Shown here: piece by piece, positions 1 through 64,000 of the stretch
Layout: every line of letters begins with the position of its first letter
How positions within the stretch are numbered: the first letter of the stretch is position 1
Assembly: GCA_020851465.1 (NCBI GenBank)
Contig: JADZCR010000017.1
Location: 1-64,000, forward strand
Length of the DNA: 64,000 nt
Direction: 5' to 3'
From: Phycisphaeraceae bacterium
GTDB lineage: Bacteria > Planctomycetota > Phycisphaerae > Phycisphaerales > Phycisphaeraceae
Notes under the pieces: generated by a model
Database searches by the model: none
Told to the model about the DNA's origin: nothing
Seen by the model: the letters and a program-made list of their open reading frames with translations, nothing else
Program-made: the position numbers and the translations under genes

Positions 1-85
1 CACCGCGGCGAATCACGTCGAGGTGACCGTTTGTGAATGGGTCAAACGTCCCGGGGAAAACTGCGATCTTGGGCTTGGAGGCCAT
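1..85 (-). CDS. coaD: Phosphopantetheine adenylyltransferase, 5' end only
   Basis: Only the first 28 codons lie in the window; the gene runs off the left edge. The minus-strand translation from the ATG at 85 contains PGTFDPFTNGHLDVIRR, which holds the nucleotidyltransferase phosphate-binding GTFDP segment and the (T/H)xGH motif in the form TNGH. This arrangement is typical of CoaD, which transfers AMP from ATP to 4'-phosphopantetheine in the fourth step of CoA synthesis. The identification rests on the N-terminus alone, but that is the most conserved part of the family. Confidence 0.9.
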   Translation of the reverse strand, partial: MASKPKIAVFPGTFDPFTNGHLDVIRRG

Positions 86-209
86 AACAAGGCGAGTATA
101 AGGGATTTTACCCTTGCTCAGGAGGACCCGTGCGCAGCGCGAGTGACAAATCTGAAGTTCGGGTGGAAACGGGGGGAGATGATAGCCTTTCCATCAGCGA
201 ATTGACGCT

Positions 210-578
210 TTAGGCGTGCCGCACAAATAGTGCGCGAGACAGCAGCAGAAGCCAGCCCACGACCACAATGATGGCAACAAATGACGGAATCATATAATTA
301 AGCATTCCGCCCATTTCCTCCAGTTGCGGATTCACTGCTAGTGCAATTATGACAGCTATCTCCAGGACTACGAGATGCCACAGCGCCGCGAGAATGCTAG
401 GGCGTCCACTGAACCACAGCAGTGTCCAGTAGATCAGCCCAAGCGTTCCGAACCCGACCAGTGAACCGACCAGCCTTCCATCGCTTCCTCGGCTACACCA
501 ATAGGCCAGCACCGCGGCGACGATGGCGAATGGCCAGATCCACCACTTGAATGCGGATGAGTGCGCCTGCGTTACCAT
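210..578 (-). CDS. Small integral membrane protein of unknown function
   Basis: The 122-residue product is almost entirely hydrophobic, with about four predicted membrane segments (roughly residues 13-28, 38-57, 62-82 and 95-116). I recognise no family. The start ATG at 578 overlaps the stop of the reading frame upstream (stop at 572-574), and a GGGAAG ribosome-binding site lies inside that upstream frame. This looks like translational coupling. A membrane location is clear from the composition; the role is not. Confidence 0.6.
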   Translation of the reverse strand: MVTQAHSSAFKWWIWPFAIVAAVLAYWCSRGSDGRLVGSLVGFGTLGLIYWTLLWFSGRPSILAALWHLVVLEIAVIIALAVNPQLEEMGGMLNYMIPSFVAIIVVVGWLLLLSRALFVRHA

Positions 579-943
579 ACGCTCTTCCCAATGTTTTTCA
601 GAGTACCCATGCTGGGATCTTTAGATATTTTGTTGTCAGGCGGACACCCCAGATCGGCACCATGAATCCGCTCAAAGAACTCAGATTTCCCCATGTAATC
701 GCCGTGATCATACTCTTCAAAGTCACCTGTCGATGGAAGCGTATAGCCATTGATCACGGCACCCGGAGCCAGTCGCGGGGCGTCTTGGCGAGTACGGTTT
801 CGGCCATGTCTCCATGATGCGCACTGCCACGGATAGTTCAATCGAGCGGTGGATTTTGACGCCGTCGTGAGGCGGGCGACGTTTCGTCCAAAACGCCAAC
901 ATTTGAGGTATTTTCGCCACTCTCCCGTGGATGGCTTGCGCAT
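572..943 (-). CDS. Possible remnant gene upstream of the small membrane protein
   Basis: A 123-codon reading frame ends by overlapping the start of the 210-578 gene. Its C-terminal half (from about residue 60, containing INGYTLPSTGDFEEYDHGDY) reads like ordinary protein. The N-terminal half, rich in Arg, Trp and Cys, does not, and the other two minus-strand frames are also open for part of the region. The frame may be a gene whose 5' part was lost when the neighbouring cassette inserted. No family is recognised, and the start is uncertain. Confidence 0.3.
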   Translation of the reverse strand: MRKPSTGEWRKYLKCWRFGRNVARLTTASKSTARLNYPWQCASWRHGRNRTRQDAPRLAPGAVINGYTLPSTGDFEEYDHGDYMGKSEFFERIHGADLGCPPDNKISKDPSMGTLKNIGKSVW

Positions 944-1074
944 CCACCGGCGCGGTTAATGGCGTGTTATTGCATGGCCGGGGCTACCTGCCCCATGAGG
1001 CCGGCGTTTCCGCCCGCGTTGGGCAGGCGTCTCGGCCGCCACCCCTTTCGGCACACCGCCGGAAAGGCCCCGCC

Positions 1075-2382
1075 ATGCTCCTCCGCAAAATCCCCGCCTC
1101 CCGCATCAACCCCGCGCCTTACAACCCCCGGAAGGATTTGCAGCCGGGCGACCCCGAATACGAGAAGCTCGCCAAATCGATCGACCAGTTCGGCTGCGTG
1201 GAACCCTTGGTCTGGAATAAACGATCGGGCAACCTGGTGGGTGGCCACCAACGCTTCAAGGTGCTCCAGGCGCGCGGCGACACCCACGTCCAAGTCAGCG
1301 TGGTCGATCTTCCTCCCGACCAGGAAAAAGCCCTCAACCTGGCTCTCAACAAGATTTCCGGCGACTGGGACCCCCGGAAGTTGGCGGAGCTGCTTGAGGA
1401 GCTGACTCAAGTCCCCGAGTTCGACCTCGGTCTGACCGGGTTCGAGGTCACCGAAGCTCAGGACCTGATCGACGAGGTCCTCCGTCCTCTAGACGAGAAC
1501 CGAGTGGAAGACTTCGATGTCGAGGCGGAGCTGGCGGCGCAGCGCCCGCTGGTGACCAAGCCCGGGGAGATGTTGGAGCTCGGCGACCACCGCCTCCTCT
1601 GTGGCGACTGCACGAAGGTGGAAGACGTGCAGAAGGTGATGTCCGGTTACCCCCGGAAAGCGGTGCTCTTCGCCACCGATCCGCCGTACCTGGTGGGCTA
1701 CGACGGATTGAACCACCCCAGCAAGAGCACGGACAAGAAGAAGCAGAAGAACAAGAACAAAGACTGGTCTGACTCCTACGGCGTTACCTGGGACGACGCG
1801 GACGCGAACCCCGAGCTGTACGAGAAGTTCATCGGGGTCGCCATCGCCGAAGCCGTTTTTCCGGGGGCGGCGTGGTACTGCTGGCATGCGAGTCGTCGTC
1901 AGGCCATGGTCGAGGCGGCGTGGCAGAAGCACGGGGCGTTTGTTCATCAACAAATCTTGTGGGTGAAGGACCGGCCCATCCTGACGAGGTCGTGGTATCT
2001 CTGGCAGCACGAGCCGTGCTTCTTTGGGTGGGTGAAGCCCAACAAGCCACCGCGAACCAGCGATGACTTCCTGCCCACGGTCTGGCAGATTCCCACGGTG
2101 GCGGTGGGGGCGAAGACCGAGCATCCCACTTCAAAGCCCGTCGAATTGTTCGCCATCCCGATGCGGCAACACACGAAGCGCCGGGAGGTCTGCTACGAGC
2201 CCTTCGCCGGCAGCGGGAGCCAACTCATCGCCGCCGAGTCTCTAGGCCGGCGCTGCTTCGCCATTGAGATCAGCCCGCGCTACTGCGATGTCGTGGTCCG
2301 AAGGTGGATCGCCTGGGTGGGCGAAGCCAAGGCGCCCTCGGAATTGCTGAAGCGTTATCGCATCAAGAAGGAGGGCCGATGA
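1075..2382 (+). CDS. ParB-like nuclease domain fused to DNA methyltransferase
   Basis: 435 residues. The N-terminus (about 1-95) is a ParB/Srx-type domain with the motif VGGHQRFKVL near residue 56. From about 160 onward it is a DNA amino-methyltransferase of the beta class: the catalytic DPPY motif at 202-205 comes before the AdoMet-binding motif FAGSG near 377. A Lys/Asn-rich insertion (KKKQKNKNK) follows DPPY. Such fusions are common in phages and prophages next to terminase genes, where they modify phage DNA. The ATG at 1075 is chosen because GGAAAGG lies 7 bases upstream; the open frame upstream (from 931) has no such signal. The target base (N6-adenine or N4-cytosine) cannot be told from sequence. 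Confidence 0.88.
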   Translation: MLLRKIPASRINPAPYNPRKDLQPGDPEYEKLAKSIDQFGCVEPLVWNKRSGNLVGGHQRFKVLQARGDTHVQVSVVDLPPDQEKALNLALNKISGDWDPRKLAELLEELTQVPEFDLGLTGFEVTEAQDLIDEVLRPLDENRVEDFDVEAELAAQRPLVTKPGEMLELGDHRLLCGDCTKVEDVQKVMSGYPRKAVLFATDPPYLVGYDGLNHPSKSTDKKKQKNKNKDWSDSYGVTWDDADANPELYEKFIGVAIAEAVFPGAAWYCWHASRRQAMVEAAWQKHGAFVHQQILWVKDRPILTRSWYLWQHEPCFFGWVKPNKPPRTSDDFLPTVWQIPTVAVGAKTEHPTSKPVELFAIPMRQHTKRREVCYEPFAGSGSQLIAAESLGRRCFAIEISPRYCDVVVRRWIAWVGEAKAPSELLKRYRIKKEGR

Positions 2383-3086
2383 TGAACCCTTCCAATTCTC
2401 AACCCGAAGATGGCACCGAGCCGCCAGGCCTGCTGGAGCTGATCCGCAAGATCCACGCGGGCACGGTGGTCCCACGCACGCTGACCATCGAACAGCGCCG
2501 CGCCTGCGTCGAGCATCTGACCGGTGAGGGATACACCGTCGTGGAGATGGCGCAGGTGCTCAAGGTGGACGAGCGAACGATCGCCCGGGACAAGGTGGCG
2601 ATTCAGCAGGCCAACGCCATCGAGCCGAGCCCCCAGTTGGTGCAACAGATCGTGGGGCGGCTAGCCAGTGAGGCGGAGCTATGCATCAGCCGCATCCGCC
2701 GGGTTACCCGCGACAAGGACACCCCGGCGGCGACAAAGGTCGAAGGTGAGCGGGCGTGCTTCCAGATCCTGGGCGCGCTGACACATCACCTGCAGAGCCT
2801 GGGCTACATGCCCACCGCGGCGCAGCGGCTCAGCGCCAACGTCTTTGTCGAAACTCCCACCGACGCCGCCATCCTGCAGGCTGAATGGGAGCGCCTCCAA
2901 GCCTTGACCCAAGACGTCGCCGGCGCCGGCCTCGACCCCAAGATTGGCCTGGTCTTCCGTCAGCTCCTTCAAGACCCCGCAAACCCAGAACCCCCGGAAC
3001 CCCCGGCAACCTCGCCTTCCAAGTCTTCGGACTCGACAGAGGCGGATTCTTGCGAGGGCGACCGCGAGCAAGGAAGCAAGCCATGA
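2379..3086 (+). CDS. Terminase small subunit-like DNA-binding protein
   Basis: 235 residues. The region around residues 40-75 (EQRRACVEHLTGEGYTVVEM, then KVDERTIARD) is a helix-turn-helix of the kind phage small terminases use to recognise DNA packaging sites. The middle is helical; the last 40 residues are Pro/Ser/Glu-rich and probably disordered. Function is assigned mainly from this HTH and from the large terminase directly downstream, with which it overlaps by 4 bases (ATGA at 3083). The start also overlaps the preceding stop, after AAGGAGG at 2368-2374. A second ATG at 2382 has better spacing to that site and may be the true start. Confidence 0.72.
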   Translation: MMNPSNSQPEDGTEPPGLLELIRKIHAGTVVPRTLTIEQRRACVEHLTGEGYTVVEMAQVLKVDERTIARDKVAIQQANAIEPSPQLVQQIVGRLASEAELCISRIRRVTRDKDTPAATKVEGERACFQILGALTHHLQSLGYMPTAAQRLSANVFVETPTDAAILQAEWERLQALTQDVAGAGLDPKIGLVFRQLLQDPANPEPPEPPATSPSKSSDSTEADSCEGDREQGSKP

Positions 3087-4675
3087 ATCCAACAACATCT
3101 CACCGACAATTCTTCGCGCAAAAGCTCCTGTCCACCGTCCGCCGCGATCAGGCGAGGCAATTCCTCGAGGCTTTCGGCCGCATCTACCTCCCGAAGTACT
3201 TCCAGCACCCGCCTTCGAGCATGCACAAGGAGATGCTCCAATGGCTGCAAGAGGCAACCCGGGAGCGTGGCCAGCGGATCGCGGTAGCCGCACCCCGTGG
3301 CCACGCCAAGAGCACGTTGGTCAGCCTCACCTACGTGCTATGGTCGATCTGCTTCAAGACCGATCCCTTCATCCTGATCATCTCCAGCACCACGGGTCAG
3401 GCGGAGGACCTCTTGAGCCATCTAAAGGTGGAGCTCGAGGGCAATGCGCTCCTGCAGGCTGACTTCCCCGAGGCGTGCGAACTGCCCAGCAAGCCCGGAG
3501 GCCCCCCTCGCTGGAAACAGGGCGACATCATTACCCGCAGCGGCATCCGCGTGGTCGCCTTGGGGGCCAGCAGCCGGGTCCGCGGCAGGCGGCACCGGTC
3601 ACACCGGCCGACGCTCATGATCCTCGACGACCTCGAAGGCGACGAGCACACGGACTCTCCCTTCCGCCGCGCCAAACTTCTTCACTGGTTCGAGCGGGCG
3701 GTGCTGAAGGCGGGAGAAGCGCAGACCAACGTGGTGGTCGTAGGCACGCTCCTGCACTATGACTCCCTGCTGGCGCGGCTCATCGACCCCCGGAAGTCGC
3801 CGCGGTGGAGGGGGAAGAAGTACCAGGCGGTGACGGCGTGGTCGGCGCATCCCCATCTCTGGGAGAAATGGGAATCAATCTTCCACCACCGGGAGGAGCA
3901 CGAGGGACAGAGCGGTCCAGATGCAGCGGGAGAGTTCTACCGGGAGCACGAAGACGAGATGCTCGAAGGCACCCAAGTGCTTTGGCCCCCGCATGAGAGC
4001 TACCTGAAGCTGATGGAGGTTCGCGCCGAGAACCGGCCGGCTTTCGACGCCGAGAAGCAGAACGAGCCGATTGACCCGGCAGACTGCCTGTTCCGGGACG
4101 AGGACTTCCACTACTGGGACGACCAGTACGCGGATGCCCAAGAACTGATCACGACGATCCGTGCCAAAGGCAGGGCCCGAATCTACGGTGCCTGCGACCC
4201 CAGCCTGGGGAAGGCCGGCCGCCACCGCGACGACACGGCCATCGTCACGCTACTGCGGGACGACAAGACCGGCATCCTGTACGTGGTGGATGCGGAGATC
4301 AGGCGGCTGGTACCGCACGAGATCATTGCGACGATCATTCAGTACGAGAGGGCTCGCTCCTTTAACTGCTTTGGTGTGGAGGCGGTGCAGTTCCAGGAGG
4401 TGTTAGCCGATCAGCTCTACAACCAGGCGCGGATCGAAGGCGTCTGCCTTCATGTCCAGAAGATCCACCACACCACCGACAAAATCGCTCGGATCCAGAA
4501 GCTCCAGCCCCTGGTCAAGATGGGCACGATCCGCTTCAGCCGGCGGCATCGGCTGCTCTTGGATCAGCTAAGGCAGTTCCCCAAGGCGGCGCACGATGAC
4601 GGGCCGGATGCGCTCGCCATGGCGGTGGACATTAGTGACCGGATCTGGATCGGGCCGCAGCGGGTGGGGGTCTAG
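3083..4675 (+). CDS. Phage terminase large subunit (ATPase/nuclease)
   Basis: 530 residues, a normal length for the family. The ATPase half has a Walker A-like loop APRGHAKST (70-78) and a Walker B strand LMILDDLEGDE (178-188). The nuclease half has the RNase H-like acidic residues: Asp372 in YGACDPSLG, Glu433 in FGVEAVQ and Asp509 in HDDGPDALAMA. All key residues are present, so the enzyme looks active. In phages it cuts concatemeric DNA and pumps it into a portal; here no portal gene follows. The start overlaps the small-subunit stop, after AAGGAAG. Confidence 0.9.
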   Translation: MNPTTSHRQFFAQKLLSTVRRDQARQFLEAFGRIYLPKYFQHPPSSMHKEMLQWLQEATRERGQRIAVAAPRGHAKSTLVSLTYVLWSICFKTDPFILIISSTTGQAEDLLSHLKVELEGNALLQADFPEACELPSKPGGPPRWKQGDIITRSGIRVVALGASSRVRGRRHRSHRPTLMILDDLEGDEHTDSPFRRAKLLHWFERAVLKAGEAQTNVVVVGTLLHYDSLLARLIDPRKSPRWRGKKYQAVTAWSAHPHLWEKWESIFHHREEHEGQSGPDAAGEFYREHEDEMLEGTQVLWPPHESYLKLMEVRAENRPAFDAEKQNEPIDPADCLFRDEDFHYWDDQYADAQELITTIRAKGRARIYGACDPSLGKAGRHRDDTAIVTLLRDDKTGILYVVDAEIRRLVPHEIIATIIQYERARSFNCFGVEAVQFQEVLADQLYNQARIEGVCLHVQKIHHTTDKIARIQKLQPLVKMGTIRFSRRHRLLLDQLRQFPKAAHDDGPDALAMAVDISDRIWIGPQRVGV

Positions 4676-4843
4676 GCGTGCCCATTCGCTTACCCAACCC
4701 ATAATGAAACCTATGCTTCTCAGGCGTGCGCAGGCTAGTTCTCGTTCGATATAACACGAATTTAGCCACGAATCGGCCTTGCTATCCGTCGCGATATCGA
4801 CCCTATATGTCCAGCTGGATAACTACCCCGCTGGAGCTAACCC

Positions 4844-6814
4844 GTGCCCCAAGCAGCCGTATCTCCCAAGCGTTTTCAAGAAGGCATTACATCCGCTGGC
4901 GACCAACCCCGCTTCGCCGTTGGTTACCTTCGCCGCTCGACTGACCGCCAGGAGCAGTCGATCCCTGACCAGAAGAAATCCATTGAGCAATACGCCGAGC
5001 AGCACGGCTTCAAGACTCTGCGCTTTTACACCGACGACGCCATCAGCGGTACCAGCACCGTGGGGCGCCGGGCGTTCCAATCGCTTATGGCCGACGCCAA
5101 GAGCCGCACTTGCGACTTCCGCTTCGTGATCGTCTACGACGTCAAACGCTTCGGCCGCATCGACAACGACGAAGCGGGCTTCTACCGCCATACCCTGCGC
5201 ACCTGCGGGATCGAGGTGAGGTACGTCACCGAGAACTTTACCGGCGACCGCACGGACGACCTCCTTCGCCCGGTCAAACAATGGCAGGCCCGAGAAGAAT
5301 CCAAGGATCTTTCCAAGGTGACCATCCGCGGCCTGCTCTCCAAGAGCGAAAGCGGCGCCTGGATGGGGGGCGTTCCACCCCTAGGCTATGACCTCCGCTA
5401 CCAGAGCGAGTCGGGCAACTTCATCACCCACGTCCGCCACATGCCCGATGGCTCAAAGCAGCTCTTTGATGAGCAGTGGAAGCGCCTGCGGTCCTTGGGC
5501 AGAGGCGAGAGCCTGGCCGTCTCCCGAAAGGACCGCTGCTTCCTGGTCCCCAGCGAGCAACCCCGCCAAGACGCCGTGCGCGAGATCTTCCGGCTCTACG
5601 TGGAAGAGAACCGCGGCTTCAAGGCGGTTGCCGACGCGCTTAACCGTGCCGGCATCCCCAGCCCACGCAGCGCAGCTTGGTCCGAAAGGATGAAAGGTAA
5701 GTGGAGCACCACGACGGTGCGTGCAATCTTGGTCAACCCCGTCTACACCGGCGACATGGTCTGGAATCGAAGGACCGACGCCCGGTTCCATCGCATCGTC
5801 GAAGGGCAAGCCATCCAGAGAGAAGACGTCTACGCCAATCGCTTGGAGCCCAACGAAGAGAGCGATTGGATCGTGGTGCCCGACTCCCACCCGGCTCTAG
5901 TCAACCGACGGATCTGGGAACTGGCCAAAGCAAAACGTGAACAGCAGGAAACCTCCAAGCAGCAGCGGGGGATCAACCCACGCACAGGCGAAAAAGCCGG
6001 CAAGCTCGAACCGGGTGGCTCAATGGGTGGCTGGACAGGCCCCAAGGCCAAGTACCTGCTCTCGGGTCTAGTCACCTGCGCCAAGTGCGGGAACCGCTAC
6101 GAGGGGCACAGCCAGTACCTCAAGGGTTTTGACGAAGAGGGGAAGCGCAAGCGTCACCTGGGCTATGCCTGCGGCGGCTATATCCGACACGGTGCGAACA
6201 CCTGCCAGATCGGGCGAATCGGCAAAGAACAACTCGAAGACTTGGTTGTGGCGGTGGTGCTCGACTTTTACGGCACCTACACGGGCAAGAACGCGCGCGA
6301 CAAGATCGCCAAGGTCTTTGCGGGAGAGATGGGAGGAGAGGTCAGAGAAGTAGGCAAGATCCGCCAGCGATACGAGGAACGGCTCCAACAGATCGAACAG
6401 ACCGTGCGCAACCTGCTGGACAATATCACCAGCGACAATCGAAGAGCAGCGGATCGACGACTGCTCGAATTGGCGGGCGAGCGGTCGGAGATTGAGCAGA
6501 AGCTCGATGACCTCAAACATCTCGCACTCAGCACAACTCAAGCCAAAGAGCTGATCGAACACACTGCGCGGTTCATTGCGGGTCTCAAGACTGCACTCAT
6601 CGAGGCGCCGCTTGATCAGCGCCAAGCTGCCATCCGCCGCTGCGTGGACACCGTGGTGATTGACTATACGGCGGGCAAGGCCAGGCTGGCTCTGCGCTCT
6701 CTTCCGACCGTGGCAGGCAGCTCTACCGCGCGAGAGGTTGAGCATATCGAGGCGAATCTGTGCATATCCCCCGCAACTGCAGAACAGGCGAATGACGCAC
6801 CTAAGCGCAAATAA
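4844..6814 (+). CDS. Large serine recombinase (integrase/resolvase family)
   Basis: 656 residues. The N-terminal resolvase domain has YLRRSTDRQEQSI with the nucleophile Ser32, followed by conserved VYDVKRFGR. The recombinase domain begins near 215, and a zinc ribbon with CAKC near 411 and a second Cys pair near 443-453 follows. A long coiled coil (about 500-570) comes next, as in phage integrases of the phiC31 type. It would catalyse insertion and excision of the cassette between attP and attB. The start is GTG at 4844 with GGAG 7 bases upstream. The 168-base gap after the terminase may hold its promoter and part of an att site, but I see no clear repeat there. Confidence 0.92.
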   Translation: MPQAAVSPKRFQEGITSAGDQPRFAVGYLRRSTDRQEQSIPDQKKSIEQYAEQHGFKTLRFYTDDAISGTSTVGRRAFQSLMADAKSRTCDFRFVIVYDVKRFGRIDNDEAGFYRHTLRTCGIEVRYVTENFTGDRTDDLLRPVKQWQAREESKDLSKVTIRGLLSKSESGAWMGGVPPLGYDLRYQSESGNFITHVRHMPDGSKQLFDEQWKRLRSLGRGESLAVSRKDRCFLVPSEQPRQDAVREIFRLYVEENRGFKAVADALNRAGIPSPRSAAWSERMKGKWSTTTVRAILVNPVYTGDMVWNRRTDARFHRIVEGQAIQREDVYANRLEPNEESDWIVVPDSHPALVNRRIWELAKAKREQQETSKQQRGINPRTGEKAGKLEPGGSMGGWTGPKAKYLLSGLVTCAKCGNRYEGHSQYLKGFDEEGKRKRHLGYACGGYIRHGANTCQIGRIGKEQLEDLVVAVVLDFYGTYTGKNARDKIAKVFAGEMGGEVREVGKIRQRYEERLQQIEQTVRNLLDNITSDNRRAADRRLLELAGERSEIEQKLDDLKHLALSTTQAKELIEHTARFIAGLKTALIEAPLDQRQAAIRRCVDTVVIDYTAGKARLALRSLPTVAGSSTAREVEHIEANLCISPATAEQANDAPKRK

Positions 6815-6834
6815 AATGGCTCCTTACGGAGCCA
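6811..6834 (-). terminator. Intrinsic terminator of tRNA-Glu
   Basis: A perfect 7-bp stem (TGGCTCC, loop of 4, GGAGCCA; 6817-6834) is followed on the minus strand by TTTTATTT. It lies 29 bases beyond the 3' end of the minus-strand tRNA-Glu, so it should end that transcript. The T-rich tract overlaps the stop codon of the serine recombinase on the other strand (6812-6814), so the cassette abuts this terminator with no spare bases. Confidence 0.75.
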
Positions 6835-6862
6835 GTTATCGCATATCGTTCGCGCTGGACAA

Positions 6863-6935
6863 TACCCCCTAGGGGAGTCGAACCCCTGTATGCAGACTGA
6901 GAATCTGCTGTCCTGGGCCACTAGACGAAGGGGGC
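6863..6935 (-). tRNA. tRNA-Glu (anticodon CTC)
   Basis: The 73-nt minus-strand sequence folds as a cloverleaf. The acceptor stem is GCCCCCT paired with AGGGGGT (with a G-U end pair). The D arm contains CTAGTGGCCCAGGAC, the anticodon stem is GCAGA/TCTGC with loop TTCTCAG giving anticodon CTC (codon GAG), and the T arm is AGGGG-TTCGACT-CCCCT. The discriminator base is A and CCA is not encoded. The D-arm sequence is the usual bacterial tRNA-Glu pattern. The gene is intact although it adjoins the recombinase cassette. Confidence 0.95.
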
Positions 6936-6948
6936 GTTGAGACCACGA

Positions 6949-6976
6949 ATCGTAGCTATTTCACGCTCCTGGTCAA
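6949..6976 (-). promoter_or_regulatory. Promoter of tRNA-Glu
   Basis: On the minus strand TTGACC (6971-6976), a 16-base spacer and TACGAT (6949-6954) match sigma70-type -35 and -10 boxes. The start would fall a few bases before the mature tRNA 5' end at 6935. Confidence 0.6.
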
Positions 6977-7064
6977 CCTTGTATCGCTTCATTACGGCTC
7001 AGATCGTCAGACGGGCTTTCAGCGGTTTCCACGAACAGACGAGGTGAAATCCCACTGCGAACTG

Positions 7065-8276
7065 TCAGGCCAGCCGAATCAGTTGGTCCGGATCAATGGA
7101 CAGATTCTTCAGCTCCGGCTGGATTTCTTTCCAGAAGCGTTTCGCGTCAGCAGCGTATCCAGCGGTCGGGCTGATGTGCGGAGCATGAGTGAGAAACCAC
7201 GCTTGAAAGCGTGACATGAGCAACTCTCGCGTGTACTTGCTCACCATGCTCGCTAGTGCTACGGGCATGTGTTGCTGTTCCGAGTCCACTTCAAAGCTGA
7301 TGGTCATGGCGCGTGATGTTTTTATCGCATTGCTGTCTATTGTTTCATGGATTGATTTCTTGGGCTGTGTCGCGCGCGGAGCTTTGGCTTCCAGCCGGTA
7401 GCTGCTGATCGCAGGAGTCTCGTTGAGGATGGTCAGGCTCGCTTCGGGAAAGGTCATCGACAAAAGCTCGCGGTAATGCATTCGTCCTGATTGTCGATCT
7501 ACCACTACCCTCGGGTGGCACTCCCCGAAGCGATCCCAGATCGAGCGGAGGTGGCTGGCTACAAAGGTGAAACTCACCGCAGCTTTCGATCGTGTCGCTG
7601 AAACCATTTGATTGAAGCGATCCTCAAAGGTGACTGCGGCACCCAGATCCAGAACATTCACTCCCGCTTTCCGGATAGAGCCTGAAAGCAGACTGCGCGC
7701 GACTGCTATTTCACCTTCGGAGCATGTGCGGGGTAGAGATTCCCACGGCCTGTTTTCAGATGCTGCATACCAGGGCAAGTGATCCAGCTTGTGATGACTT
7801 CTTTCACCCAGCGAGTCAAGCCATTCGCTTACGTTTGCGCATTTAATACCCGCCTGTGCTGCGAATGCGAGGGCACCTCGTTCCAGATGTTCGATCGACT
7901 TGAGATGGGCTTCGCAGAACGATGGAGTATTTTCGCGACTGGAAAGGGGTTCCGTATTACCTTGTAAAGAATCAAGGCAGACGGCGGATTCATCGCTGCC
8001 ATGTTTCCTTGTGGATGAGACTTTTGCAGCGGTAGTTGTTTTGGCTTTGCGTAATTTTTTAGAATCATTGACCGCGATGCGACCCTTCCGGTTTGTCAGG
8101 TCGCGGCAGACAGCATCCGCGAGCCGGTTCCAGAGCTGCGGCCCCGTAAACTCATGGATGTCCGTGTCGGAAGAATCCACGGAGAGATGCGGGATACCCA
8201 GAACCATGCGACCAACGAGCAGCGGACCAAACATAGGGCCGTATCCTGCTTCGTCAATGCCCGCGTAAACGTACAT
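7065..8276 (-). CDS. Ribonuclease HII-like protein, enlarged form
   Basis: 403 residues, about twice the length of ordinary RNase HII. The N-terminus AGIDEAGYGPMFGPLL carries the Asp8-Glu9 pair of the DEDD active site and the glycine-rich GR/YGP segment. A DSKKL motif follows near residue 70. VVVDRQSG near 260 would supply the third acid. ALASMVSKYTRELL near 350 matches the helix that usually reads AxSIxAKVxRD, with Glu in place of the last Asp. GYAADAKRF matches the C-terminal GYxT/SxxH element. RNase HII cuts RNA-DNA hybrids at ribonucleotides. Extra sequence lies mainly between DSKKL and the second half. Whether it has the same substrate is not known. Confidence 0.75.
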   Translation of the reverse strand: MYVYAGIDEAGYGPMFGPLLVGRMVLGIPHLSVDSSDTDIHEFTGPQLWNRLADAVCRDLTNRKGRIAVNDSKKLRKAKTTTAAKVSSTRKHGSDESAVCLDSLQGNTEPLSSRENTPSFCEAHLKSIEHLERGALAFAAQAGIKCANVSEWLDSLGERSHHKLDHLPWYAASENRPWESLPRTCSEGEIAVARSLLSGSIRKAGVNVLDLGAAVTFEDRFNQMVSATRSKAAVSFTFVASHLRSIWDRFGECHPRVVVDRQSGRMHYRELLSMTFPEASLTILNETPAISSYRLEAKAPRATQPKKSIHETIDSNAIKTSRAMTISFEVDSEQQHMPVALASMVSKYTRELLMSRFQAWFLTHAPHISPTAGYAADAKRFWKEIQPELKNLSIDPDQLIRLA

Positions 8277-8423
8277 TTCAATCCTCTGACGTGATCATTC
8301 TGCCGCCGGTCCTGCCGAACTGGAATCGGAGGCGAGACGATTCTCGCTCCTTGACGAGGCGGCGGGTTCGATCATATCGGCCGTAGAAACATTTGCACCT
8401 CTTTGTGCGACTATTATGATGCG

Positions 8424-8606
8424 ATGATGCTGACTCGCTTTTCAGCCATTGCTTCTCTGTTCGCATGGGTCGCGCCTGTGATGGCGCAGGATACCGGCCA
8501 CGCCGAACGGAGCGACGGATGGCTTGGCGCAGTGTTTGCGATTGTGCTGGTGTTATGCGTAGCTGTGGTGGCGTTGAAAAGTTCCAAGCGAGGGCATCAG
8601 GATTGA
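8424..8606 (+). CDS. Small secreted or membrane-anchored protein
   Basis: 60 residues. It starts with a signal-peptide-like stretch (LTRFSAIASLFAWVAPVMAQ, probable cleavage after VMAQ), has a short polar loop and then one membrane helix (about 35-52) ending in a basic tail, so the C-terminus would be cytoplasmic. No family is recognised. There is no Shine-Dalgarno sequence; instead TATTAT (8412-8417) lies six bases before the ATG, which fits a leaderless transcript. Confidence 0.55.
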   Translation: MMLTRFSAIASLFAWVAPVMAQDTGHAERSDGWLGAVFAIVLVLCVAVVALKSSKRGHQD

Positions 8607-8681
8607 GTTTCTGTTCCGCTTCATGAAAATAGCTGTGCAGTAATCGCGGAAAGATTCACTTACTCGAAAAGGAGAGCCGTC

Positions 8682-8969
8682 ATGAACAAGCGGTCGTTAG
8701 GCGCACTGATCGCGCTGAACATCGTACTGGTGGTTGCATTGGCACTGGTGAGTTTTCTGCCTCAGCCGGCGGCGGCGCAGGCGTTTGGCAGGGCGCAATA
8801 CATCATGGTCGCGGGCAGCGCCGTGGGGCGCGAGCTCGAATCGGTGATCTATATCATCGAGCTCAATACCGGGCGAGTCGCGGCGATTATCTTCCGCGGC
8901 AGCGATAATACCTTCGAGCCTATTGCAGGCCGAAACATCATGGAAGACTTAAACTCTGGAAAGCGTTGA
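8682..8969 (+). CDS. Small exported protein of unknown function (paralogue pair, first)
   Basis: 95 residues with an N-terminal signal peptide or membrane anchor (about 5-33, ending QPAAAQA). The mature part has the pattern ESVIYIIELNTGRVAAIIF, resembling a beta-hairpin, which recurs in looser form in the next gene. The start ATG follows AAAGGAGAG at a good distance. It is probably co-transcribed with 9034-9369, 64 bases downstream. I do not recognise the family; the export signal and the similarity to its neighbour are what can be seen. Confidence 0.65.
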   Translation: MNKRSLGALIALNIVLVVALALVSFLPQPAAAQAFGRAQYIMVAGSAVGRELESVIYIIELNTGRVAAIIFRGSDNTFEPIAGRNIMEDLNSGKR

Positions 8970-9033
8970 TTGTTATCCGTGTGATGATCTCTGATTTCAC
9001 TGAACCCAAACATCAAGCGTTAAGGAACGCACC

Positions 9034-9369
9034 ATGAATCGCATCCAACTTGCCTGCTTCGGATTGCTGACCTCTGCCTTTGTCCTCTCAGGAATCTTGC
9101 TGAGCGTACTGCCTGCCCGCCTCGAACCGCGTGCCAATGCGGAGTCACTCGTGGTGAGCCGGGATAACTTCACGATCATGACCGCCAAGACCCGCCAGAA
9201 TGAAGAGTCGCTCTTTGTTCTGGAGAACTCATCGCAGAAGATGATCGTTTACTCGGTAGATCTTGGCCGTAAACGGATCGAGCCTTCCGGAGTTGCGGAT
9301 CTGGCGAAAGTTTTTGGAATTTCCGATAAGTCGAACCGCAACGATAAAGGCGGGCGAGGCAGCCGGTGA
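9034..9369 (+). CDS. Small exported protein of unknown function (paralogue pair, second)
   Basis: 111 residues: an N-terminal hydrophobic anchor (about 5-27), then a segment SLFVLENSSQKMIVYSVDLG that parallels the YIIELNTGRVAAI segment of the protein encoded just upstream. The C-terminus is basic and Gly/Arg-rich. AAGGAACG precedes the ATG. A hairpin with a short T-run follows at 9420-9448 and may end this two-gene transcript before bioB. Function unknown. Confidence 0.65.
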   Translation: MNRIQLACFGLLTSAFVLSGILLSVLPARLEPRANAESLVVSRDNFTIMTAKTRQNEESLFVLENSSQKMIVYSVDLGRKRIEPSGVADLAKVFGISDKSNRNDKGGRGSR

Positions 9370-9419
9370 GCAGGGGCATTTGGCCCGACATTCGATAAGA
9401 TTAGAGAAATTCGATGCAC

Positions 9420-9448
9420 GCCCCTGGTGTCATGGAGTCACCGGGGGC
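9420..9448 (+). terminator. Hairpin between exported-protein genes and bioB
   Basis: GCCCCTGGTG (9420-9429) and CACCGGGGGC (9439-9448) form a 10-bp stem with one U-G pair and a 9-base loop, followed by CGTGCTGTTTT. It can act as an intrinsic terminator for the genes upstream, or as an attenuator in the bioB leader. Its presence argues against the upstream ATG at 9414 as the bioB start. Confidence 0.5.
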
Positions 9449-9470
9449 CGTGCTGTTTTCGAGTCACCCT

Positions 9471-10559
9471 ATGACTTCACCAAGCTATAACGGGAATGAT
9501 ATCGACGCCGATCGTATCGCCGCACTCGGTCAGCGCGTGCTGGCCGGACATCTGCTATCGCGTCAGGAAGCCAGGGAGATCGCAGCTGTTCGCGGCGAAG
9601 ACCTCTACGATCTCTTCTTCTGGGCAAACAAAATCCGCATCCGGTTTGTGGGACGTCAGGTGAAGTTCTGTTCGATCGTGGCAGCCAAGGTGGGTAATTG
9701 CAGCGAAGATTGCGGATATTGCTCGCAAAGCAGACATCACAAAACCCACGTTGCGCCGGCAAAGCTCACCGTGGATGAGATGATCGGCGCGATGGACCAG
9801 GCACTGTCGAACGGAGCTAATTCGTTCGGCATCGTCAACTCCGGACGCGGACCAACCGATCGAGAACTCGATTGGCTTGAGCCGTTCTACAAAAATGCGG
9901 TTGAAAACGGCAAGATTCGCCCGTGTGCGACGCTGGGGGAGCTTTCCCCTGAACACGCAGCCCGGTTGAAAGGCATGGGTGTCTTGCGGGTGAATCACAA
10001 CCTTGAGACATCGCGCCGACATTTTGATCAGGTTGTTTCCACGCACAGCTACGAAGATCGTGTACGGACAATCGAAAACGCCAAGGCGGCCGGCTTATCG
10101 GTTTGCTCGGGTGGGATTTTCGGGATGGGTGAGGACTGGGAGGATCGCATTGACATGGCCCTCGATCTGCGGCGACTCGGCGCAGATGTGGTACCGATCA
10201 ACTTTCTCAATGCAATCGCGGGTACACCGCTGTACAAGAAGCAGCCCGACCTGACGCCGATGGAGGCACTGCACATCATCGCACTGTATCGCTTTTTATT
10301 GCCTGATAAAGAGCTGAAGATCGCCGGTGGCCGGGAAAAAATCCTGCGGGATATGCAGAGCTGGATGTTTTTTGCGGGAGGCAGCAGTTTCCTGATCGGC
10401 AACTACCTTACGACCTTTGGTCGCTCGGCGCAGCAGGATCATCAAATGCTCGCGGACTTGGGTATGCCGTTCGAGACGTTCGATGAAGTCGAACATGAAG
10501 CGGAGCCGGTGATGAGAAACGCGGGACCAAGACAGGTTGCTCTACCAGTGGTGGGGTGA
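9471..10559 (+). CDS. bioB: Biotin synthase
   Basis: 362 residues from the ATG at 9471. It is a radical-SAM enzyme that inserts sulfur into dethiobiotin, the last step of biotin synthesis. The radical-SAM cluster motif NCSEDCGYC gives Cys77, Cys81 and Cys84. Other BioB hallmarks are FCSIVAAKVGNC just before it, the GIFGMGED segment (consensus GxxxGMGE), and the late segment containing LKIAGGREKILRD, whose Arg contacts the [2Fe-2S] cluster. The open frame reaches back to ATG 9414, but that would include the GC-rich hairpin at 9420-9448; neither start has a strong ribosome-binding site. No other biotin gene is nearby, so the gene stands alone. Confidence 0.95.
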   Translation: MTSPSYNGNDIDADRIAALGQRVLAGHLLSRQEAREIAAVRGEDLYDLFFWANKIRIRFVGRQVKFCSIVAAKVGNCSEDCGYCSQSRHHKTHVAPAKLTVDEMIGAMDQALSNGANSFGIVNSGRGPTDRELDWLEPFYKNAVENGKIRPCATLGELSPEHAARLKGMGVLRVNHNLETSRRHFDQVVSTHSYEDRVRTIENAKAAGLSVCSGGIFGMGEDWEDRIDMALDLRRLGADVVPINFLNAIAGTPLYKKQPDLTPMEALHIIALYRFLLPDKELKIAGGREKILRDMQSWMFFAGGSSFLIGNYLTTFGRSAQQDHQMLADLGMPFETFDEVEHEAEPVMRNAGPRQVALPVVG

Positions 10560-10624
10560 GCAGAGTTGGGTTCCAGCGGGTCGAGTTTTGTCCGGTGCAG
10601 GGCGGATAAGCCCCTGAGACAAAT

Positions 10625-12010
10625 CTATTTTTCAATCCGCCACGCCAGTGCGTAGTCCCACTCCTCGTCGAGCTTATCCTTCCGCGTCACTTCGATGCGA
10701 TACCGTCCGCGCGGCAGATTTTTTCGGTAAATCAACTCAACATTGTCGATCGAGCTGGCGGACTCATTCAGTACTTTCTCTCTGCCTTCGTCGTCTATCG
10801 CTACGAGCCGCAGATCGAAGTCGGCCAGACGCGGTGAATGATTCCAACGGGTGATGCCGGTCATCAGATCGGGAACTCGGCGGCCGTCGATCCTGCGGTT
10901 CCATACCAGCATGAGCGATGTTTCAGCCAGATTTTCTGAAGCCTCGAATCGGTAGCCGTGCGTCTCTCCGAGCTTCAAGGGTTCAAACGCCCAGCCATAG
11001 CGATTCTTCGCCACCTCCGGCTTGGCCTGACCCGCCATGAGAATGTCATACGCACGGTCGATTCGGACGATGCCAGCTCCGAGGAAGCTATCCAGTGGTT
11101 TACCCGGTTCCTGTTTCCATCCCGCGGTTCGCTCTGCGCCGGCCATCAACAGAGCCTTGACGACTTCACTGTGATGCGCGGGGTTGTCTGGGCCAAGTCT
11201 GTCAATCGCCTCCAGCAGTCTTGCGACACATGCTGCGACGATGGGTGTCGAATAGCTGGTTAGATTCATTGGTCCGACGAGGTCGGGCTTACACCGTCCA
11301 TCACCGTCAAATTTCGTATAGCCACCGCTGCTGTTGGAGTCGGAGTTACCGACGGCAATCACGTTGTAAGCACTGGCAAGCAATACCGGCACGGGTGTGC
11401 GTTTGTTATTCACCCCGACGACCATGATGACGTTCTGCTGATCGATCGCGTAATCCAGTCGGTGCAGCACTTCGAGCGAGCCATTGCCCTGACCTCCGAT
11501 CCAGCTATGAGTAAAGACACGGATAGGTGATCGGGTGGGCGGCTCACTGGTACCCCCGTGCAGAAACCCGCTGGTAAGCCAATGATTACTGTCGAAAAAA
11601 TATCCCTGCGTCACACCCGGAGCCATCCCGCCGGGTCCGAAGATCAAACTCGAGGTCGCGTTCGAGTGGTCATTGGACTTGCTTGGCCCGCTGACGCCGA
11701 TGAGCTCTACGTTTTTGAAGATTTTGTCGTTGCCATTGGGCATGTAATCGCCCGGCGAGCCTTCGACATGACCGACAATCACTCCGCTGCCGGTTGGTGT
11801 CAGTTCTCCCAGGTGAGATTCGAGCGTGGTCAAGCCGATGATCTCGCGTGGGGTTGGCGCGGGGGCTTTGGCAGTGGAAACGGGCGTAGCGTCACCGGCA
11901 AGCGTGCGCGCGGGATGAAGCTGCGTAACAACCGCCAGTCCTGCAACTGCGCCGACGACGATCGCCGCCACATTCCATAACCGATGCTGCCGTTGTCTCT
12001 TTCGCGTCAC
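10625..12010 (-). CDS. Subtilase-like (S8) exported protease with altered Asp
   Basis: 461 residues. A membrane anchor or signal lies near residues 14-31. Three S8 landmarks are visible in order: GVIVGHVEGS near 75, where the usual catalytic Asp-x-Gly is Glu-Gly; NDHSNATSSLIFG near 115 with the catalytic His; and TSYSTPIVAACVARLLEA near 255 with the Ser. The C-terminal 120 residues form a beta-rich domain of the kind often appended to subtilases. The Glu for Asp change may alter or abolish activity. The start is taken as GTG 12010 because GGAG lies 8 bases upstream; the frame is open to a TTG at 12040. Confidence 0.7.
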   Translation of the reverse strand: MTRKRQRQHRLWNVAAIVVGAVAGLAVVTQLHPARTLAGDATPVSTAKAPAPTPREIIGLTTLESHLGELTPTGSGVIVGHVEGSPGDYMPNGNDKIFKNVELIGVSGPSKSNDHSNATSSLIFGPGGMAPGVTQGYFFDSNHWLTSGFLHGGTSEPPTRSPIRVFTHSWIGGQGNGSLEVLHRLDYAIDQQNVIMVVGVNNKRTPVPVLLASAYNVIAVGNSDSNSSGGYTKFDGDGRCKPDLVGPMNLTSYSTPIVAACVARLLEAIDRLGPDNPAHHSEVVKALLMAGAERTAGWKQEPGKPLDSFLGAGIVRIDRAYDILMAGQAKPEVAKNRYGWAFEPLKLGETHGYRFEASENLAETSLMLVWNRRIDGRRVPDLMTGITRWNHSPRLADFDLRLVAIDDEGREKVLNESASSIDNVELIYRKNLPRGRYRIEVTRKDKLDEEWDYALAWRIEK

Positions 12011-12133
12011 CCGTACTGCTCCGCGTCTCCATCTGTCCAATATTCAAACTACCGAAGAATACATCGGCCAAATTGCCGCTTTTCACGCTGCATTTGCATG
12101 GAGTTTATAGGTTCAAAGGTCGATTCAGGTTCG

Positions 12134-13246
12134 TCATTTCACCAGCATTGAGCGATAAAGATCGAGCGTATGGCTGAGTTGACGATCAAAGGTGAACCGC
12201 TGTCGTACCAGGTCCGCACCGGCACGTCCCATTTGCCGTAATTTTTCACGACCTTGAGCCAGAAAACGCAGACTCGCGCTGATGAACGCCTCACGGTTAA
12301 TCTCCACGGAACAGCCGGTAACACCTTCAATGATTTGCTCGCTTGTACCGGCTGTGCGGGTGCGGAGGACTGGCCGGCCAGTGGACATAGCCTCAGTGTT
12401 GACGAATGAAAAACCTTCAGCCCCGGATGTGAGCAGAATCGCATCCGAAGCGCGATAGACGCCGCGCGGATCGCCGTAGGGCAGAATCGTCACGCGATCT
12501 TCCAAACCCTCTCGCTTGATGCGTTGTCGCAGCGCAGGTTCGTGCGGGCCTTCACCAATCAACACCACATGCAGAGCAGGTATGACATGCCGAGAAGCTT
12601 CGGCAAGATCGATCATCCACTCCTCATTTTTTGGATAGTCAAACCGTCCTATGAAACTGGCGACAAGTTTTTCCGCGGATAAACCCAGCTCGCGTCTCGC
12701 TGCCAGTTGATCGTCAGGCAACGACAAGGGGAATTTTGCGGGATCGATGCCGTGGGGGATTACGACGATCTGCGATTCAGGCACTCGAGCTTCGTCGATC
12801 AGCCATCGCTTCGCCTCGGATGACGCTGCATGGGTCACGTCACCGAAATTTGAAAGCAGCCGATTGACGCCTCGCAGCGAAATCCCTGTCACATGAAGGG
12901 TGAATAGCACCGGCAGGCCGAGCCTGCGTTTAAGGATTTTAGAGACGAGCGTCGTTCTCCGGTAATGGGCGTGGATGAGATCGATTTGATGATCGATGCA
13001 GTAGCGTTCGAGAACGGCTGCGCTTTTCCAGAGCGAGATCGGGCCGCGTTTGAGCGGCAGTTCGATCCATGGAAATGGCGCAGCTTCAAAGAGCGAATGC
13101 CACGCCCCGCGTTCACCGGCGACGGTCAGGTCGTGTCCCTGAGCCTTCATCGCCGTACACAGGTCGTAGATGTAACGGCTAAGTCCTCCGGCGTCCGAGC
13201 CGGCGGTCAGATGAAGAATTCGGAGGGGACGATCGGTCATGGGCAT
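12134..13246 (-). CDS. Glycosyltransferase family 4
   Basis: 370 residues with the GT-B fold of family GT4. The N-terminal half has a glycine-rich acceptor loop (AGSDAGGLSRYIYDL), then HAHYRRTTLVSK and VIPHGIDPAKF. The C-terminal half has FIGRFDYPKNEEW for the nucleotide-sugar phosphate and the EGFSFVNTEAMSTGRPVL segment that corresponds to the EX7E motif. It is probably a retaining sugar transferase for a surface glycan. It lies downstream of the GH29 gene on the same strand with a 39-base gap, so the two may be co-transcribed. The exact sugar is unknown. Confidence 0.88.
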   Translation of the reverse strand: MPMTDRPLRILHLTAGSDAGGLSRYIYDLCTAMKAQGHDLTVAGERGAWHSLFEAAPFPWIELPLKRGPISLWKSAAVLERYCIDHQIDLIHAHYRRTTLVSKILKRRLGLPVLFTLHVTGISLRGVNRLLSNFGDVTHAASSEAKRWLIDEARVPESQIVVIPHGIDPAKFPLSLPDDQLAARRELGLSAEKLVASFIGRFDYPKNEEWMIDLAEASRHVIPALHVVLIGEGPHEPALRQRIKREGLEDRVTILPYGDPRGVYRASDAILLTSGAEGFSFVNTEAMSTGRPVLRTRTAGTSEQIIEGVTGCSVEINREAFISASLRFLAQGREKLRQMGRAGADLVRQRFTFDRQLSHTLDLYRSMLVK

Positions 13247-13285
13247 GCAACGTCGCGGCCCGCCGCTGCTCGATCAAATTGAGAA

Positions 13286-14605
13286 TCACTTCATGAACAA
13301 CTCGATCACGGGTACGGTCACGTTAGGCTTTTTCACCGGCAGGCGCAACGCGACGGTGTTGCTGGCAATCTCGGGGTCTTTGACCAGGGCTGTCTGCCAC
13401 TCAGGAGGATTATGGACCTGAACCTCGGAAGCGTCATTCAAGAGCTGTGCATACTCAATTTTACCCTTGAAGCCATCGAGGTGAATCTCAACGAACGGCC
13501 AGGCAAAGACGTGAACGTACATGCGCTTGGTGTCAGGATTGTAGGTAAGTCGGCAATCCTGCGGGGCGCGAAACTCGGCTGGTGCCTGCGTACATCCGTA
13601 GATGCTGCGGCTGTGTCGGCGCATCCACTCACCCATACCGGTGAGCCGGTTGAGTGCGCGTTCATCGAACTCCCCACGACCAGTGGGGCCGACGTTAAGC
13701 AGAAGGTTTCCTCCTTTGCTTACCGTATCAATGAGCATCTGAATAAGCTGTTCGAGGCTTTTCCACGATTCCTCATCCCGATGGTAACCCCATGACCCGC
13801 TGAATGTCTGGCAGGCTTCCCACACGACGGGACGGCCTTCGTGCATGACCCATCCACGCACCTGAAATTGCTCGGGGGTCTTGATGTCCCAGCCCTCGGG
13901 CAGATCAAGCCGGTCATCAAGGATGACATGCGGCTGAAGCTCGCGGATCATTTTGTAAAGCTCCTCGGACCGCCAGGCTTCTCGCCCCTTGCCTTTGGTG
14001 AAGTCAGTCCTCGCGGCACCTGCCAGTGGCGGGTAAGAGAAGTCGAACCAGAGGATGTCGATCTTGCCAAACTGCGTGAGCAGCTCGCGCGTCTGTGCGT
14101 GGAGGAAATCAGCGTATTTGTTCTGGTCGCGGTTCAGGTTCATCTTTTCACGATCAGCATGCGCGCGGTACGGACCGATGCGATCGTCGATGACGTAATG
14201 CGGATGGTGCCAGTCGATGAGCGAGTGATACAGACCGACCTTCATATTCTGCGCGCGGAAGGCTTCAATCATGGGGCGCAAAAGGTCACGCTTGGCGGGG
14301 GTGTTGGTTGCTTTGAAATCCGAGTGCTTGCTGTCCCAGAGGGCAAAACCTTCGTGATGCTTGGTCGTGATGACGAAATACTTCATCCCCGCGCCGCTGG
14401 CGGCTTTTGCCCAGAGCTGCGGGTCATAGAGATCGGGATCGAAGTGCTTGAAGTACTTTTCATAAACTTCAGTGGGCATCGACTCGTTGTTCTGTACCCA
14501 CTCATGTCGAGCAGCCAGGGCGTATGTCCCCCAATGGATGAACAGGCCGAACCGGTCATGGACGAACCAGCGGGTATCGCCAGGGGTCTTGATCGTCTCC
14601 AGCAT
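13286..14605 (-). CDS. Alpha-L-fucosidase, glycoside hydrolase family 29
   Basis: 439 residues. The N-terminus FGLFIHWGTYAL and TTKHHEGFALWDSK (81-94) are GH29 signatures, and Asp188 in IDILWFDFSYPP is the expected nucleophile. It removes alpha-linked fucose. No signal peptide is visible, so it probably acts on imported oligosaccharides in the cytoplasm. GGAG precedes the ATG. A LacI-type regulator lies 94 bases upstream on the same strand and is the likely regulator. The locus also contains a fucosyltransferase further on (GT11 at 28400), so fucose occurs in this organism's glycan metabolism. Confidence 0.92.
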   Translation of the reverse strand: MLETIKTPGDTRWFVHDRFGLFIHWGTYALAARHEWVQNNESMPTEVYEKYFKHFDPDLYDPQLWAKAASGAGMKYFVITTKHHEGFALWDSKHSDFKATNTPAKRDLLRPMIEAFRAQNMKVGLYHSLIDWHHPHYVIDDRIGPYRAHADREKMNLNRDQNKYADFLHAQTRELLTQFGKIDILWFDFSYPPLAGAARTDFTKGKGREAWRSEELYKMIRELQPHVILDDRLDLPEGWDIKTPEQFQVRGWVMHEGRPVVWEACQTFSGSWGYHRDEESWKSLEQLIQMLIDTVSKGGNLLLNVGPTGRGEFDERALNRLTGMGEWMRRHSRSIYGCTQAPAEFRAPQDCRLTYNPDTKRMYVHVFAWPFVEIHLDGFKGKIEYAQLLNDASEVQVHNPPEWQTALVKDPEIASNTVALRLPVKKPNVTVPVIELFMK

Positions 14606-14699
14606 GAGTTACTCCGCGTAAATAAGAGGCGAGGATAATAACGGACGTGGTTGAGTTTGACATATGGCCGTGAGGCCGAGGCACACGACAGCAGGGGAT

Positions 14700-15764
14700 T
14701 CAGGTTAGTCGTGCGGTCGTCTTTCCCTCGACGACAGCTCCGCGATAGACACGTGACGCCTGTGGTTTGCCTTCTTCCGTGACTTTCTGAAGCACCATCT
14801 CCACCGCCCAACCGGCGATCTCGCGTCGGTCATAGGTGACATAGGTCATGTCCGGCCAAACCGTCCGAAAGACACGAACCTCCGAGGCGGCGATCACGGA
14901 CAGATCGTCGGGACATCGGAGCCCTAACTGGGTCATCAGCTCGATCAATCGGACAGCGAGGATAAATGTGCCGACGACGATGCCAGTCGGTCCGTCCTTA
15001 CTGCTGCGCGTGTCGCGCAGATGTCGCAGCCATGTTCTGAGTTGTTCGTCACTGGTGAAATCAACGATATTTGGTGCGCGATTTACCCGCGCCATCGCCT
15101 CACAATAGCCAGACTGGCGGTCCTGAGCAGCATGGGGACGTGTGAGACCGCTCAACGGTGTCGCAGGTTGCGCAATCAAGAACGCAATGCGCTCGTGGCC
15201 AAGTTGCTGTAAATGCTCAGCCGCTACACGGCCGCTGTATTTTTCATCAGGATAGACGCAATCCACATCACTGTGACGCTCGGTATTCAGCCAGACTGTG
15301 ATAAGCTCGTAATCCGCAATGTGCTGTTTGAGCGATTCAGACAGGCCGGACTCCACGATGATAATCCCGTCCACAAAGCGTTCCAGAAGGATGCGTGGGG
15401 GTTTATTCGCGGCGCCTTGATTTAGAATTGGTTTGGCGACAACGAGGATCTGGTCATGCACGAGCAGTCGCTCATTGACCCCGATCAGGTACTCCTGGGC
15501 GGAATCATCGATCAGGTGTTCAACGGAGCCCGGTGCAGGATCAATCGCTTCCGGCATGATAAAGCCGATGGCATCACGTCGCGCCCCGGCCCGGCCCATG
15601 CGACGCATGACCATATCCGGGCGATATTTGAGTTTGCGAGCAGCTTCTTCGACAGCCTGACGTGATTCGGTGCGGAACTTGTGCCCGTGGCCTCTGAGGA
15701 TCAAGCAGACACTGGGGACTGACAGACCGGTGAGCTTGGCGATGTCTTTGAGCGTGGCTGGCAT
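14700..15764 (-). CDS. LacI-family transcriptional regulator
   Basis: 354 residues. ATLKDIAKLTGLSVPSVCLI at the N-terminus is the LacI helix-turn-helix, followed by the hinge helix (RTESRQAVEEAARKLKYRPD). The remainder is a periplasmic-binding-protein-like sensor domain (from about 65) that would bind a sugar. By position it probably controls the GH29 fucosidase gene downstream. The ATG at 15764 is preferred to a GTG at 15776 because GAAGGG precedes it at a suitable distance. The effector is not known; fucose or a fucosylated sugar is a guess from context. Confidence 0.9.
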   Translation of the reverse strand: MPATLKDIAKLTGLSVPSVCLILRGHGHKFRTESRQAVEEAARKLKYRPDMVMRRMGRAGARRDAIGFIMPEAIDPAPGSVEHLIDDSAQEYLIGVNERLLVHDQILVVAKPILNQGAANKPPRILLERFVDGIIIVESGLSESLKQHIADYELITVWLNTERHSDVDCVYPDEKYSGRVAAEHLQQLGHERIAFLIAQPATPLSGLTRPHAAQDRQSGYCEAMARVNRAPNIVDFTSDEQLRTWLRHLRDTRSSKDGPTGIVVGTFILAVRLIELMTQLGLRCPDDLSVIAASEVRVFRTVWPDMTYVTYDRREIAGWAVEMVLQKVTEEGKPQASRVYRGAVVEGKTTARLT

Positions 15765-16020
15765 GAACGGACGCACCCTTCAAACCGAAGGCATCGGACG
15801 CCTTACGCTGTTTCAGAACACGAATGGGGAATTTTTTCAAGCAGAGAACTGGTCAGCATGTATCTTAACCGCTGGATGTCTCTTTTGCTGGCAGGGTGAC
15901 AGGCGTTGAATAAGGTATCGGGTTTTGGAGAGTAAAAGGTATTCATCGCGTAGGATCAACGTGTAGAATGACTTGCCTCGCCGAACAGGCTTAATTCCAC
16001 CATTCATTTTCGAGAAGAGC

Positions 16021-19020
16021 ATGAGACGAATCGCACGAAGTGTGGATAACTGGATTGTTCCGTGGATCATTGCGCTGTCGGTGCTGATATCCAGTCCGCT
16101 CCGGGTGCAAGCCGAAGAAGGCCAGGCGGCTCCACAAGAGTCTTCGACGATCACGATCCAGCGCGTCGCGCCTCCTGAGATTGTTGAGGACAAACCTCTT
16201 TCCGCACCGCATTTCGATATCGACTTGTTTGCGTTTTTGGCAGCTAGAGATGCGCAGGGTGACTCAGCGAGCGACAATGTTTGGATTGTAAAAGCTGCGC
16301 CGGGGATGAAGTTGCTTCAACTTCCGATCATTGTTGAAGCAGGGCGTGAGGAAACAGCACTGAGTGCATCGACCTTCAGGATCAAAGGCGGGCGTTTTCT
16401 CGCGTACAAACTGGCTGACGAAACGGAAAAGGCTGTGGCAGGCAGTGAAGCCGAGCGTCAGCTTGAAGCGGGTTTGCCGCCGGGTACGCCTCGAATCACA
16501 CGGAAGATGATTATCACGCCCAAGGGTCGGGTGAAGTGGTCGATGGATCGCACGATCAGTAGTTTTGGCGGCACGCTCAAACCTGACCAGCTTTATTCAT
16601 TAAAAATCGACTACGAATTACTGTCGAAGAAGCAGCCGCCTAAACCTGAACGAGTGGTGCCGAATGCCGGCGAATCGATGCGTGATTATCGAGCGCGTAA
16701 AGCCGAAGCGGACGCTCGGAATCGTGCAGCAAGCAATGCATATCGAGACATTTCAAAAGCTGTGCGTGAGTTGCCGGATGATTTTGAGATGCCGATCCCG
16801 GCAAGGATATGGGTACTCTTTGAGTACAACCGTCAATCGATTGAGATAACTGGCCCGGAACCGCTGCCTTGGGAGTTGACTCAGACGCAGCTCAAAATGT
16901 TGCGCGATGGGATGACGGCAGTCCAGGTAGAGGCCGGCGGAACCGGCGGTGCGCCTCGTCTGCCGCGCTCCGCGCTCGAATCAATCGCTTTGATGACCAC
17001 GATGATCACGGAAGACAAGCACCCCTTGACGGCGCGGGCGATCTCATTTGTGCTCTCCGAGTCGCGTCTCGTCCCCTATGCAGAGCGAGGCGATTCGCTT
17101 TACAAACTCATGGAACAGGTGCTCAAGTCCAGCGATCCCACCGCGCGACAGGTTGTGATCAAGGAATTGGCACGTACCTTCCCTCCGACGGCGGCATCGC
17201 TCTCATTGTCGAAGCTGGCGATGAAAGACATGGATACCCAGACCCAGATGGTCTGGCTCAAGTCGCTGGCAAAAACGGATAACACTTCGAAGTCGCCTTC
17301 TCCAACAATGGGTAACGCCGAAAGCGGGCGAGCGCAGGCGGTGCAACTCCAGCAGATGCTCAATCAGGTGAATGAGTTGCTGGCCTCGCCGACCGGCCCA
17401 CCACCTCAGGAAGTCGTCGCGCTGTTGGTCGAGTATGTCAAGGGTAATCCTGAAACCCTTGATATGACAGTGGAAAAAGTACGCTTTGAGGATATAGCTG
17501 AAGGTCGGCTTGATGATGCGATTGTGGCTGTGGTGAATCAGGCATCAACGGAACCCGTCGCCGCCGGATGGCTGGACAAGAAACTGATTGGTTCATCTGA
17601 TCCGAAAATAATCCGCCGTACACTTGAAGTGATTAGCAAGGCAGGCAGCGGCGCGACTGTCGCAGCTTCAGGAGTCAGGCCCGCTGAGTTTCTATTAGAT
17701 CTAACCTTTGGACCAAGCCGTACGTCTTCCAAAAATGTGGCTGGTGCGACAATCACCGAACCGATTCGTCTCTCCTCAACAAGCCACAGTCTCTTCCGCG
17801 CATTACAGAATGGAAACCCGGAAATTCGCGCACTTGCGTGGGGAGTGTTGCCTCGTTTTACGCTCGATGATAAACCCCTTGGTAACAATCCCAGCCAACA
17901 GCCCGGTCTGCCTGCTGGGCAAACCGGGATGGATCAGGATTCAAATCCCGCTCAGGCGTTGTTGAATGCTGCATTGGCTCAAAACCCAACGCCGCTTCAG
18001 GCAGTAGAGGTTCTCAGCCGTCAGCATGACACAACCGCAGCCGCCAGCGCAATGGTGATGATGGTTATTCGTGGAAGCACGGACGCATCACGACAGGCGA
18101 CCCGCGTCCTCCTGCGAAGCAAGAACAACTGGCCGGTGGACAAGGCACTGATGGAGCAAGGCTATTCAGACCGTCAGGCCTTTGCAGCACGGACATACGA
18201 AAACCTTACCGGCAAAGCTCCCCTGGTCGCGGGCTTGATGCGACAAAAGTTGGAAAATAATCCTCTGGTGGAATGGTTCGGTAAAGAACTGGCCAATGGC
18301 AGTACACCCAGCACGGGCGAGTGGGCGAGCCATGCGGGAGGTGAGGATAAGCTTCTTGATCTGGTGATGTCTGCTGATGCGGAATTGTCGCGCGGTGCGA
18401 TGGCGGCACTGGTTGCCGAGGCGGGCGGTGATGACCGTATCGTCCAACCATTGACGCAGAAACTTACTCAGTTGCCTGATACGACACTCGCAAACCTGAA
18501 AACCCAGTGGGCGTCGGCACGACGTGACATCTACACGATGCGTTTAAGCCGTTCAGACGGTCCGTACATGCTCGTAGTTCGTGTTGCCAATCAAACTTCC
18601 AACCAGCCACCAGTGGGGCCGCAAGGTGTGCCGCCCGGAGCTCCGCCGATGCCCATGCCTCCCGGTCCGCCGTTGGGAGGAAAGCCCGGAGAAGAGGCTG
18701 GCAGTGGTATCGCTGATGCCACCACGATCGAATTGGGACTGGTACAGCTTCAGGCCGATGGCCAGAGCATCAAACTGGCTAATCAGGCACTGACACTGAG
18801 CGTTCCTTCAGACAAAATGGCTATCCGGGTGGATAAGCCCTCCGAATTGAAAAACTTCAACAACCCTCAGATCGATAAACTTTCCATCGATCAGGTGACC
18901 ACATCAGTCGATCTGCTGCCGCAACAGGATGGCTCGTGGCGCGGGTCGTTTGTGCTGCCTCCGGAGAATCGACAGGCGGAGCTGGTCCTGATACCAGCAT
19001 CGGAGGAATATCGCCGATAA
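16021..19020 (+). CDS. Large exported protein of unknown function
   Basis: 999 residues. The ATG at 16021 starts a good signal peptide (basic MRRIARS, hydrophobic core WIVPWIIALSVLISS, likely cleavage near VQAEEG) and follows GAGAAG; the open frame begins at 15973. Residues 250-850 are helical with recurring Leu/Ala-rich blocks (for example VVIKELARTFPPTAASLSLS) that look like HEAT-type repeats. A Pro/Gly/Met-rich linker follows near 865-890. The last 110 residues look beta-rich. It stands alone on the plus strand between the LacI and GT2 genes. I recognise no family. Confidence 0.75.
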   Translation: MRRIARSVDNWIVPWIIALSVLISSPLRVQAEEGQAAPQESSTITIQRVAPPEIVEDKPLSAPHFDIDLFAFLAARDAQGDSASDNVWIVKAAPGMKLLQLPIIVEAGREETALSASTFRIKGGRFLAYKLADETEKAVAGSEAERQLEAGLPPGTPRITRKMIITPKGRVKWSMDRTISSFGGTLKPDQLYSLKIDYELLSKKQPPKPERVVPNAGESMRDYRARKAEADARNRAASNAYRDISKAVRELPDDFEMPIPARIWVLFEYNRQSIEITGPEPLPWELTQTQLKMLRDGMTAVQVEAGGTGGAPRLPRSALESIALMTTMITEDKHPLTARAISFVLSESRLVPYAERGDSLYKLMEQVLKSSDPTARQVVIKELARTFPPTAASLSLSKLAMKDMDTQTQMVWLKSLAKTDNTSKSPSPTMGNAESGRAQAVQLQQMLNQVNELLASPTGPPPQEVVALLVEYVKGNPETLDMTVEKVRFEDIAEGRLDDAIVAVVNQASTEPVAAGWLDKKLIGSSDPKIIRRTLEVISKAGSGATVAASGVRPAEFLLDLTFGPSRTSSKNVAGATITEPIRLSSTSHSLFRALQNGNPEIRALAWGVLPRFTLDDKPLGNNPSQQPGLPAGQTGMDQDSNPAQALLNAALAQNPTPLQAVEVLSRQHDTTAAASAMVMMVIRGSTDASRQATRVLLRSKNNWPVDKALMEQGYSDRQAFAARTYENLTGKAPLVAGLMRQKLENNPLVEWFGKELANGSTPSTGEWASHAGGEDKLLDLVMSADAELSRGAMAALVAEAGGDDRIVQPLTQKLTQLPDTTLANLKTQWASARRDIYTMRLSRSDGPYMLVVRVANQTSNQPPVGPQGVPPGAPPMPMPPGPPLGGKPGEEAGSGIADATTIELGLVQLQADGQSIKLANQALTLSVPSDKMAIRVDKPSELKNFNNPQIDKLSIDQVTTSVDLLPQQDGSWRGSFVLPPENRQAELVLIPASEEYRR

Positions 19021-19097
19021 GGTGAACCGAGTGTCGTCTTTCCGGATGGCTGAAAAATCTATTTTGAGCTTGCAGGTCAGTTCGTCGGAGCCGAAGC

Positions 19098-20033
19098 ATG
19101 GTAGATGCGCCCGTCAGTGCGGTCCTCGCCACCGTGGTGATCACCACCAAGAATCGAAAAGAAGAATTGCGTCAGGCGATCCGCTCCGCCCTTGATCAGG
19201 ACGTACCGATCGAAGTGCTCGTGATTGATGATGGATCAACCGACGGGACCTCGGACATGGTGAAGCAGGAGTTTCCATCGGTTCGTCTGGAGAGGGCTGA
19301 AGTTTCACGCGGGCTCATCGTGCAGCGAAATCATGGTGCTCAGCTGGCTGCGGGGCCTGTCATTTTTTCCATCGACGATGACGCAGTATTTACAACTCCC
19401 CAGATCGTGCGCTACACACTTTCGGAATTCGATCATCCTCGCGTCGGAGCGGTTGCGATCCCTTTTATCAATGTGAAACAGGATCAAATCGTCCGACAGA
19501 AAGCACCGAATGCGAGTGAGATATATGTGTCAGCGTCATACATCGGCACAGCCCATGCCGTTCGACGTGATCTATTCCGACAATTCGGAGGTTATCGAGA
19601 ATACCTGTTTCACCAGAATGAAGAGGCGGATTTCAGCATCCGTATGCTGAATGCGGGCTACATGGTGAGAGTTGGGAACGCGGACCCGATTCACCATTTT
19701 GAATCACCTCGCCGAGATAACAAGCGGATCATTCATTACGGCCGACGTAACGACGTGCTATACGCATGGCATAACGTTCCGATGCCTTATTTGCTGCCGC
19801 ATATGGCTATGACCACTTACCGAGGTGTGATGTTCGGTCTCCGAAAGCGTCGCGTGATGTCAGATATCGTTGGTCTGGCTAAGGGCTACGCGGCCTGTTT
19901 TCACGAGTTTCGGAATCGTCTTCCTGTGCGTGCGGTTGTGTATCGACTCAGTCGCGAGTTAAAGCGTCGAGGGATGGTTCCAATGCGTGAGGTGGAAGAG
20001 AGATTTCCGAAGGTCGTAAGCACAAAGAGCTAA
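19098..20033 (+). CDS. Glycosyltransferase family 2
   Basis: 311 residues. The GT-A fold signature is clear: VVITTKNRKEELRQAI (14-29), VLVIDDGSTDGTS (about 41-53) and the metal-binding FSIDDDAVF (about 92-100). The segment FGGYREYLFHQNEEADFSIRM supplies the acceptor-side acidic residues. It is an inverting transferase, probably adding a sugar to a lipid-linked surface glycan. GGAG lies before the ATG. Its stop codon overlaps that of the convergent GT4 gene, which leaves no room for a separate terminator between them. Confidence 0.9.
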   Translation: MVDAPVSAVLATVVITTKNRKEELRQAIRSALDQDVPIEVLVIDDGSTDGTSDMVKQEFPSVRLERAEVSRGLIVQRNHGAQLAAGPVIFSIDDDAVFTTPQIVRYTLSEFDHPRVGAVAIPFINVKQDQIVRQKAPNASEIYVSASYIGTAHAVRRDLFRQFGGYREYLFHQNEEADFSIRMLNAGYMVRVGNADPIHHFESPRRDNKRIIHYGRRNDVLYAWHNVPMPYLLPHMAMTTYRGVMFGLRKRRVMSDIVGLAKGYAACFHEFRNRLPVRAVVYRLSRELKRRGMVPMREVEERFPKVVSTKS

Positions 20034-21229
20034 CTGTTTCGCGCTTCCGCGGCAGCAGCTTCGACCCTAGATGCGTAATTTGCGAGCGAAAACTCAGCAC
20101 ACTTGCTCGGTGCGCGGCGCACCATATCGTTCAACAGGGATCGATCCGAATCCAGCCTTGCGATCGCCTGCGCCAGTGCCTGACCATTCGCGGCGGGAAT
20201 AATCAGTCCATCAACTTCGTGTGACACCACTCGGCCGCAATTCGGCGTGGTAATCACCGGTACGCCATATGACATCGCTTCAAGTTGAGTTAAAGCAAAT
20301 CCGTCTGAAAGGGTGGGTAACACGAAAACGTCAGCATCACGATAAAGGTCACCCACTCGATCCCGGCTTACTGCGCCTAGAAAGGTTATGTTTGCCGGCG
20401 CTGTGTTGATGGCGTCCTTGGAAATACCAAGTCGTCCGGCTACCACGAACCGGATGTCCGTCTCGCACAACAACTTTGCCGCTTCGATGAGGTATTGGAT
20501 GCCTTTGGTCAGGTTGACATTACCCACCCAGAGTACGGTGAGCGGGTGGTTGGCTCGTGGTTCGCGCGGAGCGACAGCATGTCCTTCCCACGCCAAGGGA
20601 ACTACAACAATTTTTTTGATGGGTACTTGCTGACGAACCAGTGCGTCGCGGGACCATTCTGAGTTCACCAGCACCCGCGTAGCCAGACGCCATTCAGCTG
20701 ATAGACGGTCAAAATAAAAATCAGGAACCACAGGCGGCACTTCCTGCCATCCTGGCCAGCGACGCACTTCCGCCGTGGTGATCTCGTAATGCACCCGGGC
20801 GGCATCGGCTTGATCAACCATGGTGGTTATTCCCCGAGGCGCGAGATACTCAAGCGTCTCCAGGCAACCGGTGAAAAAACCGAAAAAGGCATCCCGATTG
20901 GGATCAAGACGTTCACGTGCAAGATGATCGCGAACTCGTAAGGCAAACCATTTCCCCTCGTCGGCGTATTCTTCGTAGTCCGTCCGTGTGGATTGATTGC
21001 GTCTCCGCAACATGGCAGCTACAGAGAACCCGGTAACGAATTTTGAAGGCAATCCGGGGTGATACCGACCCGCGAAAGAGCGGAAGGTATGAGGGCCTCG
21101 CTTGAGTATTGACGAGCCATGGCGACACCACAGGTCGGTGTACAGCTGGCGGAGTTTGTTCTCAAGAAATAGTGCCCGCGGCACAGCGTAATGTTCACGC
21201 GCACCGATTTGGGCAACCGTCCACTGCAT
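20030..21229 (-). CDS. Glycosyltransferase family 4
   Basis: 399 residues. The C-terminal half has the GT4 pattern: VLWVGNVNLTKGIQYLIEAA, RFVVAGRLG, then DVFVLPTLSDGFALTQLEAM containing the EX7E-like element, and GLIIPAANGQALAQAI. The N-terminal half is less typical (YAVPRALFLENKLRQLYTDL), as in transferases of exopolysaccharide clusters. Convergent with the GT2 gene. The gap upstream (21230-21435) separates it from the divergent polymerase-like gene and probably holds promoters for both. Confidence 0.88.
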   Translation of the reverse strand: MQWTVAQIGAREHYAVPRALFLENKLRQLYTDLWCRHGSSILKRGPHTFRSFAGRYHPGLPSKFVTGFSVAAMLRRRNQSTRTDYEEYADEGKWFALRVRDHLARERLDPNRDAFFGFFTGCLETLEYLAPRGITTMVDQADAARVHYEITTAEVRRWPGWQEVPPVVPDFYFDRLSAEWRLATRVLVNSEWSRDALVRQQVPIKKIVVVPLAWEGHAVAPREPRANHPLTVLWVGNVNLTKGIQYLIEAAKLLCETDIRFVVAGRLGISKDAINTAPANITFLGAVSRDRVGDLYRDADVFVLPTLSDGFALTQLEAMSYGVPVITTPNCGRVVSHEVDGLIIPAANGQALAQAIARLDSDRSLLNDMVRRAPSKCAEFSLANYASRVEAAAAEARNS

Positions 21230-21298
21230 AGAGACTCGTTACAAGTCGTTATGGGACTGCAAAGGTTGTGAGGTCAAGCCTATGCGCCCCGACGACGA

Positions 21299-21341
21299 TA
21301 TAATACTTGCCCGCTGGGGCTGTCCCAGCTAACTCCTTTTT
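21299..21341 (+). promoter_or_regulatory. TATAAT box and leader hairpin upstream of the polymerase-like gene
   Basis: A perfect TATAAT (21299-21304) lies in the divergent intergenic region, without a good -35 box at 17 bases. Nine bases later GCTGGG (21313-21318) and CCCAGC (21324-21329) form a 6-bp hairpin, followed seven bases on by CTTTTT. If transcription starts near 21311 the hairpin would be at the very 5' end of the mRNA, as a stabiliser or an attenuator. Confidence 0.4.
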
Positions 21342-21435
21342 CTCTATCGGCCTACGTTAGCAGATCTCGCTGACACCTTACGGTAGATCTTTGGCATCCG
21401 CCTACACTCAAGCCGCTGCATATTCGACGACTCCC

Positions 21436-22944
21436 ATGGATATCAGCGGGACGGCGCGATATCCATCATGGATGCCCGCTCTGCCGGCATCGGCTGCACT
21501 GCTGGCGTTTGTCTCTTGGATCGGCGGCGGCGCTCCTTTCATCACCGAGCTCGCATGGATTCTTGTATTTGGTACCTGCATCCTGTTTATCGGGATGGAC
21601 CTGAAAAACTTTCCTCGGTTTTTCGGGGTCGGAGCAGCAGTCTGTTTTGGCGGTTTTTTATTCTGGCTGGGAATCGACTATTTTCAGACGTGGTCTTACT
21701 TTTTCTCAGGCAGCGATGAAATCCAGCGCGGCTTGGCCCCCGGAATGCACTGGGGTGAGCAAAGCCCCGAACTCATCGCCAAGGCAAGCTTCTATCAATT
21801 TCTGTTCCTCACCTTCATGTCCATCGGTCTGATGCTGCCCGGGGGGAAATGGATCGTTCAACTAATAGGCAAAACACCCCAGCCGGCGAATAGCAACACG
21901 TTTTTTGTCATTATCTGCGGGCTATTTGCTTTCGGTCTCCTTCCTTATTTTCTGTTCACCACACGAGCACCCCATGTCGCGATCTGGCTGTCCATTACAG
22001 GCATGCGTACTGGTGAAGCGGGTATCTGGACCGTAGGCCGAACTGGTACGATCAATTTCAGTTGGGGTGGTTACGTCGTACAGTGGCTCGAAATTGGATC
22101 TTTCGCAGGTTTGTTGGCTGCTTTCTATGGGATTTTTCTGGCGAAGACGGGTGTCACAAAGATCGCCTGTTCGATCATGTGGCTTTACACCCTGGCGATG
22201 GCATTCGGTACCGGAACTCGCGGAAATATCGGTTTTGCGTGCTTCCCGCCCATGGGCATGCTTTTTATTAAATACCAGGCCCAATCACTCGTGACTCGAA
22301 AATGGTGGAAGCCCTATGCCATTTGTCTTGTGTTCATCATGTTCATGTATCCGTTGGTTGTCATTCAGGGACTGTTTCGTAATACCGGTTTGGCAAAGGT
22401 AACCGCACAAGACCTGACTCAAGGACTGCGTGACAATTCAATGTTTTCGCACTCTCTTTTTGTTTTTTACAAAATACCTGATCAGCACGAGCCTTTTTAT
22501 TCGGGTTTATTTCCGGGTTCGAGCTGGATCATGCCGATTCCGCAGGCAGCGTTTTATTTTGCCATCGGCCCCATTCCTCGCACCCTCTGGCTCGACAAAC
22601 CGACAAACCCCGCTATGGCCTGGGCGTCGAGGGAGCGAGCAGGTGTTGCGCAAACTGAAACAGTGTACACGGGTATATCCAGCAGTCTTGCAGGAAGCTG
22701 GTTTGCGACTTGCGGCATCGCAGGCATTATCGAAGGCGGTCTGCTCTGGGGTTGGCTCCTTGCGGTCTTCGATCGCGCGACGTGGTACGCACGAACCAAG
22801 CCGCTTGTCGTGCTGATCGTACTTGCTCTCCAGACATTCATGTTCCGGTCTTTCCGTGACCCGGACTACAACATGATCTACCCGATTCTCATCGGTATCG
22901 CTGTCTTTTGGGTGGCATCGCTGTTTATCCAGAAACAACGATGA
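21436..22944 (+). CDS. Polytopic membrane protein, probable polysaccharide polymerase
   Basis: About 502 residues with some 12 hydrophobic segments, an aromatic-rich extracellular loop near residues 65-100 and a longer loop near 355-420. The size, topology and setting among glycosyltransferases and a flippase fit a Wzy-type O-antigen/exopolysaccharide polymerase, a family with little sequence conservation. This is inference from topology and context, not from a motif. The start is uncertain: ATG 21436 is used here, with TTG 21391 as the alternative, and neither has a clear ribosome-binding site. Confidence 0.65.
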   Translation: MDISGTARYPSWMPALPASAALLAFVSWIGGGAPFITELAWILVFGTCILFIGMDLKNFPRFFGVGAAVCFGGFLFWLGIDYFQTWSYFFSGSDEIQRGLAPGMHWGEQSPELIAKASFYQFLFLTFMSIGLMLPGGKWIVQLIGKTPQPANSNTFFVIICGLFAFGLLPYFLFTTRAPHVAIWLSITGMRTGEAGIWTVGRTGTINFSWGGYVVQWLEIGSFAGLLAAFYGIFLAKTGVTKIACSIMWLYTLAMAFGTGTRGNIGFACFPPMGMLFIKYQAQSLVTRKWWKPYAICLVFIMFMYPLVVIQGLFRNTGLAKVTAQDLTQGLRDNSMFSHSLFVFYKIPDQHEPFYSGLFPGSSWIMPIPQAAFYFAIGPIPRTLWLDKPTNPAMAWASRERAGVAQTETVYTGISSSLAGSWFATCGIAGIIEGGLLWGWLLAVFDRATWYARTKPLVVLIVLALQTFMFRSFRDPDYNMIYPILIGIAVFWVASLFIQKQR

Positions 22945-22964
22945 GCTTGGTCTTCAGGATGTAG

Positions 22965-23882
22965 TTAGCGGTCAGCAGTAGGTGCTCGAAAGAGCCCGCG
23001 TATTGAAAGCAGCGGGAACACCATCAAGTAGGCGAACTTCCCCAGACGGAGGTTCCAGATAAACATCCGTCGGTAGAGAGACCACGCACGGGAAAAATCT
23101 CCTCGTCTGCACAGTTCGAGTGTCAGTGGACGTAGATATCGAGAGATAATTTCAGTTCGTTCGCGGCTGCGCTTTGTACCACCCGGATAAGCCCCGCTGC
23201 GCTCCAGCCGCAGCATTCGGTCGAGGCCTTGATAGGTTTTGTCGATGTTTGCTATCGCGCTGACGGCATGCTCTCGGTATGCAAAGAGATAGGGAGCCTT
23301 GATATTGACAAAACCCGGAAACTCACCGATCCGCATCGCCAGGTCTGCGTCTTCCGCGTTAACCCACTCATGGGTAAAGCCACCCACTTTTTGTAATACA
23401 TCACGACGAATCACGAACGACGAGCAGCTATACCAGCACCAGGCTTTGCTTGACGCGAGGTAATCGGGGAAAGCTACGGTGCGCAGGTCTGCCCGTGTGA
23501 CGGTTTGAATTGCTGCTTCATCGGAAAAGATAAATGGTGCGCCGGTGATGTAGCTGGGTTGTTTGAAGTCGTCGATGACTTGTCGGTAAGTTTCGAGTGT
23601 CCACGGAAACCACAGGTCATCGCTATCGAGAAAAGCGACATATTCGCCGCGTGCATTTTTAATTCCCGTATTTCGAGCTGCGCCTGGCCCGCCGTTCTGT
23701 TGGCGCAGCACTTTCACGCGATCACCGTAGCGGCCGATGACTTCGAGTGTCCGATCGGTGGAGCCGTCATCGACCACGATGACTTCAAAATCATGGAAAC
23801 TCTGCGCAAAAATGGAATCAATGGTTGCGGAGATCAGCTTCTCACGGTTGTAAGTCGGGATGATGACTGAGAAAAAGGGCAT
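22965..23882 (-). CDS. Glycosyltransferase family 2
   Basis: 305 residues. SVIIPTYNREKLISATIDSI (5-24), VIVVDDGSTDRTLEVI and the metal-binding YVAFLDSDDLWFPW are GT2 signatures. The middle has VNAEDADLAMRIG, equivalent to the ED motif that positions the catalytic base. The C-terminus is basic with a hydrophobic stretch that may touch the membrane. It ends 21 bases from the convergent polymerase-like gene and is the last gene of a minus-strand run of surface-glycan genes. Confidence 0.92.
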   Translation of the reverse strand: MPFFSVIIPTYNREKLISATIDSIFAQSFHDFEVIVVDDGSTDRTLEVIGRYGDRVKVLRQQNGGPGAARNTGIKNARGEYVAFLDSDDLWFPWTLETYRQVIDDFKQPSYITGAPFIFSDEAAIQTVTRADLRTVAFPDYLASSKAWCWYSCSSFVIRRDVLQKVGGFTHEWVNAEDADLAMRIGEFPGFVNIKAPYLFAYREHAVSAIANIDKTYQGLDRMLRLERSGAYPGGTKRSRERTEIISRYLRPLTLELCRRGDFSRAWSLYRRMFIWNLRLGKFAYLMVFPLLSIRGLFRAPTADR

Positions 23883-23900
23883 GAAGCGTGGTTTCCAGAC

Positions 23901-24953
23901 TCAGGGGAGCAGCTTGAGCTGTGAAAGCTCCGCTTGCAGTATGTCGGCGACCACAAGGTTTCCCTGAGGAGAATAGTGGCAGTCGTAAGGATCAAGGAAA
24001 GCACGCCAACCGTCCTCACCGAGACGTCGAAAGTATGGCAGCATGTCAATGACATGAATTCCTGGGATCTGGGTCAAGCTGCGAAAGCGATCAAGATAAT
24101 TAGTAGCAGTCCGTTGTCGGAGATAGCGGCTGTAAAACACGGGTACGATGACAAGCGGCTTGTCACCAGCAGACTCTTTGAATCGCCGAATAATCGCAGC
24201 CATTAGCTGCCATGCGGGTGTCGAGGAATTGCGATATTCGGGAAATGGTTCGACATCAAAGAAAAGATTGGCAAATCGCTTGAGGGACCGGCCGGCAGCA
24301 GACTTTTGCAGAAACGCTTTGATGCGCGCCTGTAACGATTGATTACGATCAGAATTCCGCAGAGTGCGTTCATCTGCGGTACTTAACAGTATGGGTTGAT
24401 CCGTCACCGGAACATTACGAAGCTCGAGTTTCCCGTTGACCAGTTCGAATCTTGGTTTCGGACGCAATATTTCCTGGTGGGTTTTCGGGTCATACGCCGT
24501 ACGGCTGTCGGCGAGATTTCGCGAAATGTTCTGCAGAAAAGGGAAGAGAAGCACGAGATCAAACTCATATGATCGCGCGAATTCTTCAAACAGCAGCAGT
24601 TGCTGATCCGTACCTGTTCCCTCTAGCGCGATGTTGATTACCTCAAGATTTGGTATGCGGCGTTCAAGCAGCTCAGAGAACCGTTGGTTATTCGACACGT
24701 ATTGACCCGCTGCGAAAGAATCACCGCATACCACGACACGAAAGATTCCCGGCGGTTTTTGCGGTGTGTACTCGCGGTCACTGCGGATCCCCTGCGCGTT
24801 GATGCGGATGGTGTAATGACCACCGCCTGGGCGCGGTAATGTTTCTTCCGCCAGTGGAATGTATCGGTATCCGATCAGCGGATCGTGTCGGACGTAGGGC
24901 TTGATATCGAAAACGATCGGCGGGGAAGACTTACCAGAGGGTGTAGATTTCAT
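23901..24953 (-). CDS. SGNH/GDSL hydrolase-like protein
   Basis: 350 residues. VVVCGDSFAAG places the nucleophile Ser79 in block I. LEGTGTDQQLLL holds the Gly of block II, and DPYDCHYSPQGN near 330 provides the Asp-x-x-His pair of block V. No signal peptide is seen. Proteins of this type accompany carbamoyltransferases in polysaccharide clusters and may add or remove acyl groups. The ATG at 24953 is chosen because GAGGG precedes it by 9 bases; it lies inside the 3' end of the upstream gene (23-base overlap), so the pair is probably translationally coupled. Confidence 0.75.
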   Translation of the reverse strand: MKSTPSGKSSPPIVFDIKPYVRHDPLIGYRYIPLAEETLPRPGGGHYTIRINAQGIRSDREYTPQKPPGIFRVVVCGDSFAAGQYVSNNQRFSELLERRIPNLEVINIALEGTGTDQQLLLFEEFARSYEFDLVLLFPFLQNISRNLADSRTAYDPKTHQEILRPKPRFELVNGKLELRNVPVTDQPILLSTADERTLRNSDRNQSLQARIKAFLQKSAAGRSLKRFANLFFDVEPFPEYRNSSTPAWQLMAAIIRRFKESAGDKPLVIVPVFYSRYLRQRTATNYLDRFRSLTQIPGIHVIDMLPYFRRLGEDGWRAFLDPYDCHYSPQGNLVVADILQAELSQLKLLP

Positions 24954-25290
24954 CGGGAATTCCCTCGGTCGCCTGTTCGCCATGAATTTCACCGGGACGC
25001 AGCCGCTTGGGTGCGTAGAACTTCCCTATGAAAGTAAAGATCGGCATAAATCGCCGTGATACTCCGGCGGATGTGCGTTTATTGCCGTTGAGGTGTACGA
25101 CCGGCTTGCCTTCCGCCAGCGAGTCTTCGGAAAAATAACTTTGCATGTCATTGACCGGTTCACGAACCAGCCAATAGCTCGCTTCACTGGTCGGCTCACG
25201 GAGTTGGAGAGTGTCTTTTCCCAACAGATCGCGCACGACTCGCGCGACGAGGAACCACGGATAGATCAGAATAAGCAGAAATTTCACCAT
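24931..25290 (-). CDS. Small membrane-anchored protein between carbamoyltransferase and SGNH hydrolase
   Basis: 119 residues: one N-terminal membrane helix (VKFLLILIYPWFLVARVV, 2-19), then a polar domain with YWLVREPVNDMQSYFSEDS and a basic C-terminus. I do not recognise a named family. Similar small membrane proteins commonly lie beside NodU-type carbamoyltransferases. It starts 16 bases after the carbamoyltransferase stop and overlaps the SGNH gene by 23 bases, so the three are one unit. Confidence 0.65.
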   Translation of the reverse strand: MVKFLLILIYPWFLVARVVRDLLGKDTLQLREPTSEASYWLVREPVNDMQSYFSEDSLAEGKPVVHLNGNKRTSAGVSRRFMPIFTFIGKFYAPKRLRPGEIHGEQATEGIPDEIYTLW

Positions 25291-25306
25291 CGGCCGGGGT
25301 TCTCCA

Positions 25307-27151
25307 TCAATCCAGCGAAAACTGTGCTTTGTACGCCTCGCTGTCGAACTCCTTCACGTTCGGCTGCTCGTCCTTGAGTAACAGCGTATTCTCCAAAACA
25401 AGTACGTCCATGAACGTACCGAGAAAACAACGATACGCATCCTGTGGTGTGCAGACGATCGGCTCACCGCGGATGTTGAAACTCGTGTTGATGATGACCG
25501 GACAACCCGTTTGGTTATGGAACTTTTTGATAAGACGGTAATACCGGCCGTTGGCGTCCTCACGCACGGTCTGCACACGGGCGGAGTAGTCAACATGGGT
25601 GATGGCGGGAATCTCAGATCGTTTGACGTTCAGCATGTCGATGCCTGTCAGGTTGCGCATCGCGTCCGCACTTTCCGGAGTCCGTTTTTCCTGACGGACG
25701 GGAGCCACGAGCAACATGTAGGGACTTTCGACCTGTGGTGACAGCTCAAAATATTCCGAAGCTTTTTCGCTCAACACGGAAGGCGCGAAAGGTCGAAATG
25801 ACTCGCGGAACTTAATTTTCAGGTTCATCACCTGTTGCATTTTCGTGGAGCGTGCATCGCCGAGGATCGAGCGCCCACCCAAGGCTCGCGGCCCGAACTC
25901 CATCCTCCCCTGAACCCAGCCGACCACCTTATCGCTGGCAATGAGATTTGCCACCCGGTCGAGGAGTTCATTCTCATTGTCGAATACGTGGTATCGGGCG
26001 CCTTGCTGATCGAGAAAGGCGCGTGTTTCGATGTCGTTGACGGCTGGCCCCAGTAGAGAGCCGGCCTGCGAGTCACCCGGCTCCGGCTTACGCGGCTGAG
26101 AGAGAAGGTGATGCCAGATCAGTAGAGCAACACCCAGTGCGCCGCCGGCATCTCCCGATGCCGGTTGAATCCAGATATTGTCAAAGATTCCTTCGCGGAG
26201 AATTTTCCCGTTACCGACGCAGTTGAGCGCGACGCCGCCGGCCATGACGAGGTTTTTTGATCCGGTGGTTTTCCGTAGAAACCGTGCTGCTCGGACCATT
26301 ACCTCTTCGCAAACGACCTGCACAGAGGCCGCAAGGTCCATTTCGCGCTGTGTGACTTGTGATTCGGGTTTGCGTGGCGGCGAGCCGAATAACCGGTGAA
26401 ACTTTTCACTGGTCATCGTCACGCCCTGGCAATAGTTGAAGTAGGACATGTCCATCCAGAACGATCCGTCGTCCTTGACGTGAATCAGATGCTGGAGGAT
26501 CAAATCTTTGAACGTCGGTTTGCCGTAGGGGGCGAGGCCCATCACCTTGTATTCGCCCGAATTGACGCGAAATCCGGTGTAGTAGGTAAATGCTGAGTAA
26601 AGTAATCCCAATGAATGCGGGAACCGGATCTCGTGTGTAAGCGAAATCTTGTTGCCCTTGCCGTGACCGAGCGTCGTGGTGGACCATTCACCGACGCCAT
26701 CGAGCGTCATGATGGCCGCATCGTCGAACGGTGAGGGAAAAAACGCACTGGCGGCATGCGATTCGTGATGGTCGCTGAATACATATCGGCCGCGGTACTG
26801 GTTCCCTAATGCGCGATCGATCTCAAGCGGCAGGTGCAGCTTGGTCTTGATCCAGATCGGCAACGCCTGCATGTAGGAACGAAATCCCCGCGGCGCGAAA
26901 GCTGCGTATGTTTCGATGAGCCGGTCAAACTTGGCGCGAGGCTTGTCATAGAAGCCAACGTAATCGAGGTCAGCGGGGGAGATACCCGCCTCGCGCAGGC
27001 AATACTCGACCGCACGGTGTGGAAATTGATGGTCGTGTTTTTTTCGGGTGAAACGCTCTTCCTGGGCCGCCGCCACCACTTTGCCGTCCACCACCAGCGC
27101 CGCCGCCGAATCGTGATAAAAGGCCGAGATTCCTAGTATTCGCGTTGACAA
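25307..27151 (-). CDS. Carbamoyltransferase, NodU/CmcH family
   Basis: 614 residues, full length. The N-terminal Kae1-like domain has GISAFYHDSAAALV and FSDHHESHAASAFF (metal-binding histidines, near 125-135) and AGGVALNCVGNGKI near 305. The C-terminal YrdC-like domain has VQGRMEFGPRALGGRSILGD, which binds carbamoyl-adenylate. It would transfer a carbamoyl group from carbamoyl phosphate to a sugar hydroxyl. The start is TTG 27151 with AGGAG 8 bases upstream, and places MSTRILGISAF at the usual N-terminus of the family. Together with the two genes downstream it forms a decoration module. Confidence 0.93.
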   Translation of the reverse strand: MSTRILGISAFYHDSAAALVVDGKVVAAAQEERFTRKKHDHQFPHRAVEYCLREAGISPADLDYVGFYDKPRAKFDRLIETYAAFAPRGFRSYMQALPIWIKTKLHLPLEIDRALGNQYRGRYVFSDHHESHAASAFFPSPFDDAAIMTLDGVGEWSTTTLGHGKGNKISLTHEIRFPHSLGLLYSAFTYYTGFRVNSGEYKVMGLAPYGKPTFKDLILQHLIHVKDDGSFWMDMSYFNYCQGVTMTSEKFHRLFGSPPRKPESQVTQREMDLAASVQVVCEEVMVRAARFLRKTTGSKNLVMAGGVALNCVGNGKILREGIFDNIWIQPASGDAGGALGVALLIWHHLLSQPRKPEPGDSQAGSLLGPAVNDIETRAFLDQQGARYHVFDNENELLDRVANLIASDKVVGWVQGRMEFGPRALGGRSILGDARSTKMQQVMNLKIKFRESFRPFAPSVLSEKASEYFELSPQVESPYMLLVAPVRQEKRTPESADAMRNLTGIDMLNVKRSEIPAITHVDYSARVQTVREDANGRYYRLIKKFHNQTGCPVIINTSFNIRGEPIVCTPQDAYRCFLGTFMDVLVLENTLLLKDEQPNVKEFDSEAYKAQFSLD

Positions 27152-27228
27152 CGAGACTCTCCTGGTCGCGACGGGCGATGCTTTGCCGGGCCGCTTTCAG
27201 TGGGTGGCGCAGGCGTGTGATCTTTATT

Positions 27229-28275
27229 CTAGCGGGTTAGCCAGGCTTCATAGATTTCTCGAAAGATGTCATCAAGGCTCTTGGTGATGTTCCACTTCGG
27301 ATAATCAACCCTCATTTTTCGCAGATCGCTGATGTAGCAGATATGGTCGCCTTCGCGATTTTTATCGACATATTCGTACTGCATTTTTTTACCGGAAAGT
27401 GCCGCTATTTTGTCGAATGCCTCAAGGATGGAGCACGAATTACTGCGCCCGCCGCCGAGGTTATAAACCGCGCCGCTGCGCGGGTTTTGCCAGAACTCGT
27501 GCATAAATCGCGCTACATCGAGCGAGTGAATGTTGTCTCGAACCTGCTTTCCCTTGTAACCGAAAACTTTATAGAGCCTGCCCTCAAGGTTGCACTTGAT
27601 GAGGTAGGAAAGAAAACCGTGCAGTTCGACGCCGCTATGGTTAGGCCCGGTCAGACAACCGCCGCGCAGGCAGCAGGTGTTCATATTGAAATATCGGCCA
27701 TATTCCTGCACCAGTATGTCACCCGCCACCTTCGAGGCACCAAAGAGGCTGTGTTTCGATTGGTCAATGGAAAAGTCTTCCGCGATACCGTTGGCGTACT
27801 TCGGGTCATCGTAATCCCAGCGGGTAGGCAGCTCTTTGAGCTTGATCTCGTTGGGTTTGTCTCCGTACACCTTATTGGTGCTCATGTGGCAGAACACCGC
27901 ATCAGGTCGGTGCCGACGGACAGCTTCGATGAGGTTGAGCGTACCTACCGCATTGACATCAAAATCGTCGTACGGCCTGGTTGCCGCCAGATCGTGACTC
28001 GGCTGCGCAGCCGTATGCACGACCATGTCCGGCTTGAGTTCTGCGAGGCATCGGAGCACCGCGGGTCGGTCGCGGATATCAAGCTCGTGATGGTGAAAGT
28101 TCCGATGAGCTGCCTGTAGCCGTTTTTGATTCCAGCGAGTATCGCCCTGCGGGCCGAAGAAGTCGGCTCGCAGGTTGTTATCGATGCCGTGGACCTTCCA
28201 GCCCTGATCGCTGAAATATCCGACGACTTCCGAACCGATCAGACCGGAGGAGCCGGTCACCATTAGCGTATTCAT
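27229..28275 (-). CDS. NAD-dependent sugar epimerase (CDP-paratose 2-epimerase-like)
   Basis: 348 residues, an extended short-chain dehydrogenase. The Rossmann loop [12 protein letters not shown] (7-18) binds [13 protein letters not shown] and the later [19 protein letters not shown] resemble the RfbE/CDP-paratose 2-epimerase branch. The position of the catalytic Tyr-x-x-x-Lys reads [10 protein letters not shown], so Tyr appears to be Phe while Lys is kept. This may be a branch feature rather than damage, since the rest is intact. It would supply an activated sugar to the surface glycan pathway. The substrate is unknown. Confidence 0.83.
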
Positions 28276-28399
28276 GCTCTAGCCTTGGCCTAAGCTCCAC
28301 CTGTTACATCACATCCTTTGATCGTAAATCCGGGCACGGGGCTTTACCAGCCATAGGTTTGGCAGGCACCCCATATCCCCTCTCCGCGGTAATCAACGA

Positions 28400-29332
28400 T
28401 CAGATCATCTCCCAACTCGGTGGGATCAAGTCATCTGTCACCATGGATTCGCCGGGATTGGCCCAGACCCTGGGCGAAATGACGCGCTTATCGGGTCTTG
28501 GGTTGAGCCACGCCGCCCACCAACTGAACGTACTGTTGGCGATGATATGGTGGTCACATGCACTCATAATCATCATATCCTGAATATCGGAGTGACCTTC
28601 GGAGAAATGGAGCCGATCAGCCTTGATGTTGCTCTTGCACCATGCGATATCCGCTGCCGAGTCGGAAAAAACGAGGAATTTGCAAGCATGCTCAAATTGG
28701 CGGATGGCCGCATGGATGTAGTCAAGCCCAAGGGGTGATGCGTGTACGACTTTGGAGTTTCTGAGCTGCTCTGCCGCATGCGCCAAGTCACCGCGACGCA
28801 CATGCAATGAGACAATCGCAGAGCCGTCGGATTTGAGGTTGTCCACGTATTTCCGTGCATAAGGAAGCACCGAATTATCACATGGCGTCAGGTCGCGACG
28901 GATGATCTCAGCTGCATCAATGAAGTATTTTTCCGACTGCCAGTAGCCGCTGAGGTAGCAGTCATTCGGCAGATCGAGGATGGCGGGGTCAAAGCGATAC
29001 TGCCGCTCAAGGATGTGTGAATCGGGCCAGCCAAGAGACGGCCAAATCCGCCGCAGACGTCGGACGATCCGATCTCGCGCTGTACGGGTTGAGTAGGGGT
29101 CCTTGAGGCGTGCGATTTCCTCGGTCGTCGCTTCCTGGGCTTCGATGTTGAACAGGTGTAATGACGCTTTGCGTCGGAACGCTTCAAGTCCTCTGGCTCG
29201 TTGATCCCCGTCGGAACCGTAGTTGGTCAGGTCGAGTTTGAGTTGAGTCTGATGGCGATGTGCGAGACGCCGTCCCATCGCGTACTCAAACATCTGGTTA
29301 CCCAGCCCGCCTAAGAGTTTGACAATAATCAT
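28400..29332 (-). CDS. Alpha-1,2-fucosyltransferase-like, family GT11
   Basis: 310 residues. The N-terminus IIVKLLGGLGNQMFEYAMGR, the motif HVRRGDL near 168 (donor-binding HxRRxD), and IIANSTFSWWAAWLN near 270 are the three classical GT11 blocks. The enzyme would move L-fucose from GDP-fucose to a galactose-type hydroxyl. It faces the same way as the neighbouring glycan genes, 24 bases after the FkbM gene. No GDP-fucose synthesis genes are in the window, so these must be encoded elsewhere. Confidence 0.9.
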   Translation of the reverse strand: MIIVKLLGGLGNQMFEYAMGRRLAHRHQTQLKLDLTNYGSDGDQRARGLEAFRRKASLHLFNIEAQEATTEEIARLKDPYSTRTARDRIVRRLRRIWPSLGWPDSHILERQYRFDPAILDLPNDCYLSGYWQSEKYFIDAAEIIRRDLTPCDNSVLPYARKYVDNLKSDGSAIVSLHVRRGDLAHAAEQLRNSKVVHASPLGLDYIHAAIRQFEHACKFLVFSDSAADIAWCKSNIKADRLHFSEGHSDIQDMMIMSACDHHIIANSTFSWWAAWLNPRPDKRVISPRVWANPGESMVTDDLIPPSWEMI

Positions 29333-29355
29333 CTCGCAGGATCCGAGGCGGTGCC

Positions 29356-30219
29356 CTACGTCCGGGGTACAAGTACCACGTTGGTGTAGTGTTGTTGCCA
29401 GAAATCTCCGGAGAGTTCAGTGAATGTCTTCCGGTTCGGATCGAAGAATTTCACGTCGTAGTTCAGCTCTTTAGCCAGTTTGAGCAGATCGTCCGGTTTA
29501 GCTCCGAATGCGCCCCACGTGACGGTCCCGTATTCAAGAACCACGTGCGGACGAAACCGTTTGAGTGTTTCACGACTTGACCGTAACACGCCTAATTCTG
29601 CGCCTTCGACATCGATCTTGATCCAGTCCACACGTGAAAGGCCAGCCTCGTTCACGATATCGTCGAGCCGCCGCCCCTGAACTTTAAACGCTCGCGCCCC
29701 CTTTTCAGCGACCAGTCCTCCCGTCCGAACACTTGAGTACACATCGCCGTCATCAGGCATGAATAAAGTAACTTCGCCAACCTCTTCGCCGATTGCGGCA
29801 TGAATACCAGCCTTGAGATCGTTGACCGCTAGATTTTGCTGAAGGAGTTTGAAGGTTTCAGGATTGGCCTCGAGTGAGATTAGCCGGCCTTCTTGACCAA
29901 TGATTCCGGCCGCCAGCATCGAGAAGTAACCGATGTTTGCTCCACGGTCGATGAAGGTCATCCCTGGACGAAGATATTTCAGCAACAGCTCTCGAACCTC
30001 TGGTTCATACTTCTCAACAGCCGACCAAAAGCAATGAGTAAACGAATGGCCAGGCTCTAACAGAAGGGTTGTACCCGTAGAGAGTCGATAGCGAAGCGGT
30101 TTGTTCGGATTGAGCTTGACGTGGACTTGATAACGAATGCCCCTTGCGACCAGCTTAGCACTCTGCATGGCAGCCGGTGGATCAGTAAGACATTTTTTAA
30201 GGAAACGGAGCGGATTCAA
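29356..30219 (-). CDS. FkbM-family methyltransferase
   Basis: 287 residues. The AdoMet-binding loop reads FIDRGANIGYFSMLAAG (near 90-106; the usual DVGANxG has Arg for Val). LISLEANPETFKLLQQNLAVN is motif II, and WIKIDVEGAELGVLRSS is the FkbM hallmark near 195. It probably O-methylates a sugar of the surface glycan. The start is TTG 30219, six bases after AAGGA. Neighbours on both sides are glycan genes in the same direction with short gaps. Confidence 0.9.
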   Translation of the reverse strand: MNPLRFLKKCLTDPPAAMQSAKLVARGIRYQVHVKLNPNKPLRYRLSTGTTLLLEPGHSFTHCFWSAVEKYEPEVRELLLKYLRPGMTFIDRGANIGYFSMLAAGIIGQEGRLISLEANPETFKLLQQNLAVNDLKAGIHAAIGEEVGEVTLFMPDDGDVYSSVRTGGLVAEKGARAFKVQGRRLDDIVNEAGLSRVDWIKIDVEGAELGVLRSSRETLKRFRPHVVLEYGTVTWGAFGAKPDDLLKLAKELNYDVKFFDPNRKTFTELSGDFWQQHYTNVVLVPRT

Positions 30220-30255
30220 AGGTAATCCTTTCTGTCCCGAGGCATGCTGGATTAG

Positions 30256-31023
30256 CTAGCGAGTGAAGCGATACATCCCGCACGCATACCACGCATTGGC
30301 AACGCTGTCAGGCGTCGTGTTTTCGATGAACTTGTCTTCATCCGTCACGCAGTGGAAGCTCACGAGCTTCAGATCAGGAACGGTGTCGATCGGGCGTCGT
30401 GGATCCCAGATGCGTTGTGCATTGAACCATAACGCTTCCTTACCCACCGGCATGGCAAAGAGTAACGTGCCCCCCGGTGCGAGCACTCTGGCCAATTCCC
30501 GCAGTGATTTGGTTGTACCTTCGGGGTCGATCGGATCGCCATAACGTCCCAGTCCAATATGCTCTGCGACGTGCAGACACGAGAGGGAATGGATGCTCTG
30601 GCTTTCCAGCGGTAACTCCAGGATGGATCCTTTGCGGTATTCAAAGCGAGGGATGGAAAACGATGGGGGGCGGATATCCCAATAAACCACGGGACAGATG
30701 GCGGTGACCTGTCCGACGAACCCATCAAGTCGTGACCCGACGTCGTGATGAACGGGCGGCTGAAGCTCGCCGAGTGTTCGTAAAGCCCAGACATCCTGGA
30801 AGAAATAGTGCCCGCCGCCGGAGTTGGTCGAGGGGTCCTGGTCAAAAAGACAAGGGGCCAGTAACTCGAAGCGTGCTTCGCCCCCCATACGCTTGAACTG
30901 CCGCCAATCTCGAAAAAATCGGGAGTACAAGCGCGGCAAGCGGTAGAACCGTCTGCCGGAGTTGCGCAGCGGCTGGTAGATGCGCCACATGCCACGGGCA
31001 AATGGACGCAGCGGGTTGCTCAT
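30256..31023 (-). CDS. DUF268-type methyltransferase-like protein
   Basis: 255 residues. The segment GGHYFFQDVWALRTLGEL, then HHDVGSRLDGFVGQV and VVYWDIRPP, and CLHVAEHIGLGRYGDPIDPEG match the DUF268 family as I know it, a group related to class I methyltransferases and found in polysaccharide clusters. ARVLAPGGTLLFAMPVG is a typical late methyltransferase strand. The reaction has not been settled for the family. AGGAAAC precedes the ATG. Confidence 0.75.
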   Translation of the reverse strand: MSNPLRPFARGMWRIYQPLRNSGRRFYRLPRLYSRFFRDWRQFKRMGGEARFELLAPCLFDQDPSTNSGGGHYFFQDVWALRTLGELQPPVHHDVGSRLDGFVGQVTAICPVVYWDIRPPSFSIPRFEYRKGSILELPLESQSIHSLSCLHVAEHIGLGRYGDPIDPEGTTKSLRELARVLAPGGTLLFAMPVGKEALWFNAQRIWDPRRPIDTVPDLKLVSFHCVTDEDKFIENTTPDSVANAWYACGMYRFTR

Positions 31024-31061
31024 TCAGGTGTTTCCTTCAGTCTGCCGCGAAAGGCGGTATC

Positions 31062-32264
31062 TTATTGCAATGAACTCGATTGCCCCGCTCGCCGGAGGGC
31101 GTTGAAGAAGCGATCCGCTACGTTTGCATGACCGAACATTTCCGCACCCACCCGTATCGCGTTATCACCCAGACGTCGTCGATGGTCGGCCGACTTTAAG
31201 CGGCAGATCACTTCGCGCAGTGCGGCCGGGTCTGGCGAATCGACCGCTTCTGCAACGCCGGGATTTTCCTTTGCCCAGCGGATCGCTGAGCACCAGGGGG
31301 GGCCCCAGATCAGCAGGGGTAGTCCCGTTACGGTGTAATCGGCAATCTTGCTGGGAAAACTGATTTCCATATTCGGCCGGTCTGCCGGTGCAAAGCTCAT
31401 GGGTACAAACAAAACATCGGCTGATTCACGCATCCGGCGAAGGAGATCCTGGAACGGGATAAATCCACGGATGGAGATGTTTGGCTGCGCCAGGCCGATA
31501 CGCTGGGCTTCTTCCGGTCGGATAGTCGAATAGATGACCAACTGGTCGCCGTCTCTTTCAGCCTCGGCAGCCAGAGCGACAAGTCGCGGGATGTAGTCTG
31601 ACGTATTGATGGAGCCAGCGTAACAATACAGGAGAGATGCTCCCTCTTCGCGTGGAGGAGAAGATTCCCATGCCGGGGTATCCGCGGCACGGGATGGGTA
31701 AAGCACTTCCGCCGCAAGACCATATCGGCGGGTATAGGTCTCCGCCATCGAAGGTGAAACGCAGAGTCTGGAGGCGGCATTCTGGTAAACGCGACCAAAC
31801 TCTCGCTCTACTTTGGGCCAGTGTGCTTTTCGAATATGAGTGCTTAGCGGAACATCATCGTGGATGATCAGGTGCAGCGGAATATGCATTCGGCGAGCAA
31901 CAGAGTCGGCAGTCAGCCAGGTTGATCCATGGGCCACGGTCATGACTGCTTCGGGTTGAAACCTTCGAATCAGCGTTCGAATGCGCCAGTAGCGCCATCG
32001 TGCGATGCGGAAATTCAGCAGTGCGTACTGTGTTGCCAGTCGGGAGTTCTGTAAACGAAGTCCGGCCAGATGGAGTTTTTCATAGCGAACACCGGAAATC
32101 TGCTTCGACGGTGTGGCGGAGGTCAAGTCGCTTTGAATGATGAAAAGCTTGTCAGCGGGATAAGTTTCGAGCAGACGATAAATCAGTGCGGAACCGGCCA
32201 TCGTGGACTCGGCCGGCACGTCGGATAGATAAAGCAGTCGCGGCAGCGATGCGGTTTCGACCAT
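31062..32264 (-). CDS. Glycosyltransferase, GT4-like
   Basis: 400 residues. The N-terminus LPRLLYLSDVPAESTMAGSALIYR fits a GT-B acceptor domain; TVAHGSTWLTADSVARR and HLIIHDDVPLSTH follow. The donor domain has LLYCYAGSINTSDYIPRLVAL and VLFVPMSFAP near 300. It lacks a textbook EX7E motif, so assignment to GT4 is at fold level. The ATG at 32264 follows AGGA by five bases. That AGGA lies inside a 13-base inverted repeat (32266-32336), which could hide the site in RNA. Confidence 0.75.
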   Translation of the reverse strand: MVETASLPRLLYLSDVPAESTMAGSALIYRLLETYPADKLFIIQSDLTSATPSKQISGVRYEKLHLAGLRLQNSRLATQYALLNFRIARWRYWRIRTLIRRFQPEAVMTVAHGSTWLTADSVARRMHIPLHLIIHDDVPLSTHIRKAHWPKVEREFGRVYQNAASRLCVSPSMAETYTRRYGLAAEVLYPSRAADTPAWESSPPREEGASLLYCYAGSINTSDYIPRLVALAAEAERDGDQLVIYSTIRPEEAQRIGLAQPNISIRGFIPFQDLLRRMRESADVLFVPMSFAPADRPNMEISFPSKIADYTVTGLPLLIWGPPWCSAIRWAKENPGVAEAVDSPDPAALREVICRLKSADHRRRLGDNAIRVGAEMFGHANVADRFFNALRRAGQSSSLQ

Positions 32265-32265
32265 G

Positions 32266-32336
32266 AAAATCCTGTAACACGGAACGGTAGAATGCCGATC
32301 CAAGTCATCATTTCACGTTTCAGGTTACAGGATTTT
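32266..32336 (-). promoter_or_regulatory. Inverted repeat that can mask the ribosome-binding site of the GT4-like gene
   Basis: The arms AAAATCCTGTAAC (32266-32278) and GTTACAGGATTTT (32324-32336) are perfect reverse complements of 13 bases, 45 bases apart. On the minus-strand mRNA the 3' arm contains AGGA, the only Shine-Dalgarno candidate, and ends one base before the ATG at 32264. Pairing of the arms would close the site. The region lies between the stop of the pseudopilin gene and the transferase start. Confidence 0.6.
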
Positions 32337-32404
32337 TACAAAAGCGGCGAGTGCGAATTTCATTGCGTGTTCTATTTTTCACAGATGAGAGGAGCGAAGA
32401 ATGT

Positions 32405-33247
32405 TCAGTAGTACTCGTTGGTGGCGAGGAGTTGCTCGTCTGTGATGGAACTGCTGAGATTGTCAGCCATAAGTGGATCGGTAAATTGATTCGAGACATC
32501 TTTACGTGCCTGCTGTTTTGCGTGGCCGTCAGCGAACAGGATGCTGGCTTTGAGAGGAGTATCCTTGCCGTGCCACTGGGACATCGAACTGGTAGCAGGA
32601 CGCTCGTCCATCATTGACGAAGTCCATACGGCAAAAAGCGGAAGATCAGCGATAATCAGCTTCATTGCAGGATTTTTGATAGAGGCGTCATTCTCACCTT
32701 CAATGACCCATGCCCCGCCGCTCACGCGACGAGAGCCGTAGTAGATTTCAGCAGCCGAACGATTGGGATATTGATAGGAACACCCAAAGAGGCTGTAGGC
32801 AGGTATGTTTGCAGTATTTGGCCCTGCCCGCCAATCGCCCAGATCAAGGGGGCATCTGGCTGCTTTGCTTGCATCGCTCAGGTAGCTATTGAGGAGTCGC
32901 CGCGAAGTATTGGAATCCGCATCGCACCAATAGCCATTGACCCCACCGGTTACCAGAGTGCCGGTGACACCTAGCAGGTCGTAGTGGCCTGGTGCGGAAT
33001 GCCAAAAGAAACCTGTAAGTGACCCTCGATTTCCCGGATAGAAAAACTTATTTTCTGTCAGGTACGCGCCGGTTGCCACCCCGATACTCCTGACGTTTGA
33101 AAGACAGGAGGTGGTTTTTGCGGTCCGTTGAGCAGCTCCCAGCGCAGGCAGCAGGATTGCAATAAGCGTAGCGATGATGCTGATTACAACCAGCAACTCG
33201 ATGAGGGTGAAACCTCCTCGTCCAACATATCGTTGCCTAGCCGACAT
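32405..33247 (-). CDS. Type II secretion pseudopilin / prepilin-domain protein
   Basis: 280 residues. A short basic leader ends in GRGG, followed by [24 protein letters not shown], a class III prepilin signal: cleavage after Gly, methylation of Phe, Glu at +5 and a long hydrophobic helix. Near the C-terminus FADGHA matches the H-X9-DG-type proteins that planctomycetes have in large numbers. It is probably assembled into, or anchored by, a type II secretion/type IV pilus-like system. The ATG 33247 follows GGGGAAAG; the open frame reaches 33298. It lies inside the glycan locus but has its own promoter. Confidence 0.9.
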
Positions 33248-33379
33248 TCGACACTTTCCCCGTTGTTCCAGGACACATGCTCCCGGAGAGCAAATCACAG
33301 AACATCACGGCTCGATCATTCATCCTCAGACGGAGACAGGATCGCAGTCCCCTCGCAAACAACTTCCCTTTGAAGACGA

Positions 33380-33409
33380 ATTATAACCGCAGAATCGGCA
33401 AAATGTCAG
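33380..33409 (-). promoter_or_regulatory. Promoter of the pseudopilin gene
   Basis: On the minus strand CTGACA (33404-33409), an 18-base spacer and a perfect TATAAT (33380-33385) match sigma70-type boxes. The leader would be about 125 bases. The rest of the gene-free stretch 33248-33566 is AT-rich and shows no further gene. Confidence 0.6.
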
Positions 33410-33566
33410 GGTTTTTATCAAGACTTTATGGTATGACGTTAAGCTCATTGTTGTCAGCACTTATAGACACAACTGGTTTCAGTTTTCAAATATTCGTAAA
33501 GGAATATGGATAACTGTTGGGAAGATTAGGGAAGATAATTGTCATTTATAAAACCGTTATAAGTAC

Positions 33567-34475
33567 CTATTGCCCTTTAATCCAAGCTGCGACTACGTGA
33601 TCATTTGAGCACGGGTAGGCGGGAGGAATCGGCCATTTTTTGGCGCGTCTTAACACGGGGATCAGGTTTACCAGCCACACCCATTTAGCACGTTTGGGAT
33701 CGTGATAAGACCAGTAGGCGAAATCTTGAATCTCCATCCTGATTTTTTCATGAAAGGACCAGTCGTAATGAGGCAGCAACTCCCAGGACGCGAGTCGAGC
33801 ACCGAGCTTCCCGGCAAGAAACTCTGCATAACCGCGACTGATCATGATCAGATGTTCAATGTTACTTAGATACCAGAAGTGAGCGGGGTCGCGCTGGCAG
33901 GCTGGCGCATCAGCGTTTCCTGTTGAGAGCACAAGCATGCCGTTCGGATTCAGCAACCCGAAAAGTTTTTCGAGTGTCTGGGTCGGGCGGGGCAGATGCT
34001 CAAACACATCAGCGAGGACGATGGCATCGAAACGATATTCCCCGCGCGCCAAATCTTCATCATTCAGAATGGTGATGCCTTTTTGTGCAGCAATACGTGC
34101 TGCGGAATCATTGATCTCAACTCCAAATCGCCGCTGACCTGTTAGTCGATCAAGCAGTCGGCCGGTACTGCAACCGTAGTCCAAAATCGAGCTTTGAGGT
34201 TTTAATCTGGAGAGAAGGCGCAGGGTAGCACGCTCGGTTGGATACAGGCCGGGGATCTCCCACTTGGCAGCATCCGTCAGCGCGTAATAGGTTTCCAGTT
34301 CCGGCCAATCCAGTGCGTGGGACTTGTAATAAAGACCGCAATTCCGACAGCACCGCATTGAAAATTTGGGCTGAACAAATCTTCGTCCGCCTAACTGCAC
34401 AGGGACTTCACCGGAAGGCCTGCCGATCGTAACGAAATCGTGAGCATCGCAACCGGGGCAACTGACTATCTCCAT
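33567..34475 (-). CDS. Class I methyltransferase with N-terminal zinc ribbon
   Basis: 302 residues. The N-terminus has CPGC (6-9) and CCRNCGLYY (near 42-50), a four-Cys zinc site. The AdoMet domain follows: SILDYGCSTGRLLDRL near 95, FGVEIND, DAIVLADVFEHLPRP and the post-strand LLNPNGMLVLSTG. This is the arrangement of sugar C- or N-methyltransferases found in nucleotide-sugar pathways. It lies between the pseudopilin promoter region and the flippase gene. The exact substrate is unknown. Confidence 0.85.
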   Translation of the reverse strand: MEIVSCPGCDAHDFVTIGRPSGEVPVQLGGRRFVQPKFSMRCCRNCGLYYKSHALDWPELETYYALTDAAKWEIPGLYPTERATLRLLSRLKPQSSILDYGCSTGRLLDRLTGQRRFGVEINDSAARIAAQKGITILNDEDLARGEYRFDAIVLADVFEHLPRPTQTLEKLFGLLNPNGMLVLSTGNADAPACQRDPAHFWYLSNIEHLIMISRGYAEFLAGKLGARLASWELLPHYDWSFHEKIRMEIQDFAYWSYHDPKRAKWVWLVNLIPVLRRAKKWPIPPAYPCSNDHVVAAWIKGQ

Positions 34476-34611
34476 GCGATGATTCCGATCCGAGAGGGTG
34501 TCAGAAAATTGGAAAGCTCGCTGCTGGTCATGCGGTCGAACGGAGTATGGGCATACACATGGAATCGGAAATATTTTGTGGTTGAATCAATCATGATATG
34601 AGTTTTCAGGC

Positions 34612-36192
34612 TCAGCCCGGTTTGGGAATCTGTCGTGTCCGCAACCGATTCCACGCTGCGCTTGTAAGCCGATGGATCAGTTGTTTTTCCGCAGGATCCA
34701 TTCCCGTCAGCCAGATCATGCCGGCCATGATTACAGCGGAGGCGAAACCAACGGCAAGCAGGCGAAGAAACCCCTCGCGCATCTGAAAGTGAATCAGCAT
34801 CGCAATGGCGACACCCATTGCACTGACCATCGCGACCGGCAGAACAGCACGGCGAAACCACTCAAAAAACGGCAGGTTGATGAGTCGCCCGATATAAGCT
34901 GCCTGAAAAATAAGAATGATCACGCCACCGCCTACAGTCACAGCCGGCAAAGCCCAGGGCGGAGCACCCAGCCAGAGCACAAGCAATGCGACACCCAGTG
35001 AGCCGAAGAGAAGCCCGCACATCACGATGGTGTACACGCCGACACGGTTGATCGCGAAGGAGGCGAGATTGAACCCTGTGCCATAAACGCTGATCCACAT
35101 CCAGAGCAAAACCAGGCGTACGAAAATCGGGGCGAAGGCATAGAGGGATGCGAAGTCATTTCTTTTACCGAGCCAGACTCGGAGTAGGTATTCCGCTTCA
35201 AACTGAAGCGGCACGAGATAAAAAAGAGTAATCAGTGCAGCCCATTTGCCGGTGCTGATCGTGAGGAGACGGACGTTCGCGCGGTCACCCCGAGCTTCGA
35301 CGCCGACCAGTGCCGGAGCCGCCGTTCGTGAAATAACCCCGCCAAGGCTTGCTTGATAGGAACTGATCTGCATTGCCACCGCGTAGGCAGCATTTACCAC
35401 CGTTCCATAAAGCGGAAAGAAAAAGAGATTGAGGATAATGTCCGAGCTCTGCATGGCGATCTGATAAGCAACCGACCCAAGAAAGGACCAGCCGGCGAGT
35501 TGCGCCAGCGGCCGCAGTTCACTACGGTCGAACAGTCGGAGCTTAGGCCGACTTTCGGGAAATCGCTTCAGGCACAACAGCATTGAGACGGTCTGCGTCA
35601 CCGCCAAAGCGGCGAATAACAGCCCGGCGTAGAGCACGAGCTTGTCACCCGATGAAGACAGGAGAATCAGCAGGATCACGGCTGTGAGTTTGAGCAGCAC
35701 ATCGAGAATGTCGAAGACAGCCGAGAGCAACATCTCCTGATGGGCGATGAATAGACCGCGAAACGGTGTCCCGGCAAAGGAGAGTGACAGGCCGGCGACG
35801 GCAAACTCGTAAACCCAGAGCGATTCACGTTCGCGGCCGTGGGGGATCTTCAGCCACGTGATGATCCAGGGTCCGAGGATGCCGCCGATCAGTGCGACGA
35901 GCACACTCAGGCCGGCAAAGAGAATGAGACTGGTGTTGAAGACGACGCGGACACGCTCGGGATTATTTCGACCGATCTCATACGCCAGATGGCGTTGTGC
36001 GCTGCTGTTGAGGCTGCCGGTGATGACCAGCAGAAACGAGCCGGTGGCGCCCAGCAGGGTTAAGAGTCCGAAGTCTTCAGGTCCCAGCACATGAAATGCC
36101 AACCGGGTAATGACCAGACCGATACCAACGGTGAGCACCATGCGGCCGTAGGTGATGGCCGTGTTGAGGATGAGACGGGTTGATTGACGCAA
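34612..36192 (-). CDS. Oligosaccharide flippase, MOP superfamily
   Basis: 526 residues with about 12-14 membrane helices. The N-terminus (LILNTAITYGRMVLTVGIGL, LAFHVLGPEDFGLLTLLGAT) is the usual pattern of Wzx/RfbX-like proteins. It would move undecaprenyl-linked repeat units across the inner membrane for the glycan made by the neighbouring transferases. The start is TTG 36192, close behind AGGA. It is the first gene of the minus-strand run 22965-36192 in transcription order. Confidence 0.88.
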   Translation of the reverse strand: MRQSTRLILNTAITYGRMVLTVGIGLVITRLAFHVLGPEDFGLLTLLGATGSFLLVITGSLNSSAQRHLAYEIGRNNPERVRVVFNTSLILFAGLSVLVALIGGILGPWIITWLKIPHGRERESLWVYEFAVAGLSLSFAGTPFRGLFIAHQEMLLSAVFDILDVLLKLTAVILLILLSSSGDKLVLYAGLLFAALAVTQTVSMLLCLKRFPESRPKLRLFDRSELRPLAQLAGWSFLGSVAYQIAMQSSDIILNLFFFPLYGTVVNAAYAVAMQISSYQASLGGVISRTAAPALVGVEARGDRANVRLLTISTGKWAALITLFYLVPLQFEAEYLLRVWLGKRNDFASLYAFAPIFVRLVLLWMWISVYGTGFNLASFAINRVGVYTIVMCGLLFGSLGVALLVLWLGAPPWALPAVTVGGGVIILIFQAAYIGRLINLPFFEWFRRAVLPVAMVSAMGVAIAMLIHFQMREGFLRLLAVGFASAVIMAGMIWLTGMDPAEKQLIHRLTSAAWNRLRTRQIPKPG

Positions 36193-36263
36193 TCCTGATT
36201 CCGTCGAGAGTCACCGGCAGCGTGACGTGGCGGCCAGCATTCCATGTGTATCGGTTGGGTGGG

Positions 36264-36884
36264 TCACTGAACCCGCAGCTTCACCGAAGTTTCCGCGCTC
36301 AGTGTCGCATGGGTCGCAGCATCCGTGAAAGTGAGCTTGGCGGTAGCTTGTCCCACAGATGGTTTTGCGGGTAGTGGCACCTCGATCGTGTAGTGCGTTC
36401 CCGTCATGCCGCTCCGGTAAGCTGCATCGAACTCGCGCGGATCGAAAGTCTTTTCGGCAATCAAGGTCGGTGTCGCCCCCGGCGCGATGGCGACCAGTTG
36501 CACCACAGCCTGGCCTGCTGCGGGCAGGAAACGGCCTTGCTGATCGAGTGTTTTGAGATAAATCCGCAGCGTATCGTCGGTGCCGTCGCCGTTGGTGTCG
36601 ATGGTGCCGGTATAGCGGCCGAATTCCAGTTTTACAGCGTGAGGAACCTCTGCGTCCTTAAGCTCAGGCTGGGTCGCCGAAGTGCGGCTGGCGTTGAGCG
36701 TATCAATCTGTGCCAGTCGAAGCTCAATTTGCTTTTCCAGGTCATCAACTTTCTGGCGTAGTTCCAGATTTTGACGCCGGAGGTCGTCGTTCTCGTTGAG
36801 ATAATTTCGTGGGCCGCTGTGACAGGCGGATGCCGCCAGGCAAGCGATTCCGAGGATCAGCAGCAATAAATTGCTCAAGCGCAT
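36264..36884 (-). CDS. Lipoprotein with coiled coil
   Basis: 206 residues. The N-terminus MRLSNLLLLILGIACLAASAC is a lipoprotein signal with lipobox AASAC (Cys about 21). A heptad-type coiled coil follows (about 30-63, DDLRRQNLELRQKVDDLEKQ). Residues near 90 contain DTNGDGTDDTL, an EF-hand/dockerin-like calcium loop, ahead of a beta-rich C-terminal domain. The ATG lies seven bases past the clpP stop, with GAGGAA over that stop as ribosome-binding site, so it is in the clpP operon. Function unknown. Confidence 0.75.
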   Translation of the reverse strand: MRLSNLLLLILGIACLAASACHSGPRNYLNENDDLRRQNLELRQKVDDLEKQIELRLAQIDTLNASRTSATQPELKDAEVPHAVKLEFGRYTGTIDTNGDGTDDTLRIYLKTLDQQGRFLPAAGQAVVQLVAIAPGATPTLIAEKTFDPREFDAAYRSGMTGTHYTIEVPLPAKPSVGQATAKLTFTDAATHATLSAETSVKLRVQ

Positions 36885-36891
36885 CTTTTGC

Positions 36892-37521
36892 TTATTCCTC
36901 ATCATCTTTCTGATGCGACGAGGACATACTCTCTGGAATGTGCTGAAGAACCATATCCGCACAGCCGTATTCAACAGCTTCTTCCGCGTCGAGCCACTTA
37001 TCGCGTTCAAAGTCCTTGGCGATCTGATCGTAAGACTTGCCGGTGTGATGCGCGGAAATCTTGTAGAGCCGCTCTCGTGTGCGGATCATTTCCTTTGCCT
37101 GGATTCCAAGATCGGTCGCCGGTCCCTCCATTACACCCCCGATGAGCGGTTGATGCAGGAGCACCCGCCCGTTGGGCAGCATGTGCCGTTTACCCTTTGC
37201 GCCAGCCATCAACAGGGTTGATCCCATCGAAGCTGCGACACCGATGCAGTACGTTGCCACGTCAGGTCGGATGAACTGCATCGTGTCATACACACCCAGT
37301 CCCGCACTGACCGATCCGCCGGGCGAGTTGATATAAAAGTGAATATCCGCCTTGGCGTCCTCATTGGAGAGGAAGAGGAGTTGTGCGATGATCAGGTTGG
37401 CGGATTCATCGGTTACAGGTCCACCAAGGAAAATCACGCGATCCTTCAGCAGTCGGGAGTAAATGTCATACGCCCGCTCGCCTCGGCCGGTCTTCTCAAT
37501 CACCATCGGGATCAAAGTCAT
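36892..37521 (-). CDS. clpP: ATP-dependent Clp protease proteolytic subunit
   Basis: 209 residues, normal length. The catalytic Ser98 lies in [11 protein letters not shown] and His123 in LLHQPLIGG; the Asp comes from the KDFERDKWL stretch near 170. [20 protein letters not shown] and [18 protein letters not shown] are standard ClpP sequence. Fourteen subunits form a barrel that degrades proteins delivered by ClpX or ClpA/C. No clpX follows; the partner downstream is a lipoprotein gene. Confidence 0.96.
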
Positions 37522-37688
37522 AAGCCATCCTTGCTTTTGATAACGGCGGCATCATCGGCCGCACGGCATGAACGGACGGATTGTAGCAGCGTGACATGCG
37601 GGCGGCGATCTGGAGCGTCATCGACTGATCGGGAGAGCCTAGGCCACTGGCCCAAGACCGGCCGTAGTCCTACCATGACTCATCCTGT

Positions 37689-38567
37689 ATGACTCACGTT
37701 GCTCTTCAATCGCTCGATCCCGCCGCCTCCGCGCCCGCCGCCCGGTCCGGTAATCTCTGGCTCGCCAGTGCGACGCTCTGGCGCCGTGAGATGGTCCGCT
37801 TCTTTCGACAACGAAACCGAGTGGTCAGTGCTGCGGTCACACCTCTGATTTTCTGGTTATTTCTCGGTTCGGGGCTTAATAATTCCTTCTCAATGAGTCC
37901 AGCGCCATCGGCTGGAACTCCATCCTCAGCTACTCAGAGCATCGGCTACCTCCAGTATTTCTTTCCAGGGGTGGTCATGCTTATGCTGCTCAATACCGCA
38001 GTTTTTTCGACGGTTTCAGTAGTTGAGGACCGCCGCGAAGGTTTTCTTCAAGGTGTGTTGGTCGCGCCGATTCCACGACTTTCAATCGTACTGGGCAAAG
38101 TGCTGGGCGGTGCCAGCATTGCTACGATTCAGGGCATTATTTTCTTGGCTATCTGGCCTTTTGTTGGATCAGGTTTCAGTGCAGCGTGGCTGGCAATATC
38201 GCTGGTGGTCATGTTTGTCGTGGCCCTGGGGTTGACTGCGATGGGGCTGTGTGTGGCTTGGCCGATGGATTCGACGGCTGGGTTCCACGCGGTGATGATG
38301 ATCTTTCTGATGCCGATGTGGTTTCTTTCCGGCGCGGTTTTCCCCATGACCGGACATACACCCCTGTGGCTTAAAACATTGATGTGGTGTAACCCAATGA
38401 CCTATGGCCAGGCTGCTTTTGCCGAAGCACTCAGCGGCGGGCGGGACCACTCAGGCCTGTCCATCGGATTTCCACTCGCAGCAATGCTGACGGTGGTGTT
38501 GACTGTCATGACTATCTTGCTGGCAAGTTGGCTGGTCAGTCGGCGGCGAAAGGACGGCTCAGCATGA
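37689..38567 (+). CDS. ABC-2 type transporter permease
   Basis: 292 residues with six membrane segments and a cytoplasmic N-terminus (LWLASATLWRREMVRFFRQR). The late segment MPMWFLSGAVFPMTGHTPLW is the usual ABC-2 signature. No ATPase gene is adjacent, so the energising subunit must come from elsewhere, perhaps upstream in the genome. Its stop overlaps the start of the SCO1-like gene by four bases (ATGA), which suggests a role linked to cytochrome oxidase or copper assembly, as in NosY/CcmB-like permeases. Confidence 0.88.
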   Translation: MTHVALQSLDPAASAPAARSGNLWLASATLWRREMVRFFRQRNRVVSAAVTPLIFWLFLGSGLNNSFSMSPAPSAGTPSSATQSIGYLQYFFPGVVMLMLLNTAVFSTVSVVEDRREGFLQGVLVAPIPRLSIVLGKVLGGASIATIQGIIFLAIWPFVGSGFSAAWLAISLVVMFVVALGLTAMGLCVAWPMDSTAGFHAVMMIFLMPMWFLSGAVFPMTGHTPLWLKTLMWCNPMTYGQAAFAEALSGGRDHSGLSIGFPLAAMLTVVLTVMTILLASWLVSRRRKDGSA

Positions 38568-39400
38568 CGCAGACTCCGCGCCCTGATTCGCCTCGCTCCA
38601 CCCCGCATCCAGCCACGTCGCCGCCGACGGCGCAATCTCCTGCGCGTAGAGTGCCGATCTGGATTTTCATTGGCCTCGTGGCGTCGGCATCGCTGCTCAT
38701 CACACTGCTCATCACGATTATGGTTATCAATCGCCCCCGTGATAACGGCAGCACGGGTGTCGGTTCCGCATCAACTGATAAAAAAGATACGTATCTGCAC
38801 GGTGGGACACTCAGTGAGCCAGGTGCTGATGATCCGCCTGTCCTGGGGGTTGTCCCCGCGTTTCGTCTGGTTGAGCGCGCAGGTGGCGTCTATGCAAGCA
38901 CAGAGTTGGCCGGCAAAGTCTGGGTGGCGGATTTCATTTTTACACGTTGTGCCGGTACTTGCCCTCGGATGACGCAGGAACTATCAAATTTACAGACACA
39001 ACTCAGCACCCTGCCACGCTGGAAGGAGATCCGACTGGTAAGTTTTACGGTCGATCCGACCAACGATACGCCGGACGTGCTGCGTGATTACGCTGACTCT
39101 TACAAAGCTGATCGCCGTCAGTGGATTTTCCTGACCGGTTCACGGCAGGATCTGTGGAAGTTGACAAAAGAAGGCTTCAAGCTGCCGGTTGGAGAAGACA
39201 CGGAAAATCTCCAGATGCCGATCACCCATAGCTCACGCTTTGCTTTGGTGGATCAGCAGGGACGAATTCGCGGTTACTACGATGCCTTTGATGCGAACGT
39301 GCTCGATCAATTGAAAAAGGACATCGACAAAGTACTGGCGGAGGTTCCACCCGTTGCGGAAACGCAGCCATCCACTCAGCCGGCAACGCAACCGAAATAG
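38564..39400 (+). CDS. SCO1/SenC copper chaperone
   Basis: 278 residues. A Pro-rich cytoplasmic N-terminus and a membrane anchor (31-55) precede a thioredoxin-like domain in the periplasm. The copper-binding CxxxC is FTRCAGTCPRM (Cys129, Cys133), and the distal ligand His222 lies in ITHSSRFALVD. SCO proteins deliver copper to the CuA site of cytochrome c oxidase. Translationally coupled to the ABC-2 permease and followed by a DUF420 gene. The Pro/Thr-rich tail (TQPSTQPATQP) is probably disordered. Confidence 0.93.
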   Translation: MTQTPRPDSPRSTPHPATSPPTAQSPARRVPIWIFIGLVASASLLITLLITIMVINRPRDNGSTGVGSASTDKKDTYLHGGTLSEPGADDPPVLGVVPAFRLVERAGGVYASTELAGKVWVADFIFTRCAGTCPRMTQELSNLQTQLSTLPRWKEIRLVSFTVDPTNDTPDVLRDYADSYKADRRQWIFLTGSRQDLWKLTKEGFKLPVGEDTENLQMPITHSSRFALVDQQGRIRGYYDAFDANVLDQLKKDIDKVLAEVPPVAETQPSTQPATQPK

Positions 39401-39455
39401 TTCTGATCCGCACAGCTACGATGATCGAGCGGTATCCAATACAAGGTCATTATCC

Positions 39456-39896
39456 TTGGATCTTTCATTCCTTCCCGCAGTAAACGCCTCACTCAATGCC
39501 ATCGCCATCGTGCTTTTGGTTCGTGGTGTATGGCTGATCAAGCGAGGTCGAATCGACGAGCATAAACGGATGATGCTTGCCGCGTGTATCTGTTCATGTG
39601 CGTTTCTTGTGTCGTACGTGATTCACTACGTATGGCGTGCGACGGTCCACGGCGGCACACACACAAAGTTCAATGCTGAAGGCGCCATCAAGCTGGCTTA
39701 TTACCTCATGCTGTTTTCGCACATCATGCTGGCGACGACCGTACCGGTTTTCGCCGTGTGGTTGATACGACTCGGTCTGCGCCGTGAAGATCGAAAGCAT
39801 CGCCGCCTCGCCCGGTGGGCATACCCGATCTGGCTGTACGTCTCGATCACGGGGGTGTTGATATTCGTGGTACTGACGTTTTTTAATCAAAAGTAA
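39456..39896 (+). CDS. DUF420 membrane protein
   Basis: 146 residues with four membrane segments. From the TTG at 39456 the sequence DLSFLPAVNASLNAIAIVLL matches the typical DUF420 N-terminus, and HKRMMLAACICSCAFLVSYV and FSHIMLATTVPVFAVWLI match its conserved His-containing helices. AAGG lies nine bases upstream, and no in-frame ATG is available, so TTG is accepted as the start. DUF420 proteins are found with SCO1 and cytochrome c oxidase genes; the exact role is unknown. Confidence 0.83.
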   Translation: MDLSFLPAVNASLNAIAIVLLVRGVWLIKRGRIDEHKRMMLAACICSCAFLVSYVIHYVWRATVHGGTHTKFNAEGAIKLAYYLMLFSHIMLATTVPVFAVWLIRLGLRREDRKHRRLARWAYPIWLYVSITGVLIFVVLTFFNQK

Positions 39897-40044
39897 CAGA
39901 GGTTGGCCGTTCAGTGATGTGCTGCTTTAATTTATTTGATTACCCCTACTCATTGTGCTTCTTACCACTGCGGCTTGCCGCAGCATAAAAACAAGACGTG
40001 TTTCATCCCTTCTGCTGTTCCTCGCTTCTATAATCGCCCGTCTC

Positions 40045-40980
40045 ATGCCCGCGAATCAATCAAAACCTTTTTCACCACCCAGCGCTGCGCAGGTACAAGC
40101 GCATCTGGATCGGTATCCGCCGCGCGGACCATCGAAGGTTTCACTATTACTGCCGACGTTTGGGTTGGCGCTGATCGTGTTTCTGATGCTCCGTGCGCAA
40201 TCAGCCGCGACGTTCATACTCTCCTGGTGTCTCCTGGGGGCATTACTGGTTGTGATGGGGGTGCGAGCCCGGTTAGCAAGATCGCTCGAGTCCGAAGCAG
40301 CGCAGATACAGGAAATGACGATGTGGCGTCGTCGTGAGGACGCTCTGCGCCGAGCATGGCGGTTACTTCCAAGATTAGTTGTCAATCCGGAGCTTCATGG
40401 CCGTACGGTTGCCGCGATAGCGCATAACCTTGAATCTCTGGGTGCTCATGACGCTGCTATCGTGGCTTACGATCACCTCATCAAGCGTTTGCCGGATGAT
40501 CACCCGGTATCCGTTCAACTGCGTGTCCATCGCACCATGGCCGAGCTTGGAGCGGAACGACTGACGGATGCCGACTCCTCATTGCGTCGGTTACGCAGTG
40601 CGGTTGAACCTTACCGTGGTACACCTATCGGCGGTTCCTACCGGTTGGCAAACCTTATTCAGCAATCTCGTACTCATCACGATGCGGATGCAGTTGAAGG
40701 AGCCGGCGAATTGTTAGATGAGCTGCGCCCCCTTGGCATTGATGCGGGGTATGGTCACGCATTGATGGCATTGGCGTATGTTCGACTTGGTGAAACAGAA
40801 TCTCCGCCCGAAAACTGGCGCGGTCATGCGTTGCAGTGGTGGTCGCGTGCAACGCTGCTGGTCCCCGTAGAACGGTTAATCGAGCGATTCAGTGATCTGC
40901 ATCTCGCAGCCCAGAGGCTCGCCGCGCAACATCAGGACGCATCATTACAGGGAATGGATGCCACGGGAGCAGCAGGATGA
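40045..40980 (+). CDS. Membrane protein with helical-repeat C-terminus (first of pair)
   Basis: 311 residues. Two closely spaced membrane helices (about 38-78) are followed by a cytoplasmic or periplasmic helical domain with TPR-like periodicity (EDALRRAWRLLPRLV, HNLESLGAHDAAIVAYDHLI). It resembles the next gene in layout. There is no Shine-Dalgarno sequence; a perfect TATAAT (40029-40034) ends ten bases before the ATG, so the mRNA may begin almost at the start codon. No family recognised. Confidence 0.65.
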   Translation: MPANQSKPFSPPSAAQVQAHLDRYPPRGPSKVSLLLPTFGLALIVFLMLRAQSAATFILSWCLLGALLVVMGVRARLARSLESEAAQIQEMTMWRRREDALRRAWRLLPRLVVNPELHGRTVAAIAHNLESLGAHDAAIVAYDHLIKRLPDDHPVSVQLRVHRTMAELGAERLTDADSSLRRLRSAVEPYRGTPIGGSYRLANLIQQSRTHHDADAVEGAGELLDELRPLGIDAGYGHALMALAYVRLGETESPPENWRGHALQWWSRATLLVPVERLIERFSDLHLAAQRLAAQHQDASLQGMDATGAAG

Positions 40981-41825
40981 GTGAACCGATGGTCAATCCG
41001 TCGCTGACTTATCCCTCGCCGGTCGCTTCAGGGGTTGTGAAGCCGAGTGTCGCATGCGCGACTTTTGCGATACCAAGATTTCGCCGCGAATTAGCGGTGG
41101 ACAGGGCGATCCGTGTTGTGATATTCGTTGCCGTATTGCTGGCGATGCTTTTTTTACCCGCTCATTTTTCGAACATTGTCCTGATTGTCGGTGCCGTGGT
41201 ATGGATCGGGCTGAGTGTAATCAGTGGTAAAGTTTTTCGTCAGTTGCCTCAGATCACGAGTTGGATTGAACGTGACCCCGCAGCAGCCGAGAGTGCGATT
41301 GCATTGGCTCTGCCTCGTCATCCGCTTCAGCGGTCGGTACGGCTGCTGCTCTATCACCGTCTGGCCATCCTTCGTCACCGGCAGCAGCGGTTTGCTGAAT
41401 CGGCTGCAATCTCACAGGCATTACTTTTCGAGCGACTGGAGCCTGCGGTTAACATTCGCACCAACCTGCTCCTGATGCTTACCGAAGCCAATCTCGAATG
41501 TGGAGACCTGGGCGGTGCCTACACAGCTTTGGCAGGACTGTCCACGCTGCCGCTGAGCCACATCGAAGATTTACAGCGAATGGCTTTACAAATCCGCTAT
41601 GAAGTAGCCTGCGGCCATGATGGGTATGCGCTGCAGGATCTTGAGCGAAAAATCGCCATGATTGAGATGCTTCCCGGTCCGCCTTGCGGCGTGCTTCACG
41701 CCTTACTCGCGATTGCTGCGCAACGACAAAATCAAAAACCCCTGGCTGACTGGTTGTGGCGACGTGCGGAGCTTATCTCCACACCACAGGCACTGGCAGA
41801 GGTCAAGCGGCGGGCGGGTCGGTAA
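40977..41825 (+). CDS. Membrane protein with helical-repeat C-terminus (second of pair)
   Basis: 282 residues. Two membrane helices (about 42-85) are followed by a helical domain (LLLYHRLAILRHRQQRFAES, LTEANLECGDLGGAYTALA) with TPR-like spacing. The start overlaps the preceding stop (ATGA), so the pair is coupled and probably functions together. The shared layout suggests an old duplication, though sequence identity is low by eye. Function unknown. Confidence 0.7.
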   Translation: MSEPMVNPSLTYPSPVASGVVKPSVACATFAIPRFRRELAVDRAIRVVIFVAVLLAMLFLPAHFSNIVLIVGAVVWIGLSVISGKVFRQLPQITSWIERDPAAAESAIALALPRHPLQRSVRLLLYHRLAILRHRQQRFAESAAISQALLFERLEPAVNIRTNLLLMLTEANLECGDLGGAYTALAGLSTLPLSHIEDLQRMALQIRYEVACGHDGYALQDLERKIAMIEMLPGPPCGVLHALLAIAAQRQNQKPLADWLWRRAELISTPQALAEVKRRAGR

Positions 41826-41920
41826 ATCCAAGGACTGTGTCGCGATACGACAGACATTGTCGCTTCCGACACGTTGGCCATGTTTTCGCTAACAAGTCGC
41901 AGTTGTCCTACCATGGCCAC

Positions 41921-42760
41921 ATGAGTGCAATCGAGTTCACCCTTGCCTCTTTTTCCATTTCCGTGGCTGCGGGGTTGCTCGGATCGATGCTTGGTATTGG
42001 AGGCGGGATCATCGTCGTGCCCGCGCTGACACAACTCCTGGGCGTCGATATGAAGTATGCGGTCGCTGCGTCGTTTATCGGTGTGATCGCAACGTCCAAT
42101 GGGGCGGCAGCGTCATATGTCCGCCAACACCTGACCAATCTTCGACTGGCAATGGTGCTGGAAGTGGCGACAGTGGCGGGGGCACTAGGCGGCGCTTATC
42201 TCGGCGGGATTGTTTCGGATCGATTTCTCCTTGTTCTTTTTGGCTGTATTCTCGGCTATGCGGCTTTTGCAATGTTCATTGATCGCCTGCGCTCAAAAGT
42301 TCAATCTCCAGAGCAGGAAGATCGGTTGGCTGGCCGGCTGAGACTGCACGGGCAGTACTTTGACCAGTCGCTAAATGAACATGTCAATTACCGCGTCATT
42401 CGTGTATGGTTTGGTTTAGCGGTCAGTATGACGGCTGGCATCATCAGCGGGCTGCTGGGTGTCGGCGGGGGCATCCTGAAAGTACCCGCGATGCATCTGG
42501 GGATGCGGGTTCCCATCAAAGTCTCGACAGCTACCAGTAATTTCATGATGGGTGTGACCGCTGCCGCGAGCGCTGCTGTCTATTTCTCGCGTGGCCAGAT
42601 CGTGCCGCTGATTGCCGCGCCGGTCGGAGCGGGTGTGTTACTGGGTGCTGTGACTGGCTCGCGCATGCTGCCGAAGGTTAAAAACGCCTACGTCAAAATG
42701 GGCTTCGTCGCGGTGTTAATCGCGGTCGCAATACGCATGTTTTACAAGGGGCTGGTTTGA
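41921..42760 (+). CDS. TauE/SafE sulfite exporter family membrane protein
   Basis: 279 residues with eight membrane segments in two related halves. Each half carries the family glycine motif: GLLGSMLGIGGGIIVVPAL near residue 20 and GLLGVGGGILKVPAM near 180. The family exports anions such as sulfite or organosulfur compounds. A DUF1634 gene follows after three bases, the usual partner. There is no Shine-Dalgarno sequence; TACCAT (41909-41914) ends six bases before the ATG, as in leaderless transcripts. Confidence 0.9.
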   Translation: MSAIEFTLASFSISVAAGLLGSMLGIGGGIIVVPALTQLLGVDMKYAVAASFIGVIATSNGAAASYVRQHLTNLRLAMVLEVATVAGALGGAYLGGIVSDRFLLVLFGCILGYAAFAMFIDRLRSKVQSPEQEDRLAGRLRLHGQYFDQSLNEHVNYRVIRVWFGLAVSMTAGIISGLLGVGGGILKVPAMHLGMRVPIKVSTATSNFMMGVTAAASAAVYFSRGQIVPLIAAPVGAGVLLGAVTGSRMLPKVKNAYVKMGFVAVLIAVAIRMFYKGLV

Positions 42761-42763
42761 GAG

Positions 42764-43177
42764 ATGGTCGACCCGGAAGAAATGCACAAAGGTTTGAGCA
42801 GGGAGCAGCTCAGATTGGATGGGCTGATCAGTGCGATCCTGCGCGTCGGCATGCTTACCAGCGTGACACTGATCGTGCTGGGGTCCGTATTATGCTTCAC
42901 GCGCGATTCTCGTTATGGATCCGAATCAGGGCTTGCGGCTTTGATGCAGCATAGAGCTTTTCCGCATACAGCAACGGCAGTCTGGAGGGACGCGATTCAC
43001 GGTGGTGGGATGGGTTTAGTGATGTTAGGCGTGCTGGTCATGGTGGCGACGCCGATTCTACGCGTGATCGTGTCAATCATTGCGTTTGCTTGGGAAAGCG
43101 ATGTCGTTTACACGTTGTTGACGGCTGCTGTTCTGGGGTTACTGTTGGTTGCTTTGATCGCGGGTAAAGCGGGATGA
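42764..43177 (+). CDS. DUF1634 membrane protein
   Basis: 137 residues with three membrane segments (about 25-45, 78-100 and 113-132). ILRVGMLTSVTLIVLGSVL and GVLVMVATPILRVIVSIIAF match the DUF1634 family, whose members nearly always follow TauE/SafE exporters and are presumed accessory subunits. The start is three bases past the exporter stop. The region 43178-43453 downstream has no recognisable gene or terminator. Confidence 0.82.
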   Translation: MVDPEEMHKGLSREQLRLDGLISAILRVGMLTSVTLIVLGSVLCFTRDSRYGSESGLAALMQHRAFPHTATAVWRDAIHGGGMGLVMLGVLVMVATPILRVIVSIIAFAWESDVVYTLLTAAVLGLLLVALIAGKAG

Positions 43178-43453
43178 GTCTTTCCGTACCGAGTCATTAA
43201 GTTGCGCCGAATTGCAGAAGCAGGCACACAGGTTTCGAGTTCGACTTCTGCATATTCCTATAGGGTTTTCGATTCAATAGCAGCGCATCGCAAAAAAGAA
43301 CCGCGCCGGGCAGCAGGCGTCAGCCACGGCGAGGTTCCGGAGTCAGGAGATAGAGATCCAGTCCAGACACATCCCGGCAATCAACATCCCAGAACCCCTC
43401 ACTCAGGCTTTCTCTGAAATTATTTGAAAGGGTGGAGGAGCTTTCCAACCTGC

Positions 43454-44086
43454 TCAGTAGGTTCTCACCACACCAATGACGATCCCTTGAATTTGGCAGT
43501 CATCTACGATGATCGGCTCGTATTTGTCGTTGGCGGGTTGAAGACGAATACGGCCGCTTTCTTTGTAGAACTTTTTCAGTGTTGCCTCGCCGTTTTCCAG
43601 CAGGGCGACAACAGTTTGGCCGTTTCGCGCTGCGTTGGTGCGTTGAATGATGACGTAGTCACCGTCACGGATTTGCTCGTCGATCATTGAGTCACCACGG
43701 ACCTTGAGGACGTAAGTGCTGCTGGAGGCTCCGAACTCCAGTGAAGTTCTGGTTGGTGGAGCGAAGAGAGATTCGAGGTCGAGCGTCTGGCGATCTTCAA
43801 TGGCTTCGATCGGATGTCCTGCGGCGATGGAGCCAACCAGCGGCAGACGGGTATGGCGTTCCTCGTGAGGAAGCTCAATCTCAGGATTAAGCTCCAAAGA
43901 GCGAGCTTTGTTGGGCTTCCGCGAGAGCGCGCCTTTTTTGATCAGTGCTTCGACGTGCTCGAAGATGGTGACCTTGCTGACCTTCAATTCGTCCGCCAAC
44001 TCCTGCATAGTCGGTGAATAGCCGCGAGCTATACGCAGATCGCGGATCCGAGTGAGGATGTGGAGCTGTTTGGGTGTGAGGTTCAT
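43454..44086 (-). CDS. lexA: LexA repressor (SOS response)
   Basis: 210 residues. The winged helix at 1-65 has the LexA pattern LTPKQLHILTRI, YSPTMQELADELKVSKVTIFEHVEALIKKG. The self-cleavage site is Ala89-Gly90 in VGSIAAGHP; Ser133 in RGDSMID and Lys171 in EATLKKFY form the catalytic dyad. It represses SOS genes until RecA filaments trigger cleavage. GGGAGA precedes the ATG. Two copies of ATGTTCGA, 15 bases apart, cover the start region, and a promoter with a 33-bp dyad lies about 820 bases upstream. Confidence 0.95.
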   Translation of the reverse strand: MNLTPKQLHILTRIRDLRIARGYSPTMQELADELKVSKVTIFEHVEALIKKGALSRKPNKARSLELNPEIELPHEERHTRLPLVGSIAAGHPIEAIEDRQTLDLESLFAPPTRTSLEFGASSSTYVLKVRGDSMIDEQIRDGDYVIIQRTNAARNGQTVVALLENGEATLKKFYKESGRIRLQPANDKYEPIIVDDCQIQGIVIGVVRTY

Positions 44087-44783
44087 GTTCGATCTCCCAA
44101 TGTTCGACGGATGTTTGTCGTGCGGCTGAGTACTGCAAACCAGTCGGGGCCGCTACGCGGGCTAGTTGTACCGCGGCTGGGGATGACGAGGCAGCTACTT
44201 CGTGGAGAGAAGCATGTCGCGGCCGACTGCTTCGATCGGCCGAATCCATCGTGACTCGCCGGAAAGGAATCGGCTGGAAGCTCGAGAGCGTCATGGGTGC
44301 GGCAGCACGATGAGTCTGGTGTGGCTGAGTTGATTTTTCGGTTGAAGATTTCGACGGAGAAGTCAGTAGCCGCGAAAATTCGCGGAGCGAACGCTGCTGA
44401 GCGGCAAGCCAGGCCTCGATCGAAGCCAGAACTGACGCTAAAGCTTCTCGGCTGGTAACACATGCTGCCTGCTGGTGGGCTGACCGTACATTTGGTTGGT
44501 AAATGCCGGGAGCGGTAGAGGACTTTACGGAGTTGTGCTCGAAGACGTCCGCACCGCGCGTCACCGAGACGCGGTTGTCGGCTTGCAACGTCCGAGAATC
44601 GGATGAACCCTCCCGTGGCTTGCGTCTGGGCATCCGGCTGTACCCCGCAAATGAACCCGCAGTTTCGGTATCCGATTGCTGCTCCATGGACTGTCCAACG
44701 CTGCGGAGCAGGTCGTGCCCCTTCACATCGAAGCGAGTTACGAAGTCTCCGCCAGGTCCGATCATGACAAGTGGGATGGCCAT
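43887..44783 (-). CDS. Uncertain reading frame upstream of and overlapping lexA
   Basis: A 298-codon frame reads into the first 200 bases of lexA in another frame. Its first 130 residues look protein-like (AIPLVMIGPGGDFVTRFDVK, EALASVLASIEAWLAAQQ); the last 70, inside lexA, are probably read-through. GGAG lies 11 bases before the ATG. All three minus frames are largely open here, so the evidence is weak, and a shorter or frameshifted product is possible. If real, it would be the first gene of a lexA operon behind the promoter at 44916-44944. Confidence 0.35.
   Translation of the reverse strand: MAIPLVMIGPGGDFVTRFDVKGHDLLRSVGQSMEQQSDTETAGSFAGYSRMPRRKPREGSSDSRTLQADNRVSVTRGADVFEHNSVKSSTAPGIYQPNVRSAHQQAACVTSREALASVLASIEAWLAAQQRSLREFSRLLTSPSKSSTEKSTQPHQTHRAAAPMTLSSFQPIPFRRVTMDSADRSSRPRHASLHEVAASSSPAAVQLARVAAPTGLQYSAARQTSVEHWEIEHEPHTQTAPHPHSDPRSAYSSRLFTDYAGVGGRIEGQQGHHLRARRSTDQKRRALAEAQQSSLFGA
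44085..44107 (-). promoter_or_regulatory. Direct repeat at the lexA start, possible operator
   Basis: ATGTTCGA occurs at 44085-44092 and again at 44100-44107, a period of 15 bases. GTTC/GAAC half-sites are used by LexA proteins of several phyla, as palindromes or direct repeats. The pair covers the lexA ribosome-binding site and start codon, where binding could give autoregulation. The spacing differs from the GTTC-N7-GTTC of alphaproteobacteria. Confidence 0.4.
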
Positions 44784-44906
44784 GGTCTTGTCGTCTCCAT
44801 TGGGGGCTGCGGTTGGCCATGCCCCAACATCTTGGGGATGGCATCCGTGTGTCCGCTCTTGATTCGACGTTCACCATGGCTTCACTTGAAAACTTAAGCA
44901 GTATTT

Positions 44907-44944
44907 GTTTGGTAAAAGGTAGGCTACAAAACACCAAACGTCAA
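44907..44944 (-). promoter_or_regulatory. Promoter with 33-bp dyad upstream of lexA region
   Basis: On the minus strand TTGACG (44939-44944), a 17-base spacer and TACCTT (44916-44921) form a promoter. It is covered by a dyad centred on base 44923: GTTTGGT (44907-44913) and ACCAAAC (44933-44939) outside, GTAG (44919-44922) and CTAC (44924-44927) inside, all exactly symmetric. A repressor bound there would block polymerase. It faces lexA. Apart from this and the terminator at 45086, nothing else is seen in 44784-45142. Confidence 0.55.
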
Positions 44945-45085
44945 GAGAAATGATGAAATATCTTTGTTTCGCATGATTTATGGGGAAAACCAGTGGGAAA
45001 CACGAATTGAACGGTACGGTTTTATCGGGCGAAGATTTGAGTCAAAGTTTTGATGTGGTTGTTGATTTGTACGTTTAAGGCGCAC

Positions 45086-45115
45086 AAAAAAGGCTGGGCT
45101 TTTGACAGCCCAGCC
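45086..45115 (-). terminator. Intrinsic terminator
   Basis: GGCTGGGCT and AGCCCAGCC (45092-45115) form a perfect 9-bp stem with a 6-base loop, followed on the minus strand by six T. It lies 28 bases past the stop of the coiled-coil protein gene (45143-45970) and should end its transcript. Confidence 0.9.
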
Positions 45116-45142
45116 GTGTGTTTGCGAACTCTTTTCGGCTAA

Positions 45143-45970
45143 CTACTCTGACTTTTCTTTTTCGCTGTTTTTGGCGGCTTTCTCTGCAGCTTTCTCTGCA
45201 GCCTTAGCTTCTTTTTTAGTTTGTACGACTTCCTGTTTGATTTCAGTCTTGGCTGTCTTTGGTGCGGCATGTGCCGCTGCGCGTTTCGCGGCCGCAATTT
45301 CTGCTTCTTTTTTCAGTAATTCGCGCTGTTCAGCGGTCAGCACATCAGATTCGATCGATGCTCGGATACCTTTTTTAATCTCTTCCTGTTGCTTGGCGTC
45401 AGCTGCATTGAACTGGGCACCGGCTTCCAAGCACTTCTTTTTGATCTCATCCTTTTGTGCATCGGTGAGTTTGGCAGCATTAAAAGTTCGGGTCATTCCC
45501 GAATAAATACCCAAGCCAGCCCACTTGGCCTTCTGCTCAGGTGTCAGGATCGCCTCGATTTTATCCTTATAGTCCTTGTCGAGGCTGGCCCGCTGTTGCT
45601 TCAGAATACTCAGCTCTTTCTGCTTGGCGGCGCGTTCCGCCTTATCGGTTGTTTCCGCGATGGATTTCTCGATCTCCGTTTTGCGCGAGGCATGCTTGGT
45701 GTCAAACTCAGCTATTGCGGCCTTCTTCTCATCAATCAGCGATTCAAGCTTTGCTAACTGTTCTGGAGTCATGTCAGCTGCGATCTGCGCGTAGCCGCCA
45801 TAATTTTTGATGTTCTTACGGGTGGTCTTGCCGTCGGGTTTCGTGGTCGGTTTTTCTTCAACCGCTTTTGTCTTTGTGGTTGTTGATTTTGCGCCTTCCT
45901 TGGCGAAAACAGCTCCGGTCAGCGGCAAAGCAAACAGGACGGCAACCGCAATCGGGATCAATCGTTTCAT
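45143..45970 (-). CDS. Exported helical protein with LTPEQ motifs
   Basis: 275 residues. The signal peptide is MKRLIPIAVAVLFALPLTGAVFA. The mature protein is Lys/Ala/Glu-rich and almost all helical, with motifs MTPEQLAKLE (about 70), LTPEQKAKW (about 147), LTDAQKDEIKK and LTAEQRELLKK. Such LTxxQ elements are found in Spy/CpxP-like periplasmic chaperones, but the length and low complexity make that a loose comparison. The Lys/Ala-rich tail could bind polyanions. GGAG precedes the ATG at 45970, and a strong terminator follows. Confidence 0.75.
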   Translation of the reverse strand: MKRLIPIAVAVLFALPLTGAVFAKEGAKSTTTKTKAVEEKPTTKPDGKTTRKNIKNYGGYAQIAADMTPEQLAKLESLIDEKKAAIAEFDTKHASRKTEIEKSIAETTDKAERAAKQKELSILKQQRASLDKDYKDKIEAILTPEQKAKWAGLGIYSGMTRTFNAAKLTDAQKDEIKKKCLEAGAQFNAADAKQQEEIKKGIRASIESDVLTAEQRELLKKEAEIAAAKRAAAHAAPKTAKTEIKQEVVQTKKEAKAAEKAAEKAAKNSEKEKSE

Positions 45971-46107
45971 GACAAGCTCCAAAAAAATTTTATAAAGGTA
46001 AATCTAACGCTCACCTATGTTGACAACAGCATAGCAGCCGGGGGTCAGGCAACTCCACTGCATGTCAGTCCGCGCAGAGAAATCCAGTTGCTTGGAAGTT
46101 TATAAAG

Positions 46108-46638
46108 TCAGCTCAGAGGTAGTGATGCGCCGTCATTGCCCCATTCATTCTTGTCTTTGCGAAAACGATGTTGGGGATCGACCTCGATTTCCTCTTCGCC
46201 GTGAGCATTCGTAATCAGCTTGACGGCACAACGCTCAAGGGGGCGGTCAGCCTTGCCTTCAATACGGTTGCCTTCCCCATCAAAAATGCTGCCGTGGCAG
46301 GGGCAGACGAACTGCTTTTTTTCTTCTTCATAATTCGTCGCACAGTTACGGTGTGGACACATTGCACTCAAGGCGACAAGCGTTTTGCCATCGCTGATGA
46401 TGAAGACCCCTTTATCGTCGTGATATTTCAAAGATACGACAGCCTGTTTGTAATCGCTCTTGCTGCCGATAGTGAAGGGTTCAGTGGCGAGTTTGATTTT
46501 CTTTTTGTTGGCATCAGCGGAAGACGTGGTTTCAGCACCTGTTGATGTAACAGGATCCGCGTGGCTGTCGCAGCCGAGAACAGTCAATGCGACCGCAACA
46601 CTGGACAGAGCGGTAAACTCGCGGCGAGTCAGTGGCAT
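46108..46638 (-). CDS. Rieske [2Fe-2S] protein, Tat/lipoprotein signal
   Basis: 176 residues. LTRREFTALSS is a twin-arginine motif, and LTVLGC ends in a lipobox Cys at 23, so the protein is probably exported folded and lipid-anchored. The cluster motifs are CPHRNC (Cys94, His96) and CPCHGS (Cys112, His115); Cys99 and Cys114 can form the disulfide seen in bc1/b6f-type Rieske proteins. No cytochrome b gene is adjacent, so it may serve an alternative complex or a stand-alone electron-transfer role. GAGG lies before the ATG at 46638. Confidence 0.88.
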   Translation of the reverse strand: MPLTRREFTALSSVAVALTVLGCDSHADPVTSTGAETTSSADANKKKIKLATEPFTIGSKSDYKQAVVSLKYHDDKGVFIISDGKTLVALSAMCPHRNCATNYEEEKKQFVCPCHGSIFDGEGNRIEGKADRPLERCAVKLITNAHGEEEIEVDPQHRFRKDKNEWGNDGASLPLS

Positions 46639-46768
46639 AAAGGGCCTCATGAAAAAATCAGGATTCCATGGAACTCCGTAACAGGCGACAGCGGGATCAA
46701 TGCTGAGCAGGGGGGCTTAGCGTGATTATCAGCCAGGAAAGATTCAAACACGCCCGTTGATACATCCG

Positions 46769-48136
46769 TCATCCTATGCCGGGCATTGCATGAATGGCTT
46801 GCTCGTAAACACCGACACATTTTTCCGCAGCACCTTCCCATGTCAGGCGGCGGACCTCCATATCCGCGTGTTCGCGCAGGGTGCTGGAGAGCGGCGGGTG
46901 GCGTAGTACAGCGAGGATCTTATTGGCGATTTCATGCGTGTCCCAGAAATCTACCTTCAATGCGTGGGTGAGTACTTCAGAAACGCCGCTGGTCTTGGAG
47001 ATAATCACAGGTACATCATGGCTGATCGCTTCGAGCGGCGCGATGCCGAATGGTTCACTGACGCTGGGCATGACGTAAACGTCTGCCATCTTAAAGATCT
47101 TCTCGACATCACGACCTCGGAGGAATCCGGTGAAGAGTACCTTGTGGCCGATACCCTGAGCTGCGGCGAGTTCAATGATGTCGCGGATTTTGTCACCGGT
47201 GCCCGCCATCACAAATTTCACCTTGTCGTACTTCTCCAGCACTTTTTTGGCGGCATTGACAAAATACTCCGGCCCCTTCTGCATGGTGATTCGACCCAGG
47301 AAAAGAACGATTTTGTCACCGCGTTTGATATTTGTCCGCGAGTGTGCATCCGGTTCAGCGGGAGGGCCATTCTCAATACCGTTGTAGATCACACGAATTT
47401 TGTCGGCATCAATTCCGTAGCGATGCTCAATGATTTTCTTGGTCATGTGACTGACCGCGATAACGCGCGTCGCCGCACGCATCCCTCGCCGTTCGATCTC
47501 ATATACCTGCTGGTGCATGTGGTCCCCAGAACGGTCGTATTCAGTTGAGTGAACATGGACAACCAGAGGCTTACCTGAATAGGCGGCTACAGCCAGACCA
47601 GCGGGGAAAGTCATCCAGTCATGGGCGTGGATGACATCGAAATCCTCACCATGCGCCAGAGCTACGCAAAGATGTGCGTATCGCTGAGCTTCCGTGAGCA
47701 GGTCACCCTCGTAGGCGATACCTGCACCCGGTGCGTGAAAAGAACCCGGCCCTTCGAGGATACCCAGCGGTTGATTTTCATCGTCGCTGATGATGGACTG
47801 CCCATGCAGTTTTCCCCCCGCAGATTGATAGGGGCTGCCCAGTCGAGAAGGGACCGCCTTGAAGGTGACGTTGATAAAAGGGTTATCCACTGGGGGATAG
47901 TCGAGGCGGTACGTGCTGGCGACACTACCCGGAGAGCGATCACCCGTCGCGGCATGGATTGCCTGAGGTGAAAGCAGCCGCACATGCATGGCATAGTCGG
48001 AGCCGATCGGCTTGGGCAGGACAAAAATAACTTCCACTTGCTGCCTGCTGAGAGCTTTGGTCAAGCCGTAACAGGCTGTACCCAGCCCGCCGCTGATAAA
48101 GGGCGGAAACTCCCAGCCGAGCATAAAGACGCGCAT
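46769..48136 (-). CDS. Glycogen-synthase-like glycosyltransferase (GT4/GT5 type)
   Basis: 455 residues with a GT-B fold. The N-terminus VFMLGWEFPPFISGGLGTACYGL has the glycine loop of glycogen/starch synthases. FDVIHAHDWMTFPAGLAVA is a classic segment, as are IYNGIENGPP, VLFLGRITMQKGPEYFV and the EX7E-type stretch SEPFGIAPLEAISHDVPVI. It probably transfers glucose from ADP- or UDP-glucose, either to glycogen or to a cell-surface polymer. It stands alone on the minus strand. Confidence 0.85.
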   Translation of the reverse strand: MRVFMLGWEFPPFISGGLGTACYGLTKALSRQQVEVIFVLPKPIGSDYAMHVRLLSPQAIHAATGDRSPGSVASTYRLDYPPVDNPFINVTFKAVPSRLGSPYQSAGGKLHGQSIISDDENQPLGILEGPGSFHAPGAGIAYEGDLLTEAQRYAHLCVALAHGEDFDVIHAHDWMTFPAGLAVAAYSGKPLVVHVHSTEYDRSGDHMHQQVYEIERRGMRAATRVIAVSHMTKKIIEHRYGIDADKIRVIYNGIENGPPAEPDAHSRTNIKRGDKIVLFLGRITMQKGPEYFVNAAKKVLEKYDKVKFVMAGTGDKIRDIIELAAAQGIGHKVLFTGFLRGRDVEKIFKMADVYVMPSVSEPFGIAPLEAISHDVPVIISKTSGVSEVLTHALKVDFWDTHEIANKILAVLRHPPLSSTLREHADMEVRRLTWEGAAEKCVGVYEQAIHAMPGIG

Positions 48137-48390
48137 GACCCGCTCACCTTCGGCGGAACTCTAAAAACTCTAAAGCCTGACCGCGCAATCGACGTCCGCG
48201 CGTCGTGCCTTTCTCCGTTCCGTCTTACGCAGCCCCCTGATTTGCAACTCTGGCTTCGTTACATCACTTCTCTTGTCGCATGATATCGGCGCAGCGCAGT
48301 AAGGGTCAATATTACGAAACAAAGAAGATGATGTTCACCATTGAACAAGGACGAAGGAAAGATTTATCAATTTTCTTTCGAGGTAACCCT

Positions 48391-48873
48391 TCACTTCGTA
48401 CGCTGTTGGTGCGGAACCATGTTTCCGAGCTGGCGGAAAAGGGCTTCGTAGCCCAGCAGAACCTTGGTTACGCGGTTGGCCATCGGCTCGCTGTCGAGTT
48501 TTTCACCCTTATGAAGAAAAACGGGTGAGCGGAAAACAAAGTTCTTTTCCTCATCGCGGAAATGTTCGACCGGCAGGCGGGCCTCAAAGCCTTGATCGTA
48601 TAGCTCCTCTTCAAGCAGTTCCTCGACCTTATCACCACGGTTGAGAAGGTCCGCTTCAATCGATTCACTCAGCCAGCGGTCGGGGGTGTATAGGCCGACC
48701 CAGACCAAATCATGATTTTCGGCAACGGTGACACGATAGCAGGCTTCGATTTCGAGCCTCTTAACTCGACAGGAGAGGTAAGAATCGTTTCGCCGAACCT
48801 TGTCAAAGACTTTGGGTTCGCGAGCGCGGTCGCCGACTTCTTCGTACAGAGCCTGACATTCATCGCAAATCAT
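48391..48873 (-). CDS. Conserved-looking hypothetical protein with CxxC
   Basis: 160 residues, soluble. It begins MICDECQALYEEVGDRA, where CxxC could bind a metal or be redox active. The middle has VGLYTPDRWLSESIEADLLN, and the second half is acidic and then basic. No signal peptide or membrane segment is seen. I do not recognise the family. The next gene in the same direction is 68 bases upstream (a SpoU methyltransferase). Confidence 0.6.
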   Translation of the reverse strand: MICDECQALYEEVGDRAREPKVFDKVRRNDSYLSCRVKRLEIEACYRVTVAENHDLVWVGLYTPDRWLSESIEADLLNRGDKVEELLEEELYDQGFEARLPVEHFRDEEKNFVFRSPVFLHKGEKLDSEPMANRVTKVLLGYEALFRQLGNMVPHQQRTK

Positions 48874-48941
48874 GACGTGGAAACCTGCCGTGTTATCTGA
48901 ATAGTGGACAATTATATCGTGAATGGATGGATACGGAACAG

Positions 48942-49805
48942 CTAATCACTTTTTGACGACCTTTGCCGCAAGGCCTCGAAAAGCAGGATCCCCGCGGTGA
49001 CGGATGCATTGAGTGAGTCCACGATCGAGCTTTGCATCGGCACGCCGATAGTGTCGCCGCCGGAAGGGGCTGCCGCATCGATCCAGCTCTTGGGTAACCC
49101 TCGGTCTTCCGCTCCGATGACCAGTGCTACCCGGTCAGTGAGATCAGCCTGTGTGTAAGGCAGTTTGGCGCCGACCGCTGCAGCGAAAATTTTTACTTTT
49201 TCTCTACGCAATGCTTTGATCACCTCGTTACTGGTTCCGCCGACGACAGGCAGTGAAAAGACAGCCCCTGTAGAGGAGCGGATGGCGTTGGGATTGAAAG
49301 AATCCACCACGCCATCAGCAACGAGCAGCCCTGCACAGCCGGCAGCCTCAGCACTGCGTGCCATCGCGCCCAGATTGCCCGGCTTTTCCACGCCGACCGC
49401 CACGAGCCACAGGAGGCGGCGTGAAGCACCAAGTCTTAAAGAACGCTCATCAGACCGCAGATTAGGAAAGTCACTGAGCTTCCATGCTGGTTGTTTGAAA
49501 ACAGCAAGGATCGGTTCGGGATTTTCGCAGTAGGCCATCTTGCGCAGGAGCGGTTCCGTGATGTTCCAAAGATTTGCACCATGTGTTACCGCTTGCTGTG
49601 CCAGGGATGTGACTTGGGATGATGCGATCGCGGAAGCCAGATAAATTTCGTGTGGTTGCAGCCCCGCCGCCAATGCCCGTGATATTTCTCGTTCGCCTTC
49701 CGCGATGAAGAGTCCGGTTTTCTTCCGCTGGCGATGTTCGCGCAGCCGTACCACTGCCTTCACGCGCGGGTTATCGAGGCTCGTCAGCGGATCTCGGGTC
49801 GGCAT
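48942..49805 (-). CDS. TrmH/SpoU-family RNA 2'-O-methyltransferase
   Basis: 287 residues. An N-terminal substrate-binding domain (LTSLDNPRVKAVVRLREHRQ, LFIAEGEREISRAL) precedes a SPOUT methyltransferase with PGNLGAMARSAEAAG (motif 1), LVIGAEDRGLPKSW (motif 2) and VPMQSSIVDSLNASVTAGILL (motif 3). It methylates a ribose in rRNA or tRNA, most likely 23S rRNA as RlmB-type enzymes do. The exact site cannot be predicted. Confidence 0.9.
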   Translation of the reverse strand: MPTRDPLTSLDNPRVKAVVRLREHRQRKKTGLFIAEGEREISRALAAGLQPHEIYLASAIASSQVTSLAQQAVTHGANLWNITEPLLRKMAYCENPEPILAVFKQPAWKLSDFPNLRSDERSLRLGASRRLLWLVAVGVEKPGNLGAMARSAEAAGCAGLLVADGVVDSFNPNAIRSSTGAVFSLPVVGGTSNEVIKALRREKVKIFAAAVGAKLPYTQADLTDRVALVIGAEDRGLPKSWIDAAAPSGGDTIGVPMQSSIVDSLNASVTAGILLFEALRQRSSKSD

Positions 49806-49866
49806 GTAAACATCGTAACGATTGATTCAAACATGTATGGTTTCTCACGCCGCGTTAGTGGAGACT

Positions 49867-52272
49867 TCACCACACAAATCGCTGTGCTTTCCACGCCTCC
49901 CAGGTATTTCCATCCAGCAGGCTCTTAACCTGTTCAATTTTCGCAGCCGTGATCTCTGCGAGCGATTTTGCGCACATATCAAGACGCCAACTGATATCCC
50001 ATTCGGCGTACTTCTTTACGAGAGCAAGGTCTTTTCGCGCGATTCGAGTTTCTACTCGCATCAGTTCTTCCATTCGTGCGATCCGGCTTTTATTGACTTC
50101 CCGTAAACCGTAGCGAGATGTGGGGCGGGAACCGTCCGCGATGACCTCATTGCGCAAGCGCAGCCACTCCTCGACATTACCTGCCGAGGTCCAGACATAT
50201 TCCAGATGTTCCGCCAGATCGGCGAGTCGGCCGACGTTTTCTTTGTGTGGCGGGCGAGTTTTGCGATACGCCTGTCGCAGCAGCGAGACACCGGGTTTCC
50301 AGAGCTTGACGAGATTACGGAACTCCTCCACCGCTACATCCATCCCGGTGAGTTGACCTTCCTTCACAACAGCCGTGTAGTACGGCTGCACGAAAAAAAG
50401 CGGCTGCGGTTCGACCAGGCTGCGTGAGTCTTCGTGCAGTTCTCCTTCACACATCCAGTAGTAGATGCCAAAAAACGCACGATCGAGATCGCTCAGATCA
50501 TTTGGATCCAATGGCAGCGGGCTTCCTGTTCCGATGAAGTTCGCCCCTTTGTAATACGCAAGGCCGGGATGATGGCTGAATGCACGGCCGAACATGATCG
50601 ACGCGCGGATGACCGATGGCCCAGCCGGGCCGTACTCACGTCGGCAGATTCCCTGAAGTGCGACGATTGGCTCAGCGTATTTGGTTCCCTTGCCCCATTG
50701 TGCCCAGTAACCGATTTCCTCACTGGGCGAGCCCCAGGTTGAACCGCCGCTGAGCCATTGCGTGTGCATGAACGCAGGATTCAGCGACATCGCATCTTTC
50801 CACTGTCGCGCCTGCCGCTCAAAGAGTGGTAAAAATGGAAGGCCGGTTGTCTCCCAAGTCACGTTGGTTTCGGTTTTCAGACCAAACCCTATCCCGCGTT
50901 TTTTACAGATTTCCCTTTGCGATTTAGCACGATCGCTTACGGGTACGTCATCCATCGAGTAGTCCCAGAGGTACTTGTAATAGCCCGCTGGTTTGAGGAC
51001 GAATTGGTCTTTCTCGATCTCGGTCTGAAACCAGACAGCATCGGGATCGAGCAGTTCGATCATCGATCGCTGATCGCGCTGATTACTCCAAAGTGAGGAG
51101 GCGCTATACGGCCAACCGATGAGCCGGGCGTGGGGGTTGGCTTTACGGATGGCACGTGCGGTCAGATTGAGCAGGTGAGCTGCGGATTCGTGAGAGTTAG
51201 CGGAGTTACACCGTGGACAGTCGGGTATCTCATCCGAGCGCATGTGGCAATGGTAAAAGCCTTCGCCGCCATTGATCGCCATCACTCCGCCGAGTTCAGG
51301 AATGTCGCGGCAAAGCCCGGCCCAGGCGTTGGCGAGAAATTCACCGGTGGGGGGATCGTTCCAGCAGAGCACTCGGAATGTACGGTTGAATTGCGCTGCG
51401 CCGCGGGCCTCCGCGCGACCTCCGCATGCCGGGTCGAAAACCGCAGCATTGAGCGCAAGCTTGGGGTTGTAACCCATGAGAAAAAACTGCACACCGTATT
51501 TCGCACCCTGCCGACATAATTTTGCCAGTCGATCCCGTCGCGCCTGTGCTTCAGGATGCGCAAGGCTCGCGTACGGAGCCGGGGCATCCTGAGGCCGCAG
51601 ATAGTCAGTCAGGTGGGTCATGATCGGCAGTGCGTTGACGCCATACCGCGATAATTCAAGGAAATTCGTGTCGTTTTCGCGACCATCGATCCATGCGGGA
51701 CTGGTGGAAAAGCCGCCGGGTAAATCCGCGGAGAGACGGACTGAAAAGCGAGGTCGAATGTCGAACTTTCCACGCGGAGTGAACGGCGCGCCACGGAGCC
51801 GCCAGAGGTTTGAGAGGTAAAGAGATCCGCGCAGCAGGCCGGTCTGACTACCTGAGGAGACGACGATACCTTCACGGGAAGCGTCGAGGACAAAACCTGC
51901 CTCAGCCGGGTGCGCATCGCGTTTCGCACTTTTGAGGTCAAGTTCGAAGCGTACCGAAGGCTGGCTGAATCGGCTGGTGCTTGTGGAAGTGGTATCCGCG
52001 AATCGAATCTGTGGATCGGTTACCGTCAGATCAAAACATTGCTGAAGACAGGAAACCAGATCGCGCACGCCGATGGCTGCGGGGCCGTCATCATCAACTC
52101 CTTCAGGTTTGCAAACCTCCAGAGCTGGCGTGAGTTCAACTTCATCATCATCCGGCTGGGCTTTCTCCCAATTGATGCTATGGGACGGCGGCATGGAAAC
52201 CTGCGCCCACAGCGGCAGGGCGCGGACTTCCCTGATGCGTTGAGAAAAATGGTCTTCGAAGGACTGTGACAT
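49867..52272 (-). CDS. Large glycoside-hydrolase-like protein (TIM-barrel type)
   Basis: 801 residues, no signal peptide. The segment DASREGIVVSSGSQTGLLRG and the following LRGAPFTPRGKFDIRPRFSVRL resemble the small alpha/beta domain and linker that precede the barrel in GH20/GH67/GH84-type enzymes. The barrel region has INGGEGFYHCHMRSDEIPDC, with possible catalytic acids and four Cys, and then TETNVTWETTGLPFLP. The C-terminal 200 residues are helical. The substrate is not predictable. GGAGGA precedes the ATG. Confidence 0.65.
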   Translation of the reverse strand: MSQSFEDHFSQRIREVRALPLWAQVSMPPSHSINWEKAQPDDDEVELTPALEVCKPEGVDDDGPAAIGVRDLVSCLQQCFDLTVTDPQIRFADTTSTSTSRFSQPSVRFELDLKSAKRDAHPAEAGFVLDASREGIVVSSGSQTGLLRGSLYLSNLWRLRGAPFTPRGKFDIRPRFSVRLSADLPGGFSTSPAWIDGRENDTNFLELSRYGVNALPIMTHLTDYLRPQDAPAPYASLAHPEAQARRDRLAKLCRQGAKYGVQFFLMGYNPKLALNAAVFDPACGGRAEARGAAQFNRTFRVLCWNDPPTGEFLANAWAGLCRDIPELGGVMAINGGEGFYHCHMRSDEIPDCPRCNSANSHESAAHLLNLTARAIRKANPHARLIGWPYSASSLWSNQRDQRSMIELLDPDAVWFQTEIEKDQFVLKPAGYYKYLWDYSMDDVPVSDRAKSQREICKKRGIGFGLKTETNVTWETTGLPFLPLFERQARQWKDAMSLNPAFMHTQWLSGGSTWGSPSEEIGYWAQWGKGTKYAEPIVALQGICRREYGPAGPSVIRASIMFGRAFSHHPGLAYYKGANFIGTGSPLPLDPNDLSDLDRAFFGIYYWMCEGELHEDSRSLVEPQPLFFVQPYYTAVVKEGQLTGMDVAVEEFRNLVKLWKPGVSLLRQAYRKTRPPHKENVGRLADLAEHLEYVWTSAGNVEEWLRLRNEVIADGSRPTSRYGLREVNKSRIARMEELMRVETRIARKDLALVKKYAEWDISWRLDMCAKSLAEITAAKIEQVKSLLDGNTWEAWKAQRFVW

Positions 52273-52389
52273 AAATCCTCCACCAATCAGTGCGGGTTTA
52301 TCCTAACCTTTGGCAATCGCAACATACCGTATCCAGTCGAAACAGAATAAACTTTCCGCGCCGTTTAAGGCTTCCTTCCGCAAGAGAAA

Positions 52390-52839
52390 ATGATCATGCG
52401 ATATCTGGCGATCGATCATGGCGAAAAACGTACCGGTATGGCGGTCGGCAGCGATACGACAGGTATTGTCTCGCCGATCGGTGTCATCGTCACAACCAGC
52501 GACAGCGAGCGGATGCGGCAGATCGCCTTGGCGATTGCGGAGCATGTCATAGATGAAATTGTCTTGGGGTTGCCGCTCAACATGGATGGCAGCGAGGGAT
52601 CGGCCGCTCAGCGAGTCAAGGGGCTTAAGGGGTTCATCGAACAGCGGCACGGCATCCCTGTACGGCTGATGGATGAGCGGCTGACCACTTTCGCTGCAGA
52701 TGAGCAAATGGCTGGAAAGAAGCTGACTCGCGGACGAAAAAAAGAACTGCGGGACGCACTGGCGGCGGCGGCGATCCTGAGGGATTTTCTGGAGCTACGG
52801 GAAAAATCCAACCCAACAAACCCAACCGATCCCAAGTGA
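52390..52839 (+). CDS. ruvX: Putative pre-16S rRNA nuclease / Holliday junction resolvase YqgF
   Basis: 149 residues, RNase H fold. LAIDHGEKRTGMAVG holds the first Asp (9), VLGLPLNMDGSEG is the central strand and loop, VRLMDERLTTFAADE carries the Asp-Glu pair, and LRDALAAAAILRDFL the last Asp. YqgF proteins process the 5' end of 16S rRNA. A second ATG at 52396 is an equally possible start. The stop is two bases from that of the convergent MshEN gene. Confidence 0.9.
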   Translation: MIMRYLAIDHGEKRTGMAVGSDTTGIVSPIGVIVTTSDSERMRQIALAIAEHVIDEIVLGLPLNMDGSEGSAAQRVKGLKGFIEQRHGIPVRLMDERLTTFAADEQMAGKKLTRGRKKELRDALAAAAILRDFLELREKSNPTNPTDPK

Positions 52840-52840
52840 G

Positions 52841-53350
52841 TCACGCTGTCGGCCGGTCAACCATCTCTCGCGCCCGTCGAATGATCTCACTCGTGACTTC
52901 CGGCATCGGGTAGTGCTTCTTGAGAAACTGACGCAGTTGATCGGATTCCGCAACACGGAAATACACGACAGGAGTGAACCGGTTGGCGACGAATGTCACC
53001 GCACGCGCCAGGCGGGCACGCGATGCCGCCATGAGCAATTCGCCGGAAGGCTCGTAGCGGACCGGCAGGATTTCAAACTGCCAGGCTTGACGTCGATTGA
53101 TGAGTTTCAAGGCTTCAGCATCCACCTCGACCTCACGCAGATCGAGTGTGCCGGTGAATCGAAAATATTGCTCGATCCACGCGCGCTCTATTGACTCGAT
53201 CGTGGTGTCAAACATCTCCTCCGCCAGCACACCGAAGGGCAGACCGCGCACCTTCTGGGCCTCGACGATCTCGAACACCTGTTGCTCACTGAGAACACCC
53301 TGTTCGATGAGGATTTGCCCGATACGGACGGTTTGAGAATTCTCTGGCAC
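52841..53350 (-). CDS. Stand-alone MshEN / GspE N-terminal domain protein
   Basis: 169 residues. VRIGQILIEQGVLSEQQVFE and EAQKVRGLPFGVLAEEMF match the MshEN (type II secretion GspE N-terminal) domain, whose two motifs bind c-di-GMP in some proteins. The rest contains a second half of the same fold (INRRQAWQFEILPVRYE) but no ATPase domain. It may act as a c-di-GMP receptor or adaptor. An HD-GYP protein is encoded 2.6 kb away. The start is GTG 53350, with AAGGGG 7 bases upstream; the frame opens at TTG 53434. Confidence 0.75.
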   Translation of the reverse strand: MPENSQTVRIGQILIEQGVLSEQQVFEIVEAQKVRGLPFGVLAEEMFDTTIESIERAWIEQYFRFTGTLDLREVEVDAEALKLINRRQAWQFEILPVRYEPSGELLMAASRARLARAVTFVANRFTPVVYFRVAESDQLRQFLKKHYPMPEVTSEIIRRAREMVDRPTA

Positions 53351-53571
53351 GCGTAGCCCCTTTGCGTGTAAATCAGACCGCGTTGTGCGGCTGGAAAACG
53401 CATCGGCATGCCGACGGCGGGGCTTAATCGGCAAAGGTCTGGAAATTCAGTTCAATGGTAAGAGAAATGGGATAAACGGCATGGGACGATTCGTCTCATG
53501 GTATTACCCGGAGGTAACAAAGGTTTTATCGCTTTGGCTAAGTACGGTAAATGTTGTCGCTGCAAACGGAA

Positions 53572-54129
53572 TTAATTAAGCAGATCTACGTTTTCGCTCA
53601 AAGGATGCGCAATACGCGATACCCTCTCGAAGGTTTCTTCAAGAGTAGTAATGGCGGGGGGCAGAGGGTGCTTGGTTTCTTTTGATTCCGGCCGCACCCA
53701 TGAAGCGCGACCGCTTGCGGGCTTGTCGCCGTTGTAAACGGTCAGGCTGTACCAAGTCGGCTCGGTCACATTTTTATCTGCAGTGCGTTCACCGACTTCC
53801 CATGTGCGTGAAGTCACAATCCCTTTCAGTTCCTGAAGCTTGGTGGGATCGATGTGTGTCACGTATGACCGGCCATCTGCATCAGTGAAAGTTGCCAGGC
53901 CGGAGTTGAGATCTGCCACCAGTTTTTGATTACCGTCAGCTCGGAGGCTGTCACCAGCGTTTACAGTTGGTGCGCCTGCCGACTGTGGTGGTGTTCCGAC
54001 GCGGCGAGTCATTTGAAAACTTGTCGCTGAAAGTGAGCCTCTGGAATTCATCTTCGCCGCACAACAGCCGTCAAGGGTTAGAGCCAGAAGAGCGGCGATG
54101 ATAAGTAAGACGCGGCTGGTGTGTGGCAT
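53572..54129 (-). CDS. Lipoprotein of unknown function
   Basis: 185 residues. MPHTSRVLLIIAALLALTLDGC is a signal with a Cys at a lipobox-like position (LDGC, an imperfect match to LxGC). The mature part is polar with a beta-rich core (SGLATFTDADGRSYVTHID, TWYSLTVYNGDKP). No family is recognised. GAGGGAG precedes the ATG at 54129. The gene upstream on the same strand encodes a secreted SH3-domain protein. Confidence 0.65.
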   Translation of the reverse strand: MPHTSRVLLIIAALLALTLDGCCAAKMNSRGSLSATSFQMTRRVGTPPQSAGAPTVNAGDSLRADGNQKLVADLNSGLATFTDADGRSYVTHIDPTKLQELKGIVTSRTWEVGERTADKNVTEPTWYSLTVYNGDKPASGRASWVRPESKETKHPLPPAITTLEETFERVSRIAHPLSENVDLLN

Positions 54130-54231
54130 GGTGGTCTCCCTCTTGGTAGAGGCGGTTGTGCCGATCGCTGGACGCACGTGGATAAAAAATAAAATGCCGA
54201 TCAGCCATCACAGTCGGAACTGTGGATGACT

Positions 54232-55740
54232 TTATTTCATTGGCTCATCCGCAGTATTGGTCGTTGGAGTTACCTCGGTGTAAACGCCGTCATCCTTGGG
54301 CGTGGCGGATGTCGGCGTTGAGGCGGCTGGTGTCTGCTCATCAGATGATACGACCGAGCGTACTTCGGTCTCTGCCTCGAGAACATCCACACGCTCAACC
54401 GTAATCACTCGGAGCCTGAGGGCGGGATCGTATCGTTGCGGCCCTTTGATACCGACGATTTTGCCCAATGTCTGTGCGGGATCGAGTTTTCTGCCGCCCT
54501 GAACGTAGGCAATCGTCCGCATGTTGCTTGGCTCGACGAGGCGGTAAAGCCGTGGACCTGTCTCGCCGTCATACACGCCGCTGGCCAGCAGTTGACCGAC
54601 TGCATCATAGTCAGCCGGGTTGAATACTCCGGGACCGCGCGGCTTAGGCTCATCGATTTTAATCTCCGTGGTGCCTTCCTTACGTGCCGATTCTATTTCA
54701 CGGAGGCTGTCCTGAATGGCAAGGTTCCGCTCTAGCTGTGAGATGCGGAAGTTCACGATCCGGTGATCACTCGGCGACAAAGCTGCGTTATTCGATAACG
54801 ATCGATAGTTCGTTAAAAGATCCTTGATGGGCTGATCCTTAATGGGTTGTTTCCCGGCTTCGGCGAGGCGGGCTTCAGCGGTGGTCAGATCGGATGCCTC
54901 AGGCGTCCAAGGCTTGGGCTTAGGTGGCTCCAGAACGACCGGTGCGGGCTGGGGTGCGGGCTTCGGTGCCGGCTGGGGTTCAGTGACAGGCGCTGCCGCC
55001 TCCGGTTTGGCGGGCTCAAGTTGAGTCCCGGTCGTTGTGTCCGCAGGATTCGTCGCAGGGGATTCAACCTTCGCGACTGGCTCCGCCGTCGGCGTGCTGA
55101 CCACCGGCTCAGTGGTCTTTGCTTCGGTTGCTGTGGAAGCTGGTGCGCTTACAGGCTCGGGAGATGATCCGGTACTTGTTTCAGCAGGGATTACTTGAGC
55201 GGGAGCGGCTCCTGATTTTTCGCGGCGCACTGAGGCTGGCGGCAGATAAACAAACGCGCCCTTTGGCGGCACGATTTTGTAGTTGCTGCCTTCTTCCCCA
55301 ACGATTTCAACCGTGTCGCCTTTCTGGAGATTAACTTGGCGGCGGTAGGCGTTTTCGTTGTTCAAAGGAGCAGCGAAAACCGCGTTGGACTTGGCATCGG
55401 TGGCATCGCTGTTGACCACACCTGACTTGCCGTCACCCTTGGCATCGACAAAAGCCTTGGAAATCAAACTATAAACACCAGCTGGCGGCACGATCTTCAC
55501 GTAGCCTTCGACAACCTCGATGACTTGCACCTGTTGTCCCCGAGTAGCTTCGCCGACAACATAGAAGCTGGCACCCGCTCCAGCGCGGATAGCAACTTTG
55601 TCATCGACGACGACGCCCGTGTAACCCGTCGTCTGTGCTGAGGCGCGTATTGGACTCATCGCCAGAAGTACGCCGGCAAGAACCGCGGCGGTCAAAGTCG
55701 GCCACGTAAACACTGCCCGATTGGAAATCCCTTGATCCAT
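54232..55740 (-). CDS. Secreted SH3b-domain protein with proline-rich linker
   Basis: 502 residues. A signal peptide (core AVLAGVLLAMS, cleavage near ASAQ) is followed by two bacterial SH3 domains: GVVVDDKVAIRAGAGASFYV at about 42-95 and NENAYRRQVNLQKGDTVEIV at about 128-170. A Pro/Ala/Thr/Glu-rich linker (175-290) leads to a helical stretch and a second beta-rich part near 385-460. SH3b domains bind cell-wall or surface peptides. Its task is probably in the envelope. AGGAG precedes the ATG. The 242-base gap upstream shows nothing clear. Confidence 0.78.
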   Translation of the reverse strand: MDQGISNRAVFTWPTLTAAVLAGVLLAMSPIRASAQTTGYTGVVVDDKVAIRAGAGASFYVVGEATRGQQVQVIEVVEGYVKIVPPAGVYSLISKAFVDAKGDGKSGVVNSDATDAKSNAVFAAPLNNENAYRRQVNLQKGDTVEIVGEEGSNYKIVPPKGAFVYLPPASVRREKSGAAPAQVIPAETSTGSSPEPVSAPASTATEAKTTEPVVSTPTAEPVAKVESPATNPADTTTGTQLEPAKPEAAAPVTEPQPAPKPAPQPAPVVLEPPKPKPWTPEASDLTTAEARLAEAGKQPIKDQPIKDLLTNYRSLSNNAALSPSDHRIVNFRISQLERNLAIQDSLREIESARKEGTTEIKIDEPKPRGPGVFNPADYDAVGQLLASGVYDGETGPRLYRLVEPSNMRTIAYVQGGRKLDPAQTLGKIVGIKGPQRYDPALRLRVITVERVDVLEAETEVRSVVSSDEQTPAASTPTSATPKDDGVYTEVTPTTNTADEPMK

Positions 55741-55982
55741 GGCATACTCCTCAGAGGAAAAGGCGCAGATTCTCGTACAACCGAGGCTATCAAATATGCG
55801 GGTCGCGTCAAGAAATCCGAAAGGATTCAGGATGGTGGATTACCACGGCCATTACGGCGAGTTCGATGATTGTTGGTGAAATATAGAACTGCGAGACGTG
55901 TTTACGTCGTCGGCGGTACGGTGCGATTCGCTCGATGGCGTTTTACCGGTGTCCGTTCCATCCACCAGCGAAACCGTGCGAA

Positions 55983-57311
55983 TCAGGATGAAATACGGGG
56001 CAGGTTCAGATCGAGCATATCAATGATGCCAAGCGTGCCGAGACGATTTCCAGATTCACGCCATTTCCGCATGTGAAGGTTCGCCAGCGCGAAGGTTTCC
56101 GGGGCCAGATCAACAAAATAGCGTGTGAGGTTACCGTCGAACTGCGTGCCGGCGCATCGGGCAATTTCTTTTTGCGCCACGTCAAATGCCATGCCCTTGC
56201 GATAAGGACGATCGGAAGTCATCGCATCAAACATGTCGGCGATAGCGGCGACACGGGCGACCAGCGGGATGCGTTCACCCGAAAGACCATCGGGATATCC
56301 TGCCCCGTCCCACCGCTCGTGATGAGAACGGACGACCGATCCGACCCACATCAGTTGCGGAATTTCAGAAATGATCTGGTGGCCGACAGACGCATGGGCT
56401 TTCATGATTTCAAACTCGGCGTCGTTCAGTTTGTCAGGCTTTCGGAGAATGGCATCGGGTACCGCGACCTTGCCGATGTCATGCAGAAGTCCGCCGAGGC
56501 GAAGGATGGATTTGTCGGAGTCGCTCAGGCCGGCAGCGTTGGCCAGCAGAAGCGAGTATGCGGTGACACGCATCACGTGGCCGCCCGTGTAGGGGTCTCG
56601 TGATTCGATCGCCAATGCCATGGCGATCACCACATCAACGATCATGCCGCTGAGTGTTTCAAACAGCCTGGCGTTTTCGCACGCGATGGCAGCCTGCTGG
56701 AGCAGGCTCTGAAGCAACCGGATGTGGTGGCTGTCGGTGACGGTTTCGGGCGGCGCGTAAATGATCGCGACGCTCATGAGGTGCTTGCCGGTGGCGACTT
56801 TTTGCGCGACGAAGAGTTTGTCGCAGGCTTCGGGATCGTAATGCGGAAGGATCAGGGGATCGTTGGGTTTTTCCTGTACGACGCGGTCGTACAGATCACG
56901 CGCTTCGAGTGGGAGCTTGCTGGGGTCGGTCAGCGGGCCGTGAGCGGTCTGGATCGCACGGATTTTTCCGCTGGCGTCCGGCTCGATGATCCACGCGCTG
57001 GTGCCCTGCATGATCGCCAGCGCCTCGCTTGCGGTTTCCAGCATGACCTGGGCGAAGTTACGGCGCTGTCCCAGCGCGTCTGCTGCACGATTGAGCACTG
57101 CCAGTTCGCGCAGATGCTGGATATCCGCCTGGATGAAATTGAGCTGCTGAGTTTCGAGACTGTTGACCTGTTCGGTCAGTCGCTCGACAGTCGAGACAAG
57201 CTCGCGCGTGTCAGGTGAGCCGCCTGAAACGAGACGACCCGTGTACTCCGGGTCGCCGATCAGAGGCGATGCGGTCCCGGCAGGCGACCTGGCTGAAAGG
57301 TCATGCGACAT
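55983..57311 (-). CDS. GAF-like and HD-GYP domain phosphodiesterase
   Basis: 442 residues. A coiled coil (about 40-70) leads to a GAF-like sensor domain (about 75-215) and an HD-GYP domain. The HD pair is at 277-278 in LGGLLHDIGKVAVPD, and HHERWDGAGYPDGLSGERIP holds the GYP motif at 338-340; DMFDAMTSDRPYRKG is also standard. All metal-binding residues are present, so it probably hydrolyses c-di-GMP. ATG 57311 is chosen over a TTG at 57341. A single-domain response regulator is divergently encoded 230 bases away and may share the pathway. Confidence 0.92.
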   Translation of the reverse strand: MSHDLSARSPAGTASPLIGDPEYTGRLVSGGSPDTRELVSTVERLTEQVNSLETQQLNFIQADIQHLRELAVLNRAADALGQRRNFAQVMLETASEALAIMQGTSAWIIEPDASGKIRAIQTAHGPLTDPSKLPLEARDLYDRVVQEKPNDPLILPHYDPEACDKLFVAQKVATGKHLMSVAIIYAPPETVTDSHHIRLLQSLLQQAAIACENARLFETLSGMIVDVVIAMALAIESRDPYTGGHVMRVTAYSLLLANAAGLSDSDKSILRLGGLLHDIGKVAVPDAILRKPDKLNDAEFEIMKAHASVGHQIISEIPQLMWVGSVVRSHHERWDGAGYPDGLSGERIPLVARVAAIADMFDAMTSDRPYRKGMAFDVAQKEIARCAGTQFDGNLTRYFVDLAPETFALANLHMRKWRESGNRLGTLGIIDMLDLNLPRISS

Positions 57312-57542
57312 GCGCGCAAACTTCCCATCATGGAACAACACGTTCCTGTATGGCTATCGGCGATTATGTTGGTGATCTGAAGAAAGCAGTTGGAACCTTA
57401 GAAATATCAATTTTCCCGCTGGTATATCGGGCTGACTGTCGGTTCTCAGACCTTGTCGAGGTATTGCACACGTCATTAAGTGGCTCCCCTGCGTGGCCGA
57501 TGTTTCTAATCGGTTTCAATCAAACGAATCTGGAAGTGCCAA

Positions 57543-57935
57543 GTGTCTAAGCCTCTGGTGCTCATCGCGGACGAACAGCCGCACATCAACCTGACGTTGC
57601 AGTTTCTCGTCAAAGGTCTGGGTGTGGAAGTGATTTCCGCCTACACCGGCATGGATGCGATAAGGCTTGCCATTGAGCGCAAGCCGGCGCTGGTGCTCAT
57701 GGATGTGATGATGCCAGACACTGACGGCTACTCCGCTTGCAGAGAGGTACGCGCCGCATGGGGCGACTACCGAGGGCAGATCTGGTTCATTACTGCACGC
57801 GGTTCCAATACCGATCTTTCACAGGCTCGCGAGGTGGGTGCGAACCGCTGCATCACCAAGCCGTTTGATCCCGATCAGGTGGTCAAGGCTGTTCGTGAAG
57901 CATTGGGTGGGACTGCACAGAGCAGCGCTGCGTAG
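57543..57935 (+). CDS. Single-domain response regulator
   Basis: 130 residues, a receiver domain only. The acidic pocket is Asp10-Glu11 (LVLIADEQPH), the phosphoacceptor Asp54 lies in VLMDVMMPDTDGY, Thr84 follows in WFITARG, and Lys106 is in ITKPFDPDQ. No output domain is attached, so it works through a partner, as CheY-type proteins do. GTG start after GGAAG. The divergent HD-GYP gene is the nearest candidate partner; no histidine kinase is nearby. Confidence 0.92.
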   Translation: MSKPLVLIADEQPHINLTLQFLVKGLGVEVISAYTGMDAIRLAIERKPALVLMDVMMPDTDGYSACREVRAAWGDYRGQIWFITARGSNTDLSQAREVGANRCITKPFDPDQVVKAVREALGGTAQSSAA

Positions 57936-58091
57936 TACAGCGTGATCGCGCTCTCCCGCCATGCGGGTATTCCAGTCATTTGCCGCAAAATGAAATAGCA
58001 ATAGAAAAGCGCCACGCTTTCGCGCGGAGCTTTGAAGTATTCCGGCTTGCCGCACACTATCTCAACCGTCTGCGGCAAATCACCGGGGGTA

Positions 58092-58352
58092 CTACTTCTT
58101 GTAATACTCCGCGTTTTTGGCGATATAGGCGGCCCATTCGGCGGGCAGATCTTCCTCAGGGAAAATCGCCTTGACCGGGCACTCGTCCACACACAGACCG
58201 CAGTCGATGCAGGTGTCGGGATCGATGTAAAGCATCTCGGCGGTGGCGAACTCAGCCTCATCCTTTGTGGGATGGATGCAATCCACAGGGCAGACCGCCA
58301 CGCATGCGGTATCTTTCGTACCGATGCAAGGCTCGGCAATGATGTGCGGCAT
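58092..58352 (-). CDS. 7Fe ferredoxin ([3Fe-4S] and [4Fe-4S])
   Basis: 86 residues. The first cluster ligands are Cys9, Cys17 and Cys21 in CIGTKDTACVAVCPVDC, with the residue two after Cys9 not Cys, as in [3Fe-4S]/[4Fe-4S] ferredoxins of the Azotobacter FdI type. The second motif CIDCGLCVDECP is complete. It is a soluble low-potential electron carrier. GGAAGTG precedes the ATG. A weak hairpin with a short T-run (AAAGCG-CGCTTT) is found about 70 bases downstream. Confidence 0.93.
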   Translation of the reverse strand: MPHIIAEPCIGTKDTACVAVCPVDCIHPTKDEAEFATAEMLYIDPDTCIDCGLCVDECPVKAIFPEEDLPAEWAAYIAKNAEYYKK

Positions 58353-58568
58353 GACACTTCCTTTCTTTCCGCGGACTTACAACTTCACACGTCCAGCGGG
58401 CCTTTAAGTATAGGGCAACCACTCAACGGTTCCAATCGCTAGTCCGGCGCAGCAGCGTGGCAATCAACCGAATGCCGTTTAGATTTATTAACTCCTCGAG
58501 CCACCACGCCGGAAAACTATGCAACTAATTCTCTTCGTAACACTTGGGCCTAACTAGAGCATTCAACA

Positions 58569-58596
58569 TTGCGCCCTTAAAAGCCCTCTGTACAAT
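58569..58596 (+). promoter_or_regulatory. Promoter of the DNA methyltransferase gene, leaderless geometry
   Basis: TTGCGC (58569-58574), a 16-base spacer and TACAAT (58591-58596) form a sigma70-type promoter. The -10 box ends six bases before the ATG at 58603, so transcription should begin at or next to the start codon. There is no Shine-Dalgarno sequence. Confidence 0.6.
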
Positions 58597-58602
58597 CCCG
58601 CT

Positions 58603-59601
58603 ATGGCTGATAATCCGCTCCCGAATAATCAGATCGTGACGGGTGATTGCATCGCCGCCATGCGAAAGTGGGCTGAACATGGTGGAGCCGGCAGTATTGA
58701 CCTGATCTTCGCCGATCCGCCGTACAACATCGGCTACAAATACGACGCCTACGAAGACACACGCGACGATCACGAGTACCTTGACTGGACCTTTCGCTGG
58801 ATTGACGCCTGCGCTGAACTGCTCAAGCCCACCGGTTCGTTTTACATCCTCATCGGCGATGAATACGCAGCGGAAACGCGGCTGCATCTCAAGAAACTTG
58901 AACACGATCGCAAGCTGGTGTTCCGCAACTGGATCATCTGGCATTACACATTCGGACAGAACTGCAAAGCAAAGTTCAATCGCAGCCACGCGCACCTTTT
59001 TTATGCGGTGGGAAAAGCAGCGTTTGATAAATCCAGATTCAACGTCAAAGGTTCAGTAGGCGGCCAGGTCGAGTTACCTTTCACCTTTAATCGTGAGGCG
59101 GTGGCTGTGCCCAGCGCGCGACAGACGACATACGCTGACGTCCGCGCCAACCCTGCCGGCAAACTCCCTGATGACACGTGGTATCTGCGTCCGCAGGTCG
59201 CCATTGAGGATCGCCGCAGTGCGCCCCAGTGGCTCTTCGATGCTGAGGGTGATACGTGGTATCTCTCGCGTCTCTGCGGCACGTTTAAGGAAAGGCTTGG
59301 CTGGCATCCCTGCCAGCTTCCTGAGGCTCTGCTGGAGCGCATCATCAACCTCTCCAGTAATCCGGGTGATCTGGTGTTCGACCCGTTTGTTGGCAGCGGC
59401 ACCACGCTCGCAACCGCGGCCCGGCTGAGGCGGCGATGGCTCGGATGCGAGCTGAGCAAAGAATACGCCCGCAAGGCTGACCAGCGTGTCCGTCATGCGA
59501 TGGAGACCGGCCAGATTCTGACCACCACCCAGTCCCAGAAGGGCATTGAGCGAGGCAAACCCAAGAAGAAACCCGAACGCAAAAAGTCTCTCGCAGTATG
59601 A
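58603..59601 (+). CDS. Site-specific DNA methyltransferase (beta class)
   Basis: 332 residues. Motif IV DPPY is at 38-41 in IFADPPYNIGYKYDAY and motif I FDPFVGSGTTLATAARL near 260, so the order is that of beta-class amino-methyltransferases (N6-adenine or N4-cytosine). CGTFKERLGWHPCQLPEALL and the final CELSKEYARKADQRV are typical. The Lys/Arg-rich tail may bind DNA. No restriction enzyme gene is adjacent, so it is probably an orphan methyltransferase. It converges on tag with stops four bases apart. Confidence 0.92.
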   Translation: MADNPLPNNQIVTGDCIAAMRKWAEHGGAGSIDLIFADPPYNIGYKYDAYEDTRDDHEYLDWTFRWIDACAELLKPTGSFYILIGDEYAAETRLHLKKLEHDRKLVFRNWIIWHYTFGQNCKAKFNRSHAHLFYAVGKAAFDKSRFNVKGSVGGQVELPFTFNREAVAVPSARQTTYADVRANPAGKLPDDTWYLRPQVAIEDRRSAPQWLFDAEGDTWYLSRLCGTFKERLGWHPCQLPEALLERIINLSSNPGDLVFDPFVGSGTTLATAARLRRRWLGCELSKEYARKADQRVRHAMETGQILTTTQSQKGIERGKPKKKPERKKSLAV

Positions 59602-59605
59602 GGAT

Positions 59606-60193
59606 TTACCGCGACGATTTTTTTTCTGATCGCTCCGGAGCCGCGCGGAAGCATGTCACGAGATGGTCATTCGTCATGCCCACGGCCTGCATGAACGCAT
59701 AGCAGATCGTCGGCCCGACAAACTTGAATCCTCTGGTGAGCAGGGCTTTGCTCAGGGCATGCGATTCAGGTGTTGTCACGGGTATGTCCTTGAGCGTTTG
59801 CGGGCGCAGACAGATCGGCTTACCGCCCACAAAAGACCAGAGATAAGCATCGAAAGAAAGGCGTTGACGGCGGAGTTCCTCCTGAAGTGTCAGAAATGCG
59901 CGGGCATTACCGATGGCTGCGGCCACTTTGGCGCGGTTGCGGATGATGCCCGGGTCCGTCAGGAGTTGTCGTACTTTGCGAGCGTCGTATCGAGCGATTT
60001 TTTCGGGATCGAATCCATCGAATACTTCTCGGTAGCGGTCCCGCTTGCGGAGCACCGTATCCCAGCTTAATCCGGCCTGTACCCCCTCAAGGATGAGCAT
60101 CTCGAACAGTCGCCGCTCATCATGCAGCGGGATACCCCACTCGTTGTCGTGATAGGCAGTCAGTCGATCGTTCGTAGCCCATGGACATTTCAT
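59606..60193 (-). CDS. tag: DNA-3-methyladenine glycosylase I
   Basis: 195 residues. YHDNEWGIPLHDERRLFEML near the N-terminus and LEGVQAGLSWDTVLRKRDRY are Tag signatures. LTRGFKFVGPTICYAFMQAVGM and DHLVTCF near the C-terminus contain the His and Cys that bind the structural zinc together with Cys3 and His15. It removes 3-methyladenine from alkylated DNA. It stands alone between two plus-strand genes. Confidence 0.95.
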   Translation of the reverse strand: MKCPWATNDRLTAYHDNEWGIPLHDERRLFEMLILEGVQAGLSWDTVLRKRDRYREVFDGFDPEKIARYDARKVRQLLTDPGIIRNRAKVAAAIGNARAFLTLQEELRRQRLSFDAYLWSFVGGKPICLRPQTLKDIPVTTPESHALSKALLTRGFKFVGPTICYAFMQAVGMTNDHLVTCFRAAPERSEKKSSR

Positions 60194-60298
60194 AGTCGAA
60201 GGATTGTCGATGGTCAGCGGTTGGTTGGCAAAGTTCCGAGAATCTTATTTTCAAACGATTGTCGGCGAATCAACATTCCCCGGCTACGATTGCAAGTG

Positions 60299-61228
60299 AT
60301 GAAGAAAACACCCTTAGGTAAAACCGGTCTTCAAGTGACAGCACTGGGTTTCGGCGGGGCGGAGATCGGCTATCTCGCCACCGACAAGGCTCGTGTCAGC
60401 AGCATTCTTAACCTGCTCCTTGACGAGTGGGTCAATGTTATTGACACCGCTGCCAGCTATCACGGTTCCGAAGAACTCATCGGCCAGACGATTTCGCATC
60501 GCCGTGGTGAATATGTGCTGATTTCCAAGTGCGGCGGTTCGGTCCCGCAGGTGGAGGGCGAACCTTGGTCGGAGAAACTCATCACGCAGACGATCGACCG
60601 CTCACTCCAACGGTTGAAGGTGAATCGGCTCGATGTCATGTTGCTGCATTCGTGTGATCTGAAGGTACTTCGTCAGGGTGAGGCGGTTGGTGCGCTGGTC
60701 AAAGCACGCGAGGCAGGGAAAATTCGCTTCGCTGGTTACTCCGGTGACAACGAAGCAGCTGCCTATGCAGCGACGCTTCCCGATATCGCTGTGATTGAAA
60801 CTTCCATCAACATTGCCGATCAAGCCAACATCGATTTAGTTCTGCCGGCAGCGCGAAAACATAACGTCGGCATCATTGCAAAACGTCCACTCGCCAATGC
60901 ACCCTGGCGGAGTGACCACAGCGGCGTGTATGCAGGCTATGTCAAGACCTACAAGGAGCGTTTTACCGCAATGGGTCTGAACCTCGCTGACCTCGGCTAC
61001 GCTAAGGTGAAGCCCGAGTCCGCATGGCCGGGGATTGCGCTGCGGTTTACGCTCTCGTTTCCGGAAGTCAATACCGCCATCATCGGCACCACAAATCCTG
61101 TAAACGCCAAAGCCAATGTCGAGGCCGCCGAAAAAGGCAGTCTGGATCCTGAGGCAGTAACGAAAATACGTGCTGCATTCGCAGATGCTCAGCGGCAGAG
61201 CGGGCAAACCTGGACCGGGCAGACTTGA
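60299..61228 (+). CDS. Aldo/keto reductase
   Basis: 309 residues, an (alpha/beta)8 barrel. The catalytic tetrad is visible: Asp49 and Tyr54 in VIDTAASYHGSEELIG, Lys77 in VLISKCGG and His117 in LDVMLLHSCD. The NADP-binding end has AIIGTTNPVNAKANVEAAE. The substrate is unknown. The ATG at 60299 matches the usual start (MKKTPLGKTGLQVTALGFGG). TACGAT ends eight bases before it and no Shine-Dalgarno sequence is present, so a short or absent leader is likely. Confidence 0.93.
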   Translation: MKKTPLGKTGLQVTALGFGGAEIGYLATDKARVSSILNLLLDEWVNVIDTAASYHGSEELIGQTISHRRGEYVLISKCGGSVPQVEGEPWSEKLITQTIDRSLQRLKVNRLDVMLLHSCDLKVLRQGEAVGALVKAREAGKIRFAGYSGDNEAAAYAATLPDIAVIETSINIADQANIDLVLPAARKHNVGIIAKRPLANAPWRSDHSGVYAGYVKTYKERFTAMGLNLADLGYAKVKPESAWPGIALRFTLSFPEVNTAIIGTTNPVNAKANVEAAEKGSLDPEAVTKIRAAFADAQRQSGQTWTGQT

Positions 61229-61268
61229 CCATCTAACCCGACAATCGCATTTGCCTGTACCGTCAGCA

Positions 61269-62219
61269 TCAACCAAAGAACGAATCCGCCAATACGTTTT
61301 CGTTTACTTTGCCGAAGGTCTGCACCTTGCCTGTCTGCACATTCTGAAGACTCACGACGGCGGGAGAAAACAGCAGTGGATCAATTTTGTAAAAGTCGTA
61401 CTCGTAGCGTTTGAAGATTTGTTTGAAAGGCTCGCCGTAATCCGATGACGCGCAGGAGGGCAGTTTAGTGCCGATCTGGGCAAGAGATTCGTCGTCACCG
61501 GTGACACAGAGTGTGACTTCACCGCCGTAGAGAACCGCGTCGTTTGTCCGTCCAATCGCAGCGAGATCGTTTTTTGCGACCGGCGGCAGCGTCGCACTGC
61601 CGAAGCCAGCAACAACACGACTAAGATCGAAGCGAAGTGTGTGGAGTTTATGCAGCGCGGTCTCAACACTCCGGGCGACGACCTGCACCCCGCCAGCTAA
61701 GCTGGCAGTGCGTGCCGCAATGAGTGTTAGGTGGGTGGGTAGCACACCTGTCTTTTCGCTGATGTATTGAACGACTTCAGCGGTCGGTGCTTCACTGGTT
61801 TCCAGCACCCCGACGGCCACAGAGGACTTTTCGCGCAGACCAATGTCGTTAAACAGCTCTTCTTTGCCATAGGCTGCGCGCATTGGACCTGAACCCATGG
61901 CGAAATACTTACCCACTTTGATCTGCCATCCCGCATATTGCGAGGCCATGCACCCAGCCAGTGGTTTGTCGCAGGTGACCGTGACTGCCGGCAGGGGGAT
62001 GTTTTTGATCCGCGAAGGCACTAAGGCAACGCTTCCCAGGTCCGCCATGCAAGTGCGAGCGACCAGTAATCCTGCGCCAAAGCTGCCCGGTTGAGCCACA
62101 CCGGAGTCGATGTACCGAGCACCACCAATGGTCTGTACGCTTACTCCCAGTTCGGCTGCCCGTGCTGCCAGTTCGTCGGCGACCCGCATCGCTCGCATGT
62201 TGAGGTTCAGTTCACCCAC
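61269..62219 (-). CDS. mch: Methenyltetrahydromethanopterin cyclohydrolase
   Basis: 316 residues, full length. YIDSGVAQPGSFGAGLLVAR, IPLPAVTVTCDKPLAGCMAS, KYFAMGSGPMRAAYG and AVLYGGEVTLCVTGDDE are Mch sequence as known from methanogens and methylotrophs. It hydrolyses methenyl-H4MPT to formyl-H4MPT. The GTG start at 62219 overlaps the fhcC stop by 13 bases, so the two are coupled. It completes an ftr-fhcC-mch set on the minus strand. Confidence 0.95.
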   Translation of the reverse strand: MGELNLNMRAMRVADELAARAAELGVSVQTIGGARYIDSGVAQPGSFGAGLLVARTCMADLGSVALVPSRIKNIPLPAVTVTCDKPLAGCMASQYAGWQIKVGKYFAMGSGPMRAAYGKEELFNDIGLREKSSVAVGVLETSEAPTAEVVQYISEKTGVLPTHLTLIAARTASLAGGVQVVARSVETALHKLHTLRFDLSRVVAGFGSATLPPVAKNDLAAIGRTNDAVLYGGEVTLCVTGDDESLAQIGTKLPSCASSDYGEPFKQIFKRYEYDFYKIDPLLFSPAVVSLQNVQTGKVQTFGKVNENVLADSFFG

Positions 62220-62986
62220 TGCCAGATCTCTCCTTTACCCAGCTCAAAATGGTCACCCGTGAACAGTCGCATCCGCTGAGGCAATCTGCCGCGCCTGGCG
62301 AGGATTTGCGGCAACTTCATGTCCCCAAGCATCAAACGAATGATCGGAAATGACACGGTGTCAAAGACGCCTTCTTCACGGAAGTTCGGCGTTTTCAAAA
62401 CAGCGGCGTAAGGATCAAGCAGCAGCAGTGTGCCGCGCCTCATCTCAAGTCCTGGATAATCAAACGGCCCGCTCCCCAGCGCGATAGTTCCTGCGAGCAT
62501 CCGATAGCCGGGACTCAAGCCGACTTCGCCGGCAATGGCGATGGTTCCACGCCGCATACGCAGGCCGACATGGTCGCCCGCGTTGCCTTGAATGATGATG
62601 CGGCCGCCAGTCATGCCGCGATCACGAGTTGTGTCCGGCCCGCCGACACGATCACCCGCACTGCCCCGTATATGGATCGTGCCTCCGCTCATCGATGCGC
62701 CGAGATCATCTCCCGCATCGCCTTCAACGATGAGCTTTCCCTGCTGCATCTGCGCACCGAGTCGATGGAGTCGCAGATCGGGACTGACTCGAAGCGTCAA
62801 TTGCGGCTCACGCTGCGTCTCGATACCAAAAAGCTCACCCAGGGCCACATCCGTGCTGCCGATTCGGATTGTCTGTTGCCTCAGACTTTTTGTGTCGAGC
62901 GCACCGAGTGTGTCCGGCCGGAAGATGCTGCCATCGACTGGGTAAGGGGCCGCAGCGCCTTTCCAGGTGAGCGTGTATCCATTCAT
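62207..62986 (-). CDS. fhcC: Formyltransferase/hydrolase complex subunit C
   Basis: 259 residues. The core (about 75-200) is a right-handed beta-helix made of glycine-rich repeats (GKLIVEGDAGDDLGASMSGG, IIIQGNAGDHVGLRMRRG), the same as in subunit C of formylmethanofuran dehydrogenase and the alpha-subunit C-terminus of glutamate synthase. In bacteria FhcC is part of the FhcABCD complex that turns formyl-H4MPT into formate. The start overlaps the ftr stop (ATGA). Confidence 0.93.
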   Translation of the reverse strand: MNGYTLTWKGAAAPYPVDGSIFRPDTLGALDTKSLRQQTIRIGSTDVALGELFGIETQREPQLTLRVSPDLRLHRLGAQMQQGKLIVEGDAGDDLGASMSGGTIHIRGSAGDRVGGPDTTRDRGMTGGRIIIQGNAGDHVGLRMRRGTIAIAGEVGLSPGYRMLAGTIALGSGPFDYPGLEMRRGTLLLLDPYAAVLKTPNFREEGVFDTVSFPIIRLMLGDMKLPQILARRGRLPQRMRLFTGDHFELGKGEIWQWVN

Positions 62987-63942
62987 GGTTTGCCCCCGAT
63001 TCGTTGCTGCTCACCTGCTGCTCCACTCATGACTTCATGCAGCCGGAAATGGAATTTGCCGAGGTTTCCTCCATAGTTACCTGCGCTGATCGCGATAATT
63101 CCCTCACCACACGCCGCCTCGATTCCCATACGCATTGCGCGATTGATGGCTTCTTTGGTCAGACCGTTTACGACAATTTCATAGACGCAGCCGACACCGT
63201 CGCGAAGTTTTGATTTACCGCGTGATCGAAGGGTTGGGCAGTATTCGTCGTTGGTCGAAGCGAACATTCCCTTGTAGCGTGAACCGACTTTTGAGCCGCT
63301 GCGCACAATGCCACCCGGAAAAGGCGTAATGACATCGGGTAGCGAAGCGATGGCATCCACTGCGCGGCGTGTGGCGGTGAGCGTTGTTTTCTGATCGGTA
63401 CCGCAAACGAGAAAGTTTCCGCCGCCAATCGCCTTGACCGCACCGACGGAATCTTCACAGACAAACTCGCCGTCCATGACGGGAACGCGCCAAAACCGTC
63501 TGCCGCCGAGCACTTTGCTTTTTTGATGGCTGTCACCAAAAAAACGTAACTTTGCTCCAAGGGGGAGTCGGGCGGTGTCCTCTGTCACCGTCGTGTCGGT
63601 TAGACCGTCAAACACAGCGGTCGTCGGGCATGTCATTAAACATTGACCGACTCGGTTGGGCAGTGCCTTACCAAGTTTGTCAGCGTTGAAGGCAAAAAAG
63701 AGCAGCGACGCGCCGGCTCGGTCATCCGGCGTTTCCTCATCCGTATCTACATGGTCTGGATTTAACCACCGCTCGACACCAGCCTCTGTGTCACAGCCGA
63801 TCACACTGGTCCCATAGCCGCAGACCTCCTGCGCAGCGATCTTTACCCAGTCGAGGTCGATGGCAGTTACGATCAACCTCGCCGCCCACATCCGGAAGGC
63901 TTCGGCAAAAGTGTCTTCGATAATGGTCCCGCGGATTTCCAT
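62983..63942 (-). CDS. ftr: Formylmethanofuran:H4MPT formyltransferase
   Basis: 319 residues; in bacteria also called fhcD. The N-terminus IRGTIIEDTFAEAFRMWAAR and the later CPTTAVFDGL, VCGTDQKTTLTATRRAVDAI and FPGGIVRSGSKVGSRYKGM are clear Ftr sequence. It transfers the formyl group between tetrahydromethanopterin and a methanofuran-like carrier, within the Fhc complex. TACAAT (minus strand, 63952-63957) ends nine bases before the ATG, with no Shine-Dalgarno sequence. It is the first gene of the overlapping ftr-fhcC-mch set; fhcA and fhcB are not in the window. Confidence 0.95.
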   Translation of the reverse strand: MEIRGTIIEDTFAEAFRMWAARLIVTAIDLDWVKIAAQEVCGYGTSVIGCDTEAGVERWLNPDHVDTDEETPDDRAGASLLFFAFNADKLGKALPNRVGQCLMTCPTTAVFDGLTDTTVTEDTARLPLGAKLRFFGDSHQKSKVLGGRRFWRVPVMDGEFVCEDSVGAVKAIGGGNFLVCGTDQKTTLTATRRAVDAIASLPDVITPFPGGIVRSGSKVGSRYKGMFASTNDEYCPTLRSRGKSKLRDGVGCVYEIVVNGLTKEAINRAMRMGIEAACGEGIIAISAGNYGGNLGKFHFRLHEVMSGAAGEQQRIGGKP

Positions 63943-64000
63943 GACAGCGCGATTGTAACTCGACGAGGTACGATGAAAGTGGCTGACAGGCGTCCGAATA

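Follow-up and report, generated by a model that had tools for sequence, protein, structure and literature searches.

A Methyltransferase–Terminase–Serine Integrase Block beside tRNA-Glu in a Phycisphaeraceae Bacterium: the Smallest Member of a Widespread, Apparently Undescribed Mobile-Element Family

Gene Content of the Block

When genes for DNA modification, DNA packaging, and integration stand together in a bacterial genome and no gene for a phage particle lies among them, it may be asked whether they are what is left of a prophage or form an element in their own right. Such a block lies near the start of the window, i.e., the whole stretch of 64,000 nucleotides that was analyzed (contig JADZCR010000017.1 of the Phycisphaeraceae bacterium assembly GCA_020851465.1). 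Reading of the ORFs at positions 1075–6814 confirmed the earlier description of four intact, full-length genes. All are located on the plus strand and encode a DNA methyltransferase (MTase; 1075–2382, 435 aa), a putative small terminase (TerS; 2379–3086, 235 aa), a large terminase (TerL; 3083–4675, 530 aa), and a large serine integrase of the IntA type (4844–6814, 656 aa). The first three genes are referred to below as the trio. This interval has no room for a portal, capsid, or tail gene, in agreement with the absence of such genes noted in the sequence-only reading. The packing with ATGA overlaps described there was found at the MTase/TerS and TerS/TerL junctions and not at the third junction, where 168 bp lie between the TerL and integrase genes. 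A strong GGAGG motif is located 5' of TerS.

The MTase has a ParB-like N-terminal domain followed by a beta-class N6-adenine DNA methyltransferase, in which the DPPY motif precedes FAGSG. The HMM search showed similarity with N6_N4_Mtase (2.5e-14) and phrog_498 (1.4e-116), the ParB_N-like region scoring just below the cut-off, and comparison with the PADLOC models indicated MTase_II (2.9e-96). The catalytic residues are invariant across 11 relatives.

As for the second gene, no HMM gave a match above noise (best 5e-4), and a tblastn search of TerS against 50,697 phages produced zero matches. The structure model contains a predicted helix-turn-helix (HTH) and a helical hairpin; the small terminases of G20c/P74-26 were its only two-domain matches in the PDB, and the similarity was weak (Z 7, rmsd 8.8). 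The predicted fold, together with the position of the gene and its conservation between MTase and TerL across the trio loci, suggests that the protein is a putative TerS.

TerL matched phrog_38 in the HMM search (4.7e-100). The ATPase and nuclease residues, which had been described as complete, are all kept and are invariant in 21 relatives: K75/T77 of Walker A, D181/D182/E184 of Walker B, and D371, E432, and D504/D508 of the nuclease. The AlphaFold model (pLDDT 88) matches full-length terminases, and the protein shows the combination by which a terminase is recognized, namely, the Walker A/B motifs of a packaging ATPase, an RNase H-like nuclease triad, and a two-domain fold. Its identity with the TerL of D3112, DMS3, and RcapMu is 39%. 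Mu-like (D3112-type) phage terminases (phrog_38) have the same fold; however, they are encoded in full phages and are followed by portal and head genes, which are absent after the window TerL.

In the phylogenetic analysis, TerL grouped with the proteins of three full planctomycete prophages (L035–L037). Support for the group of capsid-less TerLs was 0.95 in FastTree, while UFBoot values were <50 at deep nodes; strict monophyly of this group was dropped, as IQ-TREE placed the three prophages inside it with low support. This grouping, as well as the phage-type nature of all four genes, would fit an origin by deletion from an ordinary prophage, the remaining genes being intact by chance.

Putative Integration Site and Ends of the Element

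The integrase contains the Resolvase (PF00239), Recombinase (PF07508), and Zn ribbon (PF13408) domains and matches phrog_95 (1.8e-82). Directly after it, on the minus strand, lies a tRNA-Glu (CTC) gene (6863–6935) that the sequence-only reading had not mentioned. It is convergent with the integrase gene and, according to the tRNA call and the neighbors in relatives, is the probable host attachment locus. The inverted repeat GGCTCC-TTAC-GGAGCC (6818–6833) between the two genes is a likely terminator. A putative integration half-site (attR, 6840–6862) contains the CGCATATC motif at the tRNA 3' end; sequence comparison showed that this motif is common to the window and two other loci (L132 and L297) as CGCAYATC.

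In other family members, an RNase H-like gene is adjacent to tRNA-Glu(CTC), another window-type recombinase occupies the same tRNA-Glu site in the genome G464, and recombinase and tRNA are convergent in many loci. Recombinases of the window type adjoin tRNA-Glu, and those of a second type adjoin tRNA-Ser. Beyond tRNA-Glu, gene order is not conserved across family members. Comparison of the tRNA region with the left flank revealed only chance direct repeats of 10–12 bp, which is in keeping with expectation, since the integrase is of the serine type.

In pairs of relatives, the element starts 0.2–0.7 kb upstream of the MTase gene. Judging from such pairs, the left-end region of the window (128–1074) probably holds the left boundary, at roughly 340–900. 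The window itself opens at a contig end that represents an assembly fork, with bp 1–127 common to contig C3 and the end of contig C6. An artefact of the contig edge, with the remaining part of a prophage lying to the left on another contig, might be suspected from this fork. However, the beginning of the host gene coaD lies in the 127-bp node, and a full copy of this gene is located at the end of C6; the whole host genome contains neither the PF04860 portal nor the PF05065 capsid; and the elements of relatives end within the short distance given above. Such an artefact is highly improbable. The contig start was also rejected as proof of a coaD left flank, the node being shared between contigs.

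Distribution and Selection

In six other genomes, all four genes were found in identical order, the integrase again following TerL immediately; two further genomes contain partial copies. The trio itself was identified at some 60 loci, which belong to Planctomycetota and to other phyla. In almost all pairs, dN/dS for MTase, TerS, and TerL was 0.03–0.16, indicating strong purifying selection. The recurrent order and this selection support the earlier proposal of a unit capable of self-integration in which only genes for modification, packaging, and recombination are retained. In the viral collection, the MTase scan revealed one contig with the trio and a recombinase and one with the trio at its end; scans of viral contigs with a single TerL sequence and with TerS revealed no relatives, and an alignment-based TerL scan led to phage loci.

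Two findings that would speak for a remnant were also sought: a block unique to this genome with frameshifts in sister strains, and the same genes inside a prophage with portal and capsid genes. Neither was found among the relatives. Individual copies are broken in G095, G630a, and G657, so local decay does happen. The recurrence of the reduced unit across families and phyla, its purifying selection, and the modular exchange of cargo described below largely refute a prophage remnant, and this origin is quite unlikely.

Recombinases of type A or B are present in 28 of 30 trio genomes (4 expected, p 1e-27). When the two are linked, the recombinase gene is downstream of the trio and co-directional with it in 33 of 39 pairs (p 7e-6). 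For some intact trios, no recombinase gene lies closer than about 30 kb. Recombinases of these types also occur without the trio, some of them with defence cargo; the trio is therefore not required for integration. A search of open-licence papers revealed no description of the element. Of this widespread and apparently undescribed family of mobile elements, the window block is the smallest member.

Virion Genes and Possible Helper Phages

Comparison of 61 sampled trio loci with 40 HMMs of phage head and tail proteins gave 0 matches, and a portal match was obtained for 115 of 133 phage control loci. Without portal, major capsid, and tail genes, the trio loci are not tailed-phage prophages. The presence of an integrase and packaging-related genes in the absence of a complete virion gene set is one general feature of phage satellites, another being that their DNA travels in helper particles. 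Among the trio genomes, the PF04860 portal was found in 2 of 22 and the PF05065 capsid in 3 of 22. Since these HK97-type proteins are lacking in the host and rare in the carriers, a helper would be an infecting phage or belong to undetected families. No pac/cos site, excisionase, replication gene, or regulator gene was identified in the element.

Modular Structure and Defence Cargo

Members of the family consist of a left module (the trio) and a right module (the serine recombinase followed by tRNA-Glu or tRNA-Ser), which flank unrelated cargo. In G546 and G477, which belong to two genera, nucleotide identity is 92% for the trio module and 88% for the recombinase and tRNA module, and the cargo is unrelated; G544b and G630b likewise share both modules around unrelated cargo. 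The copy in the window carries no cargo and represents the minimal form.

PADLOC analysis of the cargo between the modules revealed BREX and TIR in the first set, Wadjet and CBASS in the second, and PDC-S28, restriction-like, and PDC-S11 systems in the third, these three sets having been picked by eye. The fourth set, picked from unsampled cargo mainly by size and position, contained PDC-S11 in five more cases and one full restriction-modification set. A 28-kb interval with metal-efflux and other genes (G438) was not scored as defence. With recombination ends that are conserved and anti-phage cargo that can be exchanged, the family as a whole corresponds to a mobile defence island.

Possible Function of the Trio

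The preferred explanation, with a probability of about 0.5, is a phage-derived tRNA-integrating element whose own terminase would load the element DNA into the capsid of another phage. The recombinase would excise the element and insert it at a tRNA gene, the MTase may mark the element DNA or its packaging site, and TerS may recognize a site in or near the terS gene. TerL would then dock to the portal of a helper phage during infection and load the DNA, and the element with its defence cargo would travel in helper particles. TerS and TerL lie at the end away from the integrase and point inward; packaging from there would proceed across TerL, then the cargo, and then the integrase, and the constancy of the layout would thus be accounted for.

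The defence cargo that the wider family holds beside tRNA genes also allows another function, namely, that the trio itself acts against phages and is carried as such a module by serine-recombinase defence islands. In a restriction-like form, the MTase would protect self DNA, TerS would find targets, and TerL would translocate and cut unmodified DNA; in a packaging-interference form, TerS and TerL would compete with the phage's own motor. The trio is located among known defence systems, may be accompanied by either of two recombinases or by none, and is replaced by other defence cargo in the same recombinase islands. The MTase is kept in nearly every trio locus (dN/dS about 0.05–0.12), and the PF04860/PF05065 search detected no resident helper phage in the host genome. 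However, ordinary cargo shifts its position, whereas the trio keeps one end and orientation (the 33 of 39 pairs above), and PADLOC contains no matching model for TerL and none above noise for TerS. In addition, a related MTase (about 30% identity) is encoded 5' of the terminase gene in full prophages (L045–L050), so the link between MTase and terminase can be inherited from packaging. Taken together, an anti-phage role is a less likely alternative to the preferred explanation. Its specific version as a domesticated packaging motor, in which the MTase would mark self, TerS would select, and TerL would cut unmarked phage DNA or jam its packaging, the operon serving as the constant core of mobile defence islands, appears slightly less likely still.

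The make-up of MTase and nuclease and the constant linkage to a mobile backbone are also compatible with a selfish stability (post-segregational) device similar to plasmid restriction-modification that would take part in neither packaging nor defence. A three-part packaging motor would be unusual for such a task, and the data give no specific pointer to it, making this device unlikely.

Comparison with Known Elements

Like PICI/SaPI and P4 types, the trio family is integrated, has no full virion, and contains packaging-related genes and hotspot defence cargo; defence hotspots have been described in P4-like satellites (PMC9122126). In contrast to both, it keeps both terminase subunits and the MTase and is without recognized regulator, replication, and capsid-remodelling genes; its use of a helper is putative. 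Its large serine recombinase additionally distinguishes it from PICI/SaPI, which have a tyrosine integrase. PICMI resemble the family in being very small, in lacking capsid-remodelling genes, and in forming a defence hotspot; they are inserted next to fis, encode three core excision and replication proteins, lack terS, and use virulent, infecting phages as helpers (PMC10803314). The trio family differs from them in having TerS, TerL, MTase, and tRNA sites and no recognized replication gene. cfPICI also encode their own packaging genes but form their own capsid, whereas the trio family has no portal or capsid gene. Tycheposons are tRNA-associated islands of marine bacteria with variable cargo, some of them satellite-like; their hosts and recombinases are presumably different from those of the trio family. 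They are named in work on satellites as a class (PMC11389934).

The movement of defence islands is poorly understood. In the family described here, an intact packaging motor and a methyltransferase are combined with a recombinase that targets tRNA genes, and the cargo includes BREX, Wadjet, CBASS, or restriction-modification systems; most members are from Planctomycetota, a phylum in which little is known of phage satellites. This suggests that defence genes may travel in borrowed phage particles or, alternatively, that packaging motors can be turned into weapons of immunity.

Four-gene unit of the window and its flanks

The unit consists of intact genes encoding a ParB-adenine methyltransferase (MTase; 1075–2382), TerS (2379–3086; identified only from its position, its conservation and weak structural similarity), TerL (3083–4675) and a large serine integrase (4844–6814). 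The sequence-only reading had described the four genes as full length, which was confirmed, and as packed with ATGA overlaps, which are present at two junctions and absent between TerL and the integrase, where the gap is 168 bp. The complete ATPase and nuclease residues ascribed to TerL were also borne out, as the protein has all those invariant across 21 relatives; structure comparison showed that its model resembles solved terminases. That reading included neither the tRNA-Glu(CTC) gene (6863–6935), convergent with the integrase, nor the position of the window at the start of contig C17. Cargo is absent from the window copy.

Bases 1–127 of the window are identical to the start of another contig of the same genome (C3, L339), and bases 1–69 to the end of a third (C6, L340), which carries a complete coaD gene. 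This shared stretch is an assembly fork; it points to variation among strains or to a rearrangement with its breakpoint at bp 127/128. The left neighbour of the element is probably coaD, of which the window alone is no proof. On the minus strand, an ORF for a small membrane protein (210–578) is preceded by an ORF (572–943) whose upstream end appears truncated. The insertion may have interrupted a host gene here (210–943), or the region may be a toxin/immunity remnant.

Distribution and search for virion genes

TerL was searched for in 392 genomes from the phylum, in 301 from the order and in a contig scan of 84,980 species, and the loci found were then extended. The same four genes in the same order, sought in planctomycetes and relatives, recur in distant planctomycetes (L032, L117, L118, L141, L142) and in L139, a record titled Alphaproteobacteria and possibly misbinned; in each, the integrase lies 1.7–1.9 kb past the TerL start. 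Partial copies were found in L132 (split integrase) and L140 (contig ending before MTase and TerS). Even more common than the four-gene unit is the MTase–TerS–TerL trio with no integrase next to it, which extends to Omnitrophota, Elusimicrobia and Goldbacteria MAGs.

The lack of portal and capsid genes claimed for the unit holds in its relatives: none of the 61 trio loci was matched by any of 40 HMMs (for portal, protease, capsid and other proteins) derived from genes 3' of TerL at 128 loci of phage type. Of 133 phage loci, 115 gave hits to portal-like genes with the same HMMs. The absence extends to trio loci that have long flanking sequence to the left and right, near-finished genomes among them (e.g., G429, G095); some other trio loci lie on short contigs. 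In the genome of the window, neither the PF04860 portal nor the PF05065 capsid was found.

Modular layout and defence cargo

A large serine recombinase is within reach in 39 of 61 trio loci, and in 33 of these 39 it is downstream of the trio and on the same strand (p 7e-6). In many trio loci it is adjoined by a convergent tRNA, namely, tRNA-Glu beside relatives of the window integrase (window-type; the window, G625, L132) and mostly tRNA-Ser beside the second type (type B). A type A or B recombinase occurs in 28 of 30 trio genomes of the order sample versus 4 expected. Both types also occur in places that lack the trio, in part alongside defence cargo.

Between genomes G546 and G477, which belong to different genera, the left module (trio) has 92% and the right module (recombinase and tRNA-Ser) 88% nucleotide identity, and the intervening DNA is not common to both. 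A 2.5-kb insert, likewise located between the modules, distinguishes loci G544b and G630b. Left modules common to related copies start 0.2–0.7 kb upstream of MTase.

Cargo between the modules comprises BrxA, BrxB, BrxC, PglX, PglZ and BrxL with a TIR protein (G604); PDC-S37/Hhe-like and PDC-S06-like proteins (G625); JetA, JetB, JetC and JetD (G658); a CBASS cyclase, a SAVED-peptidase effector and JetA (G546); IetA-like and MkoA-like proteins (G544a); PDC-S28 (G647a); and PDC-S11 (L137). PDC-S11 is likewise cargo in each of G437, G420, G530, G453 and G407, and L155 carries a set of MTase, restriction enzyme and helicase. Elsewhere, BREX or type IIG RM genes lie next to the trio on its outer side. 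In G464 (L297, 391–4017), the orthologous RNase H/tRNA-Glu(CTC) site is occupied by another window-type recombinase with MerR and MerT-like/HMA genes; this site class also hosts metal-resistance cargo.

Several further observations concern these regions. In six or more elements (L076, L089, L091, L092, L094, L137), the principal gene separating TerL from the recombinase region is PDC-S11, a candidate defence gene. In each of the sister genomes G637 and G647 (L321, L323, L324), the window-type recombinase is present in as many as four copies, most of which lack the trio; in L323 an MmeI-type RM gene adjoins the recombinase. About 4800–7500 downstream of the TerL start in L081, long repeat arrays read as ORFs (FNPRPCVRGD/SAPLREGR repeats) and are likely a CRISPR array adjoining the trio element.

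Selection and origin

Between close pairs, dN/dS of MTase, TerS and TerL was 0.03–0.16; of two higher values, one came from a 53-codon fragment and the other from a pair with dS of 0.005. TerL is broken in G095, G630a and G657. Single copies thus do decay, which makes the intact genes of other copies informative.

In the TerL tree, 52 trio proteins formed one clade (FastTree support 0.95). IQ-TREE analysis of a TerL subset left deep nodes without resolution and placed three planctomycete prophages inside the trio group. The phage origin of the trio is clear; the head genes may have been lost once or several times. In planctomycete prophages, which are present in several copies per genome (L045–L050), a longer TerL (about 760 aa) is preceded by a related MTase and followed by phage genes. 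A 66-kb IMG/VR contig (L344, 7734–12434) encodes an MTase with 50% identity and, about 2 kb further on, a TerS-like segment with 24% identity; it may be a full-phage relative of the trio.

Possible mode of action

These results show that the family is an integrative element that sits at a tRNA, has conserved ends, carries defence cargo that can be exchanged, and keeps its terminase and MTase under selection. Its DNA would probably be packaged into the capsid of a helper phage. This is made more plausible by the fact that the DNA-selecting and DNA-pumping apparatus, and nothing else, is kept whole, and that its position is fixed at one end, from which it faces the interior of the element. Packaging is made less plausible by the failure to find a helper, by the lack of any recognised pac/cos site, regulator or replication gene, and by relatives of the element that have no trio. 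In the chief rival explanation, the trio may itself be an immune module. Its methyltransferase, the systems neighbouring it and the absence of helpers favour this reading; its fixed terminal position and the MTase–terminase link seen in full prophages speak against it.

As far as our searches reach, the literature contains no description of TerS, TerL, MTase and serine integrase together without capsid genes, and none of the satellites in PMC11389934, PMC10803314 and PMC9122126 is described with this composition. We rate the element family as a satellite-like mobile defence island.

Follow-up and report, generated by a model that had tools for sequence, protein, structure and literature searches.

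A dyad overlies the promoter that serves lexA in a 64,000-nucleotide stretch of a Phycisphaeraceae genome, hereafter the window. From sequence comparison we predict that this dyad is the LexA operator of an ORF1-lexA operon in Phycisphaeraceae, built from a half-site that would form an inverted pair at lexA and a tandem one at recA, and we put the probability of this reading at roughly 0.73. It is favoured because the arms are conserved at lexA and because the half-sites are common to recA as well. Of the original prediction, in which a LexA operator was one possibility, what holds is a conserved operator-like site over the promoter serving lexA, with half-sites also at recA; the dyad as such is not the repeated unit.

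The dyad and the lexA promoter

On the minus strand, positions 44944 to 44907 read TTGACG TTTGGTGTTTTGTAGCC TACCTT TTACCAAAC. The dyad was correctly described: GTTTGGT/ACCAAAC and GTAG/CTAC are exactly symmetric about a centre at 44923, span 33 bp (44907-44939) and overlie TTGACG-N17-TACCTT (44944-44916), with the last -35 base included in the arm. The -35 hexamer TTGACG lies at 44939-44944 and the -10 hexamer TACCTT (family consensus TAACGT) at 44916-44921, separated by a 17-bp spacer. The promoter does face lexA, as had been stated, yet the first gene downstream is a separate reading frame, ORF1, and the lexA start lies 858 nt downstream. Four six- or seven-base positions can be distinguished, all on the minus strand. 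The outer left arm is half-site H1, GTTTGG (44934-44939; family GTTYGG), and the outer right arm, directly past the -10, is half-site H3, CCAAACA (44906-44912; family CCRAACA); both are conserved. Eleven bp past H1 is the H2 position, TGTAGC (44923-44928; family nTTnGG), and overlapping the -10 is the H2' position, CCTACC (44918-44923; family GnTAAC), a weak partner of H3 that is partly fixed by the selection described below and resembles an element preceding the recA site. In the window, H2 and H2' are both degenerate. A search against Rfam gave no match across 43000-46100 up to an E value of 5.

Dyad symmetry by itself is no evidence for a real site. The window holds 135 exact inverted repeats whose arms are 7 bases and whose loops are 3-30 long; 20 first-order Markov sequences average 133 (range 106-157). 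With the loop fixed at 19, six were observed and 4.8 expected. Frames of 33 bp with at least 11 of 16 complementary pairs number 28 in the window, the dyad included. The search of the genome for further dyads that had been suggested as a check gave no extra copies above chance: allowing up to three mismatches, the full 33-bp dyad occurs at 91 places, versus 125 for the reversed control, and the repeated unit is instead CCRAAC together with a weak repeat placed 11 bp before it. The sole other copy with one mismatch, an exact TTGACGTTTGG...ACCAAAC match at G000:C12 (L053), sits within a coding ORF that we take to be M20-peptidase-like. We judge the dyad to be real because it is conserved among relatives, not because it is symmetric.

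Conservation was assessed in 110 stretches upstream of lexA, comprising sets of 80 (L167-L246) and 30 (L016-L045) whose organisms partly overlap; the best 80 relatives by lexA are nearly all Phycisphaeraceae, Phycisphaerales or Planctomycetota. Loci were selected by the core promoter only, TTGAC-N18..20-TA[AC][CA]NT, without consideration of the arms, which gave 57 loci, 43 distinct segments and 41 with a 17-bp spacer, the window's own included. These 41 distinct Phycisphaerales promoters include some mutually close relatives. With the first T of TTGACG as base 1, this choice of core holds bases 1-5, 24, 25 and 29 constant and allows only A or C at 26-27; base 6, which it leaves unconstrained, is G in 40 of 41. 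The remaining 53 of the 110 loci fail the strict core, and many of those listed carry CTTGCCGTGCGG...GGGTAACGTNNNCCRAACA or similar.

None of the arm bases 7, 8, 10, 11, 33, 34 and 36-39 was used in the selection. In the left arm, T7 is found in 36 of the 41 promoters, T8 in 34, G10 in 41 and G11 in 39; in the right arm, the counts are 39 for C33, 40 for C34, 38 for A36, 40 for A37, 41 for C38 and 39 for A39. The H2 bases, likewise outside the selection criteria, are T18 in 35, T19 in 36, G21 in 35 and G22 in 38. The conserved elements of the family are thus H1 TTyGG at bases 7-11, a second TTnGG at 18-22, TAAC at 24-27 and CCRAACA at 33-39. The two TT.GG sets lie 11 bp apart, as do TAAC and RAAC, and all four elements are symmetric about base 22, which is position 44923. 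We rejected GTAG/CTAC as a conserved inner tier, as the window has G at base 18 and C at base 22 where the family has the T and G counted above; relatives show TTnGG in its place, 11 bp past the same left-arm letters. A strict palindrome as the binding unit was also rejected: the arms vary independently, with GTTCGG paired to CCAAAC in three promoters, GTTTGG to CCGAAC in six, both C in 13 and both T in three, and the symmetry observed among the 41 is about that given by column composition. Spacing is not rigid either, with one extra base in 2 of the 43 promoters and two extra in L211/L213. In some relatives a CTTGAA precedes the -35 by 15-20 bp.

Search for the half-sites at recA and other SOS genes

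Searching 151 genomes of the order with TTGACGTTYGG-N18..24-CCRAAC returned 32 matches in 31 genomes, against two for the reversed control; by coordinates, 30 lie upstream of lexA, one falls in a coding ORF of the window's own genome and one elsewhere in genome G123. The recA promoters commonly read TTGACA-NNNN-CCGAACA followed by a second CCRAACA past the -10, and this second copy has CCTGAC, CCTAAC or similar 11 bp earlier. In the window's own genome, CCGAACA-N17..22-CCGAAC matches once, at the recA promoter, and its reversed control also once; with one match each, it is therefore the location at recA that matters, not the count. Over 41 genomes the same pattern is noise (124 matches versus 134 for the reversed control). 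A recA pattern that includes the promoter, TTGAC-N-N3..5-CCRAACA-N5-TANNNT, gave 15 matches in 41 genomes and none for its control. By coordinates, 13 of the 15 are at recA and one (G038) is elsewhere; the last is on a short contig of G024, a genome without a called recA; a stretch (L270) served as the G024 recA locus in the matrix test below. All 15 have five bases between TTGAC and CCRAAC, where four to six were allowed, which amounts to an 11-bp step, TGAC-N7-RAAC, although the -35/-10 spacing may contribute to its constancy. A joint pattern of the core common to lexA and recA gave 27 matches in the 41 genomes (14 at lexA, 5 at recA, 8 elsewhere), with two for the control. The window's own lexA and recA sites both miss the joint pattern, its genome's one match being among the eight elsewhere, and the sites of this genome fit the shared patterns less well than those of its relatives. 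What the three composite patterns pick up is chiefly lexA and recA.

Scored with a matrix derived solely from lexA sites, 31 of the 35 recA loci exceed the 95% control level and 17 also exceed the 99% level; those that fall short of both are L077, L078, L092 and L093. The match is on the forward strand at 25 of the 31 and on the opposite strand at six (three recA loci of family f2, L088, L095 and L100), and many forward matches fall on the first recA site rather than the second. Within the window, the lexA site scores 17.2 and is the only position above 9, the site itself being one of the 41 in the matrix. The layout of the half-sites differs between lexA and recA and also between families. 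In family f2, recA (L078-L080, L082) has CCRAACA-N10-TGTTCGG over the -35, a different layout of the same half-site, and the recA promoter of G029 has four half-sites at 11-bp steps. In G031 (L091), a 97% complete genome in which no lexA was found, the region upstream of recA keeps three CCRAACA sites; the missing lexA is probably an assembly gap, since the congener G144 has the gene.

The check upstream of SOS genes that accompanied the original prediction came out in favour at recA, where half-sites are present, and against at uvrA. With the lexA-site matrix, uvrA loci were without the element, 2 of 24 scoring above the 95% control level and 1 of 24 above 99%. For Y-family polymerase loci the signal was ambiguous, the figures being 6 of 30 and 3 of 30; half-site words occur at 6 of the 30, by eye none of them in a composite of the lexA or recA type. 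These two sets of counts are to be read with controls that include stretches of the same Y-polymerase loci, with match starts that are not always gene starts and with some loci cut. The window's own genome has no match to PF00817, the family of imuB/dinB-type genes.

ORF1 and its leader

ORF1, of 298 amino acids plus a stop, is the first gene past the promoter (43887-44783, minus strand) and belongs to an unannotated family that begins MxxPLVMLGPGGDYVTRY. Its end overlaps, in a different frame, codons 1-67 of lexA, which encode the DNA-binding domain (43887-44086, minus strand). By alignment, the N-terminus MxxPLVMLGPGGDYVTRY..G..L is present in 78 of 80 loci (L167-L246); the exceptions are L176 and L238 (cut at contig end), and the match is weak in L207 and L242. 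Two tests bear on the overlap. The ORF1 frame is open through lexA codons 1-64 in 79 of the 80 loci, where 18.3 would be expected open, and in these 79 it ends at +194 to +227; one stop was observed in the overlap frame, against about 135 expected (minimum 103) when synonymous codons were shuffled within each gene 500 times. In the second test, we counted T at the third codon base before AA, AG or GA, the only route to a stop in the overlap frame. It occurs at 1 of 1048 places in codons 1-64, against 490 of 2886 before other letters, and at 188 of 1068 in codons 65-128.

In the part of ORF1 outside the overlap, dN/dS is 0.14-0.46 over 15 chosen pairs, as obtained by simple counting and with some pairs near silent-site saturation. 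Twenty-five members gave no Pfam match below an E value of 0.01, and no sequence relative was found in the PDB up to an E value of 1. The AlphaFold model has a mean pLDDT of 55.6 and is mostly disordered, with only N-terminal strands and a helix at residues 102-141. Three genomes of the order that belong to f2 (L278-L280) have ORF1 as well. The GPGG motif was not seen in 24 loci of other orders (L281-L304), a weak test given that several of these are cut or misoriented; L277, from the window's own family, is negative through the same cutting or misorientation. Taken on its coding signature, ORF1 is in all likelihood a genuine protein-coding gene overlapping the part of lexA that encodes the DNA-binding domain. 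We also consider it quite probable that the operator drives the overlapping pair, and that ORF1, a protein of about 150-480 amino acids detected until now only within the order, has its last ~66 residues read from the codons of the LexA DNA-binding domain. No gene overlapping lexA turned up in the literature covered, which takes in few subscription papers.

Between promoter and ORF1, about 40 nt before the latter, the 5' UTR contains a hairpin, CCCCAAGATGTTGGGG (44822-44837, minus strand). It was followed in a leader alignment (A3) of the window and 26 relatives with the promoter segment, which leaves out L179, L181, L184, L186, L190, L193, L196, L204, L230 and L233. The hairpin is conserved there with some covariation: in these 27 sequences, 78.4% of cells are paired and nine cells are changed on both sides, with one pair going from C-G to A-U in 5 of 27. 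An alternative pairing of TTGGGG with a downstream CCCCAA was rejected, its covariation not exceeding that of shuffles. The second CCCCAA adjoins a Shine-Dalgarno-like sequence. Blocks of GTTTCAAG (44885-44893 in the window, minus strand) and GTCGAA recur from promoter to hairpin in many of the 43 leaders.

LexA and its predicted binding site

The lexA gene (43454-44086, minus strand; PF01726/PF00717) encodes 210 amino acids and is identified by TIGR00498 with 164.6 bits against a cut-off of 110.95. It was found in 148 of the 151 genomes of the order. In 21 LexA sequences, A89-G90, S133 and K171, presumably the self-cleavage residues, are invariant, as is a part of the DNA-binding domain, VSKVT.FEH. 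By its sequence, the gene would encode a self-cleaving LexA repressor. The genome encodes a second S24 peptidase protein (G000:C10:73153-73707, L046) with 28% identity to LexA residues 27-206 and an N-terminus that is, by eye, XRE-type in appearance.

We propose as the binding unit a short direct repeat, a weak half followed by a strong one, TRAC-N7-RAAC, in which the strong half is CCRAACA. At lexA, two such units would face each other with their strong halves on the outside, H1 lying over the -35 and H3 directly past the -10, and the dyad would follow from this arrangement. At recA, two units would stand in tandem 26 bp apart, the first beginning in the TTGAC of the -35, whose TGAC would itself be the weak half, and the second where the -10 ends. 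With a pair of LexA dimers on each promoter, RNA polymerase would be blocked; upon DNA damage, the RecA filament would trigger LexA self-cleavage, and the lexA and recA promoters would open.

Some different regulator, perhaps a second one that responds to DNA damage or stress, could bind the site in place of LexA and control lexA and recA. LexA binding is itself a prediction, the site is unusual, large and variably arranged, and the genome has the second S24-type protein; however, LexA classically targets lexA and recA together, lexA is nearly universal in the order, and VSKVT.FEH is invariant, in keeping with a conserved half-site, so that we consider this alternative unlikely. Less likely still is that the conserved letters are merely promoter elements (a sigma-70 -35, extended spacer, -10 and discriminator) and the dyad incidental. 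The whole site does lie within the promoter, and TTGAC and TAAC/TATCCT are sigma-type hexamers, but the same 6-7-mer stands at recA in other positions and orientations, and we assume that sigma-70 contacts neither CCRAACA past the -10 nor GTTYGG/TTnGG in the spacer. That the site in this genome is a decayed remnant or a chance dyad, as symmetry no higher than chance and degenerate inner half-sites would allow, is the least probable, for its place, promoter and arms are those of its relatives and its matrix score is 17.2.

The site had been called unlike known SOS boxes, which is true only in part, since Gram-positive and alphaproteobacterial boxes have the same GTTC/GAAC core. The alphaproteobacterial LexA box is GTTC-N7-GTTC or GAAC-N7-GAAC (PMC8565304, PMC3323433, PMC3091678), with which the predicted box shares the core and a direct-repeat step of 11 bp (from H1 to H2, and in TRAC-N7-RAAC at recA and lexA). 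The step is conserved, but in the second half TTnGG or TRAC mostly stands in place of GTTC/GAAC, and in the window that half is degenerate. Unlike the alphaproteobacterial box so described, the predicted one has a single weak half per repeat, overlapping the promoter hexamers, two units per promoter, and a conserved half-site to which the flanking CC/GG and a 3' A belong. The Gram-positive box, GAAC-N4-GTTC (CGAAC-N4-GTTCG; PMC3323433, PMC3091678), has the same half-site core, CGAAC, whereas here the halves at lexA face the other way and are 27 bp apart. The consensus of the 41 lexA promoters contains no inverted GAAC-N4-GTTC pair. The verrucomicrobial LexA motif is reportedly built on TGTTC/GAACA, which would make it similar to the half-site here. 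In Acinetobacter, a genus without LexA, the UmuDAb operator is described as 21 bp with arms, a core and two binding sites (PMC11332147); it resembles the present site as a large two-tier SOS operator that can be read as two overlapping or adjacent sites, and differs in both protein and sequence. According to PMC3108266, the E. coli motif is not recognised by the LexA of planctomycetes, and PMC8565304 makes no mention of this phylum. No planctomycete LexA motif was found in the literature covered, again with few subscription papers.

What appears to be new here is a predicted LexA box for a new lineage, with the overlapping reading frame as the more surprising part. With a predicted box, linked to date with lexA and recA, the SOS response of the class can be put to a direct test, and a single half-site used as an inverted pair at lexA and as a tandem at recA would bear on how LexA boxes change between phyla. 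If the overlap is as we propose, a second conserved protein would be physically coupled to SOS control and to the synthesis of LexA, and the LexA DNA-binding domain would be under a second coding constraint, which could help to explain the stability of the LexA DNA-binding region and of the box in these bacteria.
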